A stretch of 64,000 bases of DNA from Tabrizicola thermarum (GTDB lineage: Bacteria; Pseudomonadota; Alphaproteobacteria; Rhodobacterales; Rhodobacteraceae): NCBI RefSeq assembly GCF_003574395.1, contig NZ_QMJY01000083.1, forward strand, positions 186,001-250,000, read 5' to 3'. Under the pieces are notes generated by a model. That model ran no database searches. It was not told the DNA's origin and was given only the letters and a program-made list of their open reading frames with translations. Both the position numbers and the translations under genes were made by a program. This document shows positions 1 to 64,000 of this stretch, piece after piece. Within the stretch, counting starts at the first letter, position 1. The number at the start of each line of letters is the position of its first letter.

Positions 1-17
1 GGCTGAGGCCCCGTGCC

Positions 18-560
18 CTAGACCCCCAGCGCCTTGGCCAGCCGGTAAAGCCGCGCCCGCTTCAGCAGCGCGTTCAGCGCCACCGGCTGACCCGAAATCG
101 CCTCGGCCTTGGCGCGCACGGCTTCGACGATCCGGCCCATGACCTCGGGATGGCGCGAGTGAAGCTCCCACAGAAACCCGTCCGGGTCGCGTCGCGCGAT
201 GCCTTCGGCGGCCAGAACATGGCCGGGAAAGTCCTGCGCGTTGAAGGTGACGATCGCATCCGCCCCGCTGGCAATGGCGCAGGCCAGCACATGGCGGTCG
301 TTCGGATCGGGCAGGATCAGCCGCGCCTCGATCTCGGGATGCGCCCGTTCCAGCCCGCGCGGAAAGGCCGCCCGCAGCGCAGCCGCCTCGCCTTCTGCGA
401 TCATCGGGGCCTCGGGCCCCAGTCTGGCCGTCGCCAGCACCCATTCGCGCAGGATGCGCTCGGAAAAGACCGGCTGGTAGAGACCCGCCTCGCCAGCGCC
501 TTGCAGGATCTCGCGCAGGACGGTCGGATACAGCACACAGGCGTCAAGGACCGCCTTCAT
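18..560 (-). CDS. PIN-domain protein (putative ribonuclease)
   Basis: This 180-residue protein resembles PIN-domain nucleases of the VapC type. The expected acidic residues are visible: Asp6 in MKAVLDACVL, Glu34/Glu39 in SERILREW, Asp85 and Asp88 in LPDPNDRHV, and Asp101/Asp110 in the GADAIVTFNAQDF stretch. The start at 560 is chosen because the PIN fold begins there; the longer upstream reading lies inside the next gene. Its ATG overlaps the stop of the rRNA methyltransferase gene by 4 bases (ATGA), so the two are probably translated together. No small antitoxin gene lies beside it in the window; one could lie downstream, outside the left edge. Family knowledge points to RNA cleavage, but the target and any toxin role are inference. 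Confidence 0.8.
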   Translation of the reverse strand: MKAVLDACVLYPTVLREILQGAGEAGLYQPVFSERILREWVLATARLGPEAPMIAEGEAAALRAAFPRGLERAHPEIEARLILPDPNDRHVLACAIASGADAIVTFNAQDFPGHVLAAEGIARRDPDGFLWELHSRHPEVMGRIVEAVRAKAEAISGQPVALNALLKRARLYRLAKALGV

Positions 561-1774
561 CCGTCCAGCCGGAACGCCAGCGCCTTCAGGTAGGAACTTT
601 CCGCCAATTGCGGCAGCACCGGGTGGTCCGGCCCGGCAAAGCCGGTGTGGACGATCTGCCCCCTGCGCCCACCTCGCCCGATCCCGCGCGCGCTGGCATT
701 GCGGAAGGCCAGCAGATCGGCGGCATGGGAACAGGAGCACAGCACCAGATACCCCCCCGGCGCCACCAGCGGCGCGGCCAGCCGCGCGATGCGCTCATAG
801 GCCCGCAACCCCGCCTCCAGCGCCGGTTTCGCGGGCGCAAAGGCGGGTGGATCACAGATCACCAGGTCGAACCGTGTTCCTTCCGCCCCCAGCGCTTCCA
901 GCACCTCGAAGGCATCGCCCTGCCGGGTGGCAAAACGGTCCCCGAACCCCGAAGCCTTTGCCCCCTGCCCCGCCAGCGTCAGTGCCGCAGCCGAGGCATC
1001 GACGGCAAGGGCACTCTCTGCCCCCCCGGCCAGCGCCGCCAGCGCAAACCCGCCGACATGGGAAAACACATCCAGCACTCGCGCCCCGTGTGCAAGACGG
1101 GCGGCAAAGGCGTGGTTCTCGCGCTGGTCGAAGAACAGGCCGGTCTTCTGGCCGCCCATGAGATCGGCCATGTAGATCGCCCCGTTCATCGGCACCGGCA
1201 CCGGCCCGGACCGTGCTAGCCCATGCACCACGGCCATCTCCTCCTCCAGCCCCTCAAGCCCCCGAGCCCGGCCCGAGCCGTTCTTGATGACCGTCGTCAC
1301 CCCGGTCACCGCCACCAGCGCCGCCACCAGAGGCGCCAGATGCGCCTCGGCCCAGGCCGCGTTGGGCTGCACGACCGCCACATCGCCAAATCGGTCGATC
1401 ACCACACCCGGCAAGCCGTCCGCCTCGGCATGGACCAGACGATAGAAGGGCTGCGGATACAGCCGTGCCCGATGCGCCAGCGCCCGGGACAGACGCTCGG
1501 CGAACCAAGGCTGCGTGATCTCGGCCGCCGGATCGCGGTCCAGCATCCGGGCGATGATCTTCGAGCGCGGGTTGACCGTCACCAGCCCCATCGGCCGGCG
1601 CTCGCCATCCTCCAGCACCGCCAGCGCGCCGGGAACCAGAGCCTGGGTCCGGCGATCCGTCACCAGCTCATCGGCATAGACCCAGGGAAAGCCATGCCGG
1701 ATGGCACGCGCCTCGGCCTTCGGCTTCAGCCGCACGACCGGACGTCCACGCGGCAGGCTTTCCTGTTCAGACAT
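557..1774 (-). CDS. rlmI: RlmI/RlmK-type class I rRNA methyltransferase
   Basis: A 405-residue SAM-dependent methyltransferase of the RlmI family, which methylates C5 of a cytosine in 23S rRNA (C1962 in E. coli). An N-terminal PUA-like RNA-binding region (about 15-90) carries VRLKPKAEARAIRHGFPWVY. The Rossmann part follows, with KTGLFFDQRENH near residue 210, the SAM loop VLDVFSHVGGFAL, the motif IV segment VICDPPAFAPAK and a CSCSH segment near the end. Length is normal for the family. The gene ends inside the start of the PIN-domain gene. The family call is strong; the exact modified base is inferred from homologues. Confidence 0.85.
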   Translation of the reverse strand: MSEQESLPRGRPVVRLKPKAEARAIRHGFPWVYADELVTDRRTQALVPGALAVLEDGERRPMGLVTVNPRSKIIARMLDRDPAAEITQPWFAERLSRALAHRARLYPQPFYRLVHAEADGLPGVVIDRFGDVAVVQPNAAWAEAHLAPLVAALVAVTGVTTVIKNGSGRARGLEGLEEEMAVVHGLARSGPVPVPMNGAIYMADLMGGQKTGLFFDQRENHAFAARLAHGARVLDVFSHVGGFALAALAGGAESALAVDASAAALTLAGQGAKASGFGDRFATRQGDAFEVLEALGAEGTRFDLVICDPPAFAPAKPALEAGLRAYERIARLAAPLVAPGGYLVLCSCSHAADLLAFRNASARGIGRGGRRGQIVHTGFAGPDHPVLPQLAESSYLKALAFRLDG

Positions 1775-1857
1775 GTATTAACCCCGGTCCCGTTGCTGCA
1801 ATTGTCCACGCGAGTATCCGGTTTCCCGGGTCGCGGAAAGGGAGTCTGATAGCGCAA

Positions 1858-1893
1858 AGGAAAAGCCCGTCCAAGGCCGGGGCCTGGACGGGC
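1858..1893 (-). terminator. Rho-independent terminator for the small exported protein gene
   Basis: An 8-bp GC stem pairs 1865-1872 with 1886-1893, with an inner AGGCC/GGCCT extension. The A-run at 1861-1864 becomes a U-tract when read on the minus strand, so the hairpin is placed to end transcription of the gene at 1918-2199. Confidence 0.7.
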
Positions 1894-1917
1894 GTCCAGG
1901 CAGGGTCGGGCAGGGAA

Positions 1918-2199
1918 TTACAGGCTGATCGGGGCGCAGGGTTTTGCAGCGCCGTCCCTGGCCTGAATCAGCGCGCGGTCCTGGACCCGTTTGCTGCCCA
2001 GGGCATTGTGCCAGCCGGTCGTCTGAACGGTGGCCACGGGCGCCGGGACGGCGCAGGTTGCGACGTCAAAGACCTCGGCACGGTTGGGCGCCTTCGCCGG
2101 GGTGCCTTTCGATTCCGAGGTCGGCGTCGAGGCGAACACGACGGCGGACAGCATGGCCGTGGCAATCGTGGCAGGAACGAGGATCGTCATCTTCTTCAT
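1918..2199 (-). CDS. Small exported protein of unknown function
   Basis: A 93-residue protein with a clear N-terminal signal peptide: MKKMT, then a hydrophobic stretch ending at SAVVFAS, with likely cleavage near residue 24. The mature part is Pro/Ala rich and has two cysteines (in ATCAVPAP and KPCAPISL) that could form a periplasmic disulfide. The start at 2199 is preceded by a good ribosome binding site (GGGAGAG), and a terminator follows the gene. I do not recognise a family. It is divergent from edd across a 239-base region that contains the LacI-type palindrome. Confidence 0.6.
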   Translation of the reverse strand: MKKMTILVPATIATAMLSAVVFASTPTSESKGTPAKAPNRAEVFDVATCAVPAPVATVQTTGWHNALGSKRVQDRALIQARDGAAKPCAPISL

Positions 2200-2382
2200 C
2201 GTGAACTCTCCCGCAAGCAGGGGGGCGATACGGCTTGCATGACTCTTTTGTTTGTTGGCTTTTGGGTCTGCTGCGGTAAAGATTCGGACGACAATCGGGC
2301 AGTCTCGCGTCTGATCGGACAACAAGTCATCTATTCCCCTTCGGGTTGCCGGATTGATGTCACTCTGCGACCAAATGTCTGT

Positions 2383-2396
2383 TGTTAGCGCTAACA
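2383..2396. promoter_or_regulatory. Perfect LacI-family-type operator upstream of edd
   Basis: The 14-base sequence TGTTAGCGCTAACA is a perfect palindrome with the central CG typical of LacI/GalR-family operators. It lies 43 bases before the edd start and about 185 bases before the divergent small gene. A sugar-acid or sugar-responsive repressor of the Entner-Doudoroff genes is the natural reading. No LacI-family gene is present in the window. Confidence 0.6.
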
Positions 2397-2438
2397 TATG
2401 GTGCTATGTCTGGCGCGCAAGAAAGCCGAGAGGATGCC

Positions 2439-4244
2439 ATGTCGCTCCACCCTGTCATCGCCCATGTCACCGACCGCATTCGCGCCCGTTCGGCCGATAC
2501 CCGGGGTCAGTATCTTGAACGGATGGCGCGGGCGGTGTCGAACGGCCCGGTTCGGGCGCATCTCAGCTGCGGCAACCAGGCGCATGCCTATGCGGCAATG
2601 GGGGCCGACAAGGACGCGCTTGTGGCTGCACGGGTGCCGAACCTTGGCATCGTCACGGCCTACAACGACATGCTCTCGGCGCACCAGCCGTTCGAACGCT
2701 ATCCCGACCTGATCCGCGCTGCGGCCAGAAAGGCCGGGGCGACCGTCCAGGTCGCCGGCGGCGTCCCGGCGATGTGCGACGGGGTCACCCAAGGCCAGCC
2801 GGGGATGGAGCTGTCGCTCTTCTCGCGCGATGTGATCGCGCTCGCGGCAGGGGTGGCCCTGTCGCACAACTGCTTTGATGCTGCGCTCTATCTGGGCGTC
2901 TGCGACAAGATCGTCCCCGGCCTGGTCATGGCCGCGGCGACCTTCGGCCACGTCCCCGCGGTCTTCGTCCCGGCAGGCCCGATGACCAGCGGCATCCCCA
3001 ACGACCAGAAGTCCAAGGTCCGCAACGCCTATGCCGAAGGCCGCGCCACGCGCGAAGAGCTGATGGCCGCGGAAATGGCCAGCTACCATGGCCCCGGCAC
3101 CTGCACCTTCTACGGCACCGCGAACACCAACCAGATGCTGATGGAGTTCATGGGCCTCCACCTGCCCGGCGCCAGCTTCGTCAACCCCGGCACGCCCTTG
3201 CGCGACGCGCTGACCGCCGCTGCCGTCGAACGCGCCGCCGCGATCACCGCACTTGGCAACGATTTCCGCCCGGCGGGCGAGATCCTGGACGAACGCGCCT
3301 ATGTGAACGGGATCGTGGGTCTCATGGCCACGGGCGGTTCGACCAACCTGGTCCTGCACCTGCCCGCCATGGCGCGGGCCTCGGGCGTGATCCTCGACCT
3401 GAAGGACTTTGCCGATCTCTCCGAAGCCGTCCCGCTCATGGCGAAGGTCTATCCGAACGGGCTGGCCGACGTGAACCACTTCCACGCCGCCGGGGGCCTG
3501 GCGTTCCTCATCGGCCAGCTTCTGGACGCAGGGCTTCTGCATCCCGATGCCAGGACCGTGGCCGGCGACGGGCTCATCGCCTATCGGCAAGAGCCGATCC
3601 TCGACGCCGGTCGCCTCGGCTGGCGCGACGGACCCAGGGCCAGCCTCAACGACAGGATCGTCCGCCCCGCCGCCGATCCCTTCGCTCCGCAGGGCGGGTT
3701 GAAGCTGCTGACCGGAAACCTCGGCAAGGGGGTCATGAAGGTCTCGGCCGTCGCCCCGGACCGGCACATCATCGAAGCCCCCGCACGCATCTTCCACGAC
3801 CAGAACGCGGTCAAGGACGCCTTCAAGGCGGGCGAGTTCACCTCGGACACCGTCGTCGTCGTCCGCTTTCAGGGCCCTCAGGCCAACGGCATGCCGGAAC
3901 TGCATTCGCTGACCCCCACGCTCACCGTCCTCCAGGATCGCGGGCTGAAAGTGGCGCTGGTGACGGACGGCCGCATGTCCGGCGCTTCGGGCAAGGTGCC
4001 CGCCGCGATCCATGTCGCGCCCGAAGCGGCAGCAGGCGGCCCCCTCGCGCGGCTCCGCGACGGCGACATCGTCCGGCTTGACGCGGTGGCGGGCGAGCTG
4101 TCCGTGCTGGCCCCCGATTTCGAAAGCCGCACGCCGGTGGTCGCCGACCTCTCCGCCAACGACCACGGCATCGGGCGCGAGCTTTTTGCCGCCTTCCGCC
4201 GCCACGTCGGCTCTGCCGATACCGGCGCCGCTCTGGTCGTCTGA
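2439..4244 (+). CDS. edd: Phosphogluconate dehydratase (Entner-Doudoroff)
   Basis: The 601-residue enzyme dehydrates 6-phosphogluconate to 2-keto-3-deoxy-6-phosphogluconate, the first committed step of the Entner-Doudoroff pathway. It belongs to the IlvD/Edd family of Fe-S dehydratases. Cluster-ligand-type cysteines are visible in [16 protein letters not shown] and in [19 protein letters not shown], and the conserved ATGGSTN and [12 protein letters not shown] segments are intact. The start at 2439 is preceded by GAGAGG. It is followed after 129 bases by eda. Expression is probably controlled through the palindrome at 2383. Confidence 0.95.
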
Positions 4245-4294
4245 ACCTCAACCGCCCCCGGCGCCGTCTCAAGCCCGCGAATCCTCTTTGCCGC

Positions 4295-4326
4295 TTGCTC
4301 TTTTTTCAAATACTCCCGCCGGAGGC
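4295..4326 (+). repeat. T-rich element with small hairpin in the edd-eda gap
   Basis: The 129-base edd-eda gap holds a T-run (4300-4306), a short AT stretch, and CTCC/GGAG arms (4313-4316 and 4321-4324). From memory this resembles a short intergenic element seen often in Rhodobacteraceae genomes; I cannot verify copy number here. It may act as a processing or partial termination site between the two genes. Confidence 0.3.
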
Positions 4327-4373
4327 ACCCGCACTCTCCACCTTCCCGACGCCGGGACCTGAAGGAACCCAAG

Positions 4374-5015
4374 ATGACCCCCGCCCTGCAATCGCAAAAA
4401 GCCGCCGAGATCTGCCGCCTAGCGCCGGTGGTGCCGGTCCTCGTGATTGACGATCTCGCCCATGCCCGACCGCTGGCCGAGGCGCTGGTCACGGGCGGCT
4501 TGCCCGGGCTGGAAGTGACCCTGCGCACGCCGGTCGCGCTGGACGCGATCCGCGCGATGGCCGAAGTTCCGGGCGGCGTCGTCGGCGCGGGCACGCTCAT
4601 GACCCCCGCCGATGTGAAGGCCGCCAAGGCTGCGGGCGCGATGTTCGGCGTCTCGCCCGGGGCCACCGACCGCATCATCGCCGCATGTGAGGATGAGGGC
4701 CTGCCCCTTCTCCCTGGCGCGGCCACCGCGACCGAGATCATGCTGCTTCTGGAAAAGGGCTACACCGTCCAGAAGTTCTTTCCGGCCGAACAGGCAGGCG
4801 GGGCTGCCTACCTCAGGTCGATCGGCTCGCCCATTCCGCAGGTCCGGTTCTGCCCGACCGGCGGCATCAGCCTCAAGATCGCGCCGGACTACCTGGCGCT
4901 GAAGAACATCCTCTGCGTCGGCGGCAGCTGGGTCGCCCCCAAGGAGGCGATGGCCCGGGGCGATTGGGCGGAAGTGACGCGCCTTGCCCGCGAGGCCGCA
5001 GCCCTCAGTCGCTAG
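4374..5015 (+). CDS. eda: KDPG/KHG aldolase
   Basis: The 213-residue class I aldolase splits 2-keto-3-deoxy-6-phosphogluconate into pyruvate and glyceraldehyde 3-phosphate. The Schiff-base lysine is Lys134 in YTVQKFFPAE, and the conserved glutamate is Glu47 in LEVTLRT. GAGTL and the phosphate-binding FCPTGGIS are present, and the length is standard. AAGGAA lies just before the ATG. It completes the Entner-Doudoroff pair with edd. Its last 11 bases overlap the end of the convergent small gene at 5005-5280. Confidence 0.95.
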   Translation: MTPALQSQKAAEICRLAPVVPVLVIDDLAHARPLAEALVTGGLPGLEVTLRTPVALDAIRAMAEVPGGVVGAGTLMTPADVKAAKAAGAMFGVSPGATDRIIAACEDEGLPLLPGAATATEIMLLLEKGYTVQKFFPAEQAGGAAYLRSIGSPIPQVRFCPTGGISLKIAPDYLALKNILCVGGSWVAPKEAMARGDWAEVTRLAREAAALSR

Positions 5016-5280
5016 CGCCCTGCCGACCGATCCGCCCGCCCCGGCGGCGCGGTGCACCCGGCTCGGCCAGCGCCTGGCGCAGCACGGCGGACATCGGATG
5101 ATCGGGGGCTGCATCCGCGTAGGTGCCGATCAGCACACGGACGGACTCGGGCACCGACTGTCCCACCGGAATCGACAGCGCCCAGTCCATGAAGATCGAC
5201 CGGCATTCCCCCGCGGTGATGCCGTCGATCCGGTAACTTTCCCGCACCAGCCCCTTCGGGTCGGCCTCAGCCAGATCCAT
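5005..5280 (-). CDS. Conserved hypothetical protein downstream of glnE
   Basis: A 91-residue soluble protein with no signal peptide or membrane segment. It begins MDLAEADPKGLVRESYRIDG; a central SIFMDWALSIP segment and a basic tail (RRRGGRIGR) are its visible features. The start at 5280 lies inside the glnE coding region (14-base overlap), so it is probably co-transcribed and translationally coupled with glnE. The 3' end overlaps eda tail to tail. I do not recognise a functional family; position suggests a link to nitrogen control but nothing in the sequence proves it. Confidence 0.65.
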   Translation of the reverse strand: MDLAEADPKGLVRESYRIDGITAGECRSIFMDWALSIPVGQSVPESVRVLIGTYADAAPDHPMSAVLRQALAEPGAPRRRGGRIGRQGASD

Positions 5281-8068
5281 CGCCTGCCTCTCCGTCCTCT
5301 TCCCCGTCCCTGCCCCCGACCAGCCGGTCCACCGCGGCCCGGGTCGTCTCGACCGCCCGTTCCAGCATCCCGGCCAGCTCTGCCTCTCCCTCGGCCCCGG
5401 TTTCGCGCAGGATGAAACTCCGCCCGCCCTCGCCAAGGCTGTCGAACTCAAGCGGCCGCTCGCTCAGCAGCCGTGAAGCCGCATGCAGGCGCCAGAACAG
5501 CCTGTAGGCGGATGTCAGCGCCTGCACGTCCGAATCCGGCATGACAGAGCCCTTCGCCGCCGCCAGCTGACGCTCGACGCTGCGCGCCGGGCTGCCCGCG
5601 ATCAGCGCGCAGGTCTGGGCGGCAAGCTCGATGTCCATCATCCGCCCCGGCCCGTTCTTCGCCTCCCAGACCGCTTGCGCCGGTTTCGCCGCCTGTAGCC
5701 TTGCGCGCATCTCCGCCACATCGCGGCGGACCGTTGCACCCTTGCCCTTCGCGACCAGAAGCGCGCGACGGAACGCCTCCACCTCTCCGGCCAGGGTCGG
5801 CTCTCCCGCCAGCACCCGCGCGCGGGTCAGCGCCAGATGCTCCCAGGTCCAGGCCTCGGTCTCCTGATAGGTGATGAAACTTTGCAGACTTGTCGCCACC
5901 GGCCCCGCCCGCCCCGAGGGGCGCAGCCGCATGTCGACCTCGTAAAGCCGCCCCTCCGGCATCTGCGCCGTCAGGGCAGTGACCAGCGCCTGGGTCAGTC
6001 GGGCGTAATAGGGTCGGGTCGCCAGCGGCCGGGCGCCGTCCGACGTCTCCACCCCCGCCGCATCATAGATCACGATCAGGTCCAGGTCCGACCCCGCGTT
6101 CAGCCGTGCCGCACCGATCGAGCCCATGCCCAGCACCACCGCCCCGCGCCCCGGCATGGCCCCGTGCTTGCGCGCGAAATCGGCGGTGACCTCGTCCCAG
6201 ATCACGCCCACCACCGCCTCGGCCAGATCGGCATATTGCTTGCCGGCCTCGAACCCGTCGATCAGCCCGCGCAGATGATGCACGCCGATCCGGAAATGCC
6301 ATTCCTTCATCCAGCGCCGCGCCATGTCGAGCCGCGCCTCATAGTCCGGCGCCAGCGCCAGCCGGGCCGCAAGATCGGGGCGCAACCCCGCCAATCCGGG
6401 CCAGTCGCCCCAGAAACTGCCGCCGATCACTCCATCCAGAACGCTTGCGTTGCGCGACAGATAGCGCGCCAGGCCAGGGGCCGAACCTGCGATGTCCACG
6501 ATCAGCTCGATCAATGCAGGGTTCGCCTCGAACAGCGCAAAGATCTGCACACCGGCCGGCAGACCGGCCAGAAACCCGTCCAGCGCCACCAGCGCCTCGT
6601 CGGGATTGGCCGCCCGCGCCAGTTCGCGCAGAAGCCGAGGGCGCAGCCTGCGGAAGATCGCCCGCGCCCGGTCAGAGCGCAGCGCCGGATAGCCTTCCCA
6701 GCCGCGCGTGATCTCGCGGGCGGCTTCGGACAATTCCGGCCCCGCCTCCGTTTCGGCGGGTGAAAAGAAGCCTTCGGTCAGCCGCTCGGTCCGGTTCAGC
6801 CGGTCCAGAAGATCCCGTCGGAAGTCGGCCTCGGTCTGGCCGCAGAAGGCCGCGATCCGCGCGACACCTTCAGCCGTCGCGGGCATCGTGTGGGTCTGCG
6901 CGTCATTCACCATCTGCAACCGATGCTCGACCTCGCGGTGGGCGCGGTAGAGGTCGGTCAGTTCCGCCGCCACCTCGGGCGGGATCCAGCCCTTCGCCGC
7001 CAGCGCCGCAAGCCCCCCGACTGTCGTCCGGTCCCGCAACGACGGGTCGCGCCCTCCCGCGATCAGCTGCCGGGTCTGGGTGAAGAATTCGATCTCGCGG
7101 ATTCCCCCTGCCCCAAGTTTCATGTTGTGGCCTTCCACCGTGATCGGCCCATGCAGCCCGCGATGGTCGCGGATGCGCAGCCGCATGTCATGGGCATCCT
7201 GGATCGCCACGAAATCCAGATGCTTGCGCCAGACAAAGGGGGTCAGCGTCTTGAGAAACCGCTCGCCCGCCGCCAGATCGCCGCCGCAGGGCCGCGCCTT
7301 GATATAGGCCGCGCGTTCCCAGGTGCGGCCCTCGGCCTCGTAATAGGCTTCGGCCGCGCCCATCGACAGGCACACGGGCGTCACGCCGGCATCGGGACGC
7401 AGCCGCAGGTCTGACCGGAACACATAGCCATCGGTCGCATCCGACAGGATCGCCGTCATCCGGCGCGTGACCTTGATGAAACTCGCCCGTGCCTCCTGCT
7501 CCTCGCCCGGGTAGCGGGTTTCATCGAAAAGGCAGATCAGGTCGATGTCCGAAGAATAGTTCAGCTCTCCCGCACCCATCTTCCCCATCGCCAGCGCCAC
7601 CATGCCCCCCGCCGTCGCGGCATCCTCCGGGGTGGCGCCGGGCAGCTTGCCCCGGCGGATCTCCTCGGCCACCAGCAGCGTCAGCGACAGATGCACCGCG
7701 CGGTCCGCCAGTTGCGTCAGCGCGCCGGTCACCTGTTCCAGCGACCATGCCCCGGCCAGATCGCACAGCGCCACCACCAGCGCGACGCGCCGCTTCGCCT
7801 CGCGCAGCGCCAAGGGCAAGGCCTCGATCCCGACCGCATCCAGCCCGGCCCGGATCGCCGCAAGCGCCGCCTCGGGATCATCCACCGCCGAGCGCAGCCA
7901 GTCCTGCTCGCGCAGGATCAGATCGCGCAGATAGGGGCTGCACCCCGCCGTGGCTGCCAGAAGGTCCAGAACCCCCGGCTCGAAGCCGTCCAACAGGGAC
8001 CGCAGGTCGGCGGCGGACGCTTGGTCAAAGGCAATGGGCAGGCGGCGGATACGAGAGGCAAGCGTCAT
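5267..8068 (-). CDS. glnE: Bifunctional glutamine synthetase adenylyltransferase/deadenylase
   Basis: The 933-residue enzyme adds or removes AMP on glutamine synthetase in response to PII and glutamine. Two nucleotidyltransferase domains are visible. The N-terminal deadenylase half carries GELNYSSDIDLICLFD (about residue 170) and the C-terminal adenylylase half carries AARLNAGSDLDLIVIYD (about residue 660). GlnD/PII-UTase-like helical regions connect them. The length matches the family. It is followed by the overlapping small gene at 5005. Upstream lies the DUF2852 gene, divergently transcribed across 226 bases. Confidence 0.95.
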   Translation of the reverse strand: MTLASRIRRLPIAFDQASAADLRSLLDGFEPGVLDLLAATAGCSPYLRDLILREQDWLRSAVDDPEAALAAIRAGLDAVGIEALPLALREAKRRVALVVALCDLAGAWSLEQVTGALTQLADRAVHLSLTLLVAEEIRRGKLPGATPEDAATAGGMVALAMGKMGAGELNYSSDIDLICLFDETRYPGEEQEARASFIKVTRRMTAILSDATDGYVFRSDLRLRPDAGVTPVCLSMGAAEAYYEAEGRTWERAAYIKARPCGGDLAAGERFLKTLTPFVWRKHLDFVAIQDAHDMRLRIRDHRGLHGPITVEGHNMKLGAGGIREIEFFTQTRQLIAGGRDPSLRDRTTVGGLAALAAKGWIPPEVAAELTDLYRAHREVEHRLQMVNDAQTHTMPATAEGVARIAAFCGQTEADFRRDLLDRLNRTERLTEGFFSPAETEAGPELSEAAREITRGWEGYPALRSDRARAIFRRLRPRLLRELARAANPDEALVALDGFLAGLPAGVQIFALFEANPALIELIVDIAGSAPGLARYLSRNASVLDGVIGGSFWGDWPGLAGLRPDLAARLALAPDYEARLDMARRWMKEWHFRIGVHHLRGLIDGFEAGKQYADLAEAVVGVIWDEVTADFARKHGAMPGRGAVVLGMGSIGAARLNAGSDLDLIVIYDAAGVETSDGARPLATRPYYARLTQALVTALTAQMPEGRLYEVDMRLRPSGRAGPVATSLQSFITYQETEAWTWEHLALTRARVLAGEPTLAGEVEAFRRALLVAKGKGATVRRDVAEMRARLQAAKPAQAVWEAKNGPGRMMDIELAAQTCALIAGSPARSVERQLAAAKGSVMPDSDVQALTSAYRLFWRLHAASRLLSERPLEFDSLGEGGRSFILRETGAEGEAELAGMLERAVETTRAAVDRLVGGRDGEEDGEAGDGSG

Positions 8069-8199
8069 GAGGCAAGCTTGCGGTGCGGCGCGGATGCGGT
8101 CAATCCCATTCGCCCCACCCGAAGGCGCTGTCAGAACACCGGGATCGGCGGCGGGTGGCCTGGCCCGAGGCGCGTGACTCAGGCGGTCGCCGACCGATG

Positions 8200-8218
8200 A
8201 TGTGAATTATCTTCACAT
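8200..8218. promoter_or_regulatory. Operator 1 upstream of the DUF2852 gene
   Basis: ATGTGAA-TTATC-TTCACAT, a perfect 7+7 inverted repeat with a 5-base spacer. It ends 5 bases before a possible -35 box (TTGCAC, 8224-8229). Its arms are identical to those of the second site at 8258-8276. Confidence 0.6.
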
Positions 8219-8223
8219 ACCCC

Positions 8224-8252
8224 TTGCACATTGGCCAGCGCAGGACCATCTA
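8224..8252 (+). promoter_or_regulatory. Candidate sigma-70-like promoter for the DUF2852 gene
   Basis: TTGCAC (8224-8229) is followed after 17 bases by a weak -10 candidate CATCTA (8247-8252). The predicted transcription start would fall inside the second inverted repeat. The -10 matches poorly, so the exact placement is uncertain. Confidence 0.35.
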
Positions 8253-8257
8253 GCCTC

Positions 8258-8276
8258 ATGTGAAAGACATTCACAT
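8258..8276. promoter_or_regulatory. Operator 2 upstream of the DUF2852 gene
   Basis: ATGTGAA-AGACA-TTCACAT has the same arms as operator 1 and a different spacer, with its centre 58 bases downstream. It would overlap the transcription start, the classic position for a repressor. The cognate regulator is not encoded in the window. Confidence 0.6.
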
Positions 8277-8294
8277 AACGATGGAGACCCGCCG

Positions 8295-8780
8295 ATGATG
8301 ACCACCACCGACACCGCCCGGCCTGGCGGGTTTCGCAGCGCCCTTCACCGCGGCGAAGACTGGCTTGATGCCAAGGGCAAATGGGCCTGGATCGCCGCGA
8401 TGATCCTGGGCTTTGTCTTCTTCTGGCCCGTGGGACTTGCCCTTCTGGCCTACATGATCTGGGGAAAGCAGATGTTCTCACGTTCCTGCGGCCACCGCCG
8501 CGCCCATGGCCAGGGCCATGACCACCACTGGGGCCGTCACGCGATGCGGGCCGCCCAGCCCACCGGCAATCGCGCCTTCGACAGCTACAAGGCCGAAACG
8601 CTGCGTCGCCTGGAAGAGGAACAGGAGGCGTTCGAGGCCTTCCTCCAGCGCCTGCGCGCCTCGAAGGACAAGACCGAGTTCGACGCCTTCATGGAAGACC
8701 GGGCGCGCGCCGGCATGGCCGAGAATGTGACCGACACCGCGCCCAAGCCTGAAACCGGCGCCCGTCCCGGCGAATACTGA
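8295..8780 (+). CDS. DUF2852 membrane-anchored protein
   Basis: A 161-residue protein of the DUF2852 family. After a short N-terminus, WLDAKGKWAWIAAMILGF leads into one or two hydrophobic segments (about residues 28-60). A His/Arg-rich stretch follows (HRRAHGQGHDHHWGRH, about 66-82), then a charged predicted coiled coil (AETLRRLEEEQEAFEAFLQRL) and an acidic tail. The histidine cluster could bind metal, which is inference. Two adjacent ATG codons (8295, 8298) follow GGAG. The family has no established function. The twin operators immediately upstream show that it is tightly regulated. Confidence 0.75.
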   Translation: MMTTTDTARPGGFRSALHRGEDWLDAKGKWAWIAAMILGFVFFWPVGLALLAYMIWGKQMFSRSCGHRRAHGQGHDHHWGRHAMRAAQPTGNRAFDSYKAETLRRLEEEQEAFEAFLQRLRASKDKTEFDAFMEDRARAGMAENVTDTAPKPETGARPGEY

Positions 8781-8813
8781 CCGGAGCGGCGGCAACACCG
8801 CCTGATGCAATTC

Positions 8814-8844
8814 GGCCCCACCCCGTCGCAGGCAGGGTGGGGTC
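8814..8844. terminator. Hairpin downstream of the DUF2852 gene
   Basis: CCCCACCC (8816-8823) pairs perfectly with GGGTGGGG (8835-8842), extended by two weaker pairs. There is no strong T-run, so it is a weak or Rho-assisted terminator candidate. Confidence 0.4.
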
Positions 8845-8926
8845 CTTGTCAGGGCCGCACTGACCCCTTGGCGGATCGCTCCGGGCTTGTTAGCATCCCC
8901 TCTGTTTCACTCCGGCCGACCCTGCA

Positions 8927-9754
8927 ATGCGCCACTCGCTTCCCCTGACGCCCCAGTTCTATGTGACGGCGCCCCAGCCCTGCCCCTACCTGCCGGGGCG
9001 GATGGAGCGCAAGCTGTTCACCGCGCTTCAGGGCGAACACGCGCAAAAGCTGAACGACACCCTGTCCAAGCAAGGGTTCCGCCGCAGCCAGAACGTGCTC
9101 TACCGTCCCTCCTGCGCGGAATGCTCGGCCTGCCTGTCGGCGCGGATCCGCGTCGCGGATTTCCAGCCCTCGCGGACGCAGAAGCGGATCCTCAAGCGGG
9201 TCAGTCACCTGCGCCGCAACGCGACCAGCCCCTGGGCGACCGAAGACCAGTTCGCGCTGTTCCGCCGCTATCTCGATCATCGCCACGCCGACGGCGGCAT
9301 GGCCGACATGGACATCTTCGAATTCGCCGCGATGATCGAGGAAACCCCGATCAAGTCCCGCGTGATCGAATACACCCGCCCCCCGCGCGAGGGGGAACGG
9401 GGTCGCCCGCTGGTTGCCGTCTGTCTGACGGACGTCTTCGATGACGGGCTGTCGATGGTCTACAGCTTCTACGACCCGGACTTCCCCAACCTCAGCCTTG
9501 GCACCCATGTGATCCTGGACCACATCGCCATCGCGCGCGAGGCGGGACTGCCTTACGTCTACCTCGGCTACTGGGTCCCCGGCAGCCGCAAGATGGGCTA
9601 CAAGGCCGGGTTCTCGGCACTGGAGATCTACAAGGGCGGCCAATGGGTGCCGGTGGGCAACGCAGCCGACCACAGCGCCGACCTGCATCCGCTTTCGGTC
9701 GACCCGATCGCCGAACAGGTCGCCCGGATCAGCCTGCCGGACACGCGCCTGTAA
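8927..9754 (+). CDS. bpt: Aspartate/glutamate leucyltransferase (N-end rule)
   Basis: The 275-residue aminoacyl-tRNA protein transferase moves leucine from Leu-tRNA to proteins with N-terminal Asp or Glu, marking them for ClpS/ClpAP. It has the ATE N-terminal region with a cysteine cluster ([16 protein letters not shown], about residues 59-74) and the C-terminal GNAT-like part ([29 protein letters not shown]). Earlier annotations call such genes ate, arginyltransferase. The stop codon abuts the GTG start of the VOC gene, so the two are likely coupled. Confidence 0.9.
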
Positions 9755-10198
9755 GTGCCCGCCCGCATTTCCGCCCTCGCGCTTGTCGTGCCCGACTACG
9801 ACGTGGCCCTCGCCTTCTATGTCGGCAAACTCGGCTTTCGCCTGACCGAAGACATCGACCTGGGGCCCAAACGCTGGGTCACGGTCGAACCGCCCGGCGG
9901 CGGAACCCGTCTGGTGCTGGCCCGGGCCGAGGGCGCGAAGCAGTCTGCCGCCATCGGCAACCAGGCCGGGGGCCGCGTCTTCCTGTTCCTGGCCACCGAC
10001 GACTTCGCCCGCGACCATGCCGCGATGCTGGCCGCAGGCGTCGTGTTCGAGGAAGCCCCCCGCCACGAACCCTATGGCACGGTCGCCGTCTGGCGCGATC
10101 CCTTCGGCAACCGCTGGGACCTGATCGGTCCTAGCCGCGCTGCGCAAGAAGCACCCCCGCCGCCATCAGCCCCAGCCCGGCGAGGCGGGCCCATGTGA
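9755..10198 (+). CDS. VOC-family (glyoxalase/bleomycin-resistance fold) protein
   Basis: A 147-residue protein with one vicinal-oxygen-chelate module. The opening ARISALALVVPDYDVALAFY and the closing segment FGNRWDLIG are typical of this fold, as is the ligand-type glutamate just before PYGTVAVWRDPFGNRWD. It starts with GTG directly after the bpt stop. The last 20 residues or so (Pro/Ala/Arg rich) extend beyond the usual fold and overlap the decayed DMT gene on the other strand. The ancestral stop may have been lost with that decay. The substrate is unknown. Confidence 0.75.
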   Translation: MPARISALALVVPDYDVALAFYVGKLGFRLTEDIDLGPKRWVTVEPPGGGTRLVLARAEGAKQSAAIGNQAGGRVFLFLATDDFARDHAAMLAAGVVFEEAPRHEPYGTVAVWRDPFGNRWDLIGPSRAAQEAPPPPSAPARRGGPM

Positions 10199-10459
10199 CG
10201 GGGCGGGACGCCAGCCCTGTCAGCCCGGTCGCATCCATCACCGCCGCGCTGACCAGCTGACCCAGAAGGACGAACAGGATCGCATTTGCCAGGCCAAGGC
10301 GCGGCGCCACGAAGGTGATCGACAGGATTAGAAGGCGACAAGGCACCCGGCGAGGAACAGGACCGGCGGTTGCATCGGCACCTTCGCCAGCGCGGCGAGA
10401 AGCGGGATCCCCACCCCTGCCGCGACCATCAGGGCGGCCTGCCGCACCGCCTCACCCAC
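10131..10459 (-). pseudogene. Decayed DMT-family (DUF606/YdcZ-like) permease
   Basis: Two reading frames together give a shortened DMT permease. The first has MVAAGVGIPLLAAL followed directly by PPVLFLAGCLVAF, then a stop at 10328-10330. The next frame continues with LSITFVAPRLG, AILFVLLGQLVSAAVMD and LMAAGVLLAQRG. One base missing near 10329 explains the frame break. The region that should lie between the first two membrane segments (about 40 residues in relatives) is also absent. The gene therefore has a frameshift and an internal deletion. The upstream boundary is uncertain. Confidence 0.65.
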
Positions 10460-10682
10460 CGGCCCGGACCCCGGCCCGATAATCCCCGACCGGCAGCCCG
10501 CCGATGCCCAAGTCTTCCGCCGCGGGAACCTTCCCCTTCGGATTGATCTCGCGATAGTTCGCCCCGCTGGCCGTCTCGCCGTTGGCCGTGTCCACCATTT
10601 CCACCGCATAGTCCCCGCCGATCTCGGCCAGGATGATATGCGAGGCCATGGAACAGGCTCCGGGCTTGATGTAGAGTTTCAT
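10452..10682 (-). pseudogene. Truncated glutathione S-transferase N-terminal domain
   Basis: The first 50 residues or so are a good thioredoxin-fold GST N-terminus: [20 protein letters not shown], then [13 protein letters not shown]. The sequence then loses similarity and stops at residue 76, where relatives run to about 200 residues and carry an all-helical C-terminal domain. AGGAG lies 6 bases before the ATG at 10682. It leads straight into the DMT remnant, so a single deletion may have removed most of this gene and part of the next. It is divergent from the HxlR regulator, whose target it may once have been. Confidence 0.65.
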
Positions 10683-10736
10683 CGTCATCTCCTCTGGTTT
10701 CCGATGCCGCCTTGGCTAAAGCAATCGGTCACCTTT

Positions 10737-10788
10737 GGTAACGGGGTAACTTGCAGTAACAGCAAGAATGCGGTATCCGACTGGTAAC
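10737..10788. promoter_or_regulatory. GGTAAC direct repeats in the hxlR-gst intergenic region
   Basis: GGTAAC occurs at 10737, 10745 and 10783, with AGTAAC at 10755. The first three are spaced 8-10 bases apart. They sit between the divergent truncated gst and the HxlR gene and are candidate binding sites for that regulator. Confidence 0.4.
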
Positions 10789-10806
10789 CACGCCGAAGGC
10801 ATGCCG

Positions 10807-11154
10807 ATGACGCTGAAGCGCCGCAAGAACCGCACGCCGCACCCGATGTGTCCCTTGTCGGACTGCATGGCCTTCATCGGCGGCGCCTGGACGCCGAACA
10901 TCATCTGGTATCTCTCCTCTGGCCCCCGCCGCTTTTCGGAACTGCGCGCCGACATCCCGCTCGTCTCGGCCAAGGTCCTGACCCAGCGTCTGCGCGAACT
11001 GGAAGAGCGCGGGATCCTTCTGCGCCGCGTGATGGAAACCTCGCCCCCGTCGGTCGAATATGCGCTGACCGAGCTTGGGCTGGAATTCATGCCCGTGATC
11101 CAGGCCATTGCCGAGGTCGGCCAGCGCCTGAAGAACAGGGCCTCCGCCGCCTGA
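10807..11154 (+). CDS. HxlR-family transcriptional regulator
   Basis: A 115-residue winged-helix regulator. It has the family N-terminal cysteine region (HPMCPLSDCMAFIGGAWTP), the HTH (RRFSELRADIPLVSAKVLTQRLRELEE split over the recognition helix) and the wing (YALTELGLEF). The two cysteines near residues 15-21 could sense thiol or electrophile stress, as in YodB/HypR relatives; this is inference. AAGG lies 7 bases before ATG 10807; ATG 10801 is an alternative start. Its usual divergent partner (here a gst) is broken, so its present target may be itself. Confidence 0.8.
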   Translation: MTLKRRKNRTPHPMCPLSDCMAFIGGAWTPNIIWYLSSGPRRFSELRADIPLVSAKVLTQRLRELEERGILLRRVMETSPPSVEYALTELGLEFMPVIQAIAEVGQRLKNRASAA

Positions 11155-11276
11155 GCGGCCGAGGTGCAGGGAAAGGTTGACCGGCAGGCCCGAACTGCGC
11201 TAATTGGACAGAAAATATTACCAGATAATCGATGCCAGCCAAAGAAATTGGCGGCAAACCTTGGGAGGGGAACAGG

Positions 11277-11882
11277 ATGCAGGCTTTGCTTGCGATCTCG
11301 CGCGGGATCGACCGCGTGAATGCGTTCATCGGAAAGGCCGTGATCTGGCTGATCCTGCTGGCGGTCCTCGTCAGCGCCGGAAATGCGGTCAGCCGCAAGC
11401 TGTTCAACCTCTCGTCGAACGCCTGGCTCGAATTGCAGTGGTATCTCTTCGGCGCCGCCTTCATGGGGGCCGCCGCCTATACGCTGCAGATGAACGAACA
11501 CATCCGGATCGACGTCTTCTACGGCACGCGCTCGCGCCGGACCCAGCACTGGATCGACCTTCTGGGCCACACCTTCTTTCTTCTGCCCTTCGTCGCGCTG
11601 ATGGCCTGGTATCTCTGGCCCTACACCGTCCAGTCCTTCTACTCCGGCCAGGTCTCCACCAACGCCGGCGGCCTGCTGATCTGGCCCGCCCGCGCGATCC
11701 TTCTGGCGGGCTTCGTCATGCTGACCTTCCAGGCGCTGGCCGAAATCGTGAAGAAGATCGCCGTGATGCGCGGGCTGATGGAGGACCCCCACCCCTTCAT
11801 CTCGCCCAAGGAACAAGCCCTGAAGGACGCCGAGGAGCTTGCCGCCGAAGTTGCCGCCAAAGCCGCCGAGGCCAAGCAATGA
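11277..11882 (+). CDS. TRAP transporter small permease (DctQ)
   Basis: A 201-residue integral membrane protein with four predicted helices: VIWLILLAVLVSAGNAVSRK, WLELQWYLFGAAFMGAAAY, FFLLPFVALMAWYLW and ILLAGFVMLTFQALAEI. An Ala/Glu-rich C-terminal cytoplasmic helix follows. This is the Q subunit that joins the M subunit in Na+-driven uptake of organic or keto acids. The start at 11277 follows GGGAGGGG. It overlaps dctM by 4 bases (ATGA). The sequence type matches the TakQ/YiaM-like group that goes with TakP proteins. Confidence 0.85.
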   Translation: MQALLAISRGIDRVNAFIGKAVIWLILLAVLVSAGNAVSRKLFNLSSNAWLELQWYLFGAAFMGAAAYTLQMNEHIRIDVFYGTRSRRTQHWIDLLGHTFFLLPFVALMAWYLWPYTVQSFYSGQVSTNAGGLLIWPARAILLAGFVMLTFQALAEIVKKIAVMRGLMEDPHPFISPKEQALKDAEELAAEVAAKAAEAKQ

Positions 11883-13663
11883 TCGAGCTCATCGCCCACA
11901 ACATGGCTCCGATCATCTTCGCAAGCCTCGTCCTGTTCCTGCTGATCGGCTATCCGGTCTCCTTCTCTCTGGCCGCGAACGGGCTGATCTTCTTCGTCAT
12001 CGGCGTCTGGCTGGCGCCCTATTCCAATGGCGAGATCACGCTGGACTGGCCGCTTCTCGGCACCATGCCACAACGGTTATGGGGGGTCCTGTCGAACGAG
12101 ACGCTGCTCGCCATCCCGTTCTTCACCTTCATGGGCATCATCCTGGAACGATCCGGCATGGCCGAGGACCTCCTCGACACCATCGGCCAGCTCTTCGGCC
12201 CGATCCGCGGCGGCCTTGCCTTTGCCGTGGTCCTGGTCGGGGCGCTTCTGGCCGCCACAACGGGCGTCGTCGCCGCTTCGGTCATCGCGATGGGCCTGAT
12301 CTCGCTGCCGATCATGCTGCGCTACGGCTATGACCGGCGCACGGCGACCGGGGTCATCGCAGCCTCCGGCACGCTGGCGCAGATCATCCCGCCTTCGCTG
12401 GTTCTGATCGTGCTGGCCGACCAGCTCGGCCGGTCTGTGGGCGACATGTACAAGGGCGCGCTGATCCCCGGGCTGATCCTGACCGGGATGTATCTCGGCT
12501 ACATCACGATGATCGCGATCTTCCAGCCGCACAAGGTCCCCGCCCTGCCACCCGAGGCGCGGACCCTGGGCGGCGGTGTCACCTCGCTTCTGGTTGCCCT
12601 GGCCGCCGGGGGGACCATCGGCTATGGCGCGCATCTCTGGGCCTATGCGGACTGGGGCGCGAACGCCGACATCCTTGGCGCAACCATCGGCACGATCGCG
12701 GTCTACGCCTACGCTCTGGCCGACCGCTACCTTGGCCTGAACCTGCTGTCGCGTCTCGCCCAGCAGGTCATCATGGTGCTGATCCCGCCGCTCGCGCTCA
12801 TCTTCCTCGTCCTCGGCACGATCTTCATCGGCCTGGCCACGCCCACCGAGGGCGGCGCGATGGGGGCCGTCGGCGCGATGGTGCTGGCCTGGGCCAAGGG
12901 CCGCTTCAGGTTCCCGGTCCTGCAATCGGCGCTGGTCGCGACCACACGCCTTTCCGCCTTCGTCCTGTTCGTCCTGATCGGCGCGCGGATGTTCAGCCTC
13001 ACCTTCTACGGCGTGAACGGCCACATCTGGGTCGAGGATCTGCTGACCGCCGTGCCCGGGGGGCAATACGGCTTCCTCTTCGTGGTCAACCTCATCATCT
13101 TCGTCCTCGGCTTCTTCCTCGACTTCTTCGAGATCGCCTTCGTGCTGATCCCGCTTCTGATCGCACCGGCCCAGACCCTGGGGATCGACCTGATCTGGCT
13201 GGGCGTCATCATCGGGGTGAACCTGCAAACCTCGTTCCTGACCCCGCCTTTCGGCTTTGCGCTGTTCTACCTGCGCTCGGTCGCGGCCAAGGTGCCCTAT
13301 ATCGACAAGATCACCGGGAAGAAGATGGACGGCATCAAGACCGGCGAGATCTATCAGGGCGCGATCCCCTTCATCCTCATCCAGGTGATGATGATCTTCG
13401 CCGTGGTCCTCTTTCCGCAGATGGTGATGCACTACAAGGGGCCGGTCGTGGACCCCTCGACCATCGAGATCAAGGTGCCGGGCTTCACGCCGATGGCCCC
13501 GGGCAACACCGGAGGCTCCCTGCCCGCCCCCGGAGGTCTGCCCGGCCTGCCCGGCGCACCGACGCTTGGTGCGCCGAACCTCGGCGGGACACCCCCGGCC
13601 GAGGGGACAGCCCCCGCGCCGGGCGGGTTGCCGAAACTCGGGGCGCCGGTGATAAACCCGTGA
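11879..13663 (+). CDS. TRAP transporter large permease (DctM)
   Basis: A 594-residue membrane protein with about twelve to fourteen hydrophobic segments, the transport channel of a TRAP system. Family segments include LVLFLLIGYPVSFSLAANG, TFMGIILERSGMAEDLL, ATTGVVAASVIAMGLISLP, IGLATPTEGGAMGAVGAM and LDFFEIAFVLIPLLIAP. It is longer than a typical DctM (about 430). An extra hydrophobic region lies between residues 220 and 310, and a Pro/Gly-rich tail of about 60 residues (GGLPGLPGAPTLGAPNLGG) extends the C-terminus. It is coupled to dctQ. The binding-protein gene lies convergently just beyond the shared terminator. Confidence 0.9.
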   Translation: MIELIAHNMAPIIFASLVLFLLIGYPVSFSLAANGLIFFVIGVWLAPYSNGEITLDWPLLGTMPQRLWGVLSNETLLAIPFFTFMGIILERSGMAEDLLDTIGQLFGPIRGGLAFAVVLVGALLAATTGVVAASVIAMGLISLPIMLRYGYDRRTATGVIAASGTLAQIIPPSLVLIVLADQLGRSVGDMYKGALIPGLILTGMYLGYITMIAIFQPHKVPALPPEARTLGGGVTSLLVALAAGGTIGYGAHLWAYADWGANADILGATIGTIAVYAYALADRYLGLNLLSRLAQQVIMVLIPPLALIFLVLGTIFIGLATPTEGGAMGAVGAMVLAWAKGRFRFPVLQSALVATTRLSAFVLFVLIGARMFSLTFYGVNGHIWVEDLLTAVPGGQYGFLFVVNLIIFVLGFFLDFFEIAFVLIPLLIAPAQTLGIDLIWLGVIIGVNLQTSFLTPPFGFALFYLRSVAAKVPYIDKITGKKMDGIKTGEIYQGAIPFILIQVMMIFAVVLFPQMVMHYKGPVVDPSTIEIKVPGFTPMAPGNTGGSLPAPGGLPGLPGAPTLGAPNLGGTPPAEGTAPAPGGLPKLGAPVINP

Positions 13664-13669
13664 CACGAA

Positions 13670-13697
13670 AAAGGCCCCGGATCGCTCCGGGGCCTTT
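13670..13697. terminator. Bidirectional terminator between dctM and dctP
   Basis: AAAGGCCCCGG (13670-13680) pairs perfectly with CCGGGGCCTTT (13687-13697) around a 6-base loop. A- and T-runs on both sides let it work in either direction between convergent genes. Confidence 0.85.
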
Positions 13698-13720
13698 CGG
13701 TTTCCAGCCTTGGGAAAGCC

Positions 13721-15512
<1,792 letters not shown>

Positions 15513-16430
15513 GTGACCTATCTTCTGTTCGTCGTCGGCCTCGTCATTCTTGTGGCGGGGGGAGAGTTTCTTGTGCGCGGTGCTTCCTCCATCGCCCGCG
15601 CCTTCCACCTGTCGCCCTTGCTGATCGGCCTGACCATCGTCGGCTTCGGCACCTCGGCACCCGAGCTGATCGTCTCGGTCCAGGCCGCCCTTGCCGGTCA
15701 GCCGGGCATCGCCATCGGCAACGTGATCGGCTCGAACATCTCGAACGTCCTCCTGATCCTCGGCATCTCGGCGCTGATCGCGCCGCTCGTCATCCCCGGC
15801 CGCAGGCTCTGGCGCGACCTCGGCTTCATGCTGGCGGCCACCGCAATCGTCTGGGTCATGCTGCTTGACGGCGACATCACACGGATCGACGGGCTGATCC
15901 TCGTCGCGGGGCTGATTGCCTTCCTGACCGTGGCCTTCATCGCCGGCAGCGGTCACCTGCCGGAAGACGGCATCACCGAGACCTTCGGCCCGAACTGGAA
16001 GCCCTGGGTCATGACCGGCGCGGGACTCGTCGGGCTGGTGATCGGCGCGCGCCTCCTGGTGGACAGCGCCACCATCATCGCCCGCGACTTCGGCATCTCC
16101 GAAGCCGTCATCGGCCTGACCATCGTCGCGGTCGGCACCTCGCTGCCCGAGCTTGCCACCAGCGTCATCGCCGCCTTCCGCAGGCACACCGACATCGCGG
16201 TCGGCAACGTGGTCGGGTCGAATGTGTTCAACATCTTCGGCATCCTGGGGCTGACCGCGCTGATTGCCCCGATCCCCGCCGAGGCGCGCTTTGCCGCGAT
16301 CGACATGTGGTGGGTCGCGGCCTCCTCGCTGGGCCTTGCCATCGTGGCCTTTGCCTCAGGCGGTCTGCCCCGGATCGCGGGCGCCGGCCTTCTGGCAGCC
16401 TATGGCGCCTATGTCTGGTTCATCGGCTGA
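15513..16430 (+). CDS. Calcium/sodium antiporter, YrbG/CaxA type
   Basis: A 305-residue membrane exchanger of the Ca2+:cation antiporter family. Both alpha repeats are clear: IGLTIVGFGTSAPELIVSV (about residues 38-56) with IGNVIGSNISNVLLILG, and IGLTIVAVGTSLPELATSV (about 200-218) with VGNVVGSNVFNIFGILG. Ten hydrophobic segments are expected. The start is GTG at 15513 after GGGGG; the preceding in-frame residues do not look like coding sequence. It stands alone between the gene-poor stretch and the ilv leader. Confidence 0.85.
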   Translation: MTYLLFVVGLVILVAGGEFLVRGASSIARAFHLSPLLIGLTIVGFGTSAPELIVSVQAALAGQPGIAIGNVIGSNISNVLLILGISALIAPLVIPGRRLWRDLGFMLAATAIVWVMLLDGDITRIDGLILVAGLIAFLTVAFIAGSGHLPEDGITETFGPNWKPWVMTGAGLVGLVIGARLLVDSATIIARDFGISEAVIGLTIVAVGTSLPELATSVIAAFRRHTDIAVGNVVGSNVFNIFGILGLTALIAPIPAEARFAAIDMWWVAASSLGLAIVAFASGGLPRIAGAGLLAAYGAYVWFIG

Positions 16431-16435
16431 CCCCC

Positions 16436-16463
16436 TCGCCGAGTGGCGCGAGTCACTCGGCGA
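16436..16463. terminator. Hairpin downstream of the Ca2+/Na+ antiporter gene
   Basis: TCGCCGAGT (16436-16444) pairs perfectly with ACTCGGCGA (16455-16463) around a 10-base loop, 6 bases after the antiporter stop. No long T-run follows, so it is a weak intrinsic terminator or 3'-end stabiliser. Confidence 0.5.
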
Positions 16464-16559
16464 TACCTTCTGTTCGGAATGTTGCGCAGCGAGAGACCCT
16501 GCCGCAAGAAAAGTTCAAAATCCGCGCCTGAACGCGACACTTTCGTATTGCAAATCCGG

Positions 16560-16588
16560 TTGACGCCCGGCATACCCCGCCCTACTGT
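16560..16588 (+). promoter_or_regulatory. Candidate ilvB leader promoter
   Basis: TTGACG (16560-16565) and TACTGT (16583-16588) are separated by exactly 17 bases, placing the transcription start near 16595, about 22 bases before the leader peptide ATG. Confidence 0.55.
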
Positions 16589-16616
16589 TCCGACCGAACG
16601 TGAAGGGGATGGGCCG

Positions 16617-16664
16617 ATGGCCAGACTTCTTGTCATCGTAGGAAGGACGCGCATGGGCCGGTGA
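16617..16664 (+). CDS. ilvB attenuator leader peptide
   Basis: A 15-codon ORF, MARLLVIVGRTRMGR, with AAGGGG 8 bases upstream. Codons 4-8 are CTT CTT GTC ATC GTA (Leu-Leu-Val-Ile-Val), exactly the branched-chain amino acids whose synthesis ilvB serves. It is followed by a competing hairpin and an intrinsic terminator, so a ribosome stalling on scarce charged Leu/Val/Ile tRNA should relieve termination. Attenuation of ilvBN is known in Caulobacter and enterobacteria. Confidence 0.85.
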   Translation: MARLLVIVGRTRMGR

Positions 16665-16691
16665 CGGTTGACCATAAAGGTTCCCATGCGC
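16649..16691 (+). promoter_or_regulatory. Anti-terminator arms of the ilvB attenuator
   Basis: GCGCATGGG (16649-16657) and CCCATGCGC (16683-16691) are a perfect 9-bp inverted repeat. The first arm lies within the last codons of the leader peptide and would be covered by a ribosome reaching the stop codon. The second arm abuts and overlaps by two bases the terminator stem, so the two structures compete. Confidence 0.65.
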
Positions 16692-16718
16692 CCCCGAAGG
16701 AAACCTCGGGGGCTTTTT
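16690..16718 (+). terminator. Intrinsic terminator of the ilvB attenuator
   Basis: GCCCCCGA (16690-16697) pairs with TCGGGGGC (16706-16713), followed by TTTTT (16714-16718). It lies 24 bases before the ilvB start and after the leader stop codon, the textbook position for an attenuator. Confidence 0.9.
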
Positions 16719-16741
16719 GTTGCGGCTGAATGGAGACGGAA

Positions 16742-18496
16742 ATGTCGAAGCAGATGACCGGTGCGAAGATGGTGATCCAGGCCCTGAAGGACCAGGGCGT
16801 CGAGGTCGTCTTCGGCTATCCGGGCGGTGCGGTGCTTCCGATCTATGACGAACTGTTCCTCCAGAACGACATCCGCCATATCCTCGTCCGCCACGAACAG
16901 GGTGCGGTCCATATGGCCGAAGGCTATGCCCGCTCTACCGGCAAGCCCGGCGTGGCGCTGGTCACCTCCGGCCCCGGCGCGACCAATGCCGTCACGGGCC
17001 TCACCGACGCGCTGATGGATTCGATCCCGATCGTGGTCCTCACCGGCCAGGTTCCGACCTTCATGATCGGCACCGACGGCTTCCAGGAGGCCGACACCGT
17101 GGGCATCACCCGCCCCTGCACCAAGATGAACTGGCTGGTGAAGGACACCGCGAAACTGTCGGAAACCATCCACCAGGCTTTCCACGTCGCCACCCACGGC
17201 CGCCCCGGCCCCGTGCTGATCGACATTCCCAAGGACGTCCAATTCGCCACTTCGGACTATGTGCCCGTGGAAAAGGCCAAGGTCGCCCATTACCAGCCGC
17301 GCACCGAGGGCGACCCGGCCCAGATCGCCCGCCTGGTCGAGATGATGGAAACCGCCGAACGCCCGATCTTCTACACCGGCGGCGGTGTCATCAACTCCGG
17401 CCCCCGCGCCAGCCAGCTGCTGCGCGAACTGGCCAACGAGACGGGCTTCCCCGTGACCTCCACCCTGATGGGCCTTGGCGCCTATCCGGCCTCGGGCAGG
17501 AACTGGGTCGGGATGCTCGGCATGCACGGGCTCTACGAGGCCAACCTCGCCATGCACGGCTGCGACCTGATGATCAACATCGGCGCGCGCTTCGACGACC
17601 GGATCACCGGCCGCGTCAAGGACTTCTCGCCCCGCTCGAAGAAGGCCCACATCGACATCGACCCCTCGTCGATCAACAAGGTGATCCGCGTCGATGTGCC
17701 GATCGTCGGCGACGTGACGAAAGTGCTCGAGGAAGTCCTGCGCCAGTGGCGCGCGCGCGGCAGCCGCACCGACAAGGCCGCGCTGGCCAAATGGTGGAAA
17801 CAGATCGACGAATGGCGCGCGGTGAAGTGCCTGTCCTACAAGCCCTCGACCACCACGATCAAACCGCAATACGCGCTGGAACGGCTCGAGGCGCTGACCA
17901 AGGGCATGGACCGCTACATCTGCACCGAGGTCGGCCAGCACCAGATGTGGGCCGCGCAGTTCCTCGGCTTCGAGGATCCCAACCGCTGGATGACCAGCGG
18001 AGGCCTCGGCACCATGGGCTATGGCCTGCCCGCCTCCATCGGCGTACAGATCGCCCACCCCAAGGCGCTGGTCATCAACGTCGCCGGAGAGGCCTCCTGG
18101 CTGATGAACATGCAGGAAATGGGCACCGCGATGCAGTTCCGCGCCCCCGTCAAGCAGTTCATCCTGAACAACGAACGCCTCGGCATGGTGCGCCAGTGGC
18201 AGGAGCTTCTCCATGGCGAACGCTATTCGTCGTCCTGGTCGGAATCGCTCCCCGATTTCGTCAAGCTGGCCGAGGCATTCGGCTGCAAGGGCATCCAGTG
18301 CAAGGATCCCAAGGACCTCGACGACGCGATCATGGAGATGATCCGCTACGACGGCCCGGTGATCTTCGACTGCCTGGTGGAAAAGCACGAAAACTGCTTC
18401 CCGATGATCCCCTCGGGCAAGCCGCACAACGAGATGCTGCTGGGCGAGGCCGACACCCAGGGCGTGATCGGCGCCAAGGGCGCGGTGCTGGTGTGA
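16742..18496 (+). CDS. ilvB: Acetolactate synthase large subunit
   Basis: The 584-residue catalytic subunit of acetohydroxyacid synthase uses thiamine diphosphate to make acetolactate or acetohydroxybutyrate for Val, Leu and Ile. The N-terminal domain has VFGYPGGAVLPIYDEL and the catalytic glutamate in RHEQGAVHMAEGYAR. The middle domain follows, then the C-terminal ThDP domain with TSGGLGTMGYGLPASIG and NNERLGMVRQWQ. The usual GDGSF metal-binding motif reads AGEASWLMN here, with Glu for Asp. The start at 16742 follows GGAGA; an in-frame ATG at 16730 is a weaker alternative. It is controlled by the attenuator upstream and pairs with ilvN. Confidence 0.95.
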   Translation: MSKQMTGAKMVIQALKDQGVEVVFGYPGGAVLPIYDELFLQNDIRHILVRHEQGAVHMAEGYARSTGKPGVALVTSGPGATNAVTGLTDALMDSIPIVVLTGQVPTFMIGTDGFQEADTVGITRPCTKMNWLVKDTAKLSETIHQAFHVATHGRPGPVLIDIPKDVQFATSDYVPVEKAKVAHYQPRTEGDPAQIARLVEMMETAERPIFYTGGGVINSGPRASQLLRELANETGFPVTSTLMGLGAYPASGRNWVGMLGMHGLYEANLAMHGCDLMINIGARFDDRITGRVKDFSPRSKKAHIDIDPSSINKVIRVDVPIVGDVTKVLEEVLRQWRARGSRTDKAALAKWWKQIDEWRAVKCLSYKPSTTTIKPQYALERLEALTKGMDRYICTEVGQHQMWAAQFLGFEDPNRWMTSGGLGTMGYGLPASIGVQIAHPKALVINVAGEASWLMNMQEMGTAMQFRAPVKQFILNNERLGMVRQWQELLHGERYSSSWSESLPDFVKLAEAFGCKGIQCKDPKDLDDAIMEMIRYDGPVIFDCLVEKHENCFPMIPSGKPHNEMLLGEADTQGVIGAKGAVLV

Positions 18497-18503
18497 TCCG
18501 CGC

Positions 18504-18528
18504 GGTCCCCGAAGACGTCTCGGGGACC
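18504..18528 (+). other. Intergenic hairpin after ilvB
   Basis: GGTCCCCGA (18504-18512) pairs perfectly with TCGGGGACC (18520-18528) around a 7-base loop. No T-run follows. It may protect the ilvB 3' end or reduce downstream expression rather than terminate fully. Confidence 0.5.
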
Positions 18529-18566
18529 GACGACCGACACCGCAAGGAAGCAGAACCGGACTCCCG

Positions 18567-19568
18567 ATGACCCTCTCTGTCGAGGCCACTCCAAAGACCC
18601 GCGACCTGTCGCTGGACGTCGCCAAGGGCGTCGGCATCCTCCTCGTGGTGGTCGGCCATGCCTGGCGCGGGCTGTATTCGGCGGGGATGATCGGCAGTCT
18701 GACACTGTTCAAGGTCATCGACCAGCTCATCTACAACTTCCACATGCCGCTTTTCTTCCTGCTCTCCGGCATGACCTTTCAGGACTGGGCGCTCCGCCGC
18801 CCCGTGGCCGAGGCCGCGATCAGCCGCGTCACCCGCCTCCTCTGGCCGCTCATCCTCTGGTCCTACATCTTCACCATCGCCCGGTTCGCTGCCGGGGATG
18901 CCGCCAACACCCGGGTCGTCGGCTGGCACAGCCTGGCCTTCCTCCCCCTGCCCCCGCGCGACCATTTCTGGTTCCTCTGGGCGCTGTTCCTGCAACAGCT
19001 TGCGATCCTCGCCCTGATCCGCTTCGTCACCGGCCCGCTCTCTGCCACCGCCTGGGCAGCCCTTGCGGCGCTGGCAACGCTTGCCTCCAGCTACAGCCCG
19101 TTCGGCTGGAGCGCCTGGACCCACGGCGCCTTGACCTATGCCGGATCTTTCCTGGCCGGCCTCGCCCTTGGCGGCATCGCCTGGCGTCCGCACGGCGCGA
19201 TTGCCTTCGCCCTTGCCGCAGCCCTTTTCGTCGGCCTCCAGCTGCTCAGCTTCCGTGTCCCGCAGGACCTCCTGAACCGCCAGCTTTTCGGCACCGCCCT
19301 GGCCGTTCTGGCGTTGGCGATAGTCTACATCCTTACGACGGCGCGCCAGTCCGCCACCATCCGCCTTCTGGCCTGGCTTGGGCTAGGCTCCATGGGCATC
19401 TACCTCGCCCACACCATCTTTTCGGCCGGAACCCGCGCCGTTCTGTCCCGCCTGACCCAGGACATCACGCTCCACATGATCGCCGGCACCCTCGCCGGGA
19501 TCATCGGCCCGCTTGTCATCTACGTCCTCATCCGCCGGATCGGCCGCCCCTCTTGGATCGGCTTCTAG
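18567..19568 (+). CDS. Acyltransferase 3 family membrane protein
   Basis: A 333-residue integral membrane protein of the acyltransferase-3 (OafA/NodX-like) family, with about ten hydrophobic segments. The N-terminus has the family signature: LSLDVAKGVGILLVVVGHAWRG with the catalytic-type histidine near residue 31, then FHMPLFFLLSGM. Later segments include WFLWALFLQQL and LGSMGIYLAHTIF. Such proteins O-acetylate or O-acylate sugars of the envelope. It sits between ilvB and ilvN, on the same strand with 70- and 35-base gaps, so it should be expressed under the ilv attenuator. No sugar-polymer genes flank it, so the substrate is unknown. Confidence 0.85.
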   Translation: MTLSVEATPKTRDLSLDVAKGVGILLVVVGHAWRGLYSAGMIGSLTLFKVIDQLIYNFHMPLFFLLSGMTFQDWALRRPVAEAAISRVTRLLWPLILWSYIFTIARFAAGDAANTRVVGWHSLAFLPLPPRDHFWFLWALFLQQLAILALIRFVTGPLSATAWAALAALATLASSYSPFGWSAWTHGALTYAGSFLAGLALGGIAWRPHGAIAFALAAALFVGLQLLSFRVPQDLLNRQLFGTALAVLALAIVYILTTARQSATIRLLAWLGLGSMGIYLAHTIFSAGTRAVLSRLTQDITLHMIAGTLAGIIGPLVIYVLIRRIGRPSWIGF

Positions 19569-19603
19569 ACCCCATGCACACAGCCAGAAAAAGGTAGGAC
19601 CCC

Positions 19604-20164
19604 ATGTCCGCACTGAACATCAAGAAGGGCTCAAGCAGCCATTCCGCCTATGACCTCCGCGCCACCAATTCCGAGATCGAGGAAACCCACACCCTCGCCG
19701 TGATCGTCGAGAACGAGCCCGGCGTCCTGGCCCGCGTGATCGGCCTGTTCTCCGGGCGCGGCTACAACATCGACAGCCTGACCGTGGCCGAGGTGGACCA
19801 TACCGGCCACCGCAGCCGCATCACCATCGTCACCCGCGGCACGCCTGCCGTGATCGACCAGATCGAGGCGCAACTGTCGCGCATGGTCCCGGTGCATGAG
19901 GTCCACGATCTGACGATGGAGGGGCCATCCGTCCAGCGCGAACTGGCGCTCCTGAAGGTGGCAGGCACCGGCGCCGCCCGGGTCGAGGCCCTGCAACTGG
20001 CCGAGATCTTCCGCGCCAATGTCGTCGATTCCACGCTGGAAAGTTTTGTCTTCGAAATGACCGGCACGCCCGACAAGATCGACGCCTTCGCCGAGCTGAT
20101 GCGCCCCCTTGGCCTCCTCGAAATCGCCCGCACCGGCGTCGCGGGTCTGAAGCGCGGGGTCTGA
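19604..20164 (+). CDS. ilvN: Acetolactate synthase small (regulatory) subunit
   Basis: The 186-residue regulatory subunit activates IlvB and confers valine feedback inhibition. It has an N-terminal ACT domain (HTLAVIVENEPGVLARVIGL, FSGRGYNIDSLTV) and the C-terminal ALS_ss_C domain (ELALLKVAG, FVFEMTGTPDKIDAFAELM). Length is slightly above the usual 160-170 because of an N-terminal extension of about 25 residues. It is separated from ilvB by the acyltransferase gene, an uncommon arrangement since ilvB and ilvN usually abut. Confidence 0.95.
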   Translation: MSALNIKKGSSSHSAYDLRATNSEIEETHTLAVIVENEPGVLARVIGLFSGRGYNIDSLTVAEVDHTGHRSRITIVTRGTPAVIDQIEAQLSRMVPVHEVHDLTMEGPSVQRELALLKVAGTGAARVEALQLAEIFRANVVDSTLESFVFEMTGTPDKIDAFAELMRPLGLLEIARTGVAGLKRGV

Positions 20165-20171
20165 ACCCCGC

Positions 20172-20196
20172 CGCTTCGGGAAGCCTTGGCGAAGCG
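20172..20196. terminator. Weak hairpin between convergent ilvN and paaG-like genes
   Basis: CGCTTCG (20172-20178) pairs with CGAAGCG (20190-20196) around an 11-base loop in the 40-base gap between the convergent genes. It lacks a T-run. Confidence 0.35.
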
Positions 20197-20204
20197 TCCC
20201 GGGC

Positions 20205-20975
20205 CTAGCGCCCGACAAAGCGAGGTGCGCGCTTCTCGAGAAACGCCGCCACGCCTTCGCGGAAGTCCCGGGACACGCCACAGGCCCCCTGCAACCGCGC
20301 CTCGACCGCCAGTTGCGCCTCGAGACTCTGGTCGAACGCCCCGCGCAGGGCCGCTTTCAGCGCCGCATAGGCCCCCGTCGGCCCCGCCGCCAGCTTTGCC
20401 GCCCGCGCGCCCACCACCTCGGCGAACCGCTCGTCCGGCACCGCTTCCCAGATCATCCCCCAGGCCTCGGCCTGGCGCGCGGAAACCGGCTCGGCCAGCA
20501 GCGCCGCCCCCATCGCGCGCTGAAAGCCCACCCGGCGCGGCAGGAAGGATGTGCCGCCCGCATCCGGGATCAGCCCGATGCGCGTGAAAGCTTGGATGAA
20601 CACCGCACTTTCGCAGGCGATCACCAGGTCGCAGGCCAGCGCCAGATTCGCCCCCGCCCCCGCCGCCGCCCCGTTCACCGCCGCGATCACCGGGACCGGA
20701 GCCTCCACGATCGCCCGGATCATCGGCACATATTCGTCGTTCAGGGTCGCTTCGAACCCCGCCGCATCCAGACCCGAGGCATCGCTCAGATCCTGGCCGG
20801 AACAGAACCCGCGCCCCTCGCCCGTCAGCACGATCACCCGCGCCGCGTGTCCGGCCAGCAGCGCCGCCGTCAGATCCCGCCGCAGATCGCGGTTCAGCGC
20901 GTTCATCATCTCGGGCCGGTTCAGCGTGATCCGGTGAATGCCACCTTCCGTCTCGACCCGCACCAGTTCCGCCAT
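20205..20975 (-). CDS. Enoyl-CoA hydratase/isomerase, PaaG-like
   Basis: A 256-residue crotonase-fold enzyme. Segments RGFCSGQDLSD, AAVNGAAAGAGANLALACDL (oxyanion hole), FTRIGLIPDAGGT and EAWGMIWEAV follow E. coli PaaG (epoxyphenylacetyl-CoA isomerase) closely. The Asp of LIPDAGGT corresponds to the PaaG catalytic aspartate. No other phenylacetate genes are nearby, so it may serve general acyl-CoA metabolism. GGAGGG precedes two adjacent ATG codons (20978, 20975); spacing favours the second. Confidence 0.85.
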   Translation of the reverse strand: MAELVRVETEGGIHRITLNRPEMMNALNRDLRRDLTAALLAGHAARVIVLTGEGRGFCSGQDLSDASGLDAAGFEATLNDEYVPMIRAIVEAPVPVIAAVNGAAAGAGANLALACDLVIACESAVFIQAFTRIGLIPDAGGTSFLPRRVGFQRAMGAALLAEPVSARQAEAWGMIWEAVPDERFAEVVGARAAKLAAGPTGAYAALKAALRGAFDQSLEAQLAVEARLQGACGVSRDFREGVAAFLEKRAPRFVGR

Positions 20976-21043
20976 CATCCGCCCTCCAAAGCCGCTGCGC
21001 CACCCTAGCGACGGGCGGCGCGCGGCCAAAGACGAACGCGGCG

Positions 21044-21517
21044 TCACTCCTTCAGGATTTCCCGCAAGCGCAGCTCTTCCTCGGCCGACAGCGACGCCTC
21101 GGGCGCCACCCGCCGCCGCGCCGCCGCCATGGCCACGCCGATCCCGGCCACAAGCAGCACCGGCCCCGCCAGCCACAGGATCAGGTTCGCCCCCTCGGCC
21201 GGCGGATTGAACAGCACTCCCTCGCCATAACGCGCCACGACATAGTCGATGACCGCCTGGTCGCTGTCGCCCGCCACCAGCCGCTCGCGGATGATGATCC
21301 GCAGGTCGCGCGCGATGGGGGCGTTCGAATCGTCGATCGTCTCGCCCTGACAGACCGGACAGCGGATGTCGCGGCTGATCGCGCGGGCGCGCGCCTCCAG
21401 CCCGGGGTCGGCCAGCATCTCGTCGGGCTGCACCGCCCAGGCCGGGCTCAGCATCAGGAACAGCGCCAGGAAGTAGGGTGGGCAATCTGCCCACCGCCTT
21501 TTTGCAGATCGCCTCAT
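21044..21517 (-). CDS. ccmH: Cytochrome c maturation protein CcmH
   Basis: The 157-residue membrane-anchored periplasmic thiol-oxidoreductase keeps apocytochrome c cysteines reduced for heme attachment. A signal peptide (residues 1-28, ending SPAWA) is followed by [18 protein letters not shown] with the redox pair Cys53/Cys56. A C-terminal membrane helix follows ([19 protein letters not shown]). The start overlaps the ccmF stop by 4 bases (ATGA), so the two are coupled. The TPR part found in some long CcmH proteins is absent. The other ccm genes are outside the window. Confidence 0.92.
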
Positions 21518-23484
21518 TCCGCCGGCACTCCGACCGGGACCTTCCGCGCCCCCGCCGCCACCCGATACCGGCGGTCCGACAGGCTGAGCCCGCCGCCAAG
21601 CGCCATCAGGAACGCGCCTGCCCACAGCCAGTTGGCGAAAGGTTCGATGTAACTCCGCACCGCCCAGCCCCCGCTCTTCTGCCTGTCGCCCAGCACCAGA
21701 TACAGATCGCGGACAAGGCCATAGTCGATCGCCGCCTCCGTGGTCGGCATCCCTGCCACCGGATAGACCCGCTTTTCGGGGTTCAGGACCGCCACCAGCG
21801 CACCGCCGCGCGTCACCGTCATCGTGCCCATGGTCGAGACATAGTTCGGCCCCTGAACCTCCTCGACCCGGTCCAGCCGCACCTCATAGGCGCCCAGAGG
21901 GAAACTCTCGCCCTCCTGCACCACGCGGATGTCCTCGATCTTCCAGGCATTCATCGCGGCCACGGCAAAGATCGTGACCCCCAGCCCCATATGCGCCGTG
22001 GCCTTGCCCCAGTCCGCCCGGGGCAACCGCGACAGCCGCGCAAACCGCGCCGCCACCGCCTCGCGCCCGGTGCGCGCCCACAGGTCGGTCAGCGCCCCGA
22101 ACACCACCCAGGCCCCCAGGGCCAGACCCACCGGCCCCAGAGCCGACCGCCCGGTCTGCATCGCAAAGGCCAGCGCCCCCAGGGCCAGCGCCAGCACCAG
22201 CGCCGGGACCAGCCCGCGCAGGCTGCGTTCGATCGAACCCCGCTTCCAGGCCAGCATCGCACCCGGGGGCAGGATCACCGCCAGCGCCACCATGAAGGGC
22301 GAGAAGGCCGCGTTGAAGAACGGCTCGCCCACCGACAAGTCACGCCCCAGCAACATTGTCCCCACAAGCGGCCAGATTGTCCCGATGAAGACCACAAACG
22401 CCGACACGCTCAGCAGGATATTGTTCGCCACCAGCGCGCTTTCGCGGCTGACCAGGCTGAACACCCCCCGAGACTCCATCGTTCCGGCCCGCGCGGCGAA
22501 CAGCAGCAGCGCCCCGCCGGTGAAGACGCCAAGGATCATCAGGATGAACACCCCGCGCTCCGGGTCATTGGCAAAGGCGTGAACGGATGTGATGACCCCC
22601 GACCGCACGAGGAAGGTGCCGATCAGGCTGAACCCGAAGGCGAGGATCGCCAGAAGGATCGTCCAGGCCTTCAGGCTCTCGCGCTTTTCGACGACGATCG
22701 ACGAATGCAGCAGGGCCGCCGCCAGCAACCAGGGCATGAAGCTGGCATTCTCCACCGGATCCCAGAACCAGAACCCGCCCCAGCCAAGCTCGTAATACGC
22801 CCACCAGGATCCCAGAGCGATGCCGATGGTCAGGAAGATCCAGGCCGCCAGCGTCCAGGGCCGCACCCAACGCCCCCAGGCGGCATCGACCCGGCCCTCG
22901 ATCAGCGCGGCCACCGCGAAGGAAAACGCCATGGAAAGGCCGACATAGCCCAGATACAGAAACGGCGGGTGGAAGGCCAGACCGGGGTCCTGCAACAGAG
23001 GATTCAGGTCCTGCCCGTTCAGCGGCGGCGTCGCCAGACGCCAGAACGGGTTCGAGGTGAACAGAAGGAAGGCCATGAAGGCCACCCCGATCAAGCCCTG
23101 CACCGCAAGGACACGCGCCCTCAGCCGGTCGGGCAACCCGCCGCCAAAAACCGCCACCGCCGCGCCGTAGACCGCCAGGATCAGGACCCACAGCAAGAGC
23201 GAGCCCTCATGGTTCCCCCACACCCCCGAGATCTTGTACAGCAGCGGCTTTGCCGTGTGCGAATTCGCCACCACCACCGCCAGCGAAAAGTCCGACACCA
23301 CAAAGGCCCACATCAGCGCCGCGAAAGACGCCCCGACCAGCAGCAGCTGCAACCCCGCCGCCGGTCCGGCCAGCGCCATCAGGCGCGGATCGCCGCGCTG
23401 CGCGCCCCAGAGGGGCAGAGTGGCCTGCACCAAAGCCACCATCAGCGCCAGGATCAGCGCGAAATGTCCAAGTTCGACGACCAT
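21514..23484 (-). CDS. ccmF: Heme lyase CcmF (cytochrome c maturation)
   Basis: A 656-residue polytopic membrane protein that attaches heme to apocytochromes c with CcmH. It has the WWD-type heme-handling segment [21 protein letters not shown] (about residues 225-245; longest run split across [11 protein letters not shown] and NASFMPW), plus [17 protein letters not shown] and [15 protein letters not shown]. Normal length is about 650. It is transcribed with ccmH. Divergent arginase starts 176 bases away. Confidence 0.95.
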
Positions 23485-23660
23485 CAGCCTCTCCCGTTGC
23501 TGTCAGCATGATAGGCTCCCACGGGCCCGGGGGAAAGGCCTGCGCCGTTCCGCCGCGCCACGGACTCCATTTTGCCCGTCCCGGCCCGCCGCATCCGCCG
23601 ATTTGCCGGTTGCCACGCGCCCGGCCGCCCCGCTACATCGTGCGCAAAGCGGAGGTTTCC

Positions 23661-24584
23661 ATGCCCAGATGTATCCTGATCGGCGCGCCCATCGACTCGG
23701 GCCAGAAGCGCCCCGGTTGCCTGATGGGCCCGGCCGCCTACCGGGTCGCCGGTATCGCGCGCGAGGTGTCCGCCGAAGGCCACGGGGTCGAGGATTGGGG
23801 CGATCTCAGCCTTCCCGAACTGAAGCCTGTCACCTGCTCCAACCCGGCCGTCCACTCCCTGGCCGAAACCGTGGGCTGGACCGAGATCCTGAGGGACCGC
23901 GTCGACGATGCCCTCAGCGCGGGCGGCTTTCCGATCATCATGGGCGGCGATCATTCCCTGGCGCTCGGGTCCGCGGCCGGGGCCGCCGCCTTCGCCGCGC
24001 GTCAGGACCGCCCGCTCTTCCTGCTCTGGCTCGACGCCCATTCCGATTTCCACACACCGCTCACCACCACCTCCGGCAACCTCCACGGCACGCCGCTGGC
24101 CTATATCGCCGGCCGCGACGGGTTCGATGCCTTCCCGCCCTTCCCCGCGCCGGTCCCCGCGCACCGGATCTGCATGTTCGGCATCCGCTCGGTCGATCCG
24201 GCCGAACAGGCCGCGATGCTGGAACGCGACATCTTCATCAACGACATGCGCGTGATCGACGAACGCGGCCTCGTGGCGCCCTTGCGCGAATTCCTCGACC
24301 TCGTCCGGCGCGAGGGCGGGATGCTGCACGTCAGCCTCGACGTCGATTTCCTCGACCCCTCCATCGCCCCCGCCGTCGGCACCACCGTCCCCGGCGGCGC
24401 CACCTTCCGCGAGGCGCATCTGGTGATGGAACTCCTCCACGAATCCGGCCTCGTGACCTCGCTTGACCTGGTGGAGCTGAACCCCTTCCTCGACGACCGC
24501 GGCATGACCGCGCGGCTGATGGTCGATCTGGTGGGCTCGCTGATGGGCAAGAAGGTCTTCGACCGTCCCACAAGGTCGAAATAG
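23661..24584 (+). CDS. rocF: Arginase
   Basis: The 307-residue ureohydrolase splits arginine into ornithine and urea. All Mn2+-binding motifs are present: MGGDHSLALG, WLDAHSDFHT and LDVDFLDPSIAPAVGT. The substrate-contact region SGNLHGTPLAY is also intact. The start at 23661 follows GGAGGT; the longer upstream reading is not coding-like. It is followed by ornithine cyclodeaminase after 11 bases. Together they convert arginine to proline with release of urea and ammonia, a nitrogen-scavenging route common in this group. Confidence 0.93.
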   Translation: MPRCILIGAPIDSGQKRPGCLMGPAAYRVAGIAREVSAEGHGVEDWGDLSLPELKPVTCSNPAVHSLAETVGWTEILRDRVDDALSAGGFPIIMGGDHSLALGSAAGAAAFAARQDRPLFLLWLDAHSDFHTPLTTTSGNLHGTPLAYIAGRDGFDAFPPFPAPVPAHRICMFGIRSVDPAEQAAMLERDIFINDMRVIDERGLVAPLREFLDLVRREGGMLHVSLDVDFLDPSIAPAVGTTVPGGATFREAHLVMELLHESGLVTSLDLVELNPFLDDRGMTARLMVDLVGSLMGKKVFDRPTRSK

Positions 24585-24595
24585 GAAAGATCGAA

Positions 24596-25624
24596 ATGAC
24601 CCTGAATCTCGTTCCCTTCGTCTCGGTCGACAGCATGATGAAGCTCGTGCTTCAGCTTGGCATCGAACGGGTCCTGCACGACCTGGTCACCGAGATCGAG
24701 GCCGACTTCCGCCGCTGGCCGCTCTTCGACAAGACGCCGCGCATCGCCAGCCATTCCGACGTCGGCGTGATCGAACTGATGCCCACCTCGGACGGGGAAA
24801 CCTACGGCTTCAAATATGTGAACGGCCACCCCGCCAACATGAAGAAGGGGCTGCAAACTGTTACTGCCTTCGGACTTCTGGCCGATGTAGCTACAGGCTA
24901 TCCGGTGCTGCTCAGCGAGATGACCATCCTCACCGCCCTGCGCACCGCCGCGACCAGCGCCATGGCCGCGAAATGGCTGGCACCGCAGACCGACAGGATG
25001 GCTCTGATCGGCAACGGCGCACAGGCCGAGTTCCAGGCGCTGGCCTTCCAGCAGATCTGCGGCATCCGCGAGGTCCGCCTTTTCGACATCGACCCCGCCG
25101 CCACCGCGAAATGTGCGCGAAACCTCGCCGGGCGCGGATTGACCGTCACGACCTGCCGCACGGCGGAAGAGGCGATCCAGGGCGCGGGCATCATCACCAC
25201 CGTCACCGCCGACAAGACCTGTGCCACGATCCTGACCGACAACATGGTGGGCGCGGGCGTGCACCTGAACGCGGTCGGCGGAGACTGCCCCGGCAAGACG
25301 GAACTGCACCGCGACATCCTTCTTCGCTCCTCGATCTTCGTCGAATATCCGCCCCAGACCCGCATCGAAGGCGAAATCCAGCAGCTGGCCCCCGACCACC
25401 CCGTCACCGAGCTCTGGCGCGTGATCGCCGGCGAGGTGCCCGGCCGCACCAGTGCAGCCGAGATCACGCTCTTCGACAGCGTCGGCTTCGCGATCGAGGA
25501 TTTCTCGGCCCTGCGCTACATCCGCGACAGAGCACTGGAGACCGGGCTTTACGACACTCTCGACATGATTGCCGACCCCGACGATCCGCGCGACCTCTTC
25601 GGCATGATCCTGCGCGCCGCCTGA
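24596..25624 (+). CDS. ocd: Ornithine cyclodeaminase
   Basis: The 342-residue NAD+-dependent enzyme makes proline directly from ornithine with loss of ammonia. The nucleotide-binding segment ALIGNGAQAEFQALAF (about residues 138-153) and the ADKTCATILTDNMVGAG, NAVGGDCPGKTEL and SAAEITLFDSVGFAIED segments match the OCD/mu-crystallin family, and the Asp in GGDCPGK is the catalytic-type residue. AGGAAAG lies just before the ATG. It is coupled with arginase upstream and convergent with the aminomutase-like gene. Confidence 0.92.
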   Translation: MTLNLVPFVSVDSMMKLVLQLGIERVLHDLVTEIEADFRRWPLFDKTPRIASHSDVGVIELMPTSDGETYGFKYVNGHPANMKKGLQTVTAFGLLADVATGYPVLLSEMTILTALRTAATSAMAAKWLAPQTDRMALIGNGAQAEFQALAFQQICGIREVRLFDIDPAATAKCARNLAGRGLTVTTCRTAEEAIQGAGIITTVTADKTCATILTDNMVGAGVHLNAVGGDCPGKTELHRDILLRSSIFVEYPPQTRIEGEIQQLAPDHPVTELWRVIAGEVPGRTSAAEITLFDSVGFAIEDFSALRYIRDRALETGLYDTLDMIADPDDPRDLFGMILRAA

Positions 25625-25640
25625 GGCGGGTGCGACCGTC

Positions 25641-26672
<1,032 letters not shown>

Positions 26673-26737
26673 CGCCCGCCGCCTATCCCCGGTCAGGCCC
26701 GACCGCAACCCCATGGGCCGGGCTCGATGCTCGGTCG

Positions 26738-27007
26738 CTAATGCACCCGGAACTCGCCCACGACATTGCGCCATTCGCCCGGCGCAATCAGCTTGCGATG
26801 GGTGAAGCGCACCGAATGCAGCGGCCCTTCGATCTTCTCCTGCCAGAACTCGATGAACTTGAACAGCTCCGGGTAATCCGGTGCCAGATCATACTCCTGC
26901 CAGAGGAAACTGTTGAGAACATTGCGATAATCCGGCATCCGGTAATACAGCTCGGCCGTGGTCAGCCCATAGCCCTTCAGCATCAGCTCCGTCTCGCGTC
27001 CGACCAT
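26738..27007 (-). CDS. Usg family protein
   Basis: An 89-residue protein closely matching the alphaproteobacterial Usg family: LMLKGYGLTTAELYYRMPDY, LWQEYDLAPDYPELFKFIEFW and GPLHSVRFTHRKLI. It is soluble with no signal peptide and is rich in Tyr, Phe and Trp. Its molecular role is not established. Divergent from gyrA across 192 bases that hold both promoters. The gene ends 65 bases before the aminomutase-like gene on the same strand. Confidence 0.85.
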   Translation of the reverse strand: MVGRETELMLKGYGLTTAELYYRMPDYRNVLNSFLWQEYDLAPDYPELFKFIEFWQEKIEGPLHSVRFTHRKLIAPGEWRNVVGEFRVH

Positions 27008-27199
27008 TCCGATCCTCCTTTCCGTCGGTCCATGACGGAATCATGACAGGGTGCGATTAAAAATCAATGAAAACAGTATGTTGTCACTCACACTTGATGG
27101 CTGCCAGCACGACTGCAACCCGCCATTGCACCCCATAGCTGGGATGGTGTATCGTCGCGCCTGCTACATCTTGATCCCGCAAGGAAGGCGCGCGCCACC

Positions 27200-29914
27200 A
27201 TGGCCGATACCCCGGAAGAGACTGATAAAAAAGAAGAAAGCCCGGAGCGTCCCAGCTGGCACGGCCCCCAGATCGACATCGCGGCCGAGATGAAGACCGC
27301 CTATCTCGATTACGCGATGAGCGTGATCGTTTCGCGGGCAATCCCCGACCTGCGCGACGGGCTGAAGCCGGTGCATCGCCGCATCCTGTTCGCCATGCAG
27401 GAATCGGGCAATACCCACGACAAGCCCTATCGCAAGTCCGCCCGCCCGGTGGGCGACACGATGGGGAAATACCACCCCCACGGCGACTCTGCGATCTATG
27501 ACGCGCTGGTGCGGATGGCGCAGCCTTTCTCCATGTCGCTGCCGCTGCTGGACGGCCAGGGCAATTTCGGCTCGATGGACGGCGATAACGCCGCCGCCAT
27601 GCGCTATACCGAAGTGCGGATGGACAAGCCCGCCGCCTTCCTCCTGGCCGACATCGACAAGGAAACCGTCGATTTCCAGGACAATTATGACGGCAAGGAC
27701 CGCGAACCCACCGTCCTGCCCGCCCGGTTCCCGAACATGCTGGTCAACGGCGCGGGCGGCATCGCGGTCGGCATGGCCACCAATATCCCGCCCCACAACC
27801 TGGGCGAGGTGATCGACGGCACGCTGGCGCTGATCGAGAACCCCGACATCTCCATGGAGCAACTCATGGAGATCATCCCGGCCCCCGATTTTCCCACCGG
27901 GGGCGTGATCCTCGGCCGCTCCGGCGCGCGCAAGGCGTATCTGGAAGGCCGCGGCTCTGTCATCATCCGCGCAAAGACCCATATCGAGGAGCTGCGCAAG
28001 GACCGCTGGGCCATCGTCATCGACGAGATCCCCTATCAGGTCAACAAGGCCACGATGATCGAGAAGATCGCCGAACTGGTCCGCGAAAAGCGCGTCGAGG
28101 GCATCGCCAACATCGCCGACGAATCCGACCGGATCGGCGTCCGCGTGGTGATCGAGCTGAAGCGCGACGCGACGCCCGATGTGGTGCTGAACCAGCTCTT
28201 CCGCTTCTCGGCGATGCAGGTTTCGTTCGGCTGCAACATGCTGGCCCTGAACGGCGGGCGGCCCGAACAATTGACGCTCCGCGATTTCCTCAGCCATTTC
28301 ATCACCTTCCGCGAAGAAGTTGTCGCCCGCCGCACCGCCTTTGAACTCCGCAAGGCCCGCGAGCGCAGCCATGTCCTCTGCGGCCTCGCCGTCGCGGTGT
28401 CGAACGTGGATGAGGTCGTCCGCACCATCCGCGCCTCTGCCGACGCCGCCGAGGCCCGCGAAAGGCTGATGACCCGCCGCTGGCCCGCCCAGGACATCGC
28501 CCAGTATATCAAGCTGATCGATGACCCGTCGCACACGATCAATGACGACGGCACCTACAACCTGTCGGAAATCCAGGCCCGCGCCATCCTCGACCTGCGG
28601 CTTCAGCGCCTGACGGCGCTTGGCGTGAAAGAGGTCACCGACGAACTGGAAGACCTGGCCGCCAAGATCAAGGACTACCTCGACATTCTCGGCTCCCGCG
28701 AGCGGATCATGGCGATCATCTCGGATGAACTCCGCGAGGTGAAGGCGCTCTTCGCCGTCCCCCGCCGCACCGAGATCGCCGACTGGTCCGGCGACATGGA
28801 GGACGAGGACCTGATCGAACGCGAGGACATGGTCGTGACCATCACCTCGGGCGGCTACATCAAGCGCACGCCGCTTGCCGAATTCCGCGCCCAGAACCGC
28901 GGCGGCAAGGGCCTGTCGTCGATGCAGACCAAGGACGACGATGTCGTGACGACACTTTTCGTCGCCAATACGCATACTTGGCTGTTGTTCTTCACAACCG
29001 ACGGCATGGTCTACAAGCTGAAGACCTGGCGCCTGCCGCTTGCCGGCCGCACCGCGAAGGGCAAGGCTCTGGTCAACATCCTGCCGATCGAGGCCGGCAT
29101 CTCCATCGCCGCCCTGATGCCGGTGGACGTGCCCGAGGAAGACTGGGGCAACCTCCAGATCGTCTTTGCCACCAGCGATGGCGACGTCCGGCAGAACGAC
29201 CTCTCCGACTTCACCAACGTCATGCGCAACGGCAAGATCGCGATGAAGCTGCCCGAGGGTGTCTCCCTGGTGAACGCCGCCATCGCCGACGAGAACGACG
29301 ATGTGATGCTGGTGACGGAAGCCGGCCGCGCGATCCGTTTCTCCACGACCGAGATCCGCGTGTTCCGGTCGCGCGAATCCACCGGCGTCCGCGGCATCAA
29401 GTTGGCCCCCGGCGACCAGGTGGTCTCCATGTCGATCATCCGCCACTTCGAGGCCACGCCCGAGGAACGCGCCGCCTATCTGAAACAGCGCCGCCTGATG
29501 GCCGGGATCACCGAGGACGAGGCGGACGATGACGAAGAAACCGTTGCAGCAGGACAGCTTAGCCCCGAACGTTACAGCGAGATGTCCGCGGCCGAGGACC
29601 TGATCCTCACCGTCACCAAGGGCGGCTCGGGCAAGCTGTCGTCCAGCCACGACTACCCCGTCCGCGGCCGCGGCGGCATGGGCGTCAAGGCCATCTCCCC
29701 CGGCCCGCGCGGCGGGCGCATCGTCGCCTCCTTCCCGGTGGAGCTTTCCGACCAGATCATGCTCGCCACCTCCACCGGCCAGTCGATCCGCGTGCCGGTC
29801 GATCAGGTCAGCTTCCGTTCGCGCTCGGCGGGCGGCGTCAAGATCTTCGCCATCGGCGCGGATGAGGAAGTCGTCTCCGTCGCCCGCGTGGCGGATCAGG
29901 GTGATGCGGCTTGA
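27200..29914 (+). CDS. gyrA: DNA gyrase subunit A
   Basis: The 904-residue cleavage-rejoining subunit of gyrase. The catalytic tyrosine is Tyr136 in [12 protein letters not shown]. The quinolone-determining region reads [14 protein letters not shown], with Ser97 and Asp101 at the positions where E. coli has Ser83 and Asp87, the susceptible-type residues. The C-terminal beta-pinwheel has repeated blades and a GyrA-box-like [10 protein letters not shown] near residue 570. An acidic insert ([12 protein letters not shown]) occurs near residue 775. AAGGAAGG lies upstream. Its last 11 bases overlap the next gene. Confidence 0.97.
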
Positions 29915-30209
29915 GGACCGCCTCGCCGCCCTCGCGGCGGCGGGCGAGACCATCTCTTATGGCGATCTTGCGCGCGAACTCGGCCTGCGCATGGCCGATC
30001 TGACGGCTCGCCTGGAAACCCTGATGGAAACCGACGCCGCCGCAGGTCAGCCCTTCCGCGCCGCGCTCCTCCGCCAGCGGCTTTCGCCCCTTGGCCACCC
30101 GGCCCCGGGCTTCTTCGCCAAGGCCGCCGCGCTTGGCCGCAGCGTGGACATCGACGCCGAACGCCGGGCCTTGTTCGCCGCCGCCCGCCCCGCTACATCC
30201 GCCCCATGA
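29904..30209 (+). CDS. Conserved hypothetical protein between gyrA and trmFO
   Basis: A 101-residue soluble protein, [20 protein letters not shown] onward, with an HTH-like [21 protein letters not shown] segment (split around residue 28) and a [18 protein letters not shown] motif. It starts inside the gyrA 3' end (11-base overlap) and ends overlapping trmFO by 4 bases (ATGA), so the three genes are translationally chained. I do not recognise a family; the motif pattern loosely recalls small DNA-binding domains but this is weak. Confidence 0.6.
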
Positions 30210-31540
30210 CAGAGCCCCTTCACATCATCGGCGGCGGCATGGCGGGCTCCGAGGCTGCCTGGGCCGCCGCGAACCTGGGCGTGCCCGTGGTGCTGCACGA
30301 GATGCGCCCCAGGGTCGGCACTTTCGCGCACCGGACCGGCGATTTCGCCGAGATGGTCTGTTCCAACTCCTTCCGCTCGGACGATCACGAACGCAATGCG
30401 GTGGGTCTGATCCACTGGGAGATGCGTCAGGCGGGCAGCCTGGTGATGGAGATGGCACATCGGCACCGCCTTCCCGCCGGGGGCGCCCTCGCTGTGGACC
30501 GCGAGCCCTTTGCCGCTGCCGTGACGGCGAAACTGAAGTCGCATCCGCTGATTTCCACGTCCTGTGAGGAGGTTACATCCCTTCCCTCATCCGGCCGCTG
30601 GATCATTGCCACCGGCCCGCTCACCAGCCCCGCGCTGGCCGAAAGCATCCGCGCCGCCACCGGGGCCGAGGCGCTCGCCTTCTTCGACGCCATCGCGCCC
30701 ATCGTATATACAGACACCATCGACATGTCTGTCGCCTGGCTGCAAAGCCGCTACGACAAGGGCGACACCGAGGACGAACGCCGCGCCTACATCAACTGCC
30801 CGATGACCCGGGATCAGTACGAGGCCTTCATCGACGCCCTCCTCGCCGCCGAAAAGACGGAGTTCCACGAGGGCGAGACGGCCGGCTATTTCGACGGCTG
30901 CCTGCCCATCGAGGTGATGGCCGAACGCGGACGCGAAACGCTGCGCCACGGGCCGATGAAGCCGGTGGGCCTGACCAACGCGCACCAGCCGGACGTGAAA
31001 CCCTATGCCGTGGTCCAGCTGCGCCGCGACAACAAGCTGGGGACGCTGCACAACATGGTCGGCTTCCAGACCAAGATGAAATACGGCGCGCAAACCTCTG
31101 TTTTCAGAATGATTCCGGGTCTGGAGAATGCCAGTTTCGCGCGTCTGGGCGGCATCCACCGCAACACCTTCATCAATTCGCCCACACTCCTTGATGCGCA
31201 GCTACGGCTGAAATCACGCCCGTATATACGCTTTGCGGGCCAGATCACCGGGGTCGAGGGCTATGTCGAATCCGCCGCGATGGGCCTTCTCGCGGGCCGC
31301 ATGGCTGCGCATGAGACCCTCGGGCGCGAACTGCCCCCTCCGCCCCCGGAAACGGCGATGGGCGCGCTTGTCACCCACATCACCGGCGGGGCCGAGGCAA
31401 GAACCTTCCAGCCGATGAACGTGAACTTCGGCCTCTTTCCCCCCATCGACGCGCGCGGAGGTCGTCGAGGCCGCCACGACCGCTACAAGGCCTATACCGA
31501 CCGCGCCAAACAGGCGTTCACCGCATGGCTGTCGGGCTGA
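30206..31540 (+). CDS. trmFO: Folate-dependent tRNA U54 methyltransferase TrmFO
   Basis: The 444-residue FAD enzyme forms ribothymidine at position 54 of tRNA using methylene-tetrahydrofolate. The FAD-binding motif [13 protein letters not shown] is at residues 7-19. [20 protein letters not shown] carries a conserved cysteine, and [15 protein letters not shown] and [14 protein letters not shown] are typical of TrmFO (Gid). Its length is standard. It overlaps the preceding small gene (ATGA). Confidence 0.95.
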
Positions 31541-31560
31541 ACGCCTTCCCGGGAAACCCC

Positions 31561-31620
31561 GCCCCGGCCCCCGAGCCGGGGCCTCCCGCAACCCGAGAGG
31601 TCCCGGGTCAAGCCCGGGAC
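31561..31620. repeat. Two adjacent GC hairpins between trmFO and gluQ
   Basis: GCCCCGGC/GCCGGGGC (31561-31568, 31575-31582) and GTCCCGGG/CCCGGGAC (31600-31607, 31613-31620) are perfect 8-bp stems with 6- and 5-base loops. They look like a REP-type intergenic unit and could end or stabilise the trmFO transcript. There is no T-run. Confidence 0.5.
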
Positions 31621-31628
31621 GGGGTCGC

Positions 31629-32474
31629 ATGTTCGTAACCCGCTTCGCCCCGTCTCCTACCGGCCCCCTGCATCTTGGCCATGCCTATTCCGCGATCCTC
31701 GCGCATGACATGGCGCGGGCCGCAGGGGGACGCTTCCTTCTGCGGATGGAAGATACCGATCTCGACCGATGCAAGCCCGAATACGACGCCCTGATCCAGG
31801 AGGATCTGACCTGGCTCGGCCTGACCTGGGATGGCCCGATCCACCGCCAGGCGGGGCACATCGCCAGCTATAACGCCCGCCTCGAAGCCCTTGACGGCAA
31901 AGGACTTCTCTACCCCTGCTCCTGCACCCGCTCCGACATCCGCGCGGCCCTTGCCGCCCCGCAGGAAGGCATTGCGTTCAACGTCTACCCCGGCACCTGC
32001 CGGGGCCGCCGGATGGACAGCCGCAAACCCGGCGACGCCCTGCGCCTGAACCTTGCCGCCGCCCTGGAGTTTCTTGCGGCCGCCGATCTGAGCTTCACCG
32101 AGACCGGCCCCGCCCATGCTGGCCACCATCGGGTTGACCCGGACGCAGCCCTGCGCCAGATCGGCGATGTGGTCCTGTCGCGCAAGGGCGAGGACATCGT
32201 GGCCTATTTCCTCGCCTCGGCCTTCGACGATGCCGATCAGGGGATCACCCATGTCATCCGCGGCGAGGACCTGTTCGACTTCACCCCGGTCCAGGTGATC
32301 CTGCAACATCTCTTCGGCCTGCCGACCCCGGACTACCACCACCACCGCCTGATCCGCGACGATCAGGGCAAGCGGCTGGCCAAACGCGACGACGCCCGCG
32401 CCCTCTCGAAGTACCGGGCCGAAGGTGCAACCCCTGCCGACATCCGCCGCATGGTCGGGTTACCTAATCCTTAA
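31629..32474 (+). CDS. gluQ: Glutamyl-Q tRNA(Asp) synthetase
   Basis: The 281-residue truncated glutamyl-tRNA synthetase lacks the anticodon-binding domain. It attaches glutamate to the queuosine in the anticodon of tRNA-Asp. The HIGH motif is in PTGPLHLGHAYS (residues 10-20), the zinc-type cysteines are in YPCSCTRSDI and YPGTCRG, and the KMSKS-like motif is GKRLAKRDD. The length is right for GluQ and far shorter than GltX (about 470). It is convergent with hisI. Confidence 0.92.
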   Translation: MFVTRFAPSPTGPLHLGHAYSAILAHDMARAAGGRFLLRMEDTDLDRCKPEYDALIQEDLTWLGLTWDGPIHRQAGHIASYNARLEALDGKGLLYPCSCTRSDIRAALAAPQEGIAFNVYPGTCRGRRMDSRKPGDALRLNLAAALEFLAAADLSFTETGPAHAGHHRVDPDAALRQIGDVVLSRKGEDIVAYFLASAFDDADQGITHVIRGEDLFDFTPVQVILQHLFGLPTPDYHHHRLIRDDQGKRLAKRDDARALSKYRAEGATPADIRRMVGLPNP

Positions 32475-32502
32475 CGCCCGCAGCCAAGCCCTTGATTTCG
32501 CT

Positions 32503-32880
32503 TCACCCATCAAGGGCGCCGCGCGCGGCGGGCTGCAGGATCTCGACCTCCTCACCGCCCCGGACCGCCGTATAGAAGCACGACCGCCGGTTGGTGTGAC
32601 AGGCCGGCCCCTCCTGTTCGACCAACACCAGCAGGCAGTCCCGATCACAGTCTACCCGCAGCTCCACCAGCCGCTGGTGGTGGCCCGAGGTCTCTCCCTT
32701 CACCCAGAACTCCCCCCGCGACCGCGACCAATAGGTCACCTTCCCGGTCTCCAGCGTCCGGCGGACGGCGCCCTCATTCATCCAGGCCACCATCAGCACC
32801 TCGCCCGACGCGGCATCCTGCGCCACGCAGGGGATCAACCCCGCCGCATCATACTTTAGTGTGGCCGGGTCGAAGGACAT
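32503..32880 (-). CDS. hisI: Phosphoribosyl-AMP cyclohydrolase
   Basis: The 125-residue enzyme opens the adenine ring in the third step of histidine synthesis. WMNEGAVRRTLETGKVTYWSRSR (split) is followed by FWVKGETSGHHQ. The metal-binding VDCDRDCLLVLVEQEGPACH and NRRSCFY carry the conserved Asp and Cys residues. It is the single-domain form, without a HisE part. The start MSFDPATLKYD at 32880 follows AAGGAG. It stands apart from other his genes in this window and is divergent from the IscU-like gene. Confidence 0.95.
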   Translation of the reverse strand: MSFDPATLKYDAAGLIPCVAQDAASGEVLMVAWMNEGAVRRTLETGKVTYWSRSRGEFWVKGETSGHHQRLVELRVDCDRDCLLVLVEQEGPACHTNRRSCFYTAVRGGEEVEILQPAARGALDG

Positions 32881-32941
32881 GGGCTTCTCCTTGGCAGGCA
32901 GCTTCTTCGGGTCTACATACGAGGTCACCAAGGGATTTTCC

Positions 32942-33388
32942 ATGAGCAGCGACGCTGACCTCATCAAGCTCTACTCCGCCCGCATCCTCGGGCTGGCCGC
33001 CGACATCCCCCATCTCGGCCGCCTGCCCGCGCCGCAGGGGACCGCCCGCCGCCGCTCGCCGCTCTGCGGCTCGACGGTCACGGCCGACGTGGTGGTCAAG
33101 GACGGCCGCATCGCCGAGTTCGCCCAGGACGTGAAAGCCTGCGCCCTGGGTCAGGCATCGGCGGCGGTGCTGGGACAGGTGGCGATCGGCCGCAGCCTGC
33201 CCGAACTCAAGGCCGCCCGCGACGCACTTCGGGCGATGCTGAAGGCGGACGGCCCGGTGCCGGCCGCCCCCTTCGACGGCTACGAAGTCCTCCTCCCCGC
33301 CCGCGACTACAAGAACCGCCACGCCTCGATCCTCCTGGCGCTGGAGGCCGTGTGCGAGGCGATGGAGGCCGCGCAGGCCGCAGCTTAG
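32942..33388 (+). CDS. IscU/NifU-like iron-sulfur scaffold protein
   Basis: A 148-residue protein of the IscU-like scaffold family. MSSDADLIKLYSARILGLAA opens the fold. Cys42 in SPLCGSTVTADV and Cys67 in DVKACALGQASAAV match two of the three cluster ligands, and ARDYKNRHASILLALEA closes it. The third canonical cysteine position is not obvious; the only other cysteine is near residue 138. AAGGGA lies before ATG 32942. It stands alone, not in a suf or isc operon, so it may be a divergent carrier rather than the main scaffold. Confidence 0.8.
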   Translation: MSSDADLIKLYSARILGLAADIPHLGRLPAPQGTARRRSPLCGSTVTADVVVKDGRIAEFAQDVKACALGQASAAVLGQVAIGRSLPELKAARDALRAMLKADGPVPAAPFDGYEVLLPARDYKNRHASILLALEAVCEAMEAAQAAA

Positions 33389-33398
33389 GACGGCAGAC

Positions 33399-33437
33399 AA
33401 AAAAAACCGCCGCGCATCCGGGGGTGGATGGCGGCGG
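33399..33437 (-). terminator. Terminator for the membrane microprotein gene
   Basis: CCGCCGCGCATCC (33407-33419) pairs with GGATGGCGGCGG (33426-33437) with one bulged base. The A-run at 33399-33406 becomes a U-tract on the minus strand. It may also slow transcription from the IscU-like gene. Confidence 0.7.
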
Positions 33438-33514
33438 CAGGAGCGCGTCTGGATGGACGGTAGGCCAGGCGAGGCGGACCGTCACCTTGGGGGACAGAGC
33501 GCGGGGCAGAACCC

Positions 33515-33637
33515 TTAATGCAGGCCGGGCAAGGACAGCACGGCGAAAAGTATCACGAAGAGCGAGGCGACACCGACCAGATCTTCCAGCGCGCCCCTGG
33601 GAGTGTGGCTCAGCAGGGTCTTCATGGCGTCTTTCAT
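33515..33637 (-). CDS. Small membrane protein (40 residues)
   Basis: A 40-residue ORF, MKDAMKTLLSHTPRGALEDL and then one hydrophobic helix (VGVASLFVILFAVLSLPGL). GGAGA sits 5 bases before ATG 33637; an upstream in-frame ATG at 33649 lacks a good ribosome binding site. It has its own downstream terminator. Such proteins with a short amphipathic N-terminus and one membrane helix recur in Rhodobacteraceae, from memory. Function unknown. Confidence 0.55.
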   Translation of the reverse strand: MKDAMKTLLSHTPRGALEDLVGVASLFVILFAVLSLPGLH

Positions 33638-33736
33638 CGCGTTCTCCATGACTTGTTGCTGAATTGTTCTCACATTCGCGGCGCCATGTAAAGAACTTTT
33701 TAAGAACATTCGCGAACAGACCGGAACGGGATCGAG

Positions 33737-37998
<4,262 letters not shown>

Positions 37999-38706
37999 TC
38001 AGGCGCTGGCGGCAAGTTTGGCCTGGCCGCCCGAGGGATCGCGCAGCACATAGCCACGGCCCCAGACGGTTTCGATGTAATTGTCACCCCCCGTCGCCTC
38101 GGCCAGCTTCTTGCGCAGCTTGCAGATGAAGACGTCGATGATCTTCAGTTCGGGTTCATCCATGCCGCCGTAGAGGTGGTTCAGGAACATCTCCTTGGTC
38201 AGCGTCGTGCCCTTGCGCAGGCTCAGCAGCTCCAGCATCTGGTATTCCTTGCCGGTCAGATGCACCGCCTTGCCGTCGACATCGACGGTCTTGGCGTCCA
38301 GGTTCACCGACACCCGGCCGGTTCTGATGACCGACTGGCTGTGCCCCTTGGACCGGCGGATGATGGCATGGATCCGTGCAACCAGTTCTTCGCGGTGGAA
38401 GGGCTTGGTCAGGTAATCGTCCGCGCCGAAGCCGAAGCCCTTCAGCTTGTTTTCCGTGTCATCCGCGCCCGACAGGATCAGGATCGGCGTTTCCACCCGC
38501 GCCTGACGGACCTGACGCAGCACTTCATGCCCGCTCATGTCCGGCAGGTTCAGGTCCAGAAGGATCAGATCGTAATCGTAAAGTTTCGCCAGATCGATCC
38601 CGTCTTCGCCCATGTCGGTGCAATAGACGTTCAGGTTCGCATGGGTCAGCATCATCTCGATGCTGCGCGAGGTCGTGGGGTCGTCCTCTACAAGCAGAAT
38701 ACGCAT
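37999..38706 (-). CDS. ctrA: Cell-cycle response regulator CtrA
   Basis: The 235-residue OmpR-type regulator follows alphaproteobacterial CtrA throughout: [20 protein letters not shown], phospho-acceptor Asp51 in [31 protein letters not shown], and the winged helix with [20 protein letters not shown] and [15 protein letters not shown]. In Rhodobacteraceae CtrA is non-essential and controls flagella, gene transfer agents and stationary-phase traits. The C-terminus ([10 protein letters not shown]) shows the di-alanine-like end used for ClpXP degradation in Caulobacter. SciP lies directly upstream. GTTAAC sites occur in the intergenic region. Confidence 0.95.
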
Positions 38707-38734
38707 GTTTCAAAAGCTCCGCTCCGGTGGTCAT

Positions 38735-38765
38735 CGTTAACGATTTTGGCGAGCAATGGTTAACC
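38735..38765. promoter_or_regulatory. Paired GTTAAC sites upstream of ctrA
   Basis: CGTTAACG (38735-38742) and GGTTAACC (38758-38765) are palindromes 23 bases apart. The second contains the complement of TTAACCAT, the CtrA half-site type. They lie 30-60 bases before the ctrA start, suggesting autoregulation. Confidence 0.5.
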
Positions 38766-38801
38766 GACCGTTACTATGCCAGAGGGAGAATACGAATACA
38801 C

Positions 38802-39098
38802 CTAAAGTTGTCTGTATTTCCGGATCGCCGTGACTTTCAGGCCATCCTCGCCATGCTTGAGGGCGGCCGTGCGCCACAGATCGAACTCTTCCTCGGACAA
38901 GGCATAGCGATCCAGCGCCTCCTTCTCGGAGATCAGCCCATAGACCACCGCCTTGACCACCACGGCCTTGCGGCTTGCAACCCAGCGGCGGGTGTCGACC
39001 GGCGGCAGATCGGCACGGGTCAGGATGCTGCCATCCGGCAGAGTCACCTGTCTTGGTCCGTCGACTTTCTTGAGAAACATCACGGTTCCCTCGCTCAT
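38802..39098 (-). CDS. sciP: CtrA inhibitor SciP (DUF1153)
   Basis: A 98-residue DUF1153 protein. PDGSILTRADLPPVDTRRWV (about residues 21-40), RKAVVVKAVVYGLISEKEAL and YALSEEEFDLWRTAALKHG match SciP, which in Caulobacter binds CtrA and blocks its recruitment of RNA polymerase. An in-frame Met at 39080 (MFLKKVDGP) is an alternative start. Its place beside ctrA puts regulator and anti-regulator on the same strand, 95 bases apart. Confidence 0.9.
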   Translation of the reverse strand: MSEGTVMFLKKVDGPRQVTLPDGSILTRADLPPVDTRRWVASRKAVVVKAVVYGLISEKEALDRYALSEEEFDLWRTAALKHGEDGLKVTAIRKYRQL

Positions 39099-39204
39099 TT
39101 CCGGCAGAATGACCGAACAGGCTTAATCAATCCTGAAACAGGGGATTGAGAGTGCACAGCATTTTCATATATTCCCCATCATTCCCTGAACCCGGACAAT
39201 CCTC

Positions 39205-40341
39205 ATGCCCCGAGACCTGGCGCTCAACTCTCTTGGCCTGCCCAAGCCCCCGTCGGAAACGCGGGTGGTCGTTGCCATGTCCGGCGGGGTCGACAGTTCG
39301 GTCGTGGCCGCGATGCTGGCCGAAGAAGGCTACGATGTGGTGGGCGTCACGCTGCAACTCTACGACCACGGGGCGGCTCTGGCCAAGAAGGGCGCCTGCT
39401 GCGCGGGCCGAGACATTCATGACGCGCGCCGGGTGGCCGAGACCATGGGCTTTCCGCACTATGTCCTCGATTACGAGAACACCTTCCGCGAGGCGGTGAT
39501 CGAGGAATTCGCCGACGCCTATCTCGCGGGGGCGACGCCGGTGCCCTGCATCCGTTGCAACGAACGGGTGAAGTTCAAGGACCTTCTGGCCACCGCCAGG
39601 GACCTTGAGGCCGACTGCATGGCGACAGGCCATTACATCCAGCGCAAACTCGGCGATCACGGGCCCGAGTTGCACCAGGCCGCGGACCCCGCGCGCGACC
39701 AGTCATATTTCCTGTTCTCGACCACGCCGGAACAGCTGGACTATCTGCGCTTCCCGCTCGGGCATCTGGCCTCCAAGGCCGAGACCCGCGCGCTTGCGGC
39801 GAAATACGGGCTGCCGGTGGCCGACAAGCCCGACAGCCAGGACATCTGCTTTGTTCCGAACGGCAACTACGCCGCGGTGATCGAAAAGCTGCGCCCCGGT
39901 GCCGCAGACCCCGGCGAGATCGTCGATCTCGACGGCAACGTGCTTGGCGACCATCGCGGCGTGATCCATTACACCATCGGCCAGAGGAAGGGCCTGGGCA
40001 TCGGCGGACTGGGTGAGCCGCTCTATGTCGTCAAGCTCGACCCCGAGGCGCGCCGGGTGATCGTCGGCCCGAAGGCCGCATTGTCGACCCGGATCATCCC
40101 GGTGCGCGAGATCAACTGGCTGGGCGATGCGCCCTTTGACAGCCGCCCGGAATGGCACCTGAAGGTCAAGGTCCGCTCGACAAGGCCCCCGCGCGAGGCG
40201 GTGATCCGTCCGACCGGGCCCACCACGGCCGAAGTCGAGCTTCTGGCCCCCGAGGACGGGGTCAGCGCCGGGCAGGCCTGCGTGTTCTACGCGTCCGAGG
40301 GCAGCCGCATCCATGGCGGCGGCTGGATCTGGAAAGGATAA
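39205..40341 (+). CDS. mnmA: tRNA U34 2-thiouridylase
   Basis: The 378-residue enzyme adds sulfur to U34 of Lys, Glu and Gln tRNAs. The PP-loop is [14 protein letters not shown] (residues 24-37). The catalytic cysteines are in [14 protein letters not shown] and [10 protein letters not shown]. Other segments are [12 protein letters not shown] and the C-terminal [13 protein letters not shown]. The stop is followed within 3 bases by the DUF2059 gene. Divergent from sciP across 106 bases. Confidence 0.95.
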
Positions 40342-40344
40342 GTC

Positions 40345-40839
40345 TTGAAGCATATGCCGCTCCTGGCGCTGCTCGCGTTGCCGCTGCCCCTTCTGGCCGA
40401 GACCCGCGAGGAACGGGTCGCGGTGGCCACGGAATACGTCGACCTTGCGCTTCAGAGTTTCGACCTCACCGCGGTGATCGAGACCATGTACCAGCCGATC
40501 CTCCAGCAGGTGGCCGCCGGCGGGCAGGTGCTGGCAGACGATCAGGTGGCGCAAATCCGGCAGCTTTATCTCGACACCTTCACCCAGCCGATGACGAGCC
40601 TGATGCGCGATCAGGCGCAGATCATGGCCGATCTGATGACGCTGGGCGAGATCACCGCGCTGCGCGACTTCTACGCGACGCCCGAGGGCCGTTCGGTCCT
40701 GGCCAAGCTGCCGCAACTGACCGCGGCGCAGCAGCCTGCCGTGATGCAGCTTGTCAACGACAGGATGGGCACGCTGATGCCGCAGGTCCTGGCGATCATC
40801 AACGGCGAAGCGCCGCCAGCACCGACCGCGCAGCCCTGA
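40345..40839 (+). CDS. DUF2059 periplasmic protein
   Basis: A 164-residue exported protein of the DUF2059 family: signal peptide (MKHMPLLALLALPLPLLA), then helical segments with a conserved TALRDFYATPEGRSVLAKLP near residue 112. The likely start is TTG at 40345, six bases after GGAAAGGA; ATG 40354 would remove the basic residues before the hydrophobic core and lies too far from that site. It follows mnmA immediately. Its last 41 bases overlap lpxB tail to tail. Function unknown. Confidence 0.75.
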   Translation: MKHMPLLALLALPLPLLAETREERVAVATEYVDLALQSFDLTAVIETMYQPILQQVAAGGQVLADDQVAQIRQLYLDTFTQPMTSLMRDQAQIMADLMTLGEITALRDFYATPEGRSVLAKLPQLTAAQQPAVMQLVNDRMGTLMPQVLAIINGEAPPAPTAQP

Positions 40840-41929
40840 GGCCCGGGGCCTCACCGCCCCGCCCCAGCCGCTGCATCGTCAGCGCCATCGCCGCCTTTTG
40901 CGGCGTGGGGTCCGCAAGCACCGCCTCGAGCGTCGGCGCTATGACCTCGGCGCGACAGGCCGGCCCCAGGAACTCGGGCACGACGCGGGTCTCGCTGACC
41001 AGGTTGACCAGCGTCACGGTGTCGATCAGCGCCGCGCGCTGCATCAGCCACCAGCTGACGGGGTGCATGTCATAGGCGATCACCATCGGGCAGGCATTGG
41101 CGGCCAGCTCCAGCGACACCGTCCCCGAAGCTGCCAGCGCCACATCCGCCGCTGCAAAGGCCCCGCGTTTCTCGCCCGCCTCCTCGACGATCTGCGGGGC
41201 CAGGGGCCATGAGGCGGTCAGATCGCGCACCAGCCCTGCGACGCCGCGCACCGTCGGCAGGGCCAGCCGCAGATCGGGATGGCGCACCTTCAGGCGACCG
41301 ACCACCTCGCCGAAGATCGGGGCCAGACGCGAAACCTCGCTGCGGCGCGACCCCGGCAGGACCAGCAGCAGTGGCCCCTCACCGGCAAAGGCGGCCCGTT
41401 CCGCCGGTGACGCCAGCGGCTCGGCCACCACCGGATGCCCGACGAAATCACAGGTCATCCCCGCCGCCGTCATGTAGGGCGGCTCGAACGGGAGCAGCGC
41501 CAGCACATGGTCGATGACCCGCGCCATTTTCGCCGCCCGCCCCGGACGCCAGGCCCAGACCGAGGGCGCGACATAGTGGATGGTGCGGAAGTCCGGGCGC
41601 GCGGCCTTGACGATCTTCGCCACTCGCAGACAGAAATCGGGGCTGTCGATGGTCACCAAGGCCTCGGCACCACTGGCCAGCGCCGCCTCGGCTGCCTCGC
41701 GGATACGCCGCTTGAGATGGAGGTATTTCGGCAGGACCTCGGCGATGCCCATCACGGACAGCTCCTCCATCGGGAAGAGGCTCGCCATCCCCTCCGCCTG
41801 CATCAGCGGCCCGCCGATCCCGGCAAACTCTACCGGAATCAGCGACTTCAGCCCCGCCATCAGCGCCGCCCCCAGACGATCGCCAGAAGGCTCACCCGCG
41901 ATCAGGAACAGCATCAACGCCCCGCTCAT
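40799..41929 (-). CDS. lpxB: Lipid A disaccharide synthase
   Basis: The 376-residue glycosyltransferase (GT-B fold) joins UDP-diacylglucosamine and lipid X into the lipid A disaccharide. Typical segments are FLIAGEPSGDRLGA, IGGPLMQAEGM, YVAPSVWAWRPGRAAKM, LPFEPPYM and LLLVLPGSRRSEV. AASGTVSLELAANACPMV is the donor site. ATG 41929 is inside a 12-bp inverted repeat; ATG 41914 is an alternative start. It ends the envelope cluster. Confidence 0.95.
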   Translation of the reverse strand: MSGALMLFLIAGEPSGDRLGAALMAGLKSLIPVEFAGIGGPLMQAEGMASLFPMEELSVMGIAEVLPKYLHLKRRIREAAEAALASGAEALVTIDSPDFCLRVAKIVKAARPDFRTIHYVAPSVWAWRPGRAAKMARVIDHVLALLPFEPPYMTAAGMTCDFVGHPVVAEPLASPAERAAFAGEGPLLLVLPGSRRSEVSRLAPIFGEVVGRLKVRHPDLRLALPTVRGVAGLVRDLTASWPLAPQIVEEAGEKRGAFAAADVALAASGTVSLELAANACPMVIAYDMHPVSWWLMQRAALIDTVTLVNLVSETRVVPEFLGPACRAEVIAPTLEAVLADPTPQKAAMALTMQRLGRGGEAPGLRAARSVLAALRR

Positions 41930-41996
41930 CGCTTGTCTTCGACCGCTCTTCGCTGCGACACACCCCGCGAAGAGCGCCGCGCAGCAAGCGATGAGC
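41924..41996. repeat. Nested inverted repeat spanning the lpxB start codon
   Basis: GCTCATCGCTTG (41924-41935) is the exact complement of CAAGCGATGAGC (41985-41996), a 12-bp outer stem. Inside it, GCTCTTCGC (41945-41953) pairs with GCGAAGAGC (41967-41975). In the lpxI-lpxB transcript the outer stem would include the lpxB ATG at 41929 and hide it. This fills nearly the whole 76-base gap between the two genes. Confidence 0.7.
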
Positions 41997-42005
41997 CGCC
42001 CGCGC

Positions 42006-42821
42006 TCATGCCCGCGCCCAGAGGAACAGGCCCAGCTCTTCCGCCATCCGCGTCATCTCGTCCAGGTCCAGGCAGATCACCGCCCCGGCCTGAAACGCGA
42101 TCCCGCCCAGACCCGCCGCCGCCGCGCCGCGCAGCGTCTCCGGCCCGATCGTCGGCAGGTCGATGCGCCGGTCCTGATCGGGCTTCGCCGCCTTGTAGAA
42201 CACCCCGCGCCCCCGGGCCGGATCAGGCCGCAGCGCACCGATCCCGGCCACCTGCGTCAAGAGGGCATCCGTCCCCGGCAGCGCCTCGACGCCCAGGCAC
42301 AGGCCCTGCGCCACGACAGCGCCCTGCCCCACATCCACCGCGCCAAGGGCCGCCACGATGGCCGCCGCCCGTTCGGCATCCGCCGCATCGCGGGGCGAAA
42401 CCGTCCCGGCCAGCACCCCGGCGCCGGGCAGCAACGCGGGCGCGATCTGGTCGACGCCGACGACCGAAAAGCCGAACTCCTCGAAAAGCGCGATCACCAC
42501 CCGCAGCGTGGCGTCATCGCCCGCCGCCATCGCCTGCATCAGCTGCGGCAAAAGCGCGGCCGTGCCTTCATCCAGCAGGGCCGGATCGAGCCTTGGCCGC
42601 GTGACGGCCCCGGCAAAGATCACCTGGCCGATCCCGTCCCGCTCCAGCGCGCGCAAGAACGGCACCAGCCGCTCGACCCGGAAGGTCAGGTCGACGGTCA
42701 GCCCATCCGGCGCAAAGCCATCCATCGCGGCCACAAGCGGCGGCTCATCCATGGCCGCAGCGAGCGCGGCGGGAAGCCGACCCTGCCCGGCAATGACCGC
42801 CGTTCGCGCGCCCGCGCTCAC
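42006..42821 (-). CDS. lpxI: UDP-2,3-diacylglucosamine pyrophosphatase LpxI
   Basis: A 271-residue LpxI (DUF1009) enzyme making lipid X, used by alphaproteobacteria in place of LpxH. The N-terminus has TAVIAGQGRLPAALAAAM. The C-terminal domain has DVGQGAVVAQGLCLGVEALPG (split), GVFYKAAKPDQDRRIDLPTIG and GIAFQAGAVICLD. The GTG start at 42821 overlaps the lpxA stop (GTGA), so it is coupled. Confidence 0.93.
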   Translation of the reverse strand: MSAGARTAVIAGQGRLPAALAAAMDEPPLVAAMDGFAPDGLTVDLTFRVERLVPFLRALERDGIGQVIFAGAVTRPRLDPALLDEGTAALLPQLMQAMAAGDDATLRVVIALFEEFGFSVVGVDQIAPALLPGAGVLAGTVSPRDAADAERAAAIVAALGAVDVGQGAVVAQGLCLGVEALPGTDALLTQVAGIGALRPDPARGRGVFYKAAKPDQDRRIDLPTIGPETLRGAAAAGLGGIAFQAGAVICLDLDEMTRMAEELGLFLWARA

Positions 42822-43624
42822 CGTCCGCCCTTCGGGGTCAGGAAGCTGCGATCGGACTTCGACAGGATGAAATCCGCGATCTCGCGCACCAGGGGGTTGT
42901 CGCTCTCCTCGGCCAGCTTGCGCGCGCGGTCCAGAAAACTGCCGTCCTCCTGCGCCAGAGTCTGATAGGCGGCCCGCAGCGCGGTGATCCCCGCGCGGTC
43001 CACACCCCGACGCTTGAGCCCGACAAGGTTCAGCCCGTCCAGCTCGCCCCGCGGCGCCTGCACCAGGCCATAGGGGATCACGTCGTTCGTCACCATCGTG
43101 ACCGCGCCGATGATCGCGCCCTGCCCGATCCGCACCCACTGGTGCACACCCGACAACCCGCCGACGATCACGTCGTCCCCCAGCACGCAATGCCCGGCAA
43201 TGGCCACGTTGTTCACGAGGATCACCCGGTCGCCGATCTGAGCATCATGTCCGACATGGGCGCCGGTCATGATAAGCACATCGTCGCCCACCCGCGTGAC
43301 CCCGCCCCCGCCCTCGGTGCCGGTGTTCAGCGTCGCCGCCTCGCGGATCCGGCAGCGCCGGCCCACGATCAGCCGCGTGCGCTCGCCATGATATTTCAGG
43401 TCCTGCGGCACTTCGCCGACCGTGGCAAAGGGGAAGATCACCGTCTCGTCGCCGATCTCGGTCCAGCCCGTCACCACCGCATGCGACTTGACCTCGACCC
43501 GCGCACCCAGCACGACCTCCGGTCCGATGATCGAGAACGGGCCGATGACGCAGCCCTCGCCCAGGACGGCCCCGCTCTCGACCACGGCCGAGGGATGCAC
43601 GCGGGCTGTCGGATGAATGCTCAT
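42818..43624 (-). CDS. lpxA: UDP-N-acetylglucosamine acyltransferase
   Basis: The 268-residue trimeric left-handed beta-helix enzyme acylates UDP-GlcNAc with a 3-hydroxyacyl chain, the first step of lipid A synthesis. Hexapeptide repeats run from IHPTARVHPSAVVESGAVLG to VLGDDVIVGGLSGVHQWVRIG, and AHVGHDAQIGDR contains the catalytic-type histidine. The C-terminal helical domain begins near GLKRRGVDRAGI. It follows fabZ by 8 bases. Confidence 0.96.
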   Translation of the reverse strand: MSIHPTARVHPSAVVESGAVLGEGCVIGPFSIIGPEVVLGARVEVKSHAVVTGWTEIGDETVIFPFATVGEVPQDLKYHGERTRLIVGRRCRIREAATLNTGTEGGGGVTRVGDDVLIMTGAHVGHDAQIGDRVILVNNVAIAGHCVLGDDVIVGGLSGVHQWVRIGQGAIIGAVTMVTNDVIPYGLVQAPRGELDGLNLVGLKRRGVDRAGITALRAAYQTLAQEDGSFLDRARKLAEESDNPLVREIADFILSKSDRSFLTPKGGR

Positions 43625-43632
43625 GCCCGGGC

Positions 43633-44094
43633 TCAGGCCTTGGCCACGTCGAACATCGCCATGAAGGTGGCCTCGCAGGCCAGCTCGCCCTCGACCATGG
43701 CGCGGCCCTCGAACTTCCAGACCCGGCCGCCACCGCGCAAGGCCTTCACATGCAGCTCCAGCACATCGCCCGGCACCACCTTGCGGCGGAACTTCACGCC
43801 ATCGACGCCCATGAAGAAGACCTTGGCATTCTTGTCCACCAGGTCCATCGACAGGCCGACCAGAACGCCGCTGGTCTGCGCCATCGCCTCGATGATCATC
43901 ACGCCGGGGAAGATCGGCATCCCGGGGAAATGACCCTGGAATTGCGGCTCGTTCAGCGTGACGCACTTGATGCCCACGCAGGACTCGTTCAGCACGATGT
44001 CGCGGACCTTGTCGATCAACAGGAAGGGATAGCGGTGCGGAATGATCCTCTGGATCAGATCCAGATCGGCATGTGTCTCGGCGGCTGCATCCAT
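43633..44094 (-). CDS. fabZ: 3-hydroxyacyl-ACP dehydratase FabZ
   Basis: The 153-residue hot-dog-fold dehydratase of fatty acid synthesis. The catalytic histidine is His55 in [11 protein letters not shown] and the catalytic glutamate is Glu69 in [11 protein letters not shown]. The N-terminal [14 protein letters not shown] is typical. The start at 44094 follows AGGGG. It competes with lipid A synthesis for 3-hydroxyacyl-ACP, which fits its place directly before lpxA. Confidence 0.96.
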
Positions 44095-44192
44095 GGTTTC
44101 ACCCCTTCCCCGGCCATCGGCCAAACGGCTTTCGGTCTAGCTAGCAAGTCGCGCGGGAGGGCACAAGTTGCTCAGGGCCAGGACAGGTCCGG

Positions 44193-44753
44193 TCAGGGCT
44201 TCGGCGCCGCCCGTTCCGCCAGCGCAACGTTGACGCGGGCGATGGCCTCGTCAGTGATGTCGATCGCCGACAGAGACAGGATCACCACGTTCTTGTCCAG
44301 GATCGCGGTCGCTTTCCTGTCCCCCAGAATCTCGCCCAGCACCGGGACGACAACCTCGAGAAACGCCTTGCGGTCCTTGTCGCGCCCTTCGGTCAGGCGG
44401 CGGGCCTTGGCATCCTGTTCGGCGCGGATCCGTTCCACCTTGGCATCGAAGGCCTCGGCCTTGGCGGAGAATTCCTCGGGCGGCAGCTTTGCCCGCGCCT
44501 CGGTAAGAGCCTGCTCTTCGGCGACCAGCTCCGCTTCGATCGCACGGTTCTCCTGCTCCAGCGCCGCTGTCGCGGCCCGCTCCCGCTCGACCACGGCCTT
44601 GCCGAAATCGGATTCCAGGAACAGTCGGTCCTGATCCAGCGTCAGAAGCGGCGCCACCGCATCCTGCGCTGCAGCCGGCAGGCCCAGCGACATCACGCCG
44701 ACGATGATCCAGGCCCGCAGCATCGAGGGCCCGTATCCGCGCCACCCCGCCAT
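44193..44753 (-). CDS. skp: OmpH/Skp family periplasmic chaperone
   Basis: The 186-residue exported protein has a signal peptide ending near GLPAAAQ. A long charged coiled coil follows (ERAATAALEQENRAIEAELV, LTEARAKLPPEEFSAKAEAF, RIRAEQDAKARRLTEGRDKD) and a C-terminal strand region (ILDKNVVILSLSAIDIT). Skp holds unfolded outer-membrane proteins for BamA. It starts 2 bases after the bamA stop. An internal Met at 44723 is an alternative start closer to the hydrophobic core. Confidence 0.88.
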   Translation of the reverse strand: MAGWRGYGPSMLRAWIIVGVMSLGLPAAAQDAVAPLLTLDQDRLFLESDFGKAVVERERAATAALEQENRAIEAELVAEEQALTEARAKLPPEEFSAKAEAFDAKVERIRAEQDAKARRLTEGRDKDRKAFLEVVVPVLGEILGDRKATAILDKNVVILSLSAIDITDEAIARVNVALAERAAPKP

Positions 44754-44755
44754 CG

Positions 44756-47098
44756 TCAGAACTTGGTCGAGATCGTCAGGTCGAAGGTCTGTTCCTTGTC
44801 GTAATCTTCCTTCTTGACCGCCCGGCTGAAGTTGAACCGCAAAGGGCCGATCGGCGTGGTCCAGAACACCGACAGACCCAGCGAGGCGCGCGGGTTCAAC
44901 CCGTCGTCGACCGGGCCACCAACTCCCGCCGTGTTGTCCAGGCTCCAGACCGAGCCGACGTCGAAGAAGGCGCCGCCGGTGATGCCGTATTCCTCGGGCA
45001 GGCCCAGCGGGAAATCCGCCTCGAACCGGGCGACGGCGAACATGTTCCCGCCGAGCGCGTCCTGATCGGTCGCCCCCAGATCGCGCGGACCGATCCCGTT
45101 CGGCTCGAAGCCCCTGATCTTGCCATTGCCGAAGAAGCGGTCCGTCACCCGCGTCATGTTGCCGCCCAGAGAAGTAATCGCCCCGCCTTCGAAGATCGCG
45201 CGCAGCGTCACTTCCTCGTTCAGCACCTTGGTTTCCGCCAGCGCGAGAGCCGTGGTCTTGATGTACTTGTTGTCACCGCCAAGGCCCGCGAAATCCTGAC
45301 CGAAGCGCAACAGGACGCCACCCTTCGGATTAAGTCCGGTGATACGGTTGTCGAACTCGTAGCTATAGCCGACCGACATCGTCTTCAGCGCGCCGCGCGC
45401 CTCTTCGGCCTGAATGATCGGCGAATTGCCGGTGTAGTTGAACAGCTTGTCCTCGGTGATCCCCAGCCGCAGGTTCAGGTTCGACTGTTCGCCGACCGGA
45501 AAGCCGATCCCGGTGTTGAAGCCGATGTTGCGCGTGTCATAGGCCGAGAAATCGGACTCTGACGTGCGGTAGAATGCACCCAACGAGAAGCTGAGGTCAC
45601 GGCCCAGGAGGGCCGGTTCGGTGAAGCTGAAACTGGAATTCTGGTTCGAAGAGGCCGTCGAGATCGAGGCCGTCAGACGCTGGCCGCGCCCCAGGAAGTT
45701 GGTTTCGGAAAAGCTGACGCTCACTCCGGTGCCGTTCGCGACCGAATAGGTCAGACCAAAATTCAGCGATCCCGTGGGCTGTTCCTCGACATCCACATTG
45801 ACGACAACCTGATCTGCGGCCGATCCCTGCTCGGCATTGACCTGCGCGTCCGAGAAGAAGCCAAGCGCCCGGATGCGTTCGGCCGCCTGGCGGATTTCGC
45901 GCGGGTTGAAGGGGTCGCCCTCGCTGGTGCGGAACTGGCGCCGGATCACCTGATCCAGCGTCGTCTTGTTGCCCTCGATGTCGATCCGTTCGACAAAGAC
46001 CCGCTGGCCCCGCACGATGGCGAACTGGATGTCCACCATCTGCCCCCGGTCGTTGCGGGTGATGCGCGGCTCGACACGGATGAAGTTCAGCCCCTTCTTC
46101 AGGGCAAGGTTTTCCATCCGGGTGATGTTGTTGTCGATCAGAAGCGGCGTATAGGTCTGCCCGGTGCGGATCTTCTGGACCGCTTCGAACTCGGCGGCAT
46201 CCAGCCCCTCGACCTCCGATACGGTCGACACCTTCCCGATCGAATAGGGCAGGCCCTCACGGATGGTGAAGGTCAGGAAGGTCGCGTCGCGTTCGCGGCT
46301 GACCTCGGCGCTGGCGTCGAGGATCTGAAAGTCGATATAGCCACGCGACAGGTAGAAATCGGTCAGAACCTTGCGATCCAGCTCCAGCCGTTCGGGCACG
46401 AAGGTGTCGCGCTGGATCAGGTTGCGCAGCAGCCCCGCCTGTTTGGTCTCCAGCACCTGGCGCAAGCGGCGGTCCGAGAAGGCCTTGTTGCCGACAAAGC
46501 TGATCCGCTCGTTCTCGACAACACGGCCCTCGGTCACCTCGAACACCAGATCGACCCGGTTGTCACTGCGGCGGATGATCTTCGGCGTCACGCTGGCCGC
46601 CAGACGCCCGGACACCCGATAGGCCTCGGCAATCGCCGCCGCATCCGATTCTGCCATCGAAGGGGAATAGACCCGGCGCGGCTGCGACTTTATCAGCTCG
46701 GACAGCTTCTCGTCCTTCAGCCGCTTGTTGCCCTCGATCGAGATGACGTTGACGATCGGGTATTCCCTGACCCGGATCACCAGGGTCGAACCCTGCGGCA
46801 CAAGCTCCACCGTTTCAAAGAGGTTGGAGTTCAGGATGCGCTGATAGGCGTCGTTCAGCGCGGCCGCCGACACCTCCTGGCCCCGCTTGATTCCGGCATA
46901 GTTGAGGATGGTCGCGGCATCGACGCGCTCATTGCCTTCGATGGTCACATTCGAAAACGAAAAGACCTGGGCAACGGCGGGCTGGAGGAACGGCACCGAA
47001 GCCGTTGCGGCACCGATGAAAACGGCCGTGGCCAGCAGACGAGCCCTTGACCTTGCCCGGGCAGACCGCCCCTTGGCCGCGTGCTGGGTCATCCGCAT
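44756..47098 (-). CDS. bamA: Outer-membrane protein assembly factor BamA
   Basis: The 780-residue Omp85 protein inserts beta-barrel proteins. A signal peptide (ending FLQPAVAQ) is followed by five POTRA domains (first FSNVTIEGNERVDAATILNY, last VFVERIDIEGNKTTLDQVIR). The 16-strand barrel ends in TFDLTISTKF, with the terminal phenylalanine needed for recognition. GKIRGFEPNGIGPRD is the conserved L6 region (xRGF). It lies between rseP and skp. Confidence 0.97.
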   Translation of the reverse strand: MRMTQHAAKGRSARARSRARLLATAVFIGAATASVPFLQPAVAQVFSFSNVTIEGNERVDAATILNYAGIKRGQEVSAAALNDAYQRILNSNLFETVELVPQGSTLVIRVREYPIVNVISIEGNKRLKDEKLSELIKSQPRRVYSPSMAESDAAAIAEAYRVSGRLAASVTPKIIRRSDNRVDLVFEVTEGRVVENERISFVGNKAFSDRRLRQVLETKQAGLLRNLIQRDTFVPERLELDRKVLTDFYLSRGYIDFQILDASAEVSRERDATFLTFTIREGLPYSIGKVSTVSEVEGLDAAEFEAVQKIRTGQTYTPLLIDNNITRMENLALKKGLNFIRVEPRITRNDRGQMVDIQFAIVRGQRVFVERIDIEGNKTTLDQVIRRQFRTSEGDPFNPREIRQAAERIRALGFFSDAQVNAEQGSAADQVVVNVDVEEQPTGSLNFGLTYSVANGTGVSVSFSETNFLGRGQRLTASISTASSNQNSSFSFTEPALLGRDLSFSLGAFYRTSESDFSAYDTRNIGFNTGIGFPVGEQSNLNLRLGITEDKLFNYTGNSPIIQAEEARGALKTMSVGYSYEFDNRITGLNPKGGVLLRFGQDFAGLGGDNKYIKTTALALAETKVLNEEVTLRAIFEGGAITSLGGNMTRVTDRFFGNGKIRGFEPNGIGPRDLGATDQDALGGNMFAVARFEADFPLGLPEEYGITGGAFFDVGSVWSLDNTAGVGGPVDDGLNPRASLGLSVFWTTPIGPLRFNFSRAVKKEDYDKEQTFDLTISTKF

Positions 47099-47174
47099 AT
47101 TCCATCCTCGCCCAATTTTGTCTTTCCGGATTGACTAGCGGGAAAGCAAAGCTTTGTCAAAAGCCTGCGGTCCC

Positions 47175-47183
47175 TGTGGATAA
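47175..47183. promoter_or_regulatory. DnaA-box-like TGTGGATAA between rseP and bamA
   Basis: TGTGGATAA is the complement of the consensus DnaA box TTATCCACA. It lies in the 160-base gap between bamA and rseP, within a 16-base stretch repeated at about 53885-53900. A single box is not an origin. Confidence 0.3.
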
Positions 47184-47258
47184 CTTTGCAAGATGTTGTG
47201 CTGAAAAGGCTATGGCCTGTGCACCGCCGCTCTTGTCCCTCTGGCCCGCGCTGCCTCG

Positions 47259-48587
47259 CTATCGGCACATCAGATCGCGGCTGAGGCCGAAGAGCATGAT
47301 CGACAGCACCAGCGTCAGCCCCACTGTCATCAGCATCCGCAGCGCCCGTTCCGAGGGCTTCCGGCGCGTCACTGCCTCATAGGCGTAGAACACGAGATGT
47401 CCGCCATCCAGCACCGGGATCGGAAAGAGATTCAGGATGCCGACGCCCAGCGACAGGATGGCCAGCATGCTGACAAAGCTGACCGCGCCGTTGCGCGCCG
47501 CATCGCCGGCCGTCTCGGCCATCCCGATCGCCCCCGACAGGTTGCAGCTGCTGATCGCCCCCTGGATCATGTGCGAAAGGCCCGAGAAGGTTGTGGTCGT
47601 CATCAGCCACATCGACCGCGCCGCACCCGACAGCGCCTCCCACGGGCCGACGCTGCGCACGGCGGGCTCGAAAAACATGCCGGAATACAGGCCCAGCAGA
47701 TAGCGCTCGGTGAACCCGCCATTGCCATCGTCGACCGTGCGGATGCGCGGCGTCAGCATCAGATCGAAGGTCTTGCCGTCGCGCCAGACCGTCAGCGGCA
47801 CCGGCTGGCCCTTGCTGTCCGCCACGATCTTCGGCAGCTCCTCGAAGACCCGCACATCCTTGCCCCCGGCCTTCAGTATGACATCGCCTTCCCGAATGCC
47901 CGCATCCATCGCGGCCGAACGGACCTGCACTTCGCCGATCACCGGGATCCGGGGATGCGGACCTGTCACCACGATCTCATCCGCGCCGCGCCGCACCGTG
48001 TAATCCAGCATCGCCTTGTCGGTAAGCGTATCGGCAACCTGCTGAAAGGTCGCCCAATCCGGGGTTGGCGTGCCATCCAGCGCCAGGATCACGTCGCCGA
48101 CCGCCAGACCGGACCCTTCGAACGGCAGAGGCCGGATCTTGCCGATCGTCGGCTCATCCCGCGGGACGCCCACCGCAAAGGCAAGCCCGGCCAGCAGCAC
48201 GAAGGTCAGGATGAAGTTGAACACCGGACCCGCCGCCACCGTGGCGGTCCGGGCCCATAACGGGGCTCCAGCCATCGTGTGCCGCCGCTCTTCCGCCGAC
48301 AGGCCCGACACATCGGCGGCCCGCACCGAGGACGCATCCGCATCGCCCATGAACTTGACATAGCCGCCGAAGGGAATCGCCGCGATCTGCCATTTCGTGC
48401 CGCGCTTGTCGGTGCGGCTGAACAGGACCGGGCCGAAGCCCACCGAGAACACCTCGGAATGGATGCCCGACCAGCGCCCGACGATGTAATGGCCGTATTC
48501 GTGGACGAAGACGATCACCGACAGCGCGATCACGAAGAACGCCACCGTCCAGGCCGTACCGCCAAGCGCCGCAACAACCGCTTCCAT
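47259..48587 (-). CDS. rseP: Site-2 zinc metalloprotease RseP
   Basis: The 442-residue intramembrane protease cleaves anti-sigma factors and leftover signal peptides. The zinc motif is HEYGH at residues 29-33 in the first helix. Two PDZ-like regions follow (GSGLAVGDVILALDG and AAMDAGIREGDVILKAGG), then the second metal site LFPIPVLDGGHL. ATG 48587 has AGGAG 7 bases upstream; GTG 48590 is an alternative. It overlaps the dxr stop and is coupled. Confidence 0.95.
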   Translation of the reverse strand: MEAVVAALGGTAWTVAFFVIALSVIVFVHEYGHYIVGRWSGIHSEVFSVGFGPVLFSRTDKRGTKWQIAAIPFGGYVKFMGDADASSVRAADVSGLSAEERRHTMAGAPLWARTATVAAGPVFNFILTFVLLAGLAFAVGVPRDEPTIGKIRPLPFEGSGLAVGDVILALDGTPTPDWATFQQVADTLTDKAMLDYTVRRGADEIVVTGPHPRIPVIGEVQVRSAAMDAGIREGDVILKAGGKDVRVFEELPKIVADSKGQPVPLTVWRDGKTFDLMLTPRIRTVDDGNGGFTERYLLGLYSGMFFEPAVRSVGPWEALSGAARSMWLMTTTTFSGLSHMIQGAISSCNLSGAIGMAETAGDAARNGAVSFVSMLAILSLGVGILNLFPIPVLDGGHLVFYAYEAVTRRKPSERALRMLMTVGLTLVLSIMLFGLSRDLMCR

Positions 48588-49771
48588 CACCTTGCTCCTG
48601 CCGCGACCTGCGCGATCTCGTTCGCCCTGACTCTGGCCAGATGGTCCATCCCCTGCACATCCTCAAGGGTCATCTGTCCGATTTCCTTGCTCAACTCGCC
48701 GTCAAGCGCCGCAAGCACCGCCTCGACGACCTCGGCCATCTGCATGAAGCCGATCCCGCCCGCAAGGAAATGGTCCAGCGCCACCTCCTTCGCCGCATTG
48801 AACGCCGCCCCAGCCAGTCCGCGCCGCGCCATCACCTCGCGCGCCAGCCGCAGGGCCGGATAGCGCGCCATCTCGGGCGCGCGGAAACTGAGCCGGGCGA
48901 TCTGCGCCAGATCCAGCCGCGCGACGGGAAGGTGCGATCGGTCAGGCCAGTTCAGCGCATAGCCGATGGAGTGGCGCATGTCCGGCGCCCCCATATGCGC
49001 CATGATCGCCCCATCGCGAAAACCCACCATCGAATGAATCAGGCTTTCGGGATGGATGATGACCTCGACCTGATCCGGCTCCACCCCGAAATATTCGCGC
49101 GTTTCGATGACTTCGAGCGCCTTGTTGAACATGCTGGCCGAATCGATGGTGATCCGTTGCCCCATCGCCCAGTTCGGATGCGCCAGGGCATCCCTGACCG
49201 TCGCCCGCGCCAGCTGCTCCAGCGGCCAGTCCCGCAAGGCCCCCCCGCTGGCCGTCAGGATGATCCGCTCGACCGCCGTGACATCCTCGCCCACCAGCGC
49301 CTGGAAGATCGCTGAATGTTCGCTATCCACCGGCAGGATGCGCGCGCCGTGGCGGGCGGCCTCGGCCATCACCAGGGGACCCGCCGTCACCAGGCTTTCC
49401 TTGTTGGCCAGCGCCAGCGTCGTCCCGTGGCGCAGTGCGCGAAGGCCCGGCTCCAGTCCTGCCGCCCCGACGATCGCGCTCATCACCCAGTCCGCGGGCC
49501 GGTCTGCCGCCTCGGCAATCGCCTCCGGTCCCGCCGCTGCGGCAACGCCGGACCCTTCCAGCCGCGTGCGCAACTCGGCCAGACCGGCGGGATCGGCGCA
49601 GACTGCCACCTCGGCCCGCAAAGCCCGCGCCATCTCGGCCAGCCGGGCGATGTTCCGCCCGCCGGTCAGCGCCACGATGCGGAACGCCTCGGCCCCACCC
49701 GCCCGCTGCAACAGATCAACCGTCTGCTCTCCGATCGACCCCGTCGCGCCAAAGATCGAAACGCTGCGCAT
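48587..49771 (-). CDS. dxr: 1-deoxy-D-xylulose 5-phosphate reductoisomerase
   Basis: The 394-residue NADPH enzyme makes methylerythritol phosphate in the non-mevalonate isoprenoid pathway. The NADPH site is SIFGATGSIGEQTVDLL and the substrate/metal segment is PVDSEHSAIFQAL. LTASGGALRDWP and HPNWAMGQRITIDSASMFNK are also diagnostic. It feeds UppS with isoprenoid precursors and lies between cdsA (3-base gap) and rseP. Confidence 0.97.
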   Translation of the reverse strand: MRSVSIFGATGSIGEQTVDLLQRAGGAEAFRIVALTGGRNIARLAEMARALRAEVAVCADPAGLAELRTRLEGSGVAAAAGPEAIAEAADRPADWVMSAIVGAAGLEPGLRALRHGTTLALANKESLVTAGPLVMAEAARHGARILPVDSEHSAIFQALVGEDVTAVERIILTASGGALRDWPLEQLARATVRDALAHPNWAMGQRITIDSASMFNKALEVIETREYFGVEPDQVEVIIHPESLIHSMVGFRDGAIMAHMGAPDMRHSIGYALNWPDRSHLPVARLDLAQIARLSFRAPEMARYPALRLAREVMARRGLAGAAFNAAKEVALDHFLAGGIGFMQMAEVVEAVLAALDGELSKEIGQMTLEDVQGMDHLARVRANEIAQVAAGAR

Positions 49772-49774
49772 CCC

Positions 49775-50584
49775 CTATGCCCCGAACAGCGCCATGACCG
49801 GGGCGACCAGCCCCAGCGCCAGCACGAAAACCATGGCACCGATCAGCGCGTCAAAGCGGTCCAGCACCCCGCCATGACCCGGGATCAGGTTGGAGGCATC
49901 CTTCACGCCGCAGCGTCGCTTGACCCAGCTTTCGGCGATGTCGCCCAACTGCCCGGCAAAGGCCACCAGCGCCGAGACCGGAACCAGAAGCCAGCTCGCA
50001 CCCAGCCAGAGGACCGCGGCCATCCCGACCAGCGCCGCCCCGACCCAGCCCGCCACCGTGCCCGACCAGGTCTTCTTCGGGCTGATCGCGGGCCAGAATT
50101 TCGGGCCGCCCAGCATGCGACCGACGAAATAGCCCAGCACGTCCGAGGCGACGACCACCGCAACCACCCAGAGGATCGCGCTGCCGCCCCCCGCCTCGCG
50201 CAGGTCGACCAGCCCGTATCCCGCCAGCATGACCGCCAGCGCATAGCCGCCCGCCAGCCGCCGGTCGCGGCGCGGGGTCAGAATCAGGACCAGCGTCGGA
50301 GCCATCAGGAACAGCGTGGCGATCTCGCTGCGCAGGACCAGCGCCAGCATCAGCGCCACGCCCGCCACCACGGCGATGGTGACCGGGGTCTGTTTCCGCG
50401 CCGGGGCCGTCATCGCCGCCAGTTCCCAGATCATGACAGCCGTCAACAGCACGACCAGAGCCGCGAAGGCCGTGCCGCCCAGCCAGATCTCCAAGGCGCC
50501 CACCGCCACCATGACGGTGGCCGACAGGATCCGCGTCCGAAGGTCAGCCCACTTTCCGCCAGGCGCCGGGCCTGGGTCGATCAT
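49775..50584 (-). CDS. cdsA: Phosphatidate cytidylyltransferase
   Basis: The 269-residue membrane enzyme makes CDP-diacylglycerol for phospholipid synthesis. About seven hydrophobic segments precede the signature region with SDVLGYFVGRMLGG, SPKKTWSGTVAGW and, at the end, KDASNLIPGHGGVLDRFDAL, which holds the metal-binding Asp. The start at 50584 overlaps the uppS stop (ATGA). Confidence 0.95.
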   Translation of the reverse strand: MIDPGPAPGGKWADLRTRILSATVMVAVGALEIWLGGTAFAALVVLLTAVMIWELAAMTAPARKQTPVTIAVVAGVALMLALVLRSEIATLFLMAPTLVLILTPRRDRRLAGGYALAVMLAGYGLVDLREAGGGSAILWVVAVVVASDVLGYFVGRMLGGPKFWPAISPKKTWSGTVAGWVGAALVGMAAVLWLGASWLLVPVSALVAFAGQLGDIAESWVKRRCGVKDASNLIPGHGGVLDRFDALIGAMVFVLALGLVAPVMALFGA

Positions 50585-51315
50585 CGCGCGACCCCGCCAA
50601 ACCGGCGCTGCCGGTTCGAAAAGCGCTGCACGATGGCCGCAAGCTCCTCGGGCCCGAAATCCGGCCACAGCGTCTCGGTAAATTCGTATTCCGCATAGGC
50701 CGCCTGCCAGGGCAGGAAGTTCGACGTCCGAGTCTCTCCGCTGGTGCGGATCACCAGGTCGGGGTCCGGCAATCCGCCGGTATCCAGCCGCTCCGAGAAC
50801 GCCGCCTCGGTCAGATGCCTTGGGTCCAGCAGCCCCGCCGCCGCCGCCTCGGCCACCTTCCTTGCCGCGCGGACGATCTCATCGCGGCCGCCATAGTTGA
50901 TCGCCACCGTCAGGTTCAGCCGGTCCAGCCCCGCCGTCCGCGCCTCGATCCCGGCCATCATGCGCTGCAATTTCGGATCCAGACGGCTGCGGTCGCCGAT
51001 GAAGCGCATCCGTACGCCGGCCCTGGCCAGTCGATCCGCCTCGCGCTCGATATAGCGGGCGAAGATCGCCATCAGGCCCAGGACCTCTTCCGTGGACCGC
51101 TTCCAGTTCTCGGTAGAGAAGGCATACAGCGTCAGCCACTTGATCCCAAGGTCCGGAGCCGCCCTGACGATCTCGCGCACCCGCTCGGCGCCCTTGCGGT
51201 GGCCCACCAGTCGCGCCCAGCCCCGGTTCGTCGCCCAACGGCCATTGCCGTCCATGATGATCGCCAGATGGTTGACGGGCCGCGCCACGGCCTCCACCTG
51301 CAAGTCCTTCGACAA
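50581..51315 (-). CDS. uppS: Undecaprenyl diphosphate synthase
   Basis: The 244-residue cis-prenyltransferase makes the C55 lipid carrier for peptidoglycan and O-antigen. The catalytic aspartate is in LAIIMDGNGRWA, with GHRKGAERVREI, YAFSTENWKRS and DLVIRTSGETRTSNFLPWQ. The start is not certain: TTG 51315 has GGAGG 8 bases upstream; GTG 51297 has AAGGA and is the main alternative. The longer reading upstream would overlap the frr 3' end. Confidence 0.92.
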   Translation of the reverse strand: MSKDLQVEAVARPVNHLAIIMDGNGRWATNRGWARLVGHRKGAERVREIVRAAPDLGIKWLTLYAFSTENWKRSTEEVLGLMAIFARYIEREADRLARAGVRMRFIGDRSRLDPKLQRMMAGIEARTAGLDRLNLTVAINYGGRDEIVRAARKVAEAAAAGLLDPRHLTEAAFSERLDTGGLPDPDLVIRTSGETRTSNFLPWQAAYAEYEFTETLWPDFGPEELAAIVQRFSNRQRRFGGVAR

Positions 51316-51337
51316 CCGCCGCCCCTCCGTCCGCAGG

Positions 51338-51904
51338 TCAGACCTGCATGATTTCCGCCTGCTTGGCCTCCAGAGCGCGGTCGACCGCGGCAATCGCCTT
51401 GTCGGTCATTTCCTGCACCGTCTCGGACCAGAATTTCTGCTCGTCCTCGCTCATGCCCTGCGCCTTGGCCTTCTTGATCTGGTCCATGCCATCACGCCGC
51501 ACGTTGCGAATCGCAACCTTGGCGCTTTCGGCATACTGCGCGGCAACTTTGGTCAATTCGCGGCGACGTTCCTCGTTCAGTTCGGGAATCGGCAGGCGGA
51601 TCAGCGGGCCGTCGGTGACCGGGTTGATGCCGATGCCGGACTCGCGGATCGCCTTTTCCACTTTCGAGATCATGCCCTTGTCCCAGACGTTGATGACCAC
51701 CATCCGGGGTTCCGGGACGTTCACGGTGCCCAGCTGGTTGATCGGGGTCATCTGGCCGTAGGCATCGACCATGATCGGCTCGACGATCGAGGCGCTGGCC
51801 CGACCGGTCCGCAGCGAGGCAAATTCCGTCTTGAGCGCCGCCATCGCGCCATCCATCCGGCGCTGGATTGCATCGGTGTCGATCTCAAGGTCTTCATGTG
51901 CCAT
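51338..51904 (-). CDS. frr: Ribosome recycling factor
   Basis: The 188-residue RRF splits post-termination ribosomes with EF-G. The first helix has [20 protein letters not shown], followed by [40 protein letters not shown] and [15 protein letters not shown]. Length and all segments are normal. It lies 238 bases after pyrH and 22 bases before uppS. Confidence 0.97.
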
Positions 51905-52142
51905 GGCTCAGGTCCTTCACTTCGATTGCGAGCTTCCCCTCGCGATTTCGCGCTCTATAGCAGAGCCGCGCGGGGCGGGTATAGGCCAAAGCACCTTGTC
52001 CGATCGGGTCGCGAGTCGCGGCGCATGGTTGCCGATCCCGAAATGCGGCGCGGGCGCATAAGGGGTGCATACGCGATGAAGACCGGATCAATGCTGCCCG
52101 ATGCCGCGCATCGGCCCGGATCAACACACCGCCCGCAAGGGT

Positions 52143-52865
52143 TCAGTCCTGCACCCGGGTATAGGTCCCCTGCCCGGCCAGAATCCCCCGGAACCCGCCC
52201 GGCTCGTCCAGGCTGAAGACGATGATCGGCAGTTCATTGTCGCGCGCCAGGGCAATCGCGGTCGCGTCCATCACGCCCAGGTGCTTCTCCAGAACCTCAT
52301 CATAGGTCACATGGTCATAGCGTTTGGCATCGGCATGCTTCTTGGGATCCTTGTCATAGACGCCATCCACCTTCGTGCCCTTGAAGATCGCCTGACAGGC
52401 CATCTCGCTGGCCCGCAGCGTCGCCGCCGTGTCGGTGGTGAAATAGGGGTTGCCGGTCCCGGCGGCGAAGATGCAGACCCGCTTCTTCTCCAGGTGCCGG
52501 ACTGCGCGGCGGCGGATGTAGGGCTCGCAGACCTGATCCATGGGGATCGCACTGATGACGCGGGTGAAAACACCGATCGCCTCCAGCGCCGACTGCATGG
52601 CCAGCGCGTTCATCACCGTGGCCAGCATCCCCATGTAATCCGCCGTCGTCCGCTCCATGCCTTGCGCGCTGCCTTGCAGGCCGCGAAAGATGTTGCCGCC
52701 GCCGATGACCATGCAGATCTCGACGCCCAGGTCGCGGACCGATTTCACCTCTTCGGCGATGCGCGCCACGGTCGGCGGATGCAGGCCATAGCCCTGGTCC
52801 CCCATCAGCGCCTCGCCGCTGATCTTCAGCATCACGCGGCTGTATTTGGTGGCTGTCTCCGACAT
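52143..52865 (-). CDS. pyrH: UMP kinase
   Basis: The 240-residue amino-acid-kinase-fold enzyme makes UDP. The nucleotide/phosphate loops are [17 protein letters not shown] and [13 protein letters not shown], with [16 protein letters not shown] and [12 protein letters not shown]. The start MSETATKY at 52865 is the first sensible Met. It is the first gene of the long minus-strand cluster and is divergent from miaA across 81 bases. Confidence 0.97.
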
Positions 52866-52946
52866 GGGACCCCTGCATTTCGTTTTCTTGTTTGGACTGG
52901 GCCGCAAAATGTCGCAAAAGCGGGGAAGGTTCAACCGGGGTTTCTG

Positions 52947-53813
52947 GTGCAGATCGACAGCATATCGCGCGAGGCTCCGGTGCTGATCGCCGGCCCCACG
53001 GCCAGCGGCAAGTCGGCCCTGGCGATGGAGCTTGCCGCGCGCGACAACCGCCTGATCGTGAACGCCGACGCGCTTCAGGTCTATGCCAACTGGCGCGTGC
53101 TCACCGCCCGGCCCTCGCCCGCTGACGAGGCCGCGGCGCCCCATGCGCTCTATGGCCACGTTCCGCGCGAGACGACCTATTCCGTCGGACACTGGCTGCG
53201 CGAGGTGGCTCCCCTCCTGTCGCAGCCCGTGGTGATCGTCGGCGGAACGGGTCTGAATTTCAACGCCTTGACCCGGGGGCTGGCAGAAGTGCCGGACGTT
53301 CCCCCCGCCGTCCGGGCCGAAGCCAACGCCCGCCGCGCCGCCGAAGGTCACGCTGCGCTGCTGTCCGAACTGGACGCCGCAACCGCCGCCCGCATCGACC
53401 GCCAGAACCCGGTCCGCATCCAGCGCGCATGGGAGGTGTTGCGCGCCACCGGGCGCGGGCTGGCCAGCTGGCAGGACAACACGCCGCCTCCGCTTTTGGC
53501 CCTGGATCGGGCCGAGGCCCTGGTCCTTGTCCCCGATGTCGCCTGGCTGAACGACCGCATCGCCCGGCGGTTTCGCCAGATGCTAAGCGACGGGGCCCTG
53601 GATGAGGCCCGCGCCAACCTCGCCGATTGGGACCCGGGCCTGCCCTCCTCGAAGGCCATCGGCGCAGCCGAGCTGATTGCGCATCTGCGGGGTGAGCTGG
53701 CTCTCTCCGATGCCACCGACGCGGCCGTCCTGGCCAGCCGCCAATATGCCAAACGCCAGCGCACCTGGTTCAGATCGAACATGAAGGTCTGGCGACAGGT
53801 TTCCCTTCCCTGA
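52947..53813 (+). CDS. miaA: tRNA dimethylallyltransferase
   Basis: The 288-residue enzyme adds a dimethylallyl group to A37 of tRNAs reading UNN codons. Walker A is [18 protein letters not shown] (loop residues 16-23). [52 protein letters not shown] and the C-terminal [13 protein letters not shown] are family markers. The start is GTG 52947, after GGGG. At 288 residues it is slightly short, mainly in the swinging domain. Confidence 0.93.
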
Positions 53814-53885
53814 CGGTCACTTGCAGGGCGATGTTCAGAAAAGATCCGGGCTTGCACCCAGTTATGCACATGAATTTCCAACATC

Positions 53886-53894
53886 TGTGGATAA
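53886..53894. promoter_or_regulatory. DnaA-box-like TGTGGATAA upstream of the AraC gene
   Basis: The same TGTGGATAACTTTGC string found between rseP and bamA recurs here, in the 174-base gap between miaA and the AraC gene. It matches the DnaA box consensus complement. Confidence 0.3.
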
Positions 53895-53987
53895 CTTTGC
53901 GTCCGGCTCGCCGATTTTGCTTGGGTTGACCCGGGCAGGCTGCTTTACTCACCCGGTCAGCGCCTCTGCCAAGGGATCTGCCCTCAC

Positions 53988-54788
53988 ATGCTCACTGCTG
54001 CCCCTGCCTCATCGTTGCGCCTTGTCGCCATTCCACGCCTCGCTTCCGGCGGTCGCTGGCGGGTCGAGGCGATGCGTTCGCTCTCCGAACCCTGCCTCTT
54101 GTGGTTCACCAAGGGACAGGGTCGCATCACGATCTCGGGGGTGACGCGCGGCTACACGGCACATAATGCGGTCTTCATCCCTGCCGGCGTCATGCACGGG
54201 TTCGAAGCGGGCCCGCAGGTCTTTGGCACGGCGGTATTCTTCGGCCGCGATCCCAAGGTCGTCCTGCCGAAGACCCCGCAGCATCTGCGCATCCGCGAGG
54301 TGCATGCCCAGCAAGAGGTGAACGTGCTGCTTGATTCGATCCTGCGCGAGATCGAAAGCGACACCCCGGCCCATGAACGCGCGACCGAGGCCTATGTCGG
54401 CCTGCTGGGCGTCTGGCTGGAGCGTCAGGTGCGCAAGGCCGATCCGCTGGAGGCCCCCCGGCAGGACGCGACCCGCCGCCTCGTTGCCCGCTACACCGCA
54501 CTTCTGGAGCGCAACTTCCGCACCGGCATGAACGTCGCCGACTTCGCCGCCGCCCTGGGCGTCACGCCGACCCACCTGACCCGCTGCTGCAAGGCCGCCT
54601 GCGGTCGCCCGGCCTCGGCCCTGTTGCAGGACCGCCGCATCTTCGAGGCGCGCAAGCTGCTGGCGGAAACCCGCATTCCCGTGGGCCGGATCGCCGAACA
54701 GCTGGGCTTCAACTCTCCCGCCTATTTCACCCGCGCCTTCCAGCATGTCACCGGCAAGTCGCCGACCGCCTTCCGCCGCGCCGGTTGA
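53988..54788 (+). CDS. AraC-family transcriptional regulator
   Basis: A 266-residue regulator. The N-terminal cupin-like sensor domain (about 10-95) has LWFTKGQGRITISGVTRG and NAVFIPAGVMHGF. The C-terminal DNA-binding domain has two HTHs: MNVADFAAALGVTPTHLTRC and RIPVGRIAEQLGFNSPAYFT, ending HVTGKSPTAFRR. It lies 224 bases upstream of the ABC operon on the same strand, so it may control that operon, but no binding site is proven. Effector unknown. Confidence 0.88.
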   Translation: MLTAAPASSLRLVAIPRLASGGRWRVEAMRSLSEPCLLWFTKGQGRITISGVTRGYTAHNAVFIPAGVMHGFEAGPQVFGTAVFFGRDPKVVLPKTPQHLRIREVHAQQEVNVLLDSILREIESDTPAHERATEAYVGLLGVWLERQVRKADPLEAPRQDATRRLVARYTALLERNFRTGMNVADFAAALGVTPTHLTRCCKAACGRPASALLQDRRIFEARKLLAETRIPVGRIAEQLGFNSPAYFTRAFQHVTGKSPTAFRRAG

Positions 54789-55012
54789 GCGGATTCCGAC
54801 ACGATCTGTCAGAATTCGACCTGGCCATGTCGTGAATGTGCTACGGATTGTCGAAAGCAGTCGTTGACGGATTGGCGAAAAAGATGCGCAATGGCCTGAT
54901 GGGGGTGTGTGTCGCGCTGTGACGTTCGGGCTGTGCCGACGCGGCCAGAGCAACGCTTGGCGAGACAGATCGCACTGCCGCAACCAAAGAAAAAACTCGC
55001 AGGGAGACGAAG

Positions 55013-56647
55013 ATGAAAGACCTGAAGACCGGCGCCAAGCTGCATCCTGCGGCGCAGATGTATGCAACCGAACACGCCGATGGCAAGCTCAGCCGCCGTG
55101 AATTCCTCACCCGCACGACTGCGCTGGGTGTCTCGGCCGCTGCCGCCTATGGCCTGATCGGCCTGCCCGCCCCCGCCCAGGCGCAGGAGGCCAAGGTCGG
55201 CGGCAAGATCCGCGTGGCGATGGAGGTGAAGGGCACCAAGGACCCGCGCCTGGCCGACTGGCCGCAGATCGCCAACGTCTATCGCGGCTGGCTGGAATAT
55301 CTGATCCAGTACAACAACGACGGCACATTCGAGGGCCGGCTGCTGGAAAGCTGGGAAGTCAACGAGGACGCCACCCAGTACACGCTGAAGGTCCGCCCCG
55401 GCGTGACCTGGAACAACGGCGAGCCCTTCACCGCCGATGACGTGGTGCGCAACTTCGCCCGCTGGACCGATGGCAACGTCGAGGGCAATGCGATGGCCTC
55501 GCGCTTCCCCGGCCTTGTGGACGAAGCGACCAAGACCCTGCGCGATGGCGCGGTGGTCAAGGTCGACGACATGACGGTGCAGCTGAACCTGACCGCCCCG
55601 GATATCGCGGTGGTCCCGAACCTTGCCGACTATCCGGCAGCCGTGGTGCATTCGTCGTTCAAGGACGGAGAGGACCCCGCGACCAACCCGATCGGGACAG
55701 GCCCCTATGTTCCCCAGGAAGTGTCGGTCGGGCAGAAGGCCGTTCTGGTCCGCGCCCCGAACCATACCTGGTGGGGCGGCACCGCGCCGCTGGACGAGAT
55801 CCACTACATCGACTTCGGCACCGATCCCGCCGCAATGGTCGCGCTGTTCTCCTCGGACGAGGTGGACGCGAACTATGAATCGGTCGGCGAATTCATCGAC
55901 ATCCTGGACGGGATGGGTCTGGTGAAAGAGGAAGTCGTCACCGCCTCGACCATCGTGGTGCGGATGAACTCGTCGTCGGACCTCTACAAGGACAAGGCGG
56001 TCCGCTCGGCGATCCAGCTGGCGGTCGATCCGAAGGTGGTGCTGGAGCTTGGCTACAACAACCTCGGCGCCACGGGCGAGAACCACCACATGTTCCCGAT
56101 CCACCCGGAATATCCCGAACTGCCCAAGCAGACGATCAATCCCGCAGGCCTGATGCCGGCGCTGGAGGCCGCGGGCCTGAAGGACGCGGAATTCGAGGTG
56201 ATCTCGCTGGACGACGGCTGGGAAGCGGCGACCACGGCGGCGGTGCAGGCCCAGCTGAAGGACGCGGGCATGAACATCAAGCACACTGTCATGCCGGGGT
56301 CGACCTTCTGGAACGACTGGCAGAAGTATCCGTTCTCCTCGACGACCTGGAACCACCGGCCGCTTGCGGTGCAGAACATGAGCCTGGCCTATACTTCGAC
56401 CGGCTCCTGGAACGAGACTTCGATGGCCAACCCCGAGTTCGACGCGCTGATGACACAGGCCCTGGCGATTGCAGACGCCGACAAGCGGCGCGAACTTGCG
56501 GCGAAGATGGGCACGATCCTTCAGGAAGAGGGCTACATCATCAACCCGTTCTCGCGGTCGTTGTTCAGCCACCACAAGGAAGGCTTCGCAGGGCTGGGTC
56601 ATCACCCGTCCTTCGAGCACCATCACTACAAGTGGTCCGTGGCCTGA
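55013..56647 (+). CDS. ABC transporter substrate-binding protein (peptide/nickel family)
   Basis: A 544-residue periplasmic protein of the SBP_bac_5 family. The twin-arginine signal LSRREFLTRTTALGVS is unusually deep (arginines near residue 28), with cleavage near PAQAQ. Family segments include YTLKVRPGVTWNNGEPFTAD, DVVRNFARW, NPIGTGPYVPQEV and RSAIQLAVDPKVVLELGYNN. It delivers a peptide-like solute to the permeases encoded next. AGGGAGACGA precedes the ATG. The solute cannot be read from sequence. Confidence 0.88.
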   Translation: MKDLKTGAKLHPAAQMYATEHADGKLSRREFLTRTTALGVSAAAAYGLIGLPAPAQAQEAKVGGKIRVAMEVKGTKDPRLADWPQIANVYRGWLEYLIQYNNDGTFEGRLLESWEVNEDATQYTLKVRPGVTWNNGEPFTADDVVRNFARWTDGNVEGNAMASRFPGLVDEATKTLRDGAVVKVDDMTVQLNLTAPDIAVVPNLADYPAAVVHSSFKDGEDPATNPIGTGPYVPQEVSVGQKAVLVRAPNHTWWGGTAPLDEIHYIDFGTDPAAMVALFSSDEVDANYESVGEFIDILDGMGLVKEEVVTASTIVVRMNSSSDLYKDKAVRSAIQLAVDPKVVLELGYNNLGATGENHHMFPIHPEYPELPKQTINPAGLMPALEAAGLKDAEFEVISLDDGWEAATTAAVQAQLKDAGMNIKHTVMPGSTFWNDWQKYPFSSTTWNHRPLAVQNMSLAYTSTGSWNETSMANPEFDALMTQALAIADADKRRELAAKMGTILQEEGYIINPFSRSLFSHHKEGFAGLGHHPSFEHHHYKWSVA

Positions 56648-56673
56648 TCACCCTGACCCGGTGACACAACGAC

Positions 56674-56698
56674 AAGGGGCGCGCCTGTCGCGCCCCTT
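56674..56698 (+). other. 10-bp hairpin between binding protein and permease genes
   Basis: AAGGGGCGCG (56674-56683) pairs perfectly with CGCGCCCCTT (56689-56698) around a 5-base loop; TTTTT follows 8 bases later. It probably protects the binding-protein mRNA end and lowers read-through, giving more binding protein than permease. Confidence 0.6.
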
Positions 56699-56730
56699 CA
56701 AGGGGTTTTTCACGCAAAGGGGGGGGCGGC

Positions 56731-57819
56731 ATGGGATTGTTCGTGCTCCGTCGGCTGGGGGTCATGCTGCTGACAGCGCTGGCCCTGACCTTCGTGGTCT
56801 TCTACCTGACCAACCTGCAACCGAACCTGGAAAAGCTGGCGCGGACCGAAGGCTCCGTGCGCATGACGGATGAGGCGGTCCAGGCCTGGATCGAACAGAA
56901 CGGCCATTCCGGTTCGGTGTTCGCGCGCTATGGCCAGTGGCTAGGGGTGGTGCCAGGCTGGACCTACACCGACGAAAAGGGCGATACCCGTGGACGCTGC
57001 TTTGCCATTGGCCAGGACCCCGCCACCGCCCCCAGATTTTGCGGCCTCTTTCAGGGCAACTGGGGCTTTTCGACCTTCTTCAAGAAACCCGTCGCCGCGT
57101 CGCTGGGTGAAAAGCTCGCCGCAACCGGGTGGCTGATGCTGGCGGTGATGCTGGTGATGGTGCCGACCTCGCTGTTTCTCGGCGTGCTCTCGGGGATGCG
57201 CGAGGGGTCGGTCATTGACCGGACGCTGTCGACGTTTTCCATCGCCTCGACCGCCACGCCCGAATATGTGTCCGGCGTCATCCTGGTGGCGCTGCTTGCC
57301 ACGGCCGCCACCGGCATCTCGCCGATCCTGGCCGACTACGGGCTGCTGGAGCCGAACAAGACCCTGTTCCTCGCCTCGGCCACCTCGGCGATGGACGACA
57401 TCACCTTCTGGAACTTCACCCTGCCGGTGATGACCATCGCGCTTTACGGCATCGGTTACATCGCCCGGATGACCCGTGCCTCGATGACCGAGGTGATGAC
57501 CCAGCAATACATCCGCACCGCCCGGCTGAAGGGTGTCCCCTTCCGCACCGTGGTCATGCGCCACGCGCTGAGAAACGCCCTGATCGCGCCGTTCACGGTC
57601 ATCATGCTGCAGTTCCCCTGGCTCTTGAACGGCGTGGTGATCGTGGAAAGCCTGTTCAACTACAAGGGCTTCGGCTGGACGCTGGTGCAGGCCGCCTCGA
57701 ACAACGACATCCCTCTCCTGCTGGCCTGCTCGGTCGTGGCCGTGGTCGTCGTCCTGCTGACGCAGCTGATCTCGGACATCGGCTATGTCTTCCTGAACCC
57801 CCGCATCCGGCTGGCCTGA
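56731..57819 (+). CDS. ABC transporter permease (DppB/OppB-like)
   Basis: A 362-residue permease with six membrane segments. It begins VLRRLGVMLLTALALTFVVF, has a large periplasmic loop (about residues 30-125), and ends with the EAA-type coupling loop TRASMTEVMTQQYIRTARLK plus RHALRNALIAPFTVI. GGGGGGGCGG precedes the ATG. It is followed 12 bases later by the second permease. Confidence 0.9.
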   Translation: MGLFVLRRLGVMLLTALALTFVVFYLTNLQPNLEKLARTEGSVRMTDEAVQAWIEQNGHSGSVFARYGQWLGVVPGWTYTDEKGDTRGRCFAIGQDPATAPRFCGLFQGNWGFSTFFKKPVAASLGEKLAATGWLMLAVMLVMVPTSLFLGVLSGMREGSVIDRTLSTFSIASTATPEYVSGVILVALLATAATGISPILADYGLLEPNKTLFLASATSAMDDITFWNFTLPVMTIALYGIGYIARMTRASMTEVMTQQYIRTARLKGVPFRTVVMRHALRNALIAPFTVIMLQFPWLLNGVVIVESLFNYKGFGWTLVQAASNNDIPLLLACSVVAVVVVLLTQLISDIGYVFLNPRIRLA

Positions 57820-57831
57820 GGGAGCGCGCGC

Positions 57832-59241
57832 ATGGACTTCCTCACCTGGACTGGATCGGTCGGAACGGTTCTTCTGCCCGTGTTCCAGATCGCGCTGCTG
57901 GCGCTTGCCCTGTCGCTGCTTGCCAAACTTCTGTTCGTGTTTGCAGGCCTTGACGCGCCGCAATTGCCCGGCCCCGACGGCGCTGCGGCAGCCCGGTCTC
58001 CGGGCCATTTTGCCAGTCTTGCCATCCGCTTCAGCTTCCTTGCCGCCCTTGCGGCGATCGTCTTTACCCTTGCCGCGGGTGCCGTCATGCCCTCGCCGGT
58101 CGAGGCGGGCATCCTCGGCGCAATGGCCGTGCGGTTCTGGCCGGTCTGGCTGGCTCTCGCGGCGACCTTCGTGCTGTCGATCCGCTTCCGCAGAAAGCTG
58201 GGTCTCTATGGCAAGCTCTTCGATTCCACCGTCGGAATGATCGGCTTTGCCATCGTCATGTTCTGGGTTTTCACCGCGATCTTTGCCGACGTGATCATCA
58301 CCCAGGACCCGTTCATCCAGCTTTCGGGCCTGAAGAACAAGGCACCCGGGGTTCTGGCCCCCGACAGCCCCTATGGCTGGTATCTGCTGGGAGGCGACCA
58401 CCTCGCCCGCGACGTGTTCAGCCGGATGGTGATGGGCGCGCGCGAGGTCCTGAAGATCGCTCCCGCCGCCACGCTGTTCGCCTTCATGGTCGGCATCACG
58501 CTGGGCCTGCCGGCAGGCTATTTCGGCGGCAAGCTGGACACCTTCATCTCGTTCCTGGCGAACCTCGTCCTCGCCTTCCCGGTGATCCTCCTCTTCTACC
58601 TCCTCGTCACGCCCGAGATCCGCGACACCGGCATTCCCATCATTCTCGCCGCGCTCCTGTTCATCTTCCCGATCATCTTTCTCTGCACGCTCTGGAACAG
58701 CCGGTACTACACCAACCCGCCGCGTCGGAACCTATATGTCGGGATCACCCTCCTGATCGGACTTTGGGCCTATTCCGGCCTTGCCTTCAACATGGATCCG
58801 TTGGGCATCTGGTCGATGCAGCCGAACATGCTGAACGTCTTCGTCTCGGTTGTCTTCGTGAACTCGCCCGGCGTCTTCCGCATCGTCCGGGGCCTCGTGA
58901 TGGACATCAAGGCCCGCGACTATGTGGCGGCCGGCCAGACCCGCGGCGAAGGCCCCTGGTACATCATGCTGTGGGAGATCCTGCCCAACGCCCGCGGCCC
59001 GCTGATCGTCGATTTCTGCCTGCGGATCGGCTATACAACCATCCTCCTCGGCACCCTGGGCTTCTTCGGCCTCGGCGTGTCACCCGACAGCCCGGACTGG
59101 GGCTCTACCATCGACGACGGGCGGAAACTTCTGAACCTGTTCCCCCACCCTGCCCTGGCCCCTGCCCTTGCCCTGATGAGCCTCGTCCTCGGCCTGAACC
59201 TTCTGGCCGACGGGTTGCGCGAAGAAAGCCTGAAAGATTGA
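57832..59241 (+). CDS. ABC transporter permease (DppC/OppC-like), long form
   Basis: A 469-residue permease, about 170 residues longer than the usual DppC. The extension holds at least three extra hydrophobic segments: VLLPVFQIALLALALSLLAK, FASLAIRFSFLAALAAIVF and FWPVWLALAATFVLSI. The ordinary core begins at KLFDSTVGMIGFAIVMFWVF. YLLGGDHLARDVFSRMVMGA and the coupling loop VMDIKARDYVAAGQTRGEGP are typical. It pairs with the DppB-like permease. Confidence 0.9.
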   Translation: MDFLTWTGSVGTVLLPVFQIALLALALSLLAKLLFVFAGLDAPQLPGPDGAAAARSPGHFASLAIRFSFLAALAAIVFTLAAGAVMPSPVEAGILGAMAVRFWPVWLALAATFVLSIRFRRKLGLYGKLFDSTVGMIGFAIVMFWVFTAIFADVIITQDPFIQLSGLKNKAPGVLAPDSPYGWYLLGGDHLARDVFSRMVMGAREVLKIAPAATLFAFMVGITLGLPAGYFGGKLDTFISFLANLVLAFPVILLFYLLVTPEIRDTGIPIILAALLFIFPIIFLCTLWNSRYYTNPPRRNLYVGITLLIGLWAYSGLAFNMDPLGIWSMQPNMLNVFVSVVFVNSPGVFRIVRGLVMDIKARDYVAAGQTRGEGPWYIMLWEILPNARGPLIVDFCLRIGYTTILLGTLGFFGLGVSPDSPDWGSTIDDGRKLLNLFPHPALAPALALMSLVLGLNLLADGLREESLKD

Positions 59242-59245
59242 TGCC

Positions 59246-61348
59246 ATGACAGCCCCTGCAAGCGATCAACCCTGGGACCCGTCGAAGCCGATCCTGGAAA
59301 TCGAGCACCTCTCCATCTCCTTCTTCACCCGTCTGCGGGAAATCCCCGCCGTGATGGACTTCTCCTGCACCGTCATGCCGGGCGAAGCGATGGGCCTCGT
59401 GGGCGAATCCGGCTGCGGCAAGTCCACTGTCGCACTGGCGGTGATGCGCGAACTGGGCAAGACCGGCCGCATCGTTTCCGGCTCGATGAAGTTCAAGGGC
59501 CGCGACCTTGCCCTGATGAACGACGAGGAACTTCGTCACATCCGGGGCAGCGAGATCGCGATGATCTACCAGGAGCCGATGGCAAGCCTGAACCCCGCGA
59601 TGAAGATCGGCGCGCAGCTGGCCGAGGTGCCGATGCTGCATTCCGGCATGTCGAAGGACGAGGCCTGGAAGCTGGCCCGCCAGATCGTCGCCGACGTGCG
59701 GCTGCCCGACCCGGACCGCATCGTCAACGCCTACCCACATCAGCTGTCAGGCGGCCAGCAGCAGCGCATCGTCATCGCCATGGCCTTGATGGCCAAGCCC
59801 GCGCTACTGATCCTCGACGAGCCCACCACGGCGCTGGACGTGACGGTGGAGGCCGGGATCGTCGACCTCGTCAAGGAGTTGGGGAAGAAATACGGCACCT
59901 CGATGCTGTTCATCAGCCACAACCTGGGCCTCATCATGGATGTCTGCGACCGGATCTGCGTGATGTATTCCGGCGAGGCGGTCGAGACCGGGAACGTCAC
60001 CGAGGTTTTCGACAAGATGCGCCATCCCTATACTCAGGCGCTCTTCCGCTCGATCCCGCTGCCCGGGGCCGACAAGAATGCGCGACCGCTCATCTCGATC
60101 CCCGGCAATTTCCCCCTGCCCCACGAACGGCCCAGGGGCTGCAACTTCGGTCCGCGCTGCGACTATTTCGAAAAGGGCCGCTGCGACGAGGCCGATGTCC
60201 CGATGAGCCAAGTCCCCGGCGATGATCGCCACGAAAGCCGCTGCCTGCGCTGGCAGGAGATCGACTGGGACGCGCCCCCCGCCAAGCGCGAGGTCAAGGA
60301 AAAGGCCAGGATCGGCGAGGTCGTCCTGAAAATGGAGGACCTGCGGAAATACTACTCCGTTTCAACCGGCGCCTTCGGTGGCGGGGCCTCGAAGGTGGTC
60401 AAGGCCAACGAAACCCTCAGTTTCGAGGCGCGTGAAGGCGAGACTCTGGCCATCGTGGGCGAATCCGGCTGCGGCAAGTCCACCTTCGCCAAGGTCCTGA
60501 TGGGGCTGGAGACGGCAACGTCGGGCTCGATCATGCTGTTTGACGAAAACGTCCAGTCCACTCCGATCCAGAAGCGCAACACCGACACCGTGTCCCAGGT
60601 GCAGATGGTGTTCCAGAACCCCTTCGATACCCTGAACCCGTCGATGACCGTGGGCCGCCAGATCATCCGCGCGCTCGAGGTCTTCCGCTACGGCGCCTCG
60701 GACGAAGAGCGCAAGAACCGCATGCTCGAACTCCTCGACCTCGTGAAACTCCCCCGCTCGTTCGCCGACCGGATGCCGCGCCAGTTGTCCGGCGGGCAGA
60801 AGCAGCGCGTCGGCATTGCGCGCGCCTTTGCGGGCGGGGCGAAGATCGTGGTGGCAGACGAACCCGTCTCGGCGCTGGACGTGTCGGTCCAGGCGGCCGT
60901 CACCGATCTTCTGATGGACATCCAGCGCGAAAACCGCACGACGCTCCTTTTCATCAGCCACGACCTCTCCATCGTCCGCTACCTCTCGGACCGGGTCATG
61001 GTGATGTATCTCGGCCATGTGGTGGAAATGGGCACGACCGATCAGGTCTTTTCGCCGCCCTACCATCCCTATACCGAGGCGCTGCTGTCCGCCGTGCCCA
61101 TCGCCGACACCAGGGTGATCCGCAAGCGCATCGTGCTGGAAGGCGACATTCCCTCGGCGATGAACCCGCCCACCGGCTGCCCGTTCCAGACCCGGTGCCG
61201 CTGGAAATCACAGGTGAGCCCGGCGGGCCTGTGCGACCGCGAAGTGCCGCCGGTGCAGGTGCTGGAGGGCGGCCACCAGATCAAGTGCCACCTCTCGCCC
61301 GAGGTGCTGGCGACGATGGAACCCGTGATCCAGATCGCGGCCGAATAG
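59246..61348 (+). CDS. ABC transporter fused ATP-binding protein (two ATPase domains)
   Basis: A 700-residue fusion of two oligopeptide-type ATPases (DppD plus DppF). Domain 1 has Walker A GESGCGKSTVALAV (53-66), signature HQLSGGQQQRIVIAM and LLILDEPTTALDV. Domain 2 has GESGCGKSTFAKVL (about 408-421), signature RQLSGGQKQRVGIAR and VVADEPVSALDV. Each is followed by the oligo_HPY C-terminal region with cysteines (GCNFGPRCDYF, GCPFQTRCRW). It lies 4 bases after the second permease and completes the operon. Confidence 0.93.
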   Translation: MTAPASDQPWDPSKPILEIEHLSISFFTRLREIPAVMDFSCTVMPGEAMGLVGESGCGKSTVALAVMRELGKTGRIVSGSMKFKGRDLALMNDEELRHIRGSEIAMIYQEPMASLNPAMKIGAQLAEVPMLHSGMSKDEAWKLARQIVADVRLPDPDRIVNAYPHQLSGGQQQRIVIAMALMAKPALLILDEPTTALDVTVEAGIVDLVKELGKKYGTSMLFISHNLGLIMDVCDRICVMYSGEAVETGNVTEVFDKMRHPYTQALFRSIPLPGADKNARPLISIPGNFPLPHERPRGCNFGPRCDYFEKGRCDEADVPMSQVPGDDRHESRCLRWQEIDWDAPPAKREVKEKARIGEVVLKMEDLRKYYSVSTGAFGGGASKVVKANETLSFEAREGETLAIVGESGCGKSTFAKVLMGLETATSGSIMLFDENVQSTPIQKRNTDTVSQVQMVFQNPFDTLNPSMTVGRQIIRALEVFRYGASDEERKNRMLELLDLVKLPRSFADRMPRQLSGGQKQRVGIARAFAGGAKIVVADEPVSALDVSVQAAVTDLLMDIQRENRTTLLFISHDLSIVRYLSDRVMVMYLGHVVEMGTTDQVFSPPYHPYTEALLSAVPIADTRVIRKRIVLEGDIPSAMNPPTGCPFQTRCRWKSQVSPAGLCDREVPPVQVLEGGHQIKCHLSPEVLATMEPVIQIAAE

Positions 61349-61402
61349 GGAGGTGCGGGCGTAGGGTGGGCGATCCGTCCAGCTTCCCCGGCCGGACGCG
61401 AC

Positions 61403-62023
61403 CTAGCCCAGGATCGCCTTCACATAGTTCTCGGTCTCGGCGAAAGGCGGTATGCCGTTATGTTCTTCCACGGCACCCGGTCCGGCGTTGTAGGCGGCCA
61501 GCGCCAGCTCCCAGCTGCCGAACTTGTCGAACATCATCCGCAGATAGCGGGCACCGCCTTCGAGGTTCTCTTTCGCGTCATTGATGTCCACGCCCAGATG
61601 CTCGGCCGTCTCGGGCATGAGCTGCGCCAACCCCGTCGCGCCCTTGGTAGAGACAGCCACAGGATTCCAGCCGCTTTCCTGTTGCACCAGCCGCAGAAAC
61701 AGGTCCTCCGGCACGCCATGCTTGCGCGCGGCCGCCTTGGCGACGTCGAGATACTCGCCCTTGTAGCTGCCGCGATAAGCCGGAATACCCCTGGCCTCGG
61801 CCGTCTCTTCCCCCTTCCTGTATTTGGGCGTGAGTTTGACCGACCCGCTGTATTGCCTGGACAGCTTCTTCTCGATCAGCTCGGACTGCGACTTGAAGAT
61901 CGCACTGCGCGACTTGGTGGAGCCGGACAGGTTCAGCCCCTCCGCCTGACCTGCCCCTGCAAGCCCGACGGACATCGCGGCCACGATTGCTGTGCGGCGC
62001 ACCCTCTGCATTCCGAAATCCAT
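61403..62023 (-). CDS. Lytic transglycosylase (SLT domain)
   Basis: A 206-residue exported enzyme cleaving peptidoglycan glycan strands. The signal peptide ends near GAGQAEG. The Goose-lysozyme-like SLT domain (about 90-206) has the catalytic glutamate Glu116 in [10 protein letters not shown], then [19 protein letters not shown] and [12 protein letters not shown]. The start at 62023 is preferred; Met 62011 and Met 62071 are in frame. Divergent from ssb. Confidence 0.88.
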
Positions 62024-62172
62024 ACCAACAGGTCCGCGACCCCATCGCACGACCGGCAGGACTATAGCCATTTCGCCCTGATTTTCCAGTCGTGAATTCG
62101 CCGGCTTTCCCGACCGCGCCAGCCGCTGCCGATGCCCAGGTTGCAGCCGCCCGAAACCCCGGTATAGGTTTG

Positions 62173-62200
62173 TTAACCATCCGGGGCGAAGCTGCCCCGG
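62173..62200. promoter_or_regulatory. TTAACCAT half-site and hairpin in the ssb leader
   Basis: TTAACCAT (62173-62180) is the CtrA half-site sequence also present, in complement, upstream of ctrA. Directly after it, CCGGGGC (62181-62187) pairs perfectly with GCCCCGG (62194-62200), ending 10 bases before the ssb ribosome binding site AGGGAGA. Confidence 0.35.
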
Positions 62201-62222
62201 AGATGCGCAAAGGGAGATTCGC

Positions 62223-62744
62223 ATGGCGGGGTCGGTCAACAAGGTCATTCTTATCGGCAACCTCGGCCGGGACCCCGAGGTGCGCAGTTTCCAGAACGGC
62301 GGCAAGGTAGTGAACCTGCGCATCGCCACGACGGAGACGTGGCGTGACCGCACCACCGGCGAACGCAAGGAGCGCACGGAATGGCATTCCGTCGCCATCT
62401 TCAACGAGGCACTGGGCAAGATCGCCGAGCAGTATCTGAAAAAGGGCTCGACGGTCTATATCGAGGGCGCGCTGGAAACCCGCAAATGGCAGGATCAATC
62501 CGGACAGGACAGGTACACCACGGAGGTCGTCCTGCGGCCCTACAACGGCAACCTCACCCTGCTTGGCGGCCGTGACGGCGGATCGGGCGGGGGTGGTGCT
62601 GGCTATGATGACCGGGGCGGCTATGACGATGGCGGTCAGGGGGGCGGCTATGGCGGCGGCTCGTCCTCGGGCGGCGGGCGCGGCGGCTCGGGCGGCGGCT
62701 CGGGCGGCGTGCGGTCGGATCTGGACGACGAAATCCCCTTCTGA
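62223..62744 (+). CDS. ssb: Single-stranded DNA-binding protein
   Basis: The 173-residue protein binds single-stranded DNA as a tetramer in replication and repair. The OB fold (residues 1-110) begins [20 protein letters not shown] and has [20 protein letters not shown] and [15 protein letters not shown] Gly-rich linker follows, and the tail DLDDEIPF is the partner-binding tip. AGGGAGA lies before the ATG. Confidence 0.97.
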
Positions 62745-62837
62745 TCCCCGTTGCGATCCGTCTTCGGTGCCACTGGACCTTGACCGGAGCATTCCCTATA
62801 TAATCGGTCAACTTACCCAAGGCACCGGGACAATCAC

Positions 62838-63215
62838 ATGCAGGACCAGACTGAGGCCCAGACCGGGGCACGGACCGAGGGGCAGCCGCTTATCAAGCCC
62901 TCCTCCACCGACCATCCGCTCTATCCGCAGATCGTCGAGGCCTGCCGGACGGTCTTCGACCCGGAAATCCCGGTGAACATCTTCGACCTCGGCCTCGTCT
63001 ACACGATCGAGATCGGGCCGGAGAACGAGGTCGAGATCACCATGACCCTCACCGCCCCCGGCTGTCCGGTTGCCGGAGAGATGCCGGGCTGGGTCGCCAA
63101 TGCCGTCGAACCCCTGCCCGGGGTCAAGCAGGTCGATGTCAACATGACCTTCGACCCGCCCTGGGGGATGGAGATGATGTCCGACGAGGCGCGGCTGGAA
63201 CTGGGCTTCATGTAG
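62838..63215 (+). CDS. SUF-associated DUF59 protein (SufT-like)
   Basis: A 125-residue MIP18/DUF59 protein. FDPEIPVNIFDLGLVYTIEI (about 40-59), the cysteine Cys76 in TLTAPGCPVAGEMP and MTFDPPWGMEMMSDEARLEL match SufT/PaaD-type proteins that assist Fe-S cluster delivery. The N-terminus has a charged extension of about 25 residues. It is 93 bases after ssb, and the rest of the suf operon is not in the window. Confidence 0.87.
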   Translation: MQDQTEAQTGARTEGQPLIKPSSTDHPLYPQIVEACRTVFDPEIPVNIFDLGLVYTIEIGPENEVEITMTLTAPGCPVAGEMPGWVANAVEPLPGVKQVDVNMTFDPPWGMEMMSDEARLELGFM

Positions 63216-63288
63216 GCAGGTCGACAGACCCGTCCCTTGGCGCAGTCCTCACCCCGTCAAGCGCAAGCCTTCTGGATTGCCGCGACAC

Positions 63289-63338
63289 TTGCAAGTCAAT
63301 AGGGTTGCAAACCCACTTTGCAAGCCTTATAACTTGCA
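63289..63338 (+). promoter_or_regulatory. TTGCAA repeats and promoter upstream of the satD-like gene
   Basis: TTGCAA or TTGCAG occurs at 63289, 63305, 63318 and 63334, spaced 16, 13 and 16 bases; the first sits in the perfect palindrome ACTTGCAAGT (63287-63296). TTGCAA at 63305 and TATAAC (63328-63333) form a promoter with a 17-base spacer. Transcription should start about 3 bases before the ATG at 63343. Confidence 0.6.
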
Positions 63339-63342
63339 GGCA

Positions 63343-63975
63343 ATGAACCATGCCACAGTCCTTACCGGCGATGTGATCGGGTCCACTCTGGCCGGGTCGG
63401 CGGAAACCGATGCCACCATCGGCCTGATCCGGTCGGTCGCACTCGATCCTGACAACCTGCTTGGCCGGGATGTCCGCTTTTCGCGCTATCGCGGCGACGG
63501 CTGGCAGGTCTACAGCTCGGATCCCGACCGTGTCTTCCGGATCTGCGTGTTGATCCTTGCGAACCTGCACAGTCACCCGGACTTGCCACGGACGCGCATC
63601 TCGGCGGCCTGCGGCGCCGTCTCATCCCTTCCCGAAACCGGGCTTGCCAGCGCCAGTGGCGAAGCCTTCACCCTGTCCGGTCGCGGCCTTGACGCCATCA
63701 AGCGCCGGAAACTTGTCTACGCTCAGGCGGAGGGTCAGGCTGTCTGGAAGGCGTCCCTCTTCCGCCTGCTGGAGTGGCTGGCCTTTCGCTGGTCGCCCGA
63801 ACAGGCTCAGGCCATCGCGATGTGCTTCCGCCTTGACCCGCCCCATCCCGGCAAGTCGGCCGAAGAACTTGGGATCAGCCGTCAGGCTTTCAGCGCCCGG
63901 CTGGACGGGGCAGGATATGCACCGCTCCTGGAAGCCGACCTCGCCTTCCGCAGCGAAAGGACAGACCGGCCATGA
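63343..63975 (+). CDS. SatD-like protein with C-terminal HTH
   Basis: A 210-residue protein resembling the SatD family. The N-terminal part (1-130) has VLTGDVIGSTLAGS, DVRFSRYRGDGWQVY and the AACGAVSSLPETGLASASGE segment; the pattern recalls a nucleotidyl-cyclase-like palm fold. The C-terminal part (about 150-205) has an HTH: KSAEELGISRQAFSARL. Almost no 5' leader is predicted. It overlaps the following DUF3307 gene by 4 bases (ATGA), a pairing seen in other phyla. Biochemical function unknown; sensor or regulator is an inference. Confidence 0.65.
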   Translation: MNHATVLTGDVIGSTLAGSAETDATIGLIRSVALDPDNLLGRDVRFSRYRGDGWQVYSSDPDRVFRICVLILANLHSHPDLPRTRISAACGAVSSLPETGLASASGEAFTLSGRGLDAIKRRKLVYAQAEGQAVWKASLFRLLEWLAFRWSPEQAQAIAMCFRLDPPHPGKSAEELGISRQAFSARLDGAGYAPLLEADLAFRSERTDRP

Positions 63976-64000
63976 TCGAAACCTTCGTAGCCCTGCTCTT
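63972..64000 (+). CDS. DUF3307 family membrane protein, 5' end only
   Basis: The first nine codons (MIETFVALL) are present before the window ends. The ATG overlaps the stop of the SatD-like gene. DUF3307 membrane proteins commonly begin this way and commonly follow SatD-like genes, so this is the likely identity, on context more than sequence. Confidence 0.45.

Follow-up and report, generated by a model that had tools for sequence, protein, structure and literature searches.

Several regulators of the TetR family, among them QacR, SlmA and CgmR, bind overlapping palindromes as two dimers, one on each of two opposite sides (excerpts of PMC6018408 and PMC4486848). Proteins of the DUF2852 family have been recorded in other settings: bll7160 of Bradyrhizobium diazoefficiens is raised when oxygen is low (log2 2.5 for the protein, 2.1-fold for the transcript) and by 4.9-fold in bacteroids, and carries no mark as a FixK2 or NifA target in the available portions of PMC6515984, while in Brucella suis the level of a DUF2852 protein drops in a mapB (tamB) mutant (excerpt of PMC6377625). 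The same portions of these two papers name no regulator of DUF2852, and the passages of open-licence literature that were searched yielded no description of a TetR–DUF2852 regulon.

The subject of this analysis is a stretch of 64,000 nucleotides from Tabrizicola thermarum (the window), in which two palindromic boxes with the same arms flank the promoter of a DUF2852 gene. Comparison of sequences across genomes shows that the boxes are real and strongly conserved, and assigns them to a likely regulator gene. We consider it highly probable that they are operators of a single, unlinked TetR-family repressor encoded beside ppk2 on contig C75, two dimers of which would keep the DUF2852 promoter shut until released by a ligand or signal.

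Twin boxes at the DUF2852 promoter

The features of the locus, in window coordinates, are as follows.

5267..8068, minus strand: glnE (GlnE, PF03710), the divergent neighbour, not a proposed target
8200..8218, plus strand: putative operator site 1, ATGTGAA-N5-TTCACAT, centred at about -50 relative to the predicted start site
8223..8229, plus strand: -35 region CTTGCAC (TTGCAC at 8224-8229), read from the sequence
8245..8252, plus strand: -10 region ACCATCTA (CATCTA at 8247-8252), with a spacer of 17 from TTGCAC
8258..8276, plus strand: putative operator site 2, ATGTGAA-N5-TTCACAT, spanning the predicted transcription start
8283..8286, plus strand: GGAG, the likely ribosome-binding site of DUF2852, read from the sequence
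8295..8780, plus strand: the DUF2852 target gene, 161 aa (PF11014, E 2.8e-43, 147.2 bits against a cut-off of 22.5)
8927..9754, plus strand: the next gene downstream, a member of the arginyl/leucyl-tRNA-protein transferase family (bpt/ate; ATE_N/ATE_C)

That two perfect ATGTGAA-N5-TTCACAT repeats flank this promoter, as an earlier sequence-only reading proposed, is exact: the two 19-bp inverted repeats stand at 8200-8218 and 8258-8276, 58 bp apart from start to start, between glnE and the DUF2852 gene. They are the only perfect copies in the 3.65 Mb genome; the next-best matches carry two mismatches, and the reversed control pattern has no match anywhere in the genome. A whole-genome search with the degenerate pattern ATGTNAA-N5-TTNACAT gave no further copy with fewer than two mismatches, and a wider regulon in the window genome was rejected. 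The three sites with two mismatches to the exact pattern fall within stop-to-stop frames of 365-376 codons; in GC-rich DNA long open frames are commonplace.

The arms resemble the half-sites TGTGA...TCACA, as would be the case were the boxes sites for a regulator of the CRP/FNR type. The CRP consensus is TGTGA-N6-TCACA, whereas the spacer in the box is N7, and on this ground a CRP-type site was rejected; moreover, a single gene of the genome carries the box, which is not what a global regulator would show. The chance that the boxes belong to this class is practically negligible.

Conservation was followed through the genus, the family (a Rhodobacteraceae sample of 149 genomes, one per genus) and the class (taken as Alphaproteobacteria, a sample of 240 genomes). 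Within the genus, 30 of 32 genomes carry DUF2852, and 29 of these 30 loci have one exact box or more; in the remaining locus, L024, the boxes are slightly altered. The exact pattern is found in 89 of the 149 family genomes, nearly always as a single copy or one pair per genome, with no match to the reversed control in any; it lies upstream of DUF2852 in all 30 of the family loci that were opened (30 of the 89 genomes with an exact box). Three of the 240 class genomes contain the exact pattern, every one immediately 5' of DUF2852. An extra, unlinked perfect site in one genome (G159, C1:899296) was rejected as a second target, for it lies between gene ends and not at a promoter. The sequence-only reading had allowed for two adverse outcomes, namely that the motif is absent upstream of orthologous DUF2852 genes, or that it is frequent and unlinked to promoters; the motif is present at those genes and is not frequent elsewhere.

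The most reliable set comprises the DUF2852 promoters of 132 family genomes, out of 133 with the gene (G126, at a contig end, was dropped). A box is present in all 132, and in 116 it is a twin; the remaining 16 have a single good box (11/12 fixed bases or better), which in 15 cases lies within a 25-bp extended palindrome. The earlier proposal that the boxes are twin operators through which one regulator controls the gene is supported. Twin spacing is narrowly distributed: it is 58 bp in 58 of the 116 and 59 bp in 48, with 57 bp in three, 60 bp in two, 70 bp in two, and 62, 63 and 69 bp in one each. The full score of 12/12 fixed bases is reached by site 1 in 105 twins and by site 2 in 109. Strictly perfect sites number nine of 116 for site 1, which is mostly ATGTAAA-like, and 85 of 116 for site 2; both boxes are strictly perfect in only seven twins, that of the window genome included.

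The DUF2852 product appears to be a membrane protein with one helix and, at the C terminus, a helical part that is conserved. In an alignment of 26 relatives the hydrophobic helix is conserved, as is the helical region at the C terminus; the histidine cluster to which the sequence-only reading drew attention is not, the histidine-rich stretch varying among the relatives as a basic/His loop. The predicted model is of low confidence (mean pLDDT 61.8), and the protein has no match in NCBIfam. A second, weaker or partial DUF2852 match occurs in G049, G063, G081, G094, G095, G103, G117, G147 and G171, in several cases only a few hundred bases from the first.

A candidate regulator beside ppk2

The regulator was expected to lie outside the window, and it is there that a candidate was found. 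In 20 of the 29 class loci read (27 of the 29 are from outside the family) a TetR-family gene stands directly 5' of DUF2852, on the same strand and with the operator between them; the intervening sequence is mostly ATGTnAATGT-N5-ACATTnACAT. Three of these linked class TetR proteins were scanned: all contain TetR_N and TetR_C_33, and none matches a named NCBIfam regulator at cut-off (best 42 bits against 250).

The window genome has its own orthologue, unlinked to DUF2852, at G000:C75:139202-139804. This protein scores 272 bits with a profile of the class proteins that was built without it, and 308 bits with another of which it is a member; the second-best protein in the genome has 105 bits to the TetR profile. 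Its identity is 62-63% to the two closest of the linked TetRs compared and 41-52% to 14 others, and both domains are above their cut-offs (TetR_N 51 bits against 24, TetR_C_33 52.6 bits against 26.8). Among known structures the best sequence matches to the profile are the TetR-family entries PDB 3on2 and 3cjd, at 95.8 and 66.5 bits; the proposed orthologues score far higher, at 270-370 bits. A second TetR gene of similar type, L189 (G000:C1:3773-4261), has 105 bits to the profile.

A candidate regulator gene with the site at its own promoter, as the sequence-only reading anticipated, is found in most class tetR loci but in none of the family loci examined. In 20 of 28 class tetR loci a box (at least 10/12) lies no more than 200 bp from the tetR start, in many cases overlapping the ATG, and in 19 of the 28 it scores 11/12 or better, a value reached by none of 560 shuffles. 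(There are 29 class tetR loci, of which L281 is without a start; the 28 counted include two from the family, L279 and L280, and two weak matches, L282 and L283.) None of the 30 family tetR loci examined, the window genome's included, has a box within 200 bp of the tetR start.

On C75 the tetR gene adjoins ppk2, and 26 of the 30 family tetR loci examined adjoin ppk2 on the same strand. In G088 a single cluster runs hydrolase-ppk2-tetR-operator-DUF2852-RDD-bpt; in the window genome C75 carries hydrolase-ppk2-tetR, and DUF2852-bpt lies in the window, beside glnE (the hydrolase was named by eye). The bpt/ate gene at 8927..9754 serves as a marker of synteny with the tetR-DUF2852 cluster in G088 (L361), and the G088 cluster looks like the older arrangement. 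A weaker box (at least 10/12) was observed at five of 28 ppk2 starts, against one in 1,400 shuffles; two of these weak boxes overlap the start codon and one directly precedes an ATG. A tie between polyphosphate metabolism and the TetR-DUF2852 circuit is possible. In G034, G049, G077 and G090 the tetR match has an in-frame stop and DUF2852 is kept; in these genomes the regulator is possibly decaying.

By their distribution, TetR, the boxes and DUF2852 appear to travel together through the Rhodobacteraceae and some relatives beyond. Of the 149 family genomes, 134 have TetR (E <=1e-40) and 133 have DUF2852; 131 have both, 13 have neither and five are discordant (Fisher 3e-14, with ancestry ignored). 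Three of the discordant genomes have TetR only (G050, G149, G150) and two DUF2852 only (G129, G178); four are 73-84% complete and G050 is 91% complete. Only one of the 89 genomes with an exact box is without TetR, and this is G178, at 73% completeness. In the class, DUF2852 is present in all 28 genomes with a TetR of at least 200 bits; a TetR at 200 bits is missing from 11 of the 39 genomes with DUF2852, and DUF2852 therefore does not need TetR.

Among these 39 class genomes, 29 promoters were read besides the window's, nine lower-scoring ones (five TetR-less, four TetR-bearing) being left out. The box, at 11/12 or 12/12, is present in all 23 promoters from TetR genomes, and in none of the six read from the 11 TetR-less genomes (best 7-8/12). 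The probability of this contrast is about 2e-6 if the genomes are independent, but this figure, like the Fisher value, overstates independence because the genomes share ancestry. The six TetR-less, box-less loci (L175, L176, L181, L183, L184, L185) suggest a different control of the same gene.

It might be asked whether the boxes are bound by some other regulator, their link to TetR being accidental. The window genome's tetR is without a box, and the connection between TetR and box is drawn from sequence. However, most linked class loci have a box at both the tetR and the DUF2852 promoter, the two genes are co-inherited, and the six loci that lack TetR lack the box as well; we consider another regulator very improbable. 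In the window genome the C75 TetR appears to be dedicated to a single target.

Promoter geometry and two architectures of the putative operators

The combination of TTGCAC with CATCTA 17 bp further on puts the predicted transcription start at about 8259, inside site 2; in the window a gap of 4 bp separates site 1 from the CTTG of the -35 region. The family consensus, derived from 109 promoters, is CTTG[A/C][A/C] followed at about N16 by CC[C/G]ATCT. (The 109 are the 116 twins minus five outside 57-60 bp and minus G069 and G146, in which the stretch searched for TTG was too narrow.) The C preceding TTG is kept in 98%, TTG itself being the criterion for inclusion, and the two C before the -10 hexamer, which were not selected for, are kept in 84% and 88%; the conservation of the hexamer is partly by construction, since it was picked as the best fit among three spacers.

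Both the window promoter (8223-8252) and the family consensus resemble promoters of RpoH, the heat-shock sigma factor, which in Sinorhizobium meliloti read CTTGAA-N15-16-CCTATAT and CTTGCC-N15-16-CCTATCT (excerpt of PMC4843759). When the 109 promoters were compared with CTTG-N15-16-CCTATNT, for which TTG and the hexamer had served as the means of alignment, CTTG and CC.AT.T proved common; the family differs from S. meliloti in the third base of the -10 heptamer, which is mostly C/G and not T. The likeness makes a heat-shock-type sigma factor a reasonable lead, to be held with caution, as RpoH-type motifs overlap those of sigma-70 (excerpt of PMC3616915).

The -10 region of the window is without the sigma-70 consensus, and site 1 abuts the -35 region, a conserved position (full score in 105 of 116 twins) that would fit an activator; the same TetR might then activate from site 1, or have a dual role. 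Against this, site 2 spans the predicted start, an operator over the transcription start being the usual position for a repressor, the 25 loci with linked tetR carry only the downstream operator, and TetR proteins are mostly repressors. Activation is, in our judgement, quite unlikely. Site 2 could also be transcribed, and might work at the RNA level by forming a hairpin in the 5' leader; but site 1, of the same sequence, is 5' of the promoter, both sites are symmetric, and their positions relative to promoter elements are almost fixed, which leaves the hairpin extremely unlikely.

Operators differ in form between loci with linked and with unlinked tetR. Among 169 loci (a set with duplicated genomes, in which linked means within the fetched flank of 1.5 or 4 kb) there are 130 twins, none with tetR in the flank; the 25 loci with linked tetR include no twin, 21 having an extended operator and four a single box. 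Of the 14 loci with neither linked tetR nor twin, six are extended and eight are of neither type, these eight including the 69-bp pairs of L126 and L130; 19 of the 130 twins would also count as extended at the loose threshold. For the non-redundant family set a tetR no more than 2 kb away on one contig was taken as linked (G035, G177 and G045, at 3.5, 6 and 10 kb, count as unlinked); here twins are found in 115 of 122 unlinked genomes as compared to one of 10 linked (G046, an intermediate with 63 bp).

The extended operator can be read as a pair of 19-bp boxes shifted by 6 bp against each other, and the bases that such overlap predicts are largely found in the 28 extended operators (A at position 12 in 96%, T at position 14 in 78%). 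An offset of 6 bp amounts to 0.57 turn and the mean distance between twins, 58.35 bp, to 5.56 turns, so that the opposite-face relation is the same in the overlapping and the split operators. The agreement may be due to chance, since the geometry of the promoter can by itself set the spacing of the twins.

The sequence-only reading saw in the spacing the geometry of a repressor bound at two sites, possibly with looping; looping as the meaning of this geometry is not supported. That the same TetR works by looping the DNA, or by forming tetramers between sites 1 and 2, would accord with a pair of strong sites whose distance varies little (58-59 bp in 106 of the 116 twins of the family) and with the Jannaschia loci L126 and L130, where the distance is 69 bp, one turn more. 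Short DNA loops, however, normally need whole turns, and 58-59 bp is 5.5-5.6 turns, a half-integral value; the whole-turn spacing of a looping repressor is not found in the window, where 58 bp, at 5.5 turns, places the two boxes on opposite faces of the helix.

Distances from box to promoter are nearly fixed as well. In the 104 unique twins that remain after removal of duplicate sequences, site 1 is 5 bp from CTTG in 90, and CTTG is 34-35 bp from site 2 in 100; anchoring to the promoter therefore explains the 58-59 bp spacing equally well. Compensation between these two distances, considered as proof of a selected box-to-box distance, was set aside as weak: the permutation P, with ancestry ignored, is 0.0006 for the 104 twins and 0.06 once one outlier is left out. 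The longer spacings (69 bp in L126 and L130; 69 or 70 bp in G042, G115 and G175, where either of two overlapping boxes could be the one to count) are suggestive of phase keeping, but 54 bp in L127, 62 bp in G140 and 63 bp in G046 break the phase. Looping or tetramer formation is unlikely.

A more far-reaching scenario, conceivable although doubtful, is that a compact operator of boxes offset by 6 bp was pulled apart to flank the core promoter when tetR became unlinked, with the phase kept; the dimers would then clamp an RpoH-type promoter, and PPK2 or polyphosphate would form part of the circuit.

The proposed circuit and known systems

The reading that we prefer is repression by TetR from both boxes. 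Without a signal, TetR dimers would occupy the two boxes, one beside the -35 region and the other over the transcription start, and RNA polymerase would be kept off the DUF2852 promoter. A ligand of TetR_C_33, or a membrane or stress signal, would free TetR from the boxes, and how strong the response is may depend on a stress sigma factor. We infer each of these elements: the binding of TetR, repression as opposed to activation, the two dimers and relief by ligand.

By these means a widespread orphan membrane protein gains a proposed regulator, together with a precise operator and a circuit that lends itself to testing. The loci also form a natural series, from linked tetR with overlapping boxes, by way of intermediates, to unlinked tetR with split boxes, which should be useful for studying how operator and repressor can separate without loss of specificity.

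As a TetR regulon the system is not categorically new; what sets it apart as a variant is the splitting of the operators and a regulator that is unlinked and seemingly confined to one target. Like TetR_C_33 repressors, the candidate has a helix-turn-helix and a C-terminal domain above the Pfam cut-offs, a putative palindromic operator and, in most class tetR loci, a site that looks autoregulatory; unlike them, it is here unlinked to its target, and two operators flank one promoter. The operators at linked tetR genes, if read as a pair of 19-bp boxes with a 6-bp shift, may resemble those of QacR, SlmA and CgmR, whereas the boxes of the window stand 58 bp apart with the promoter between them.
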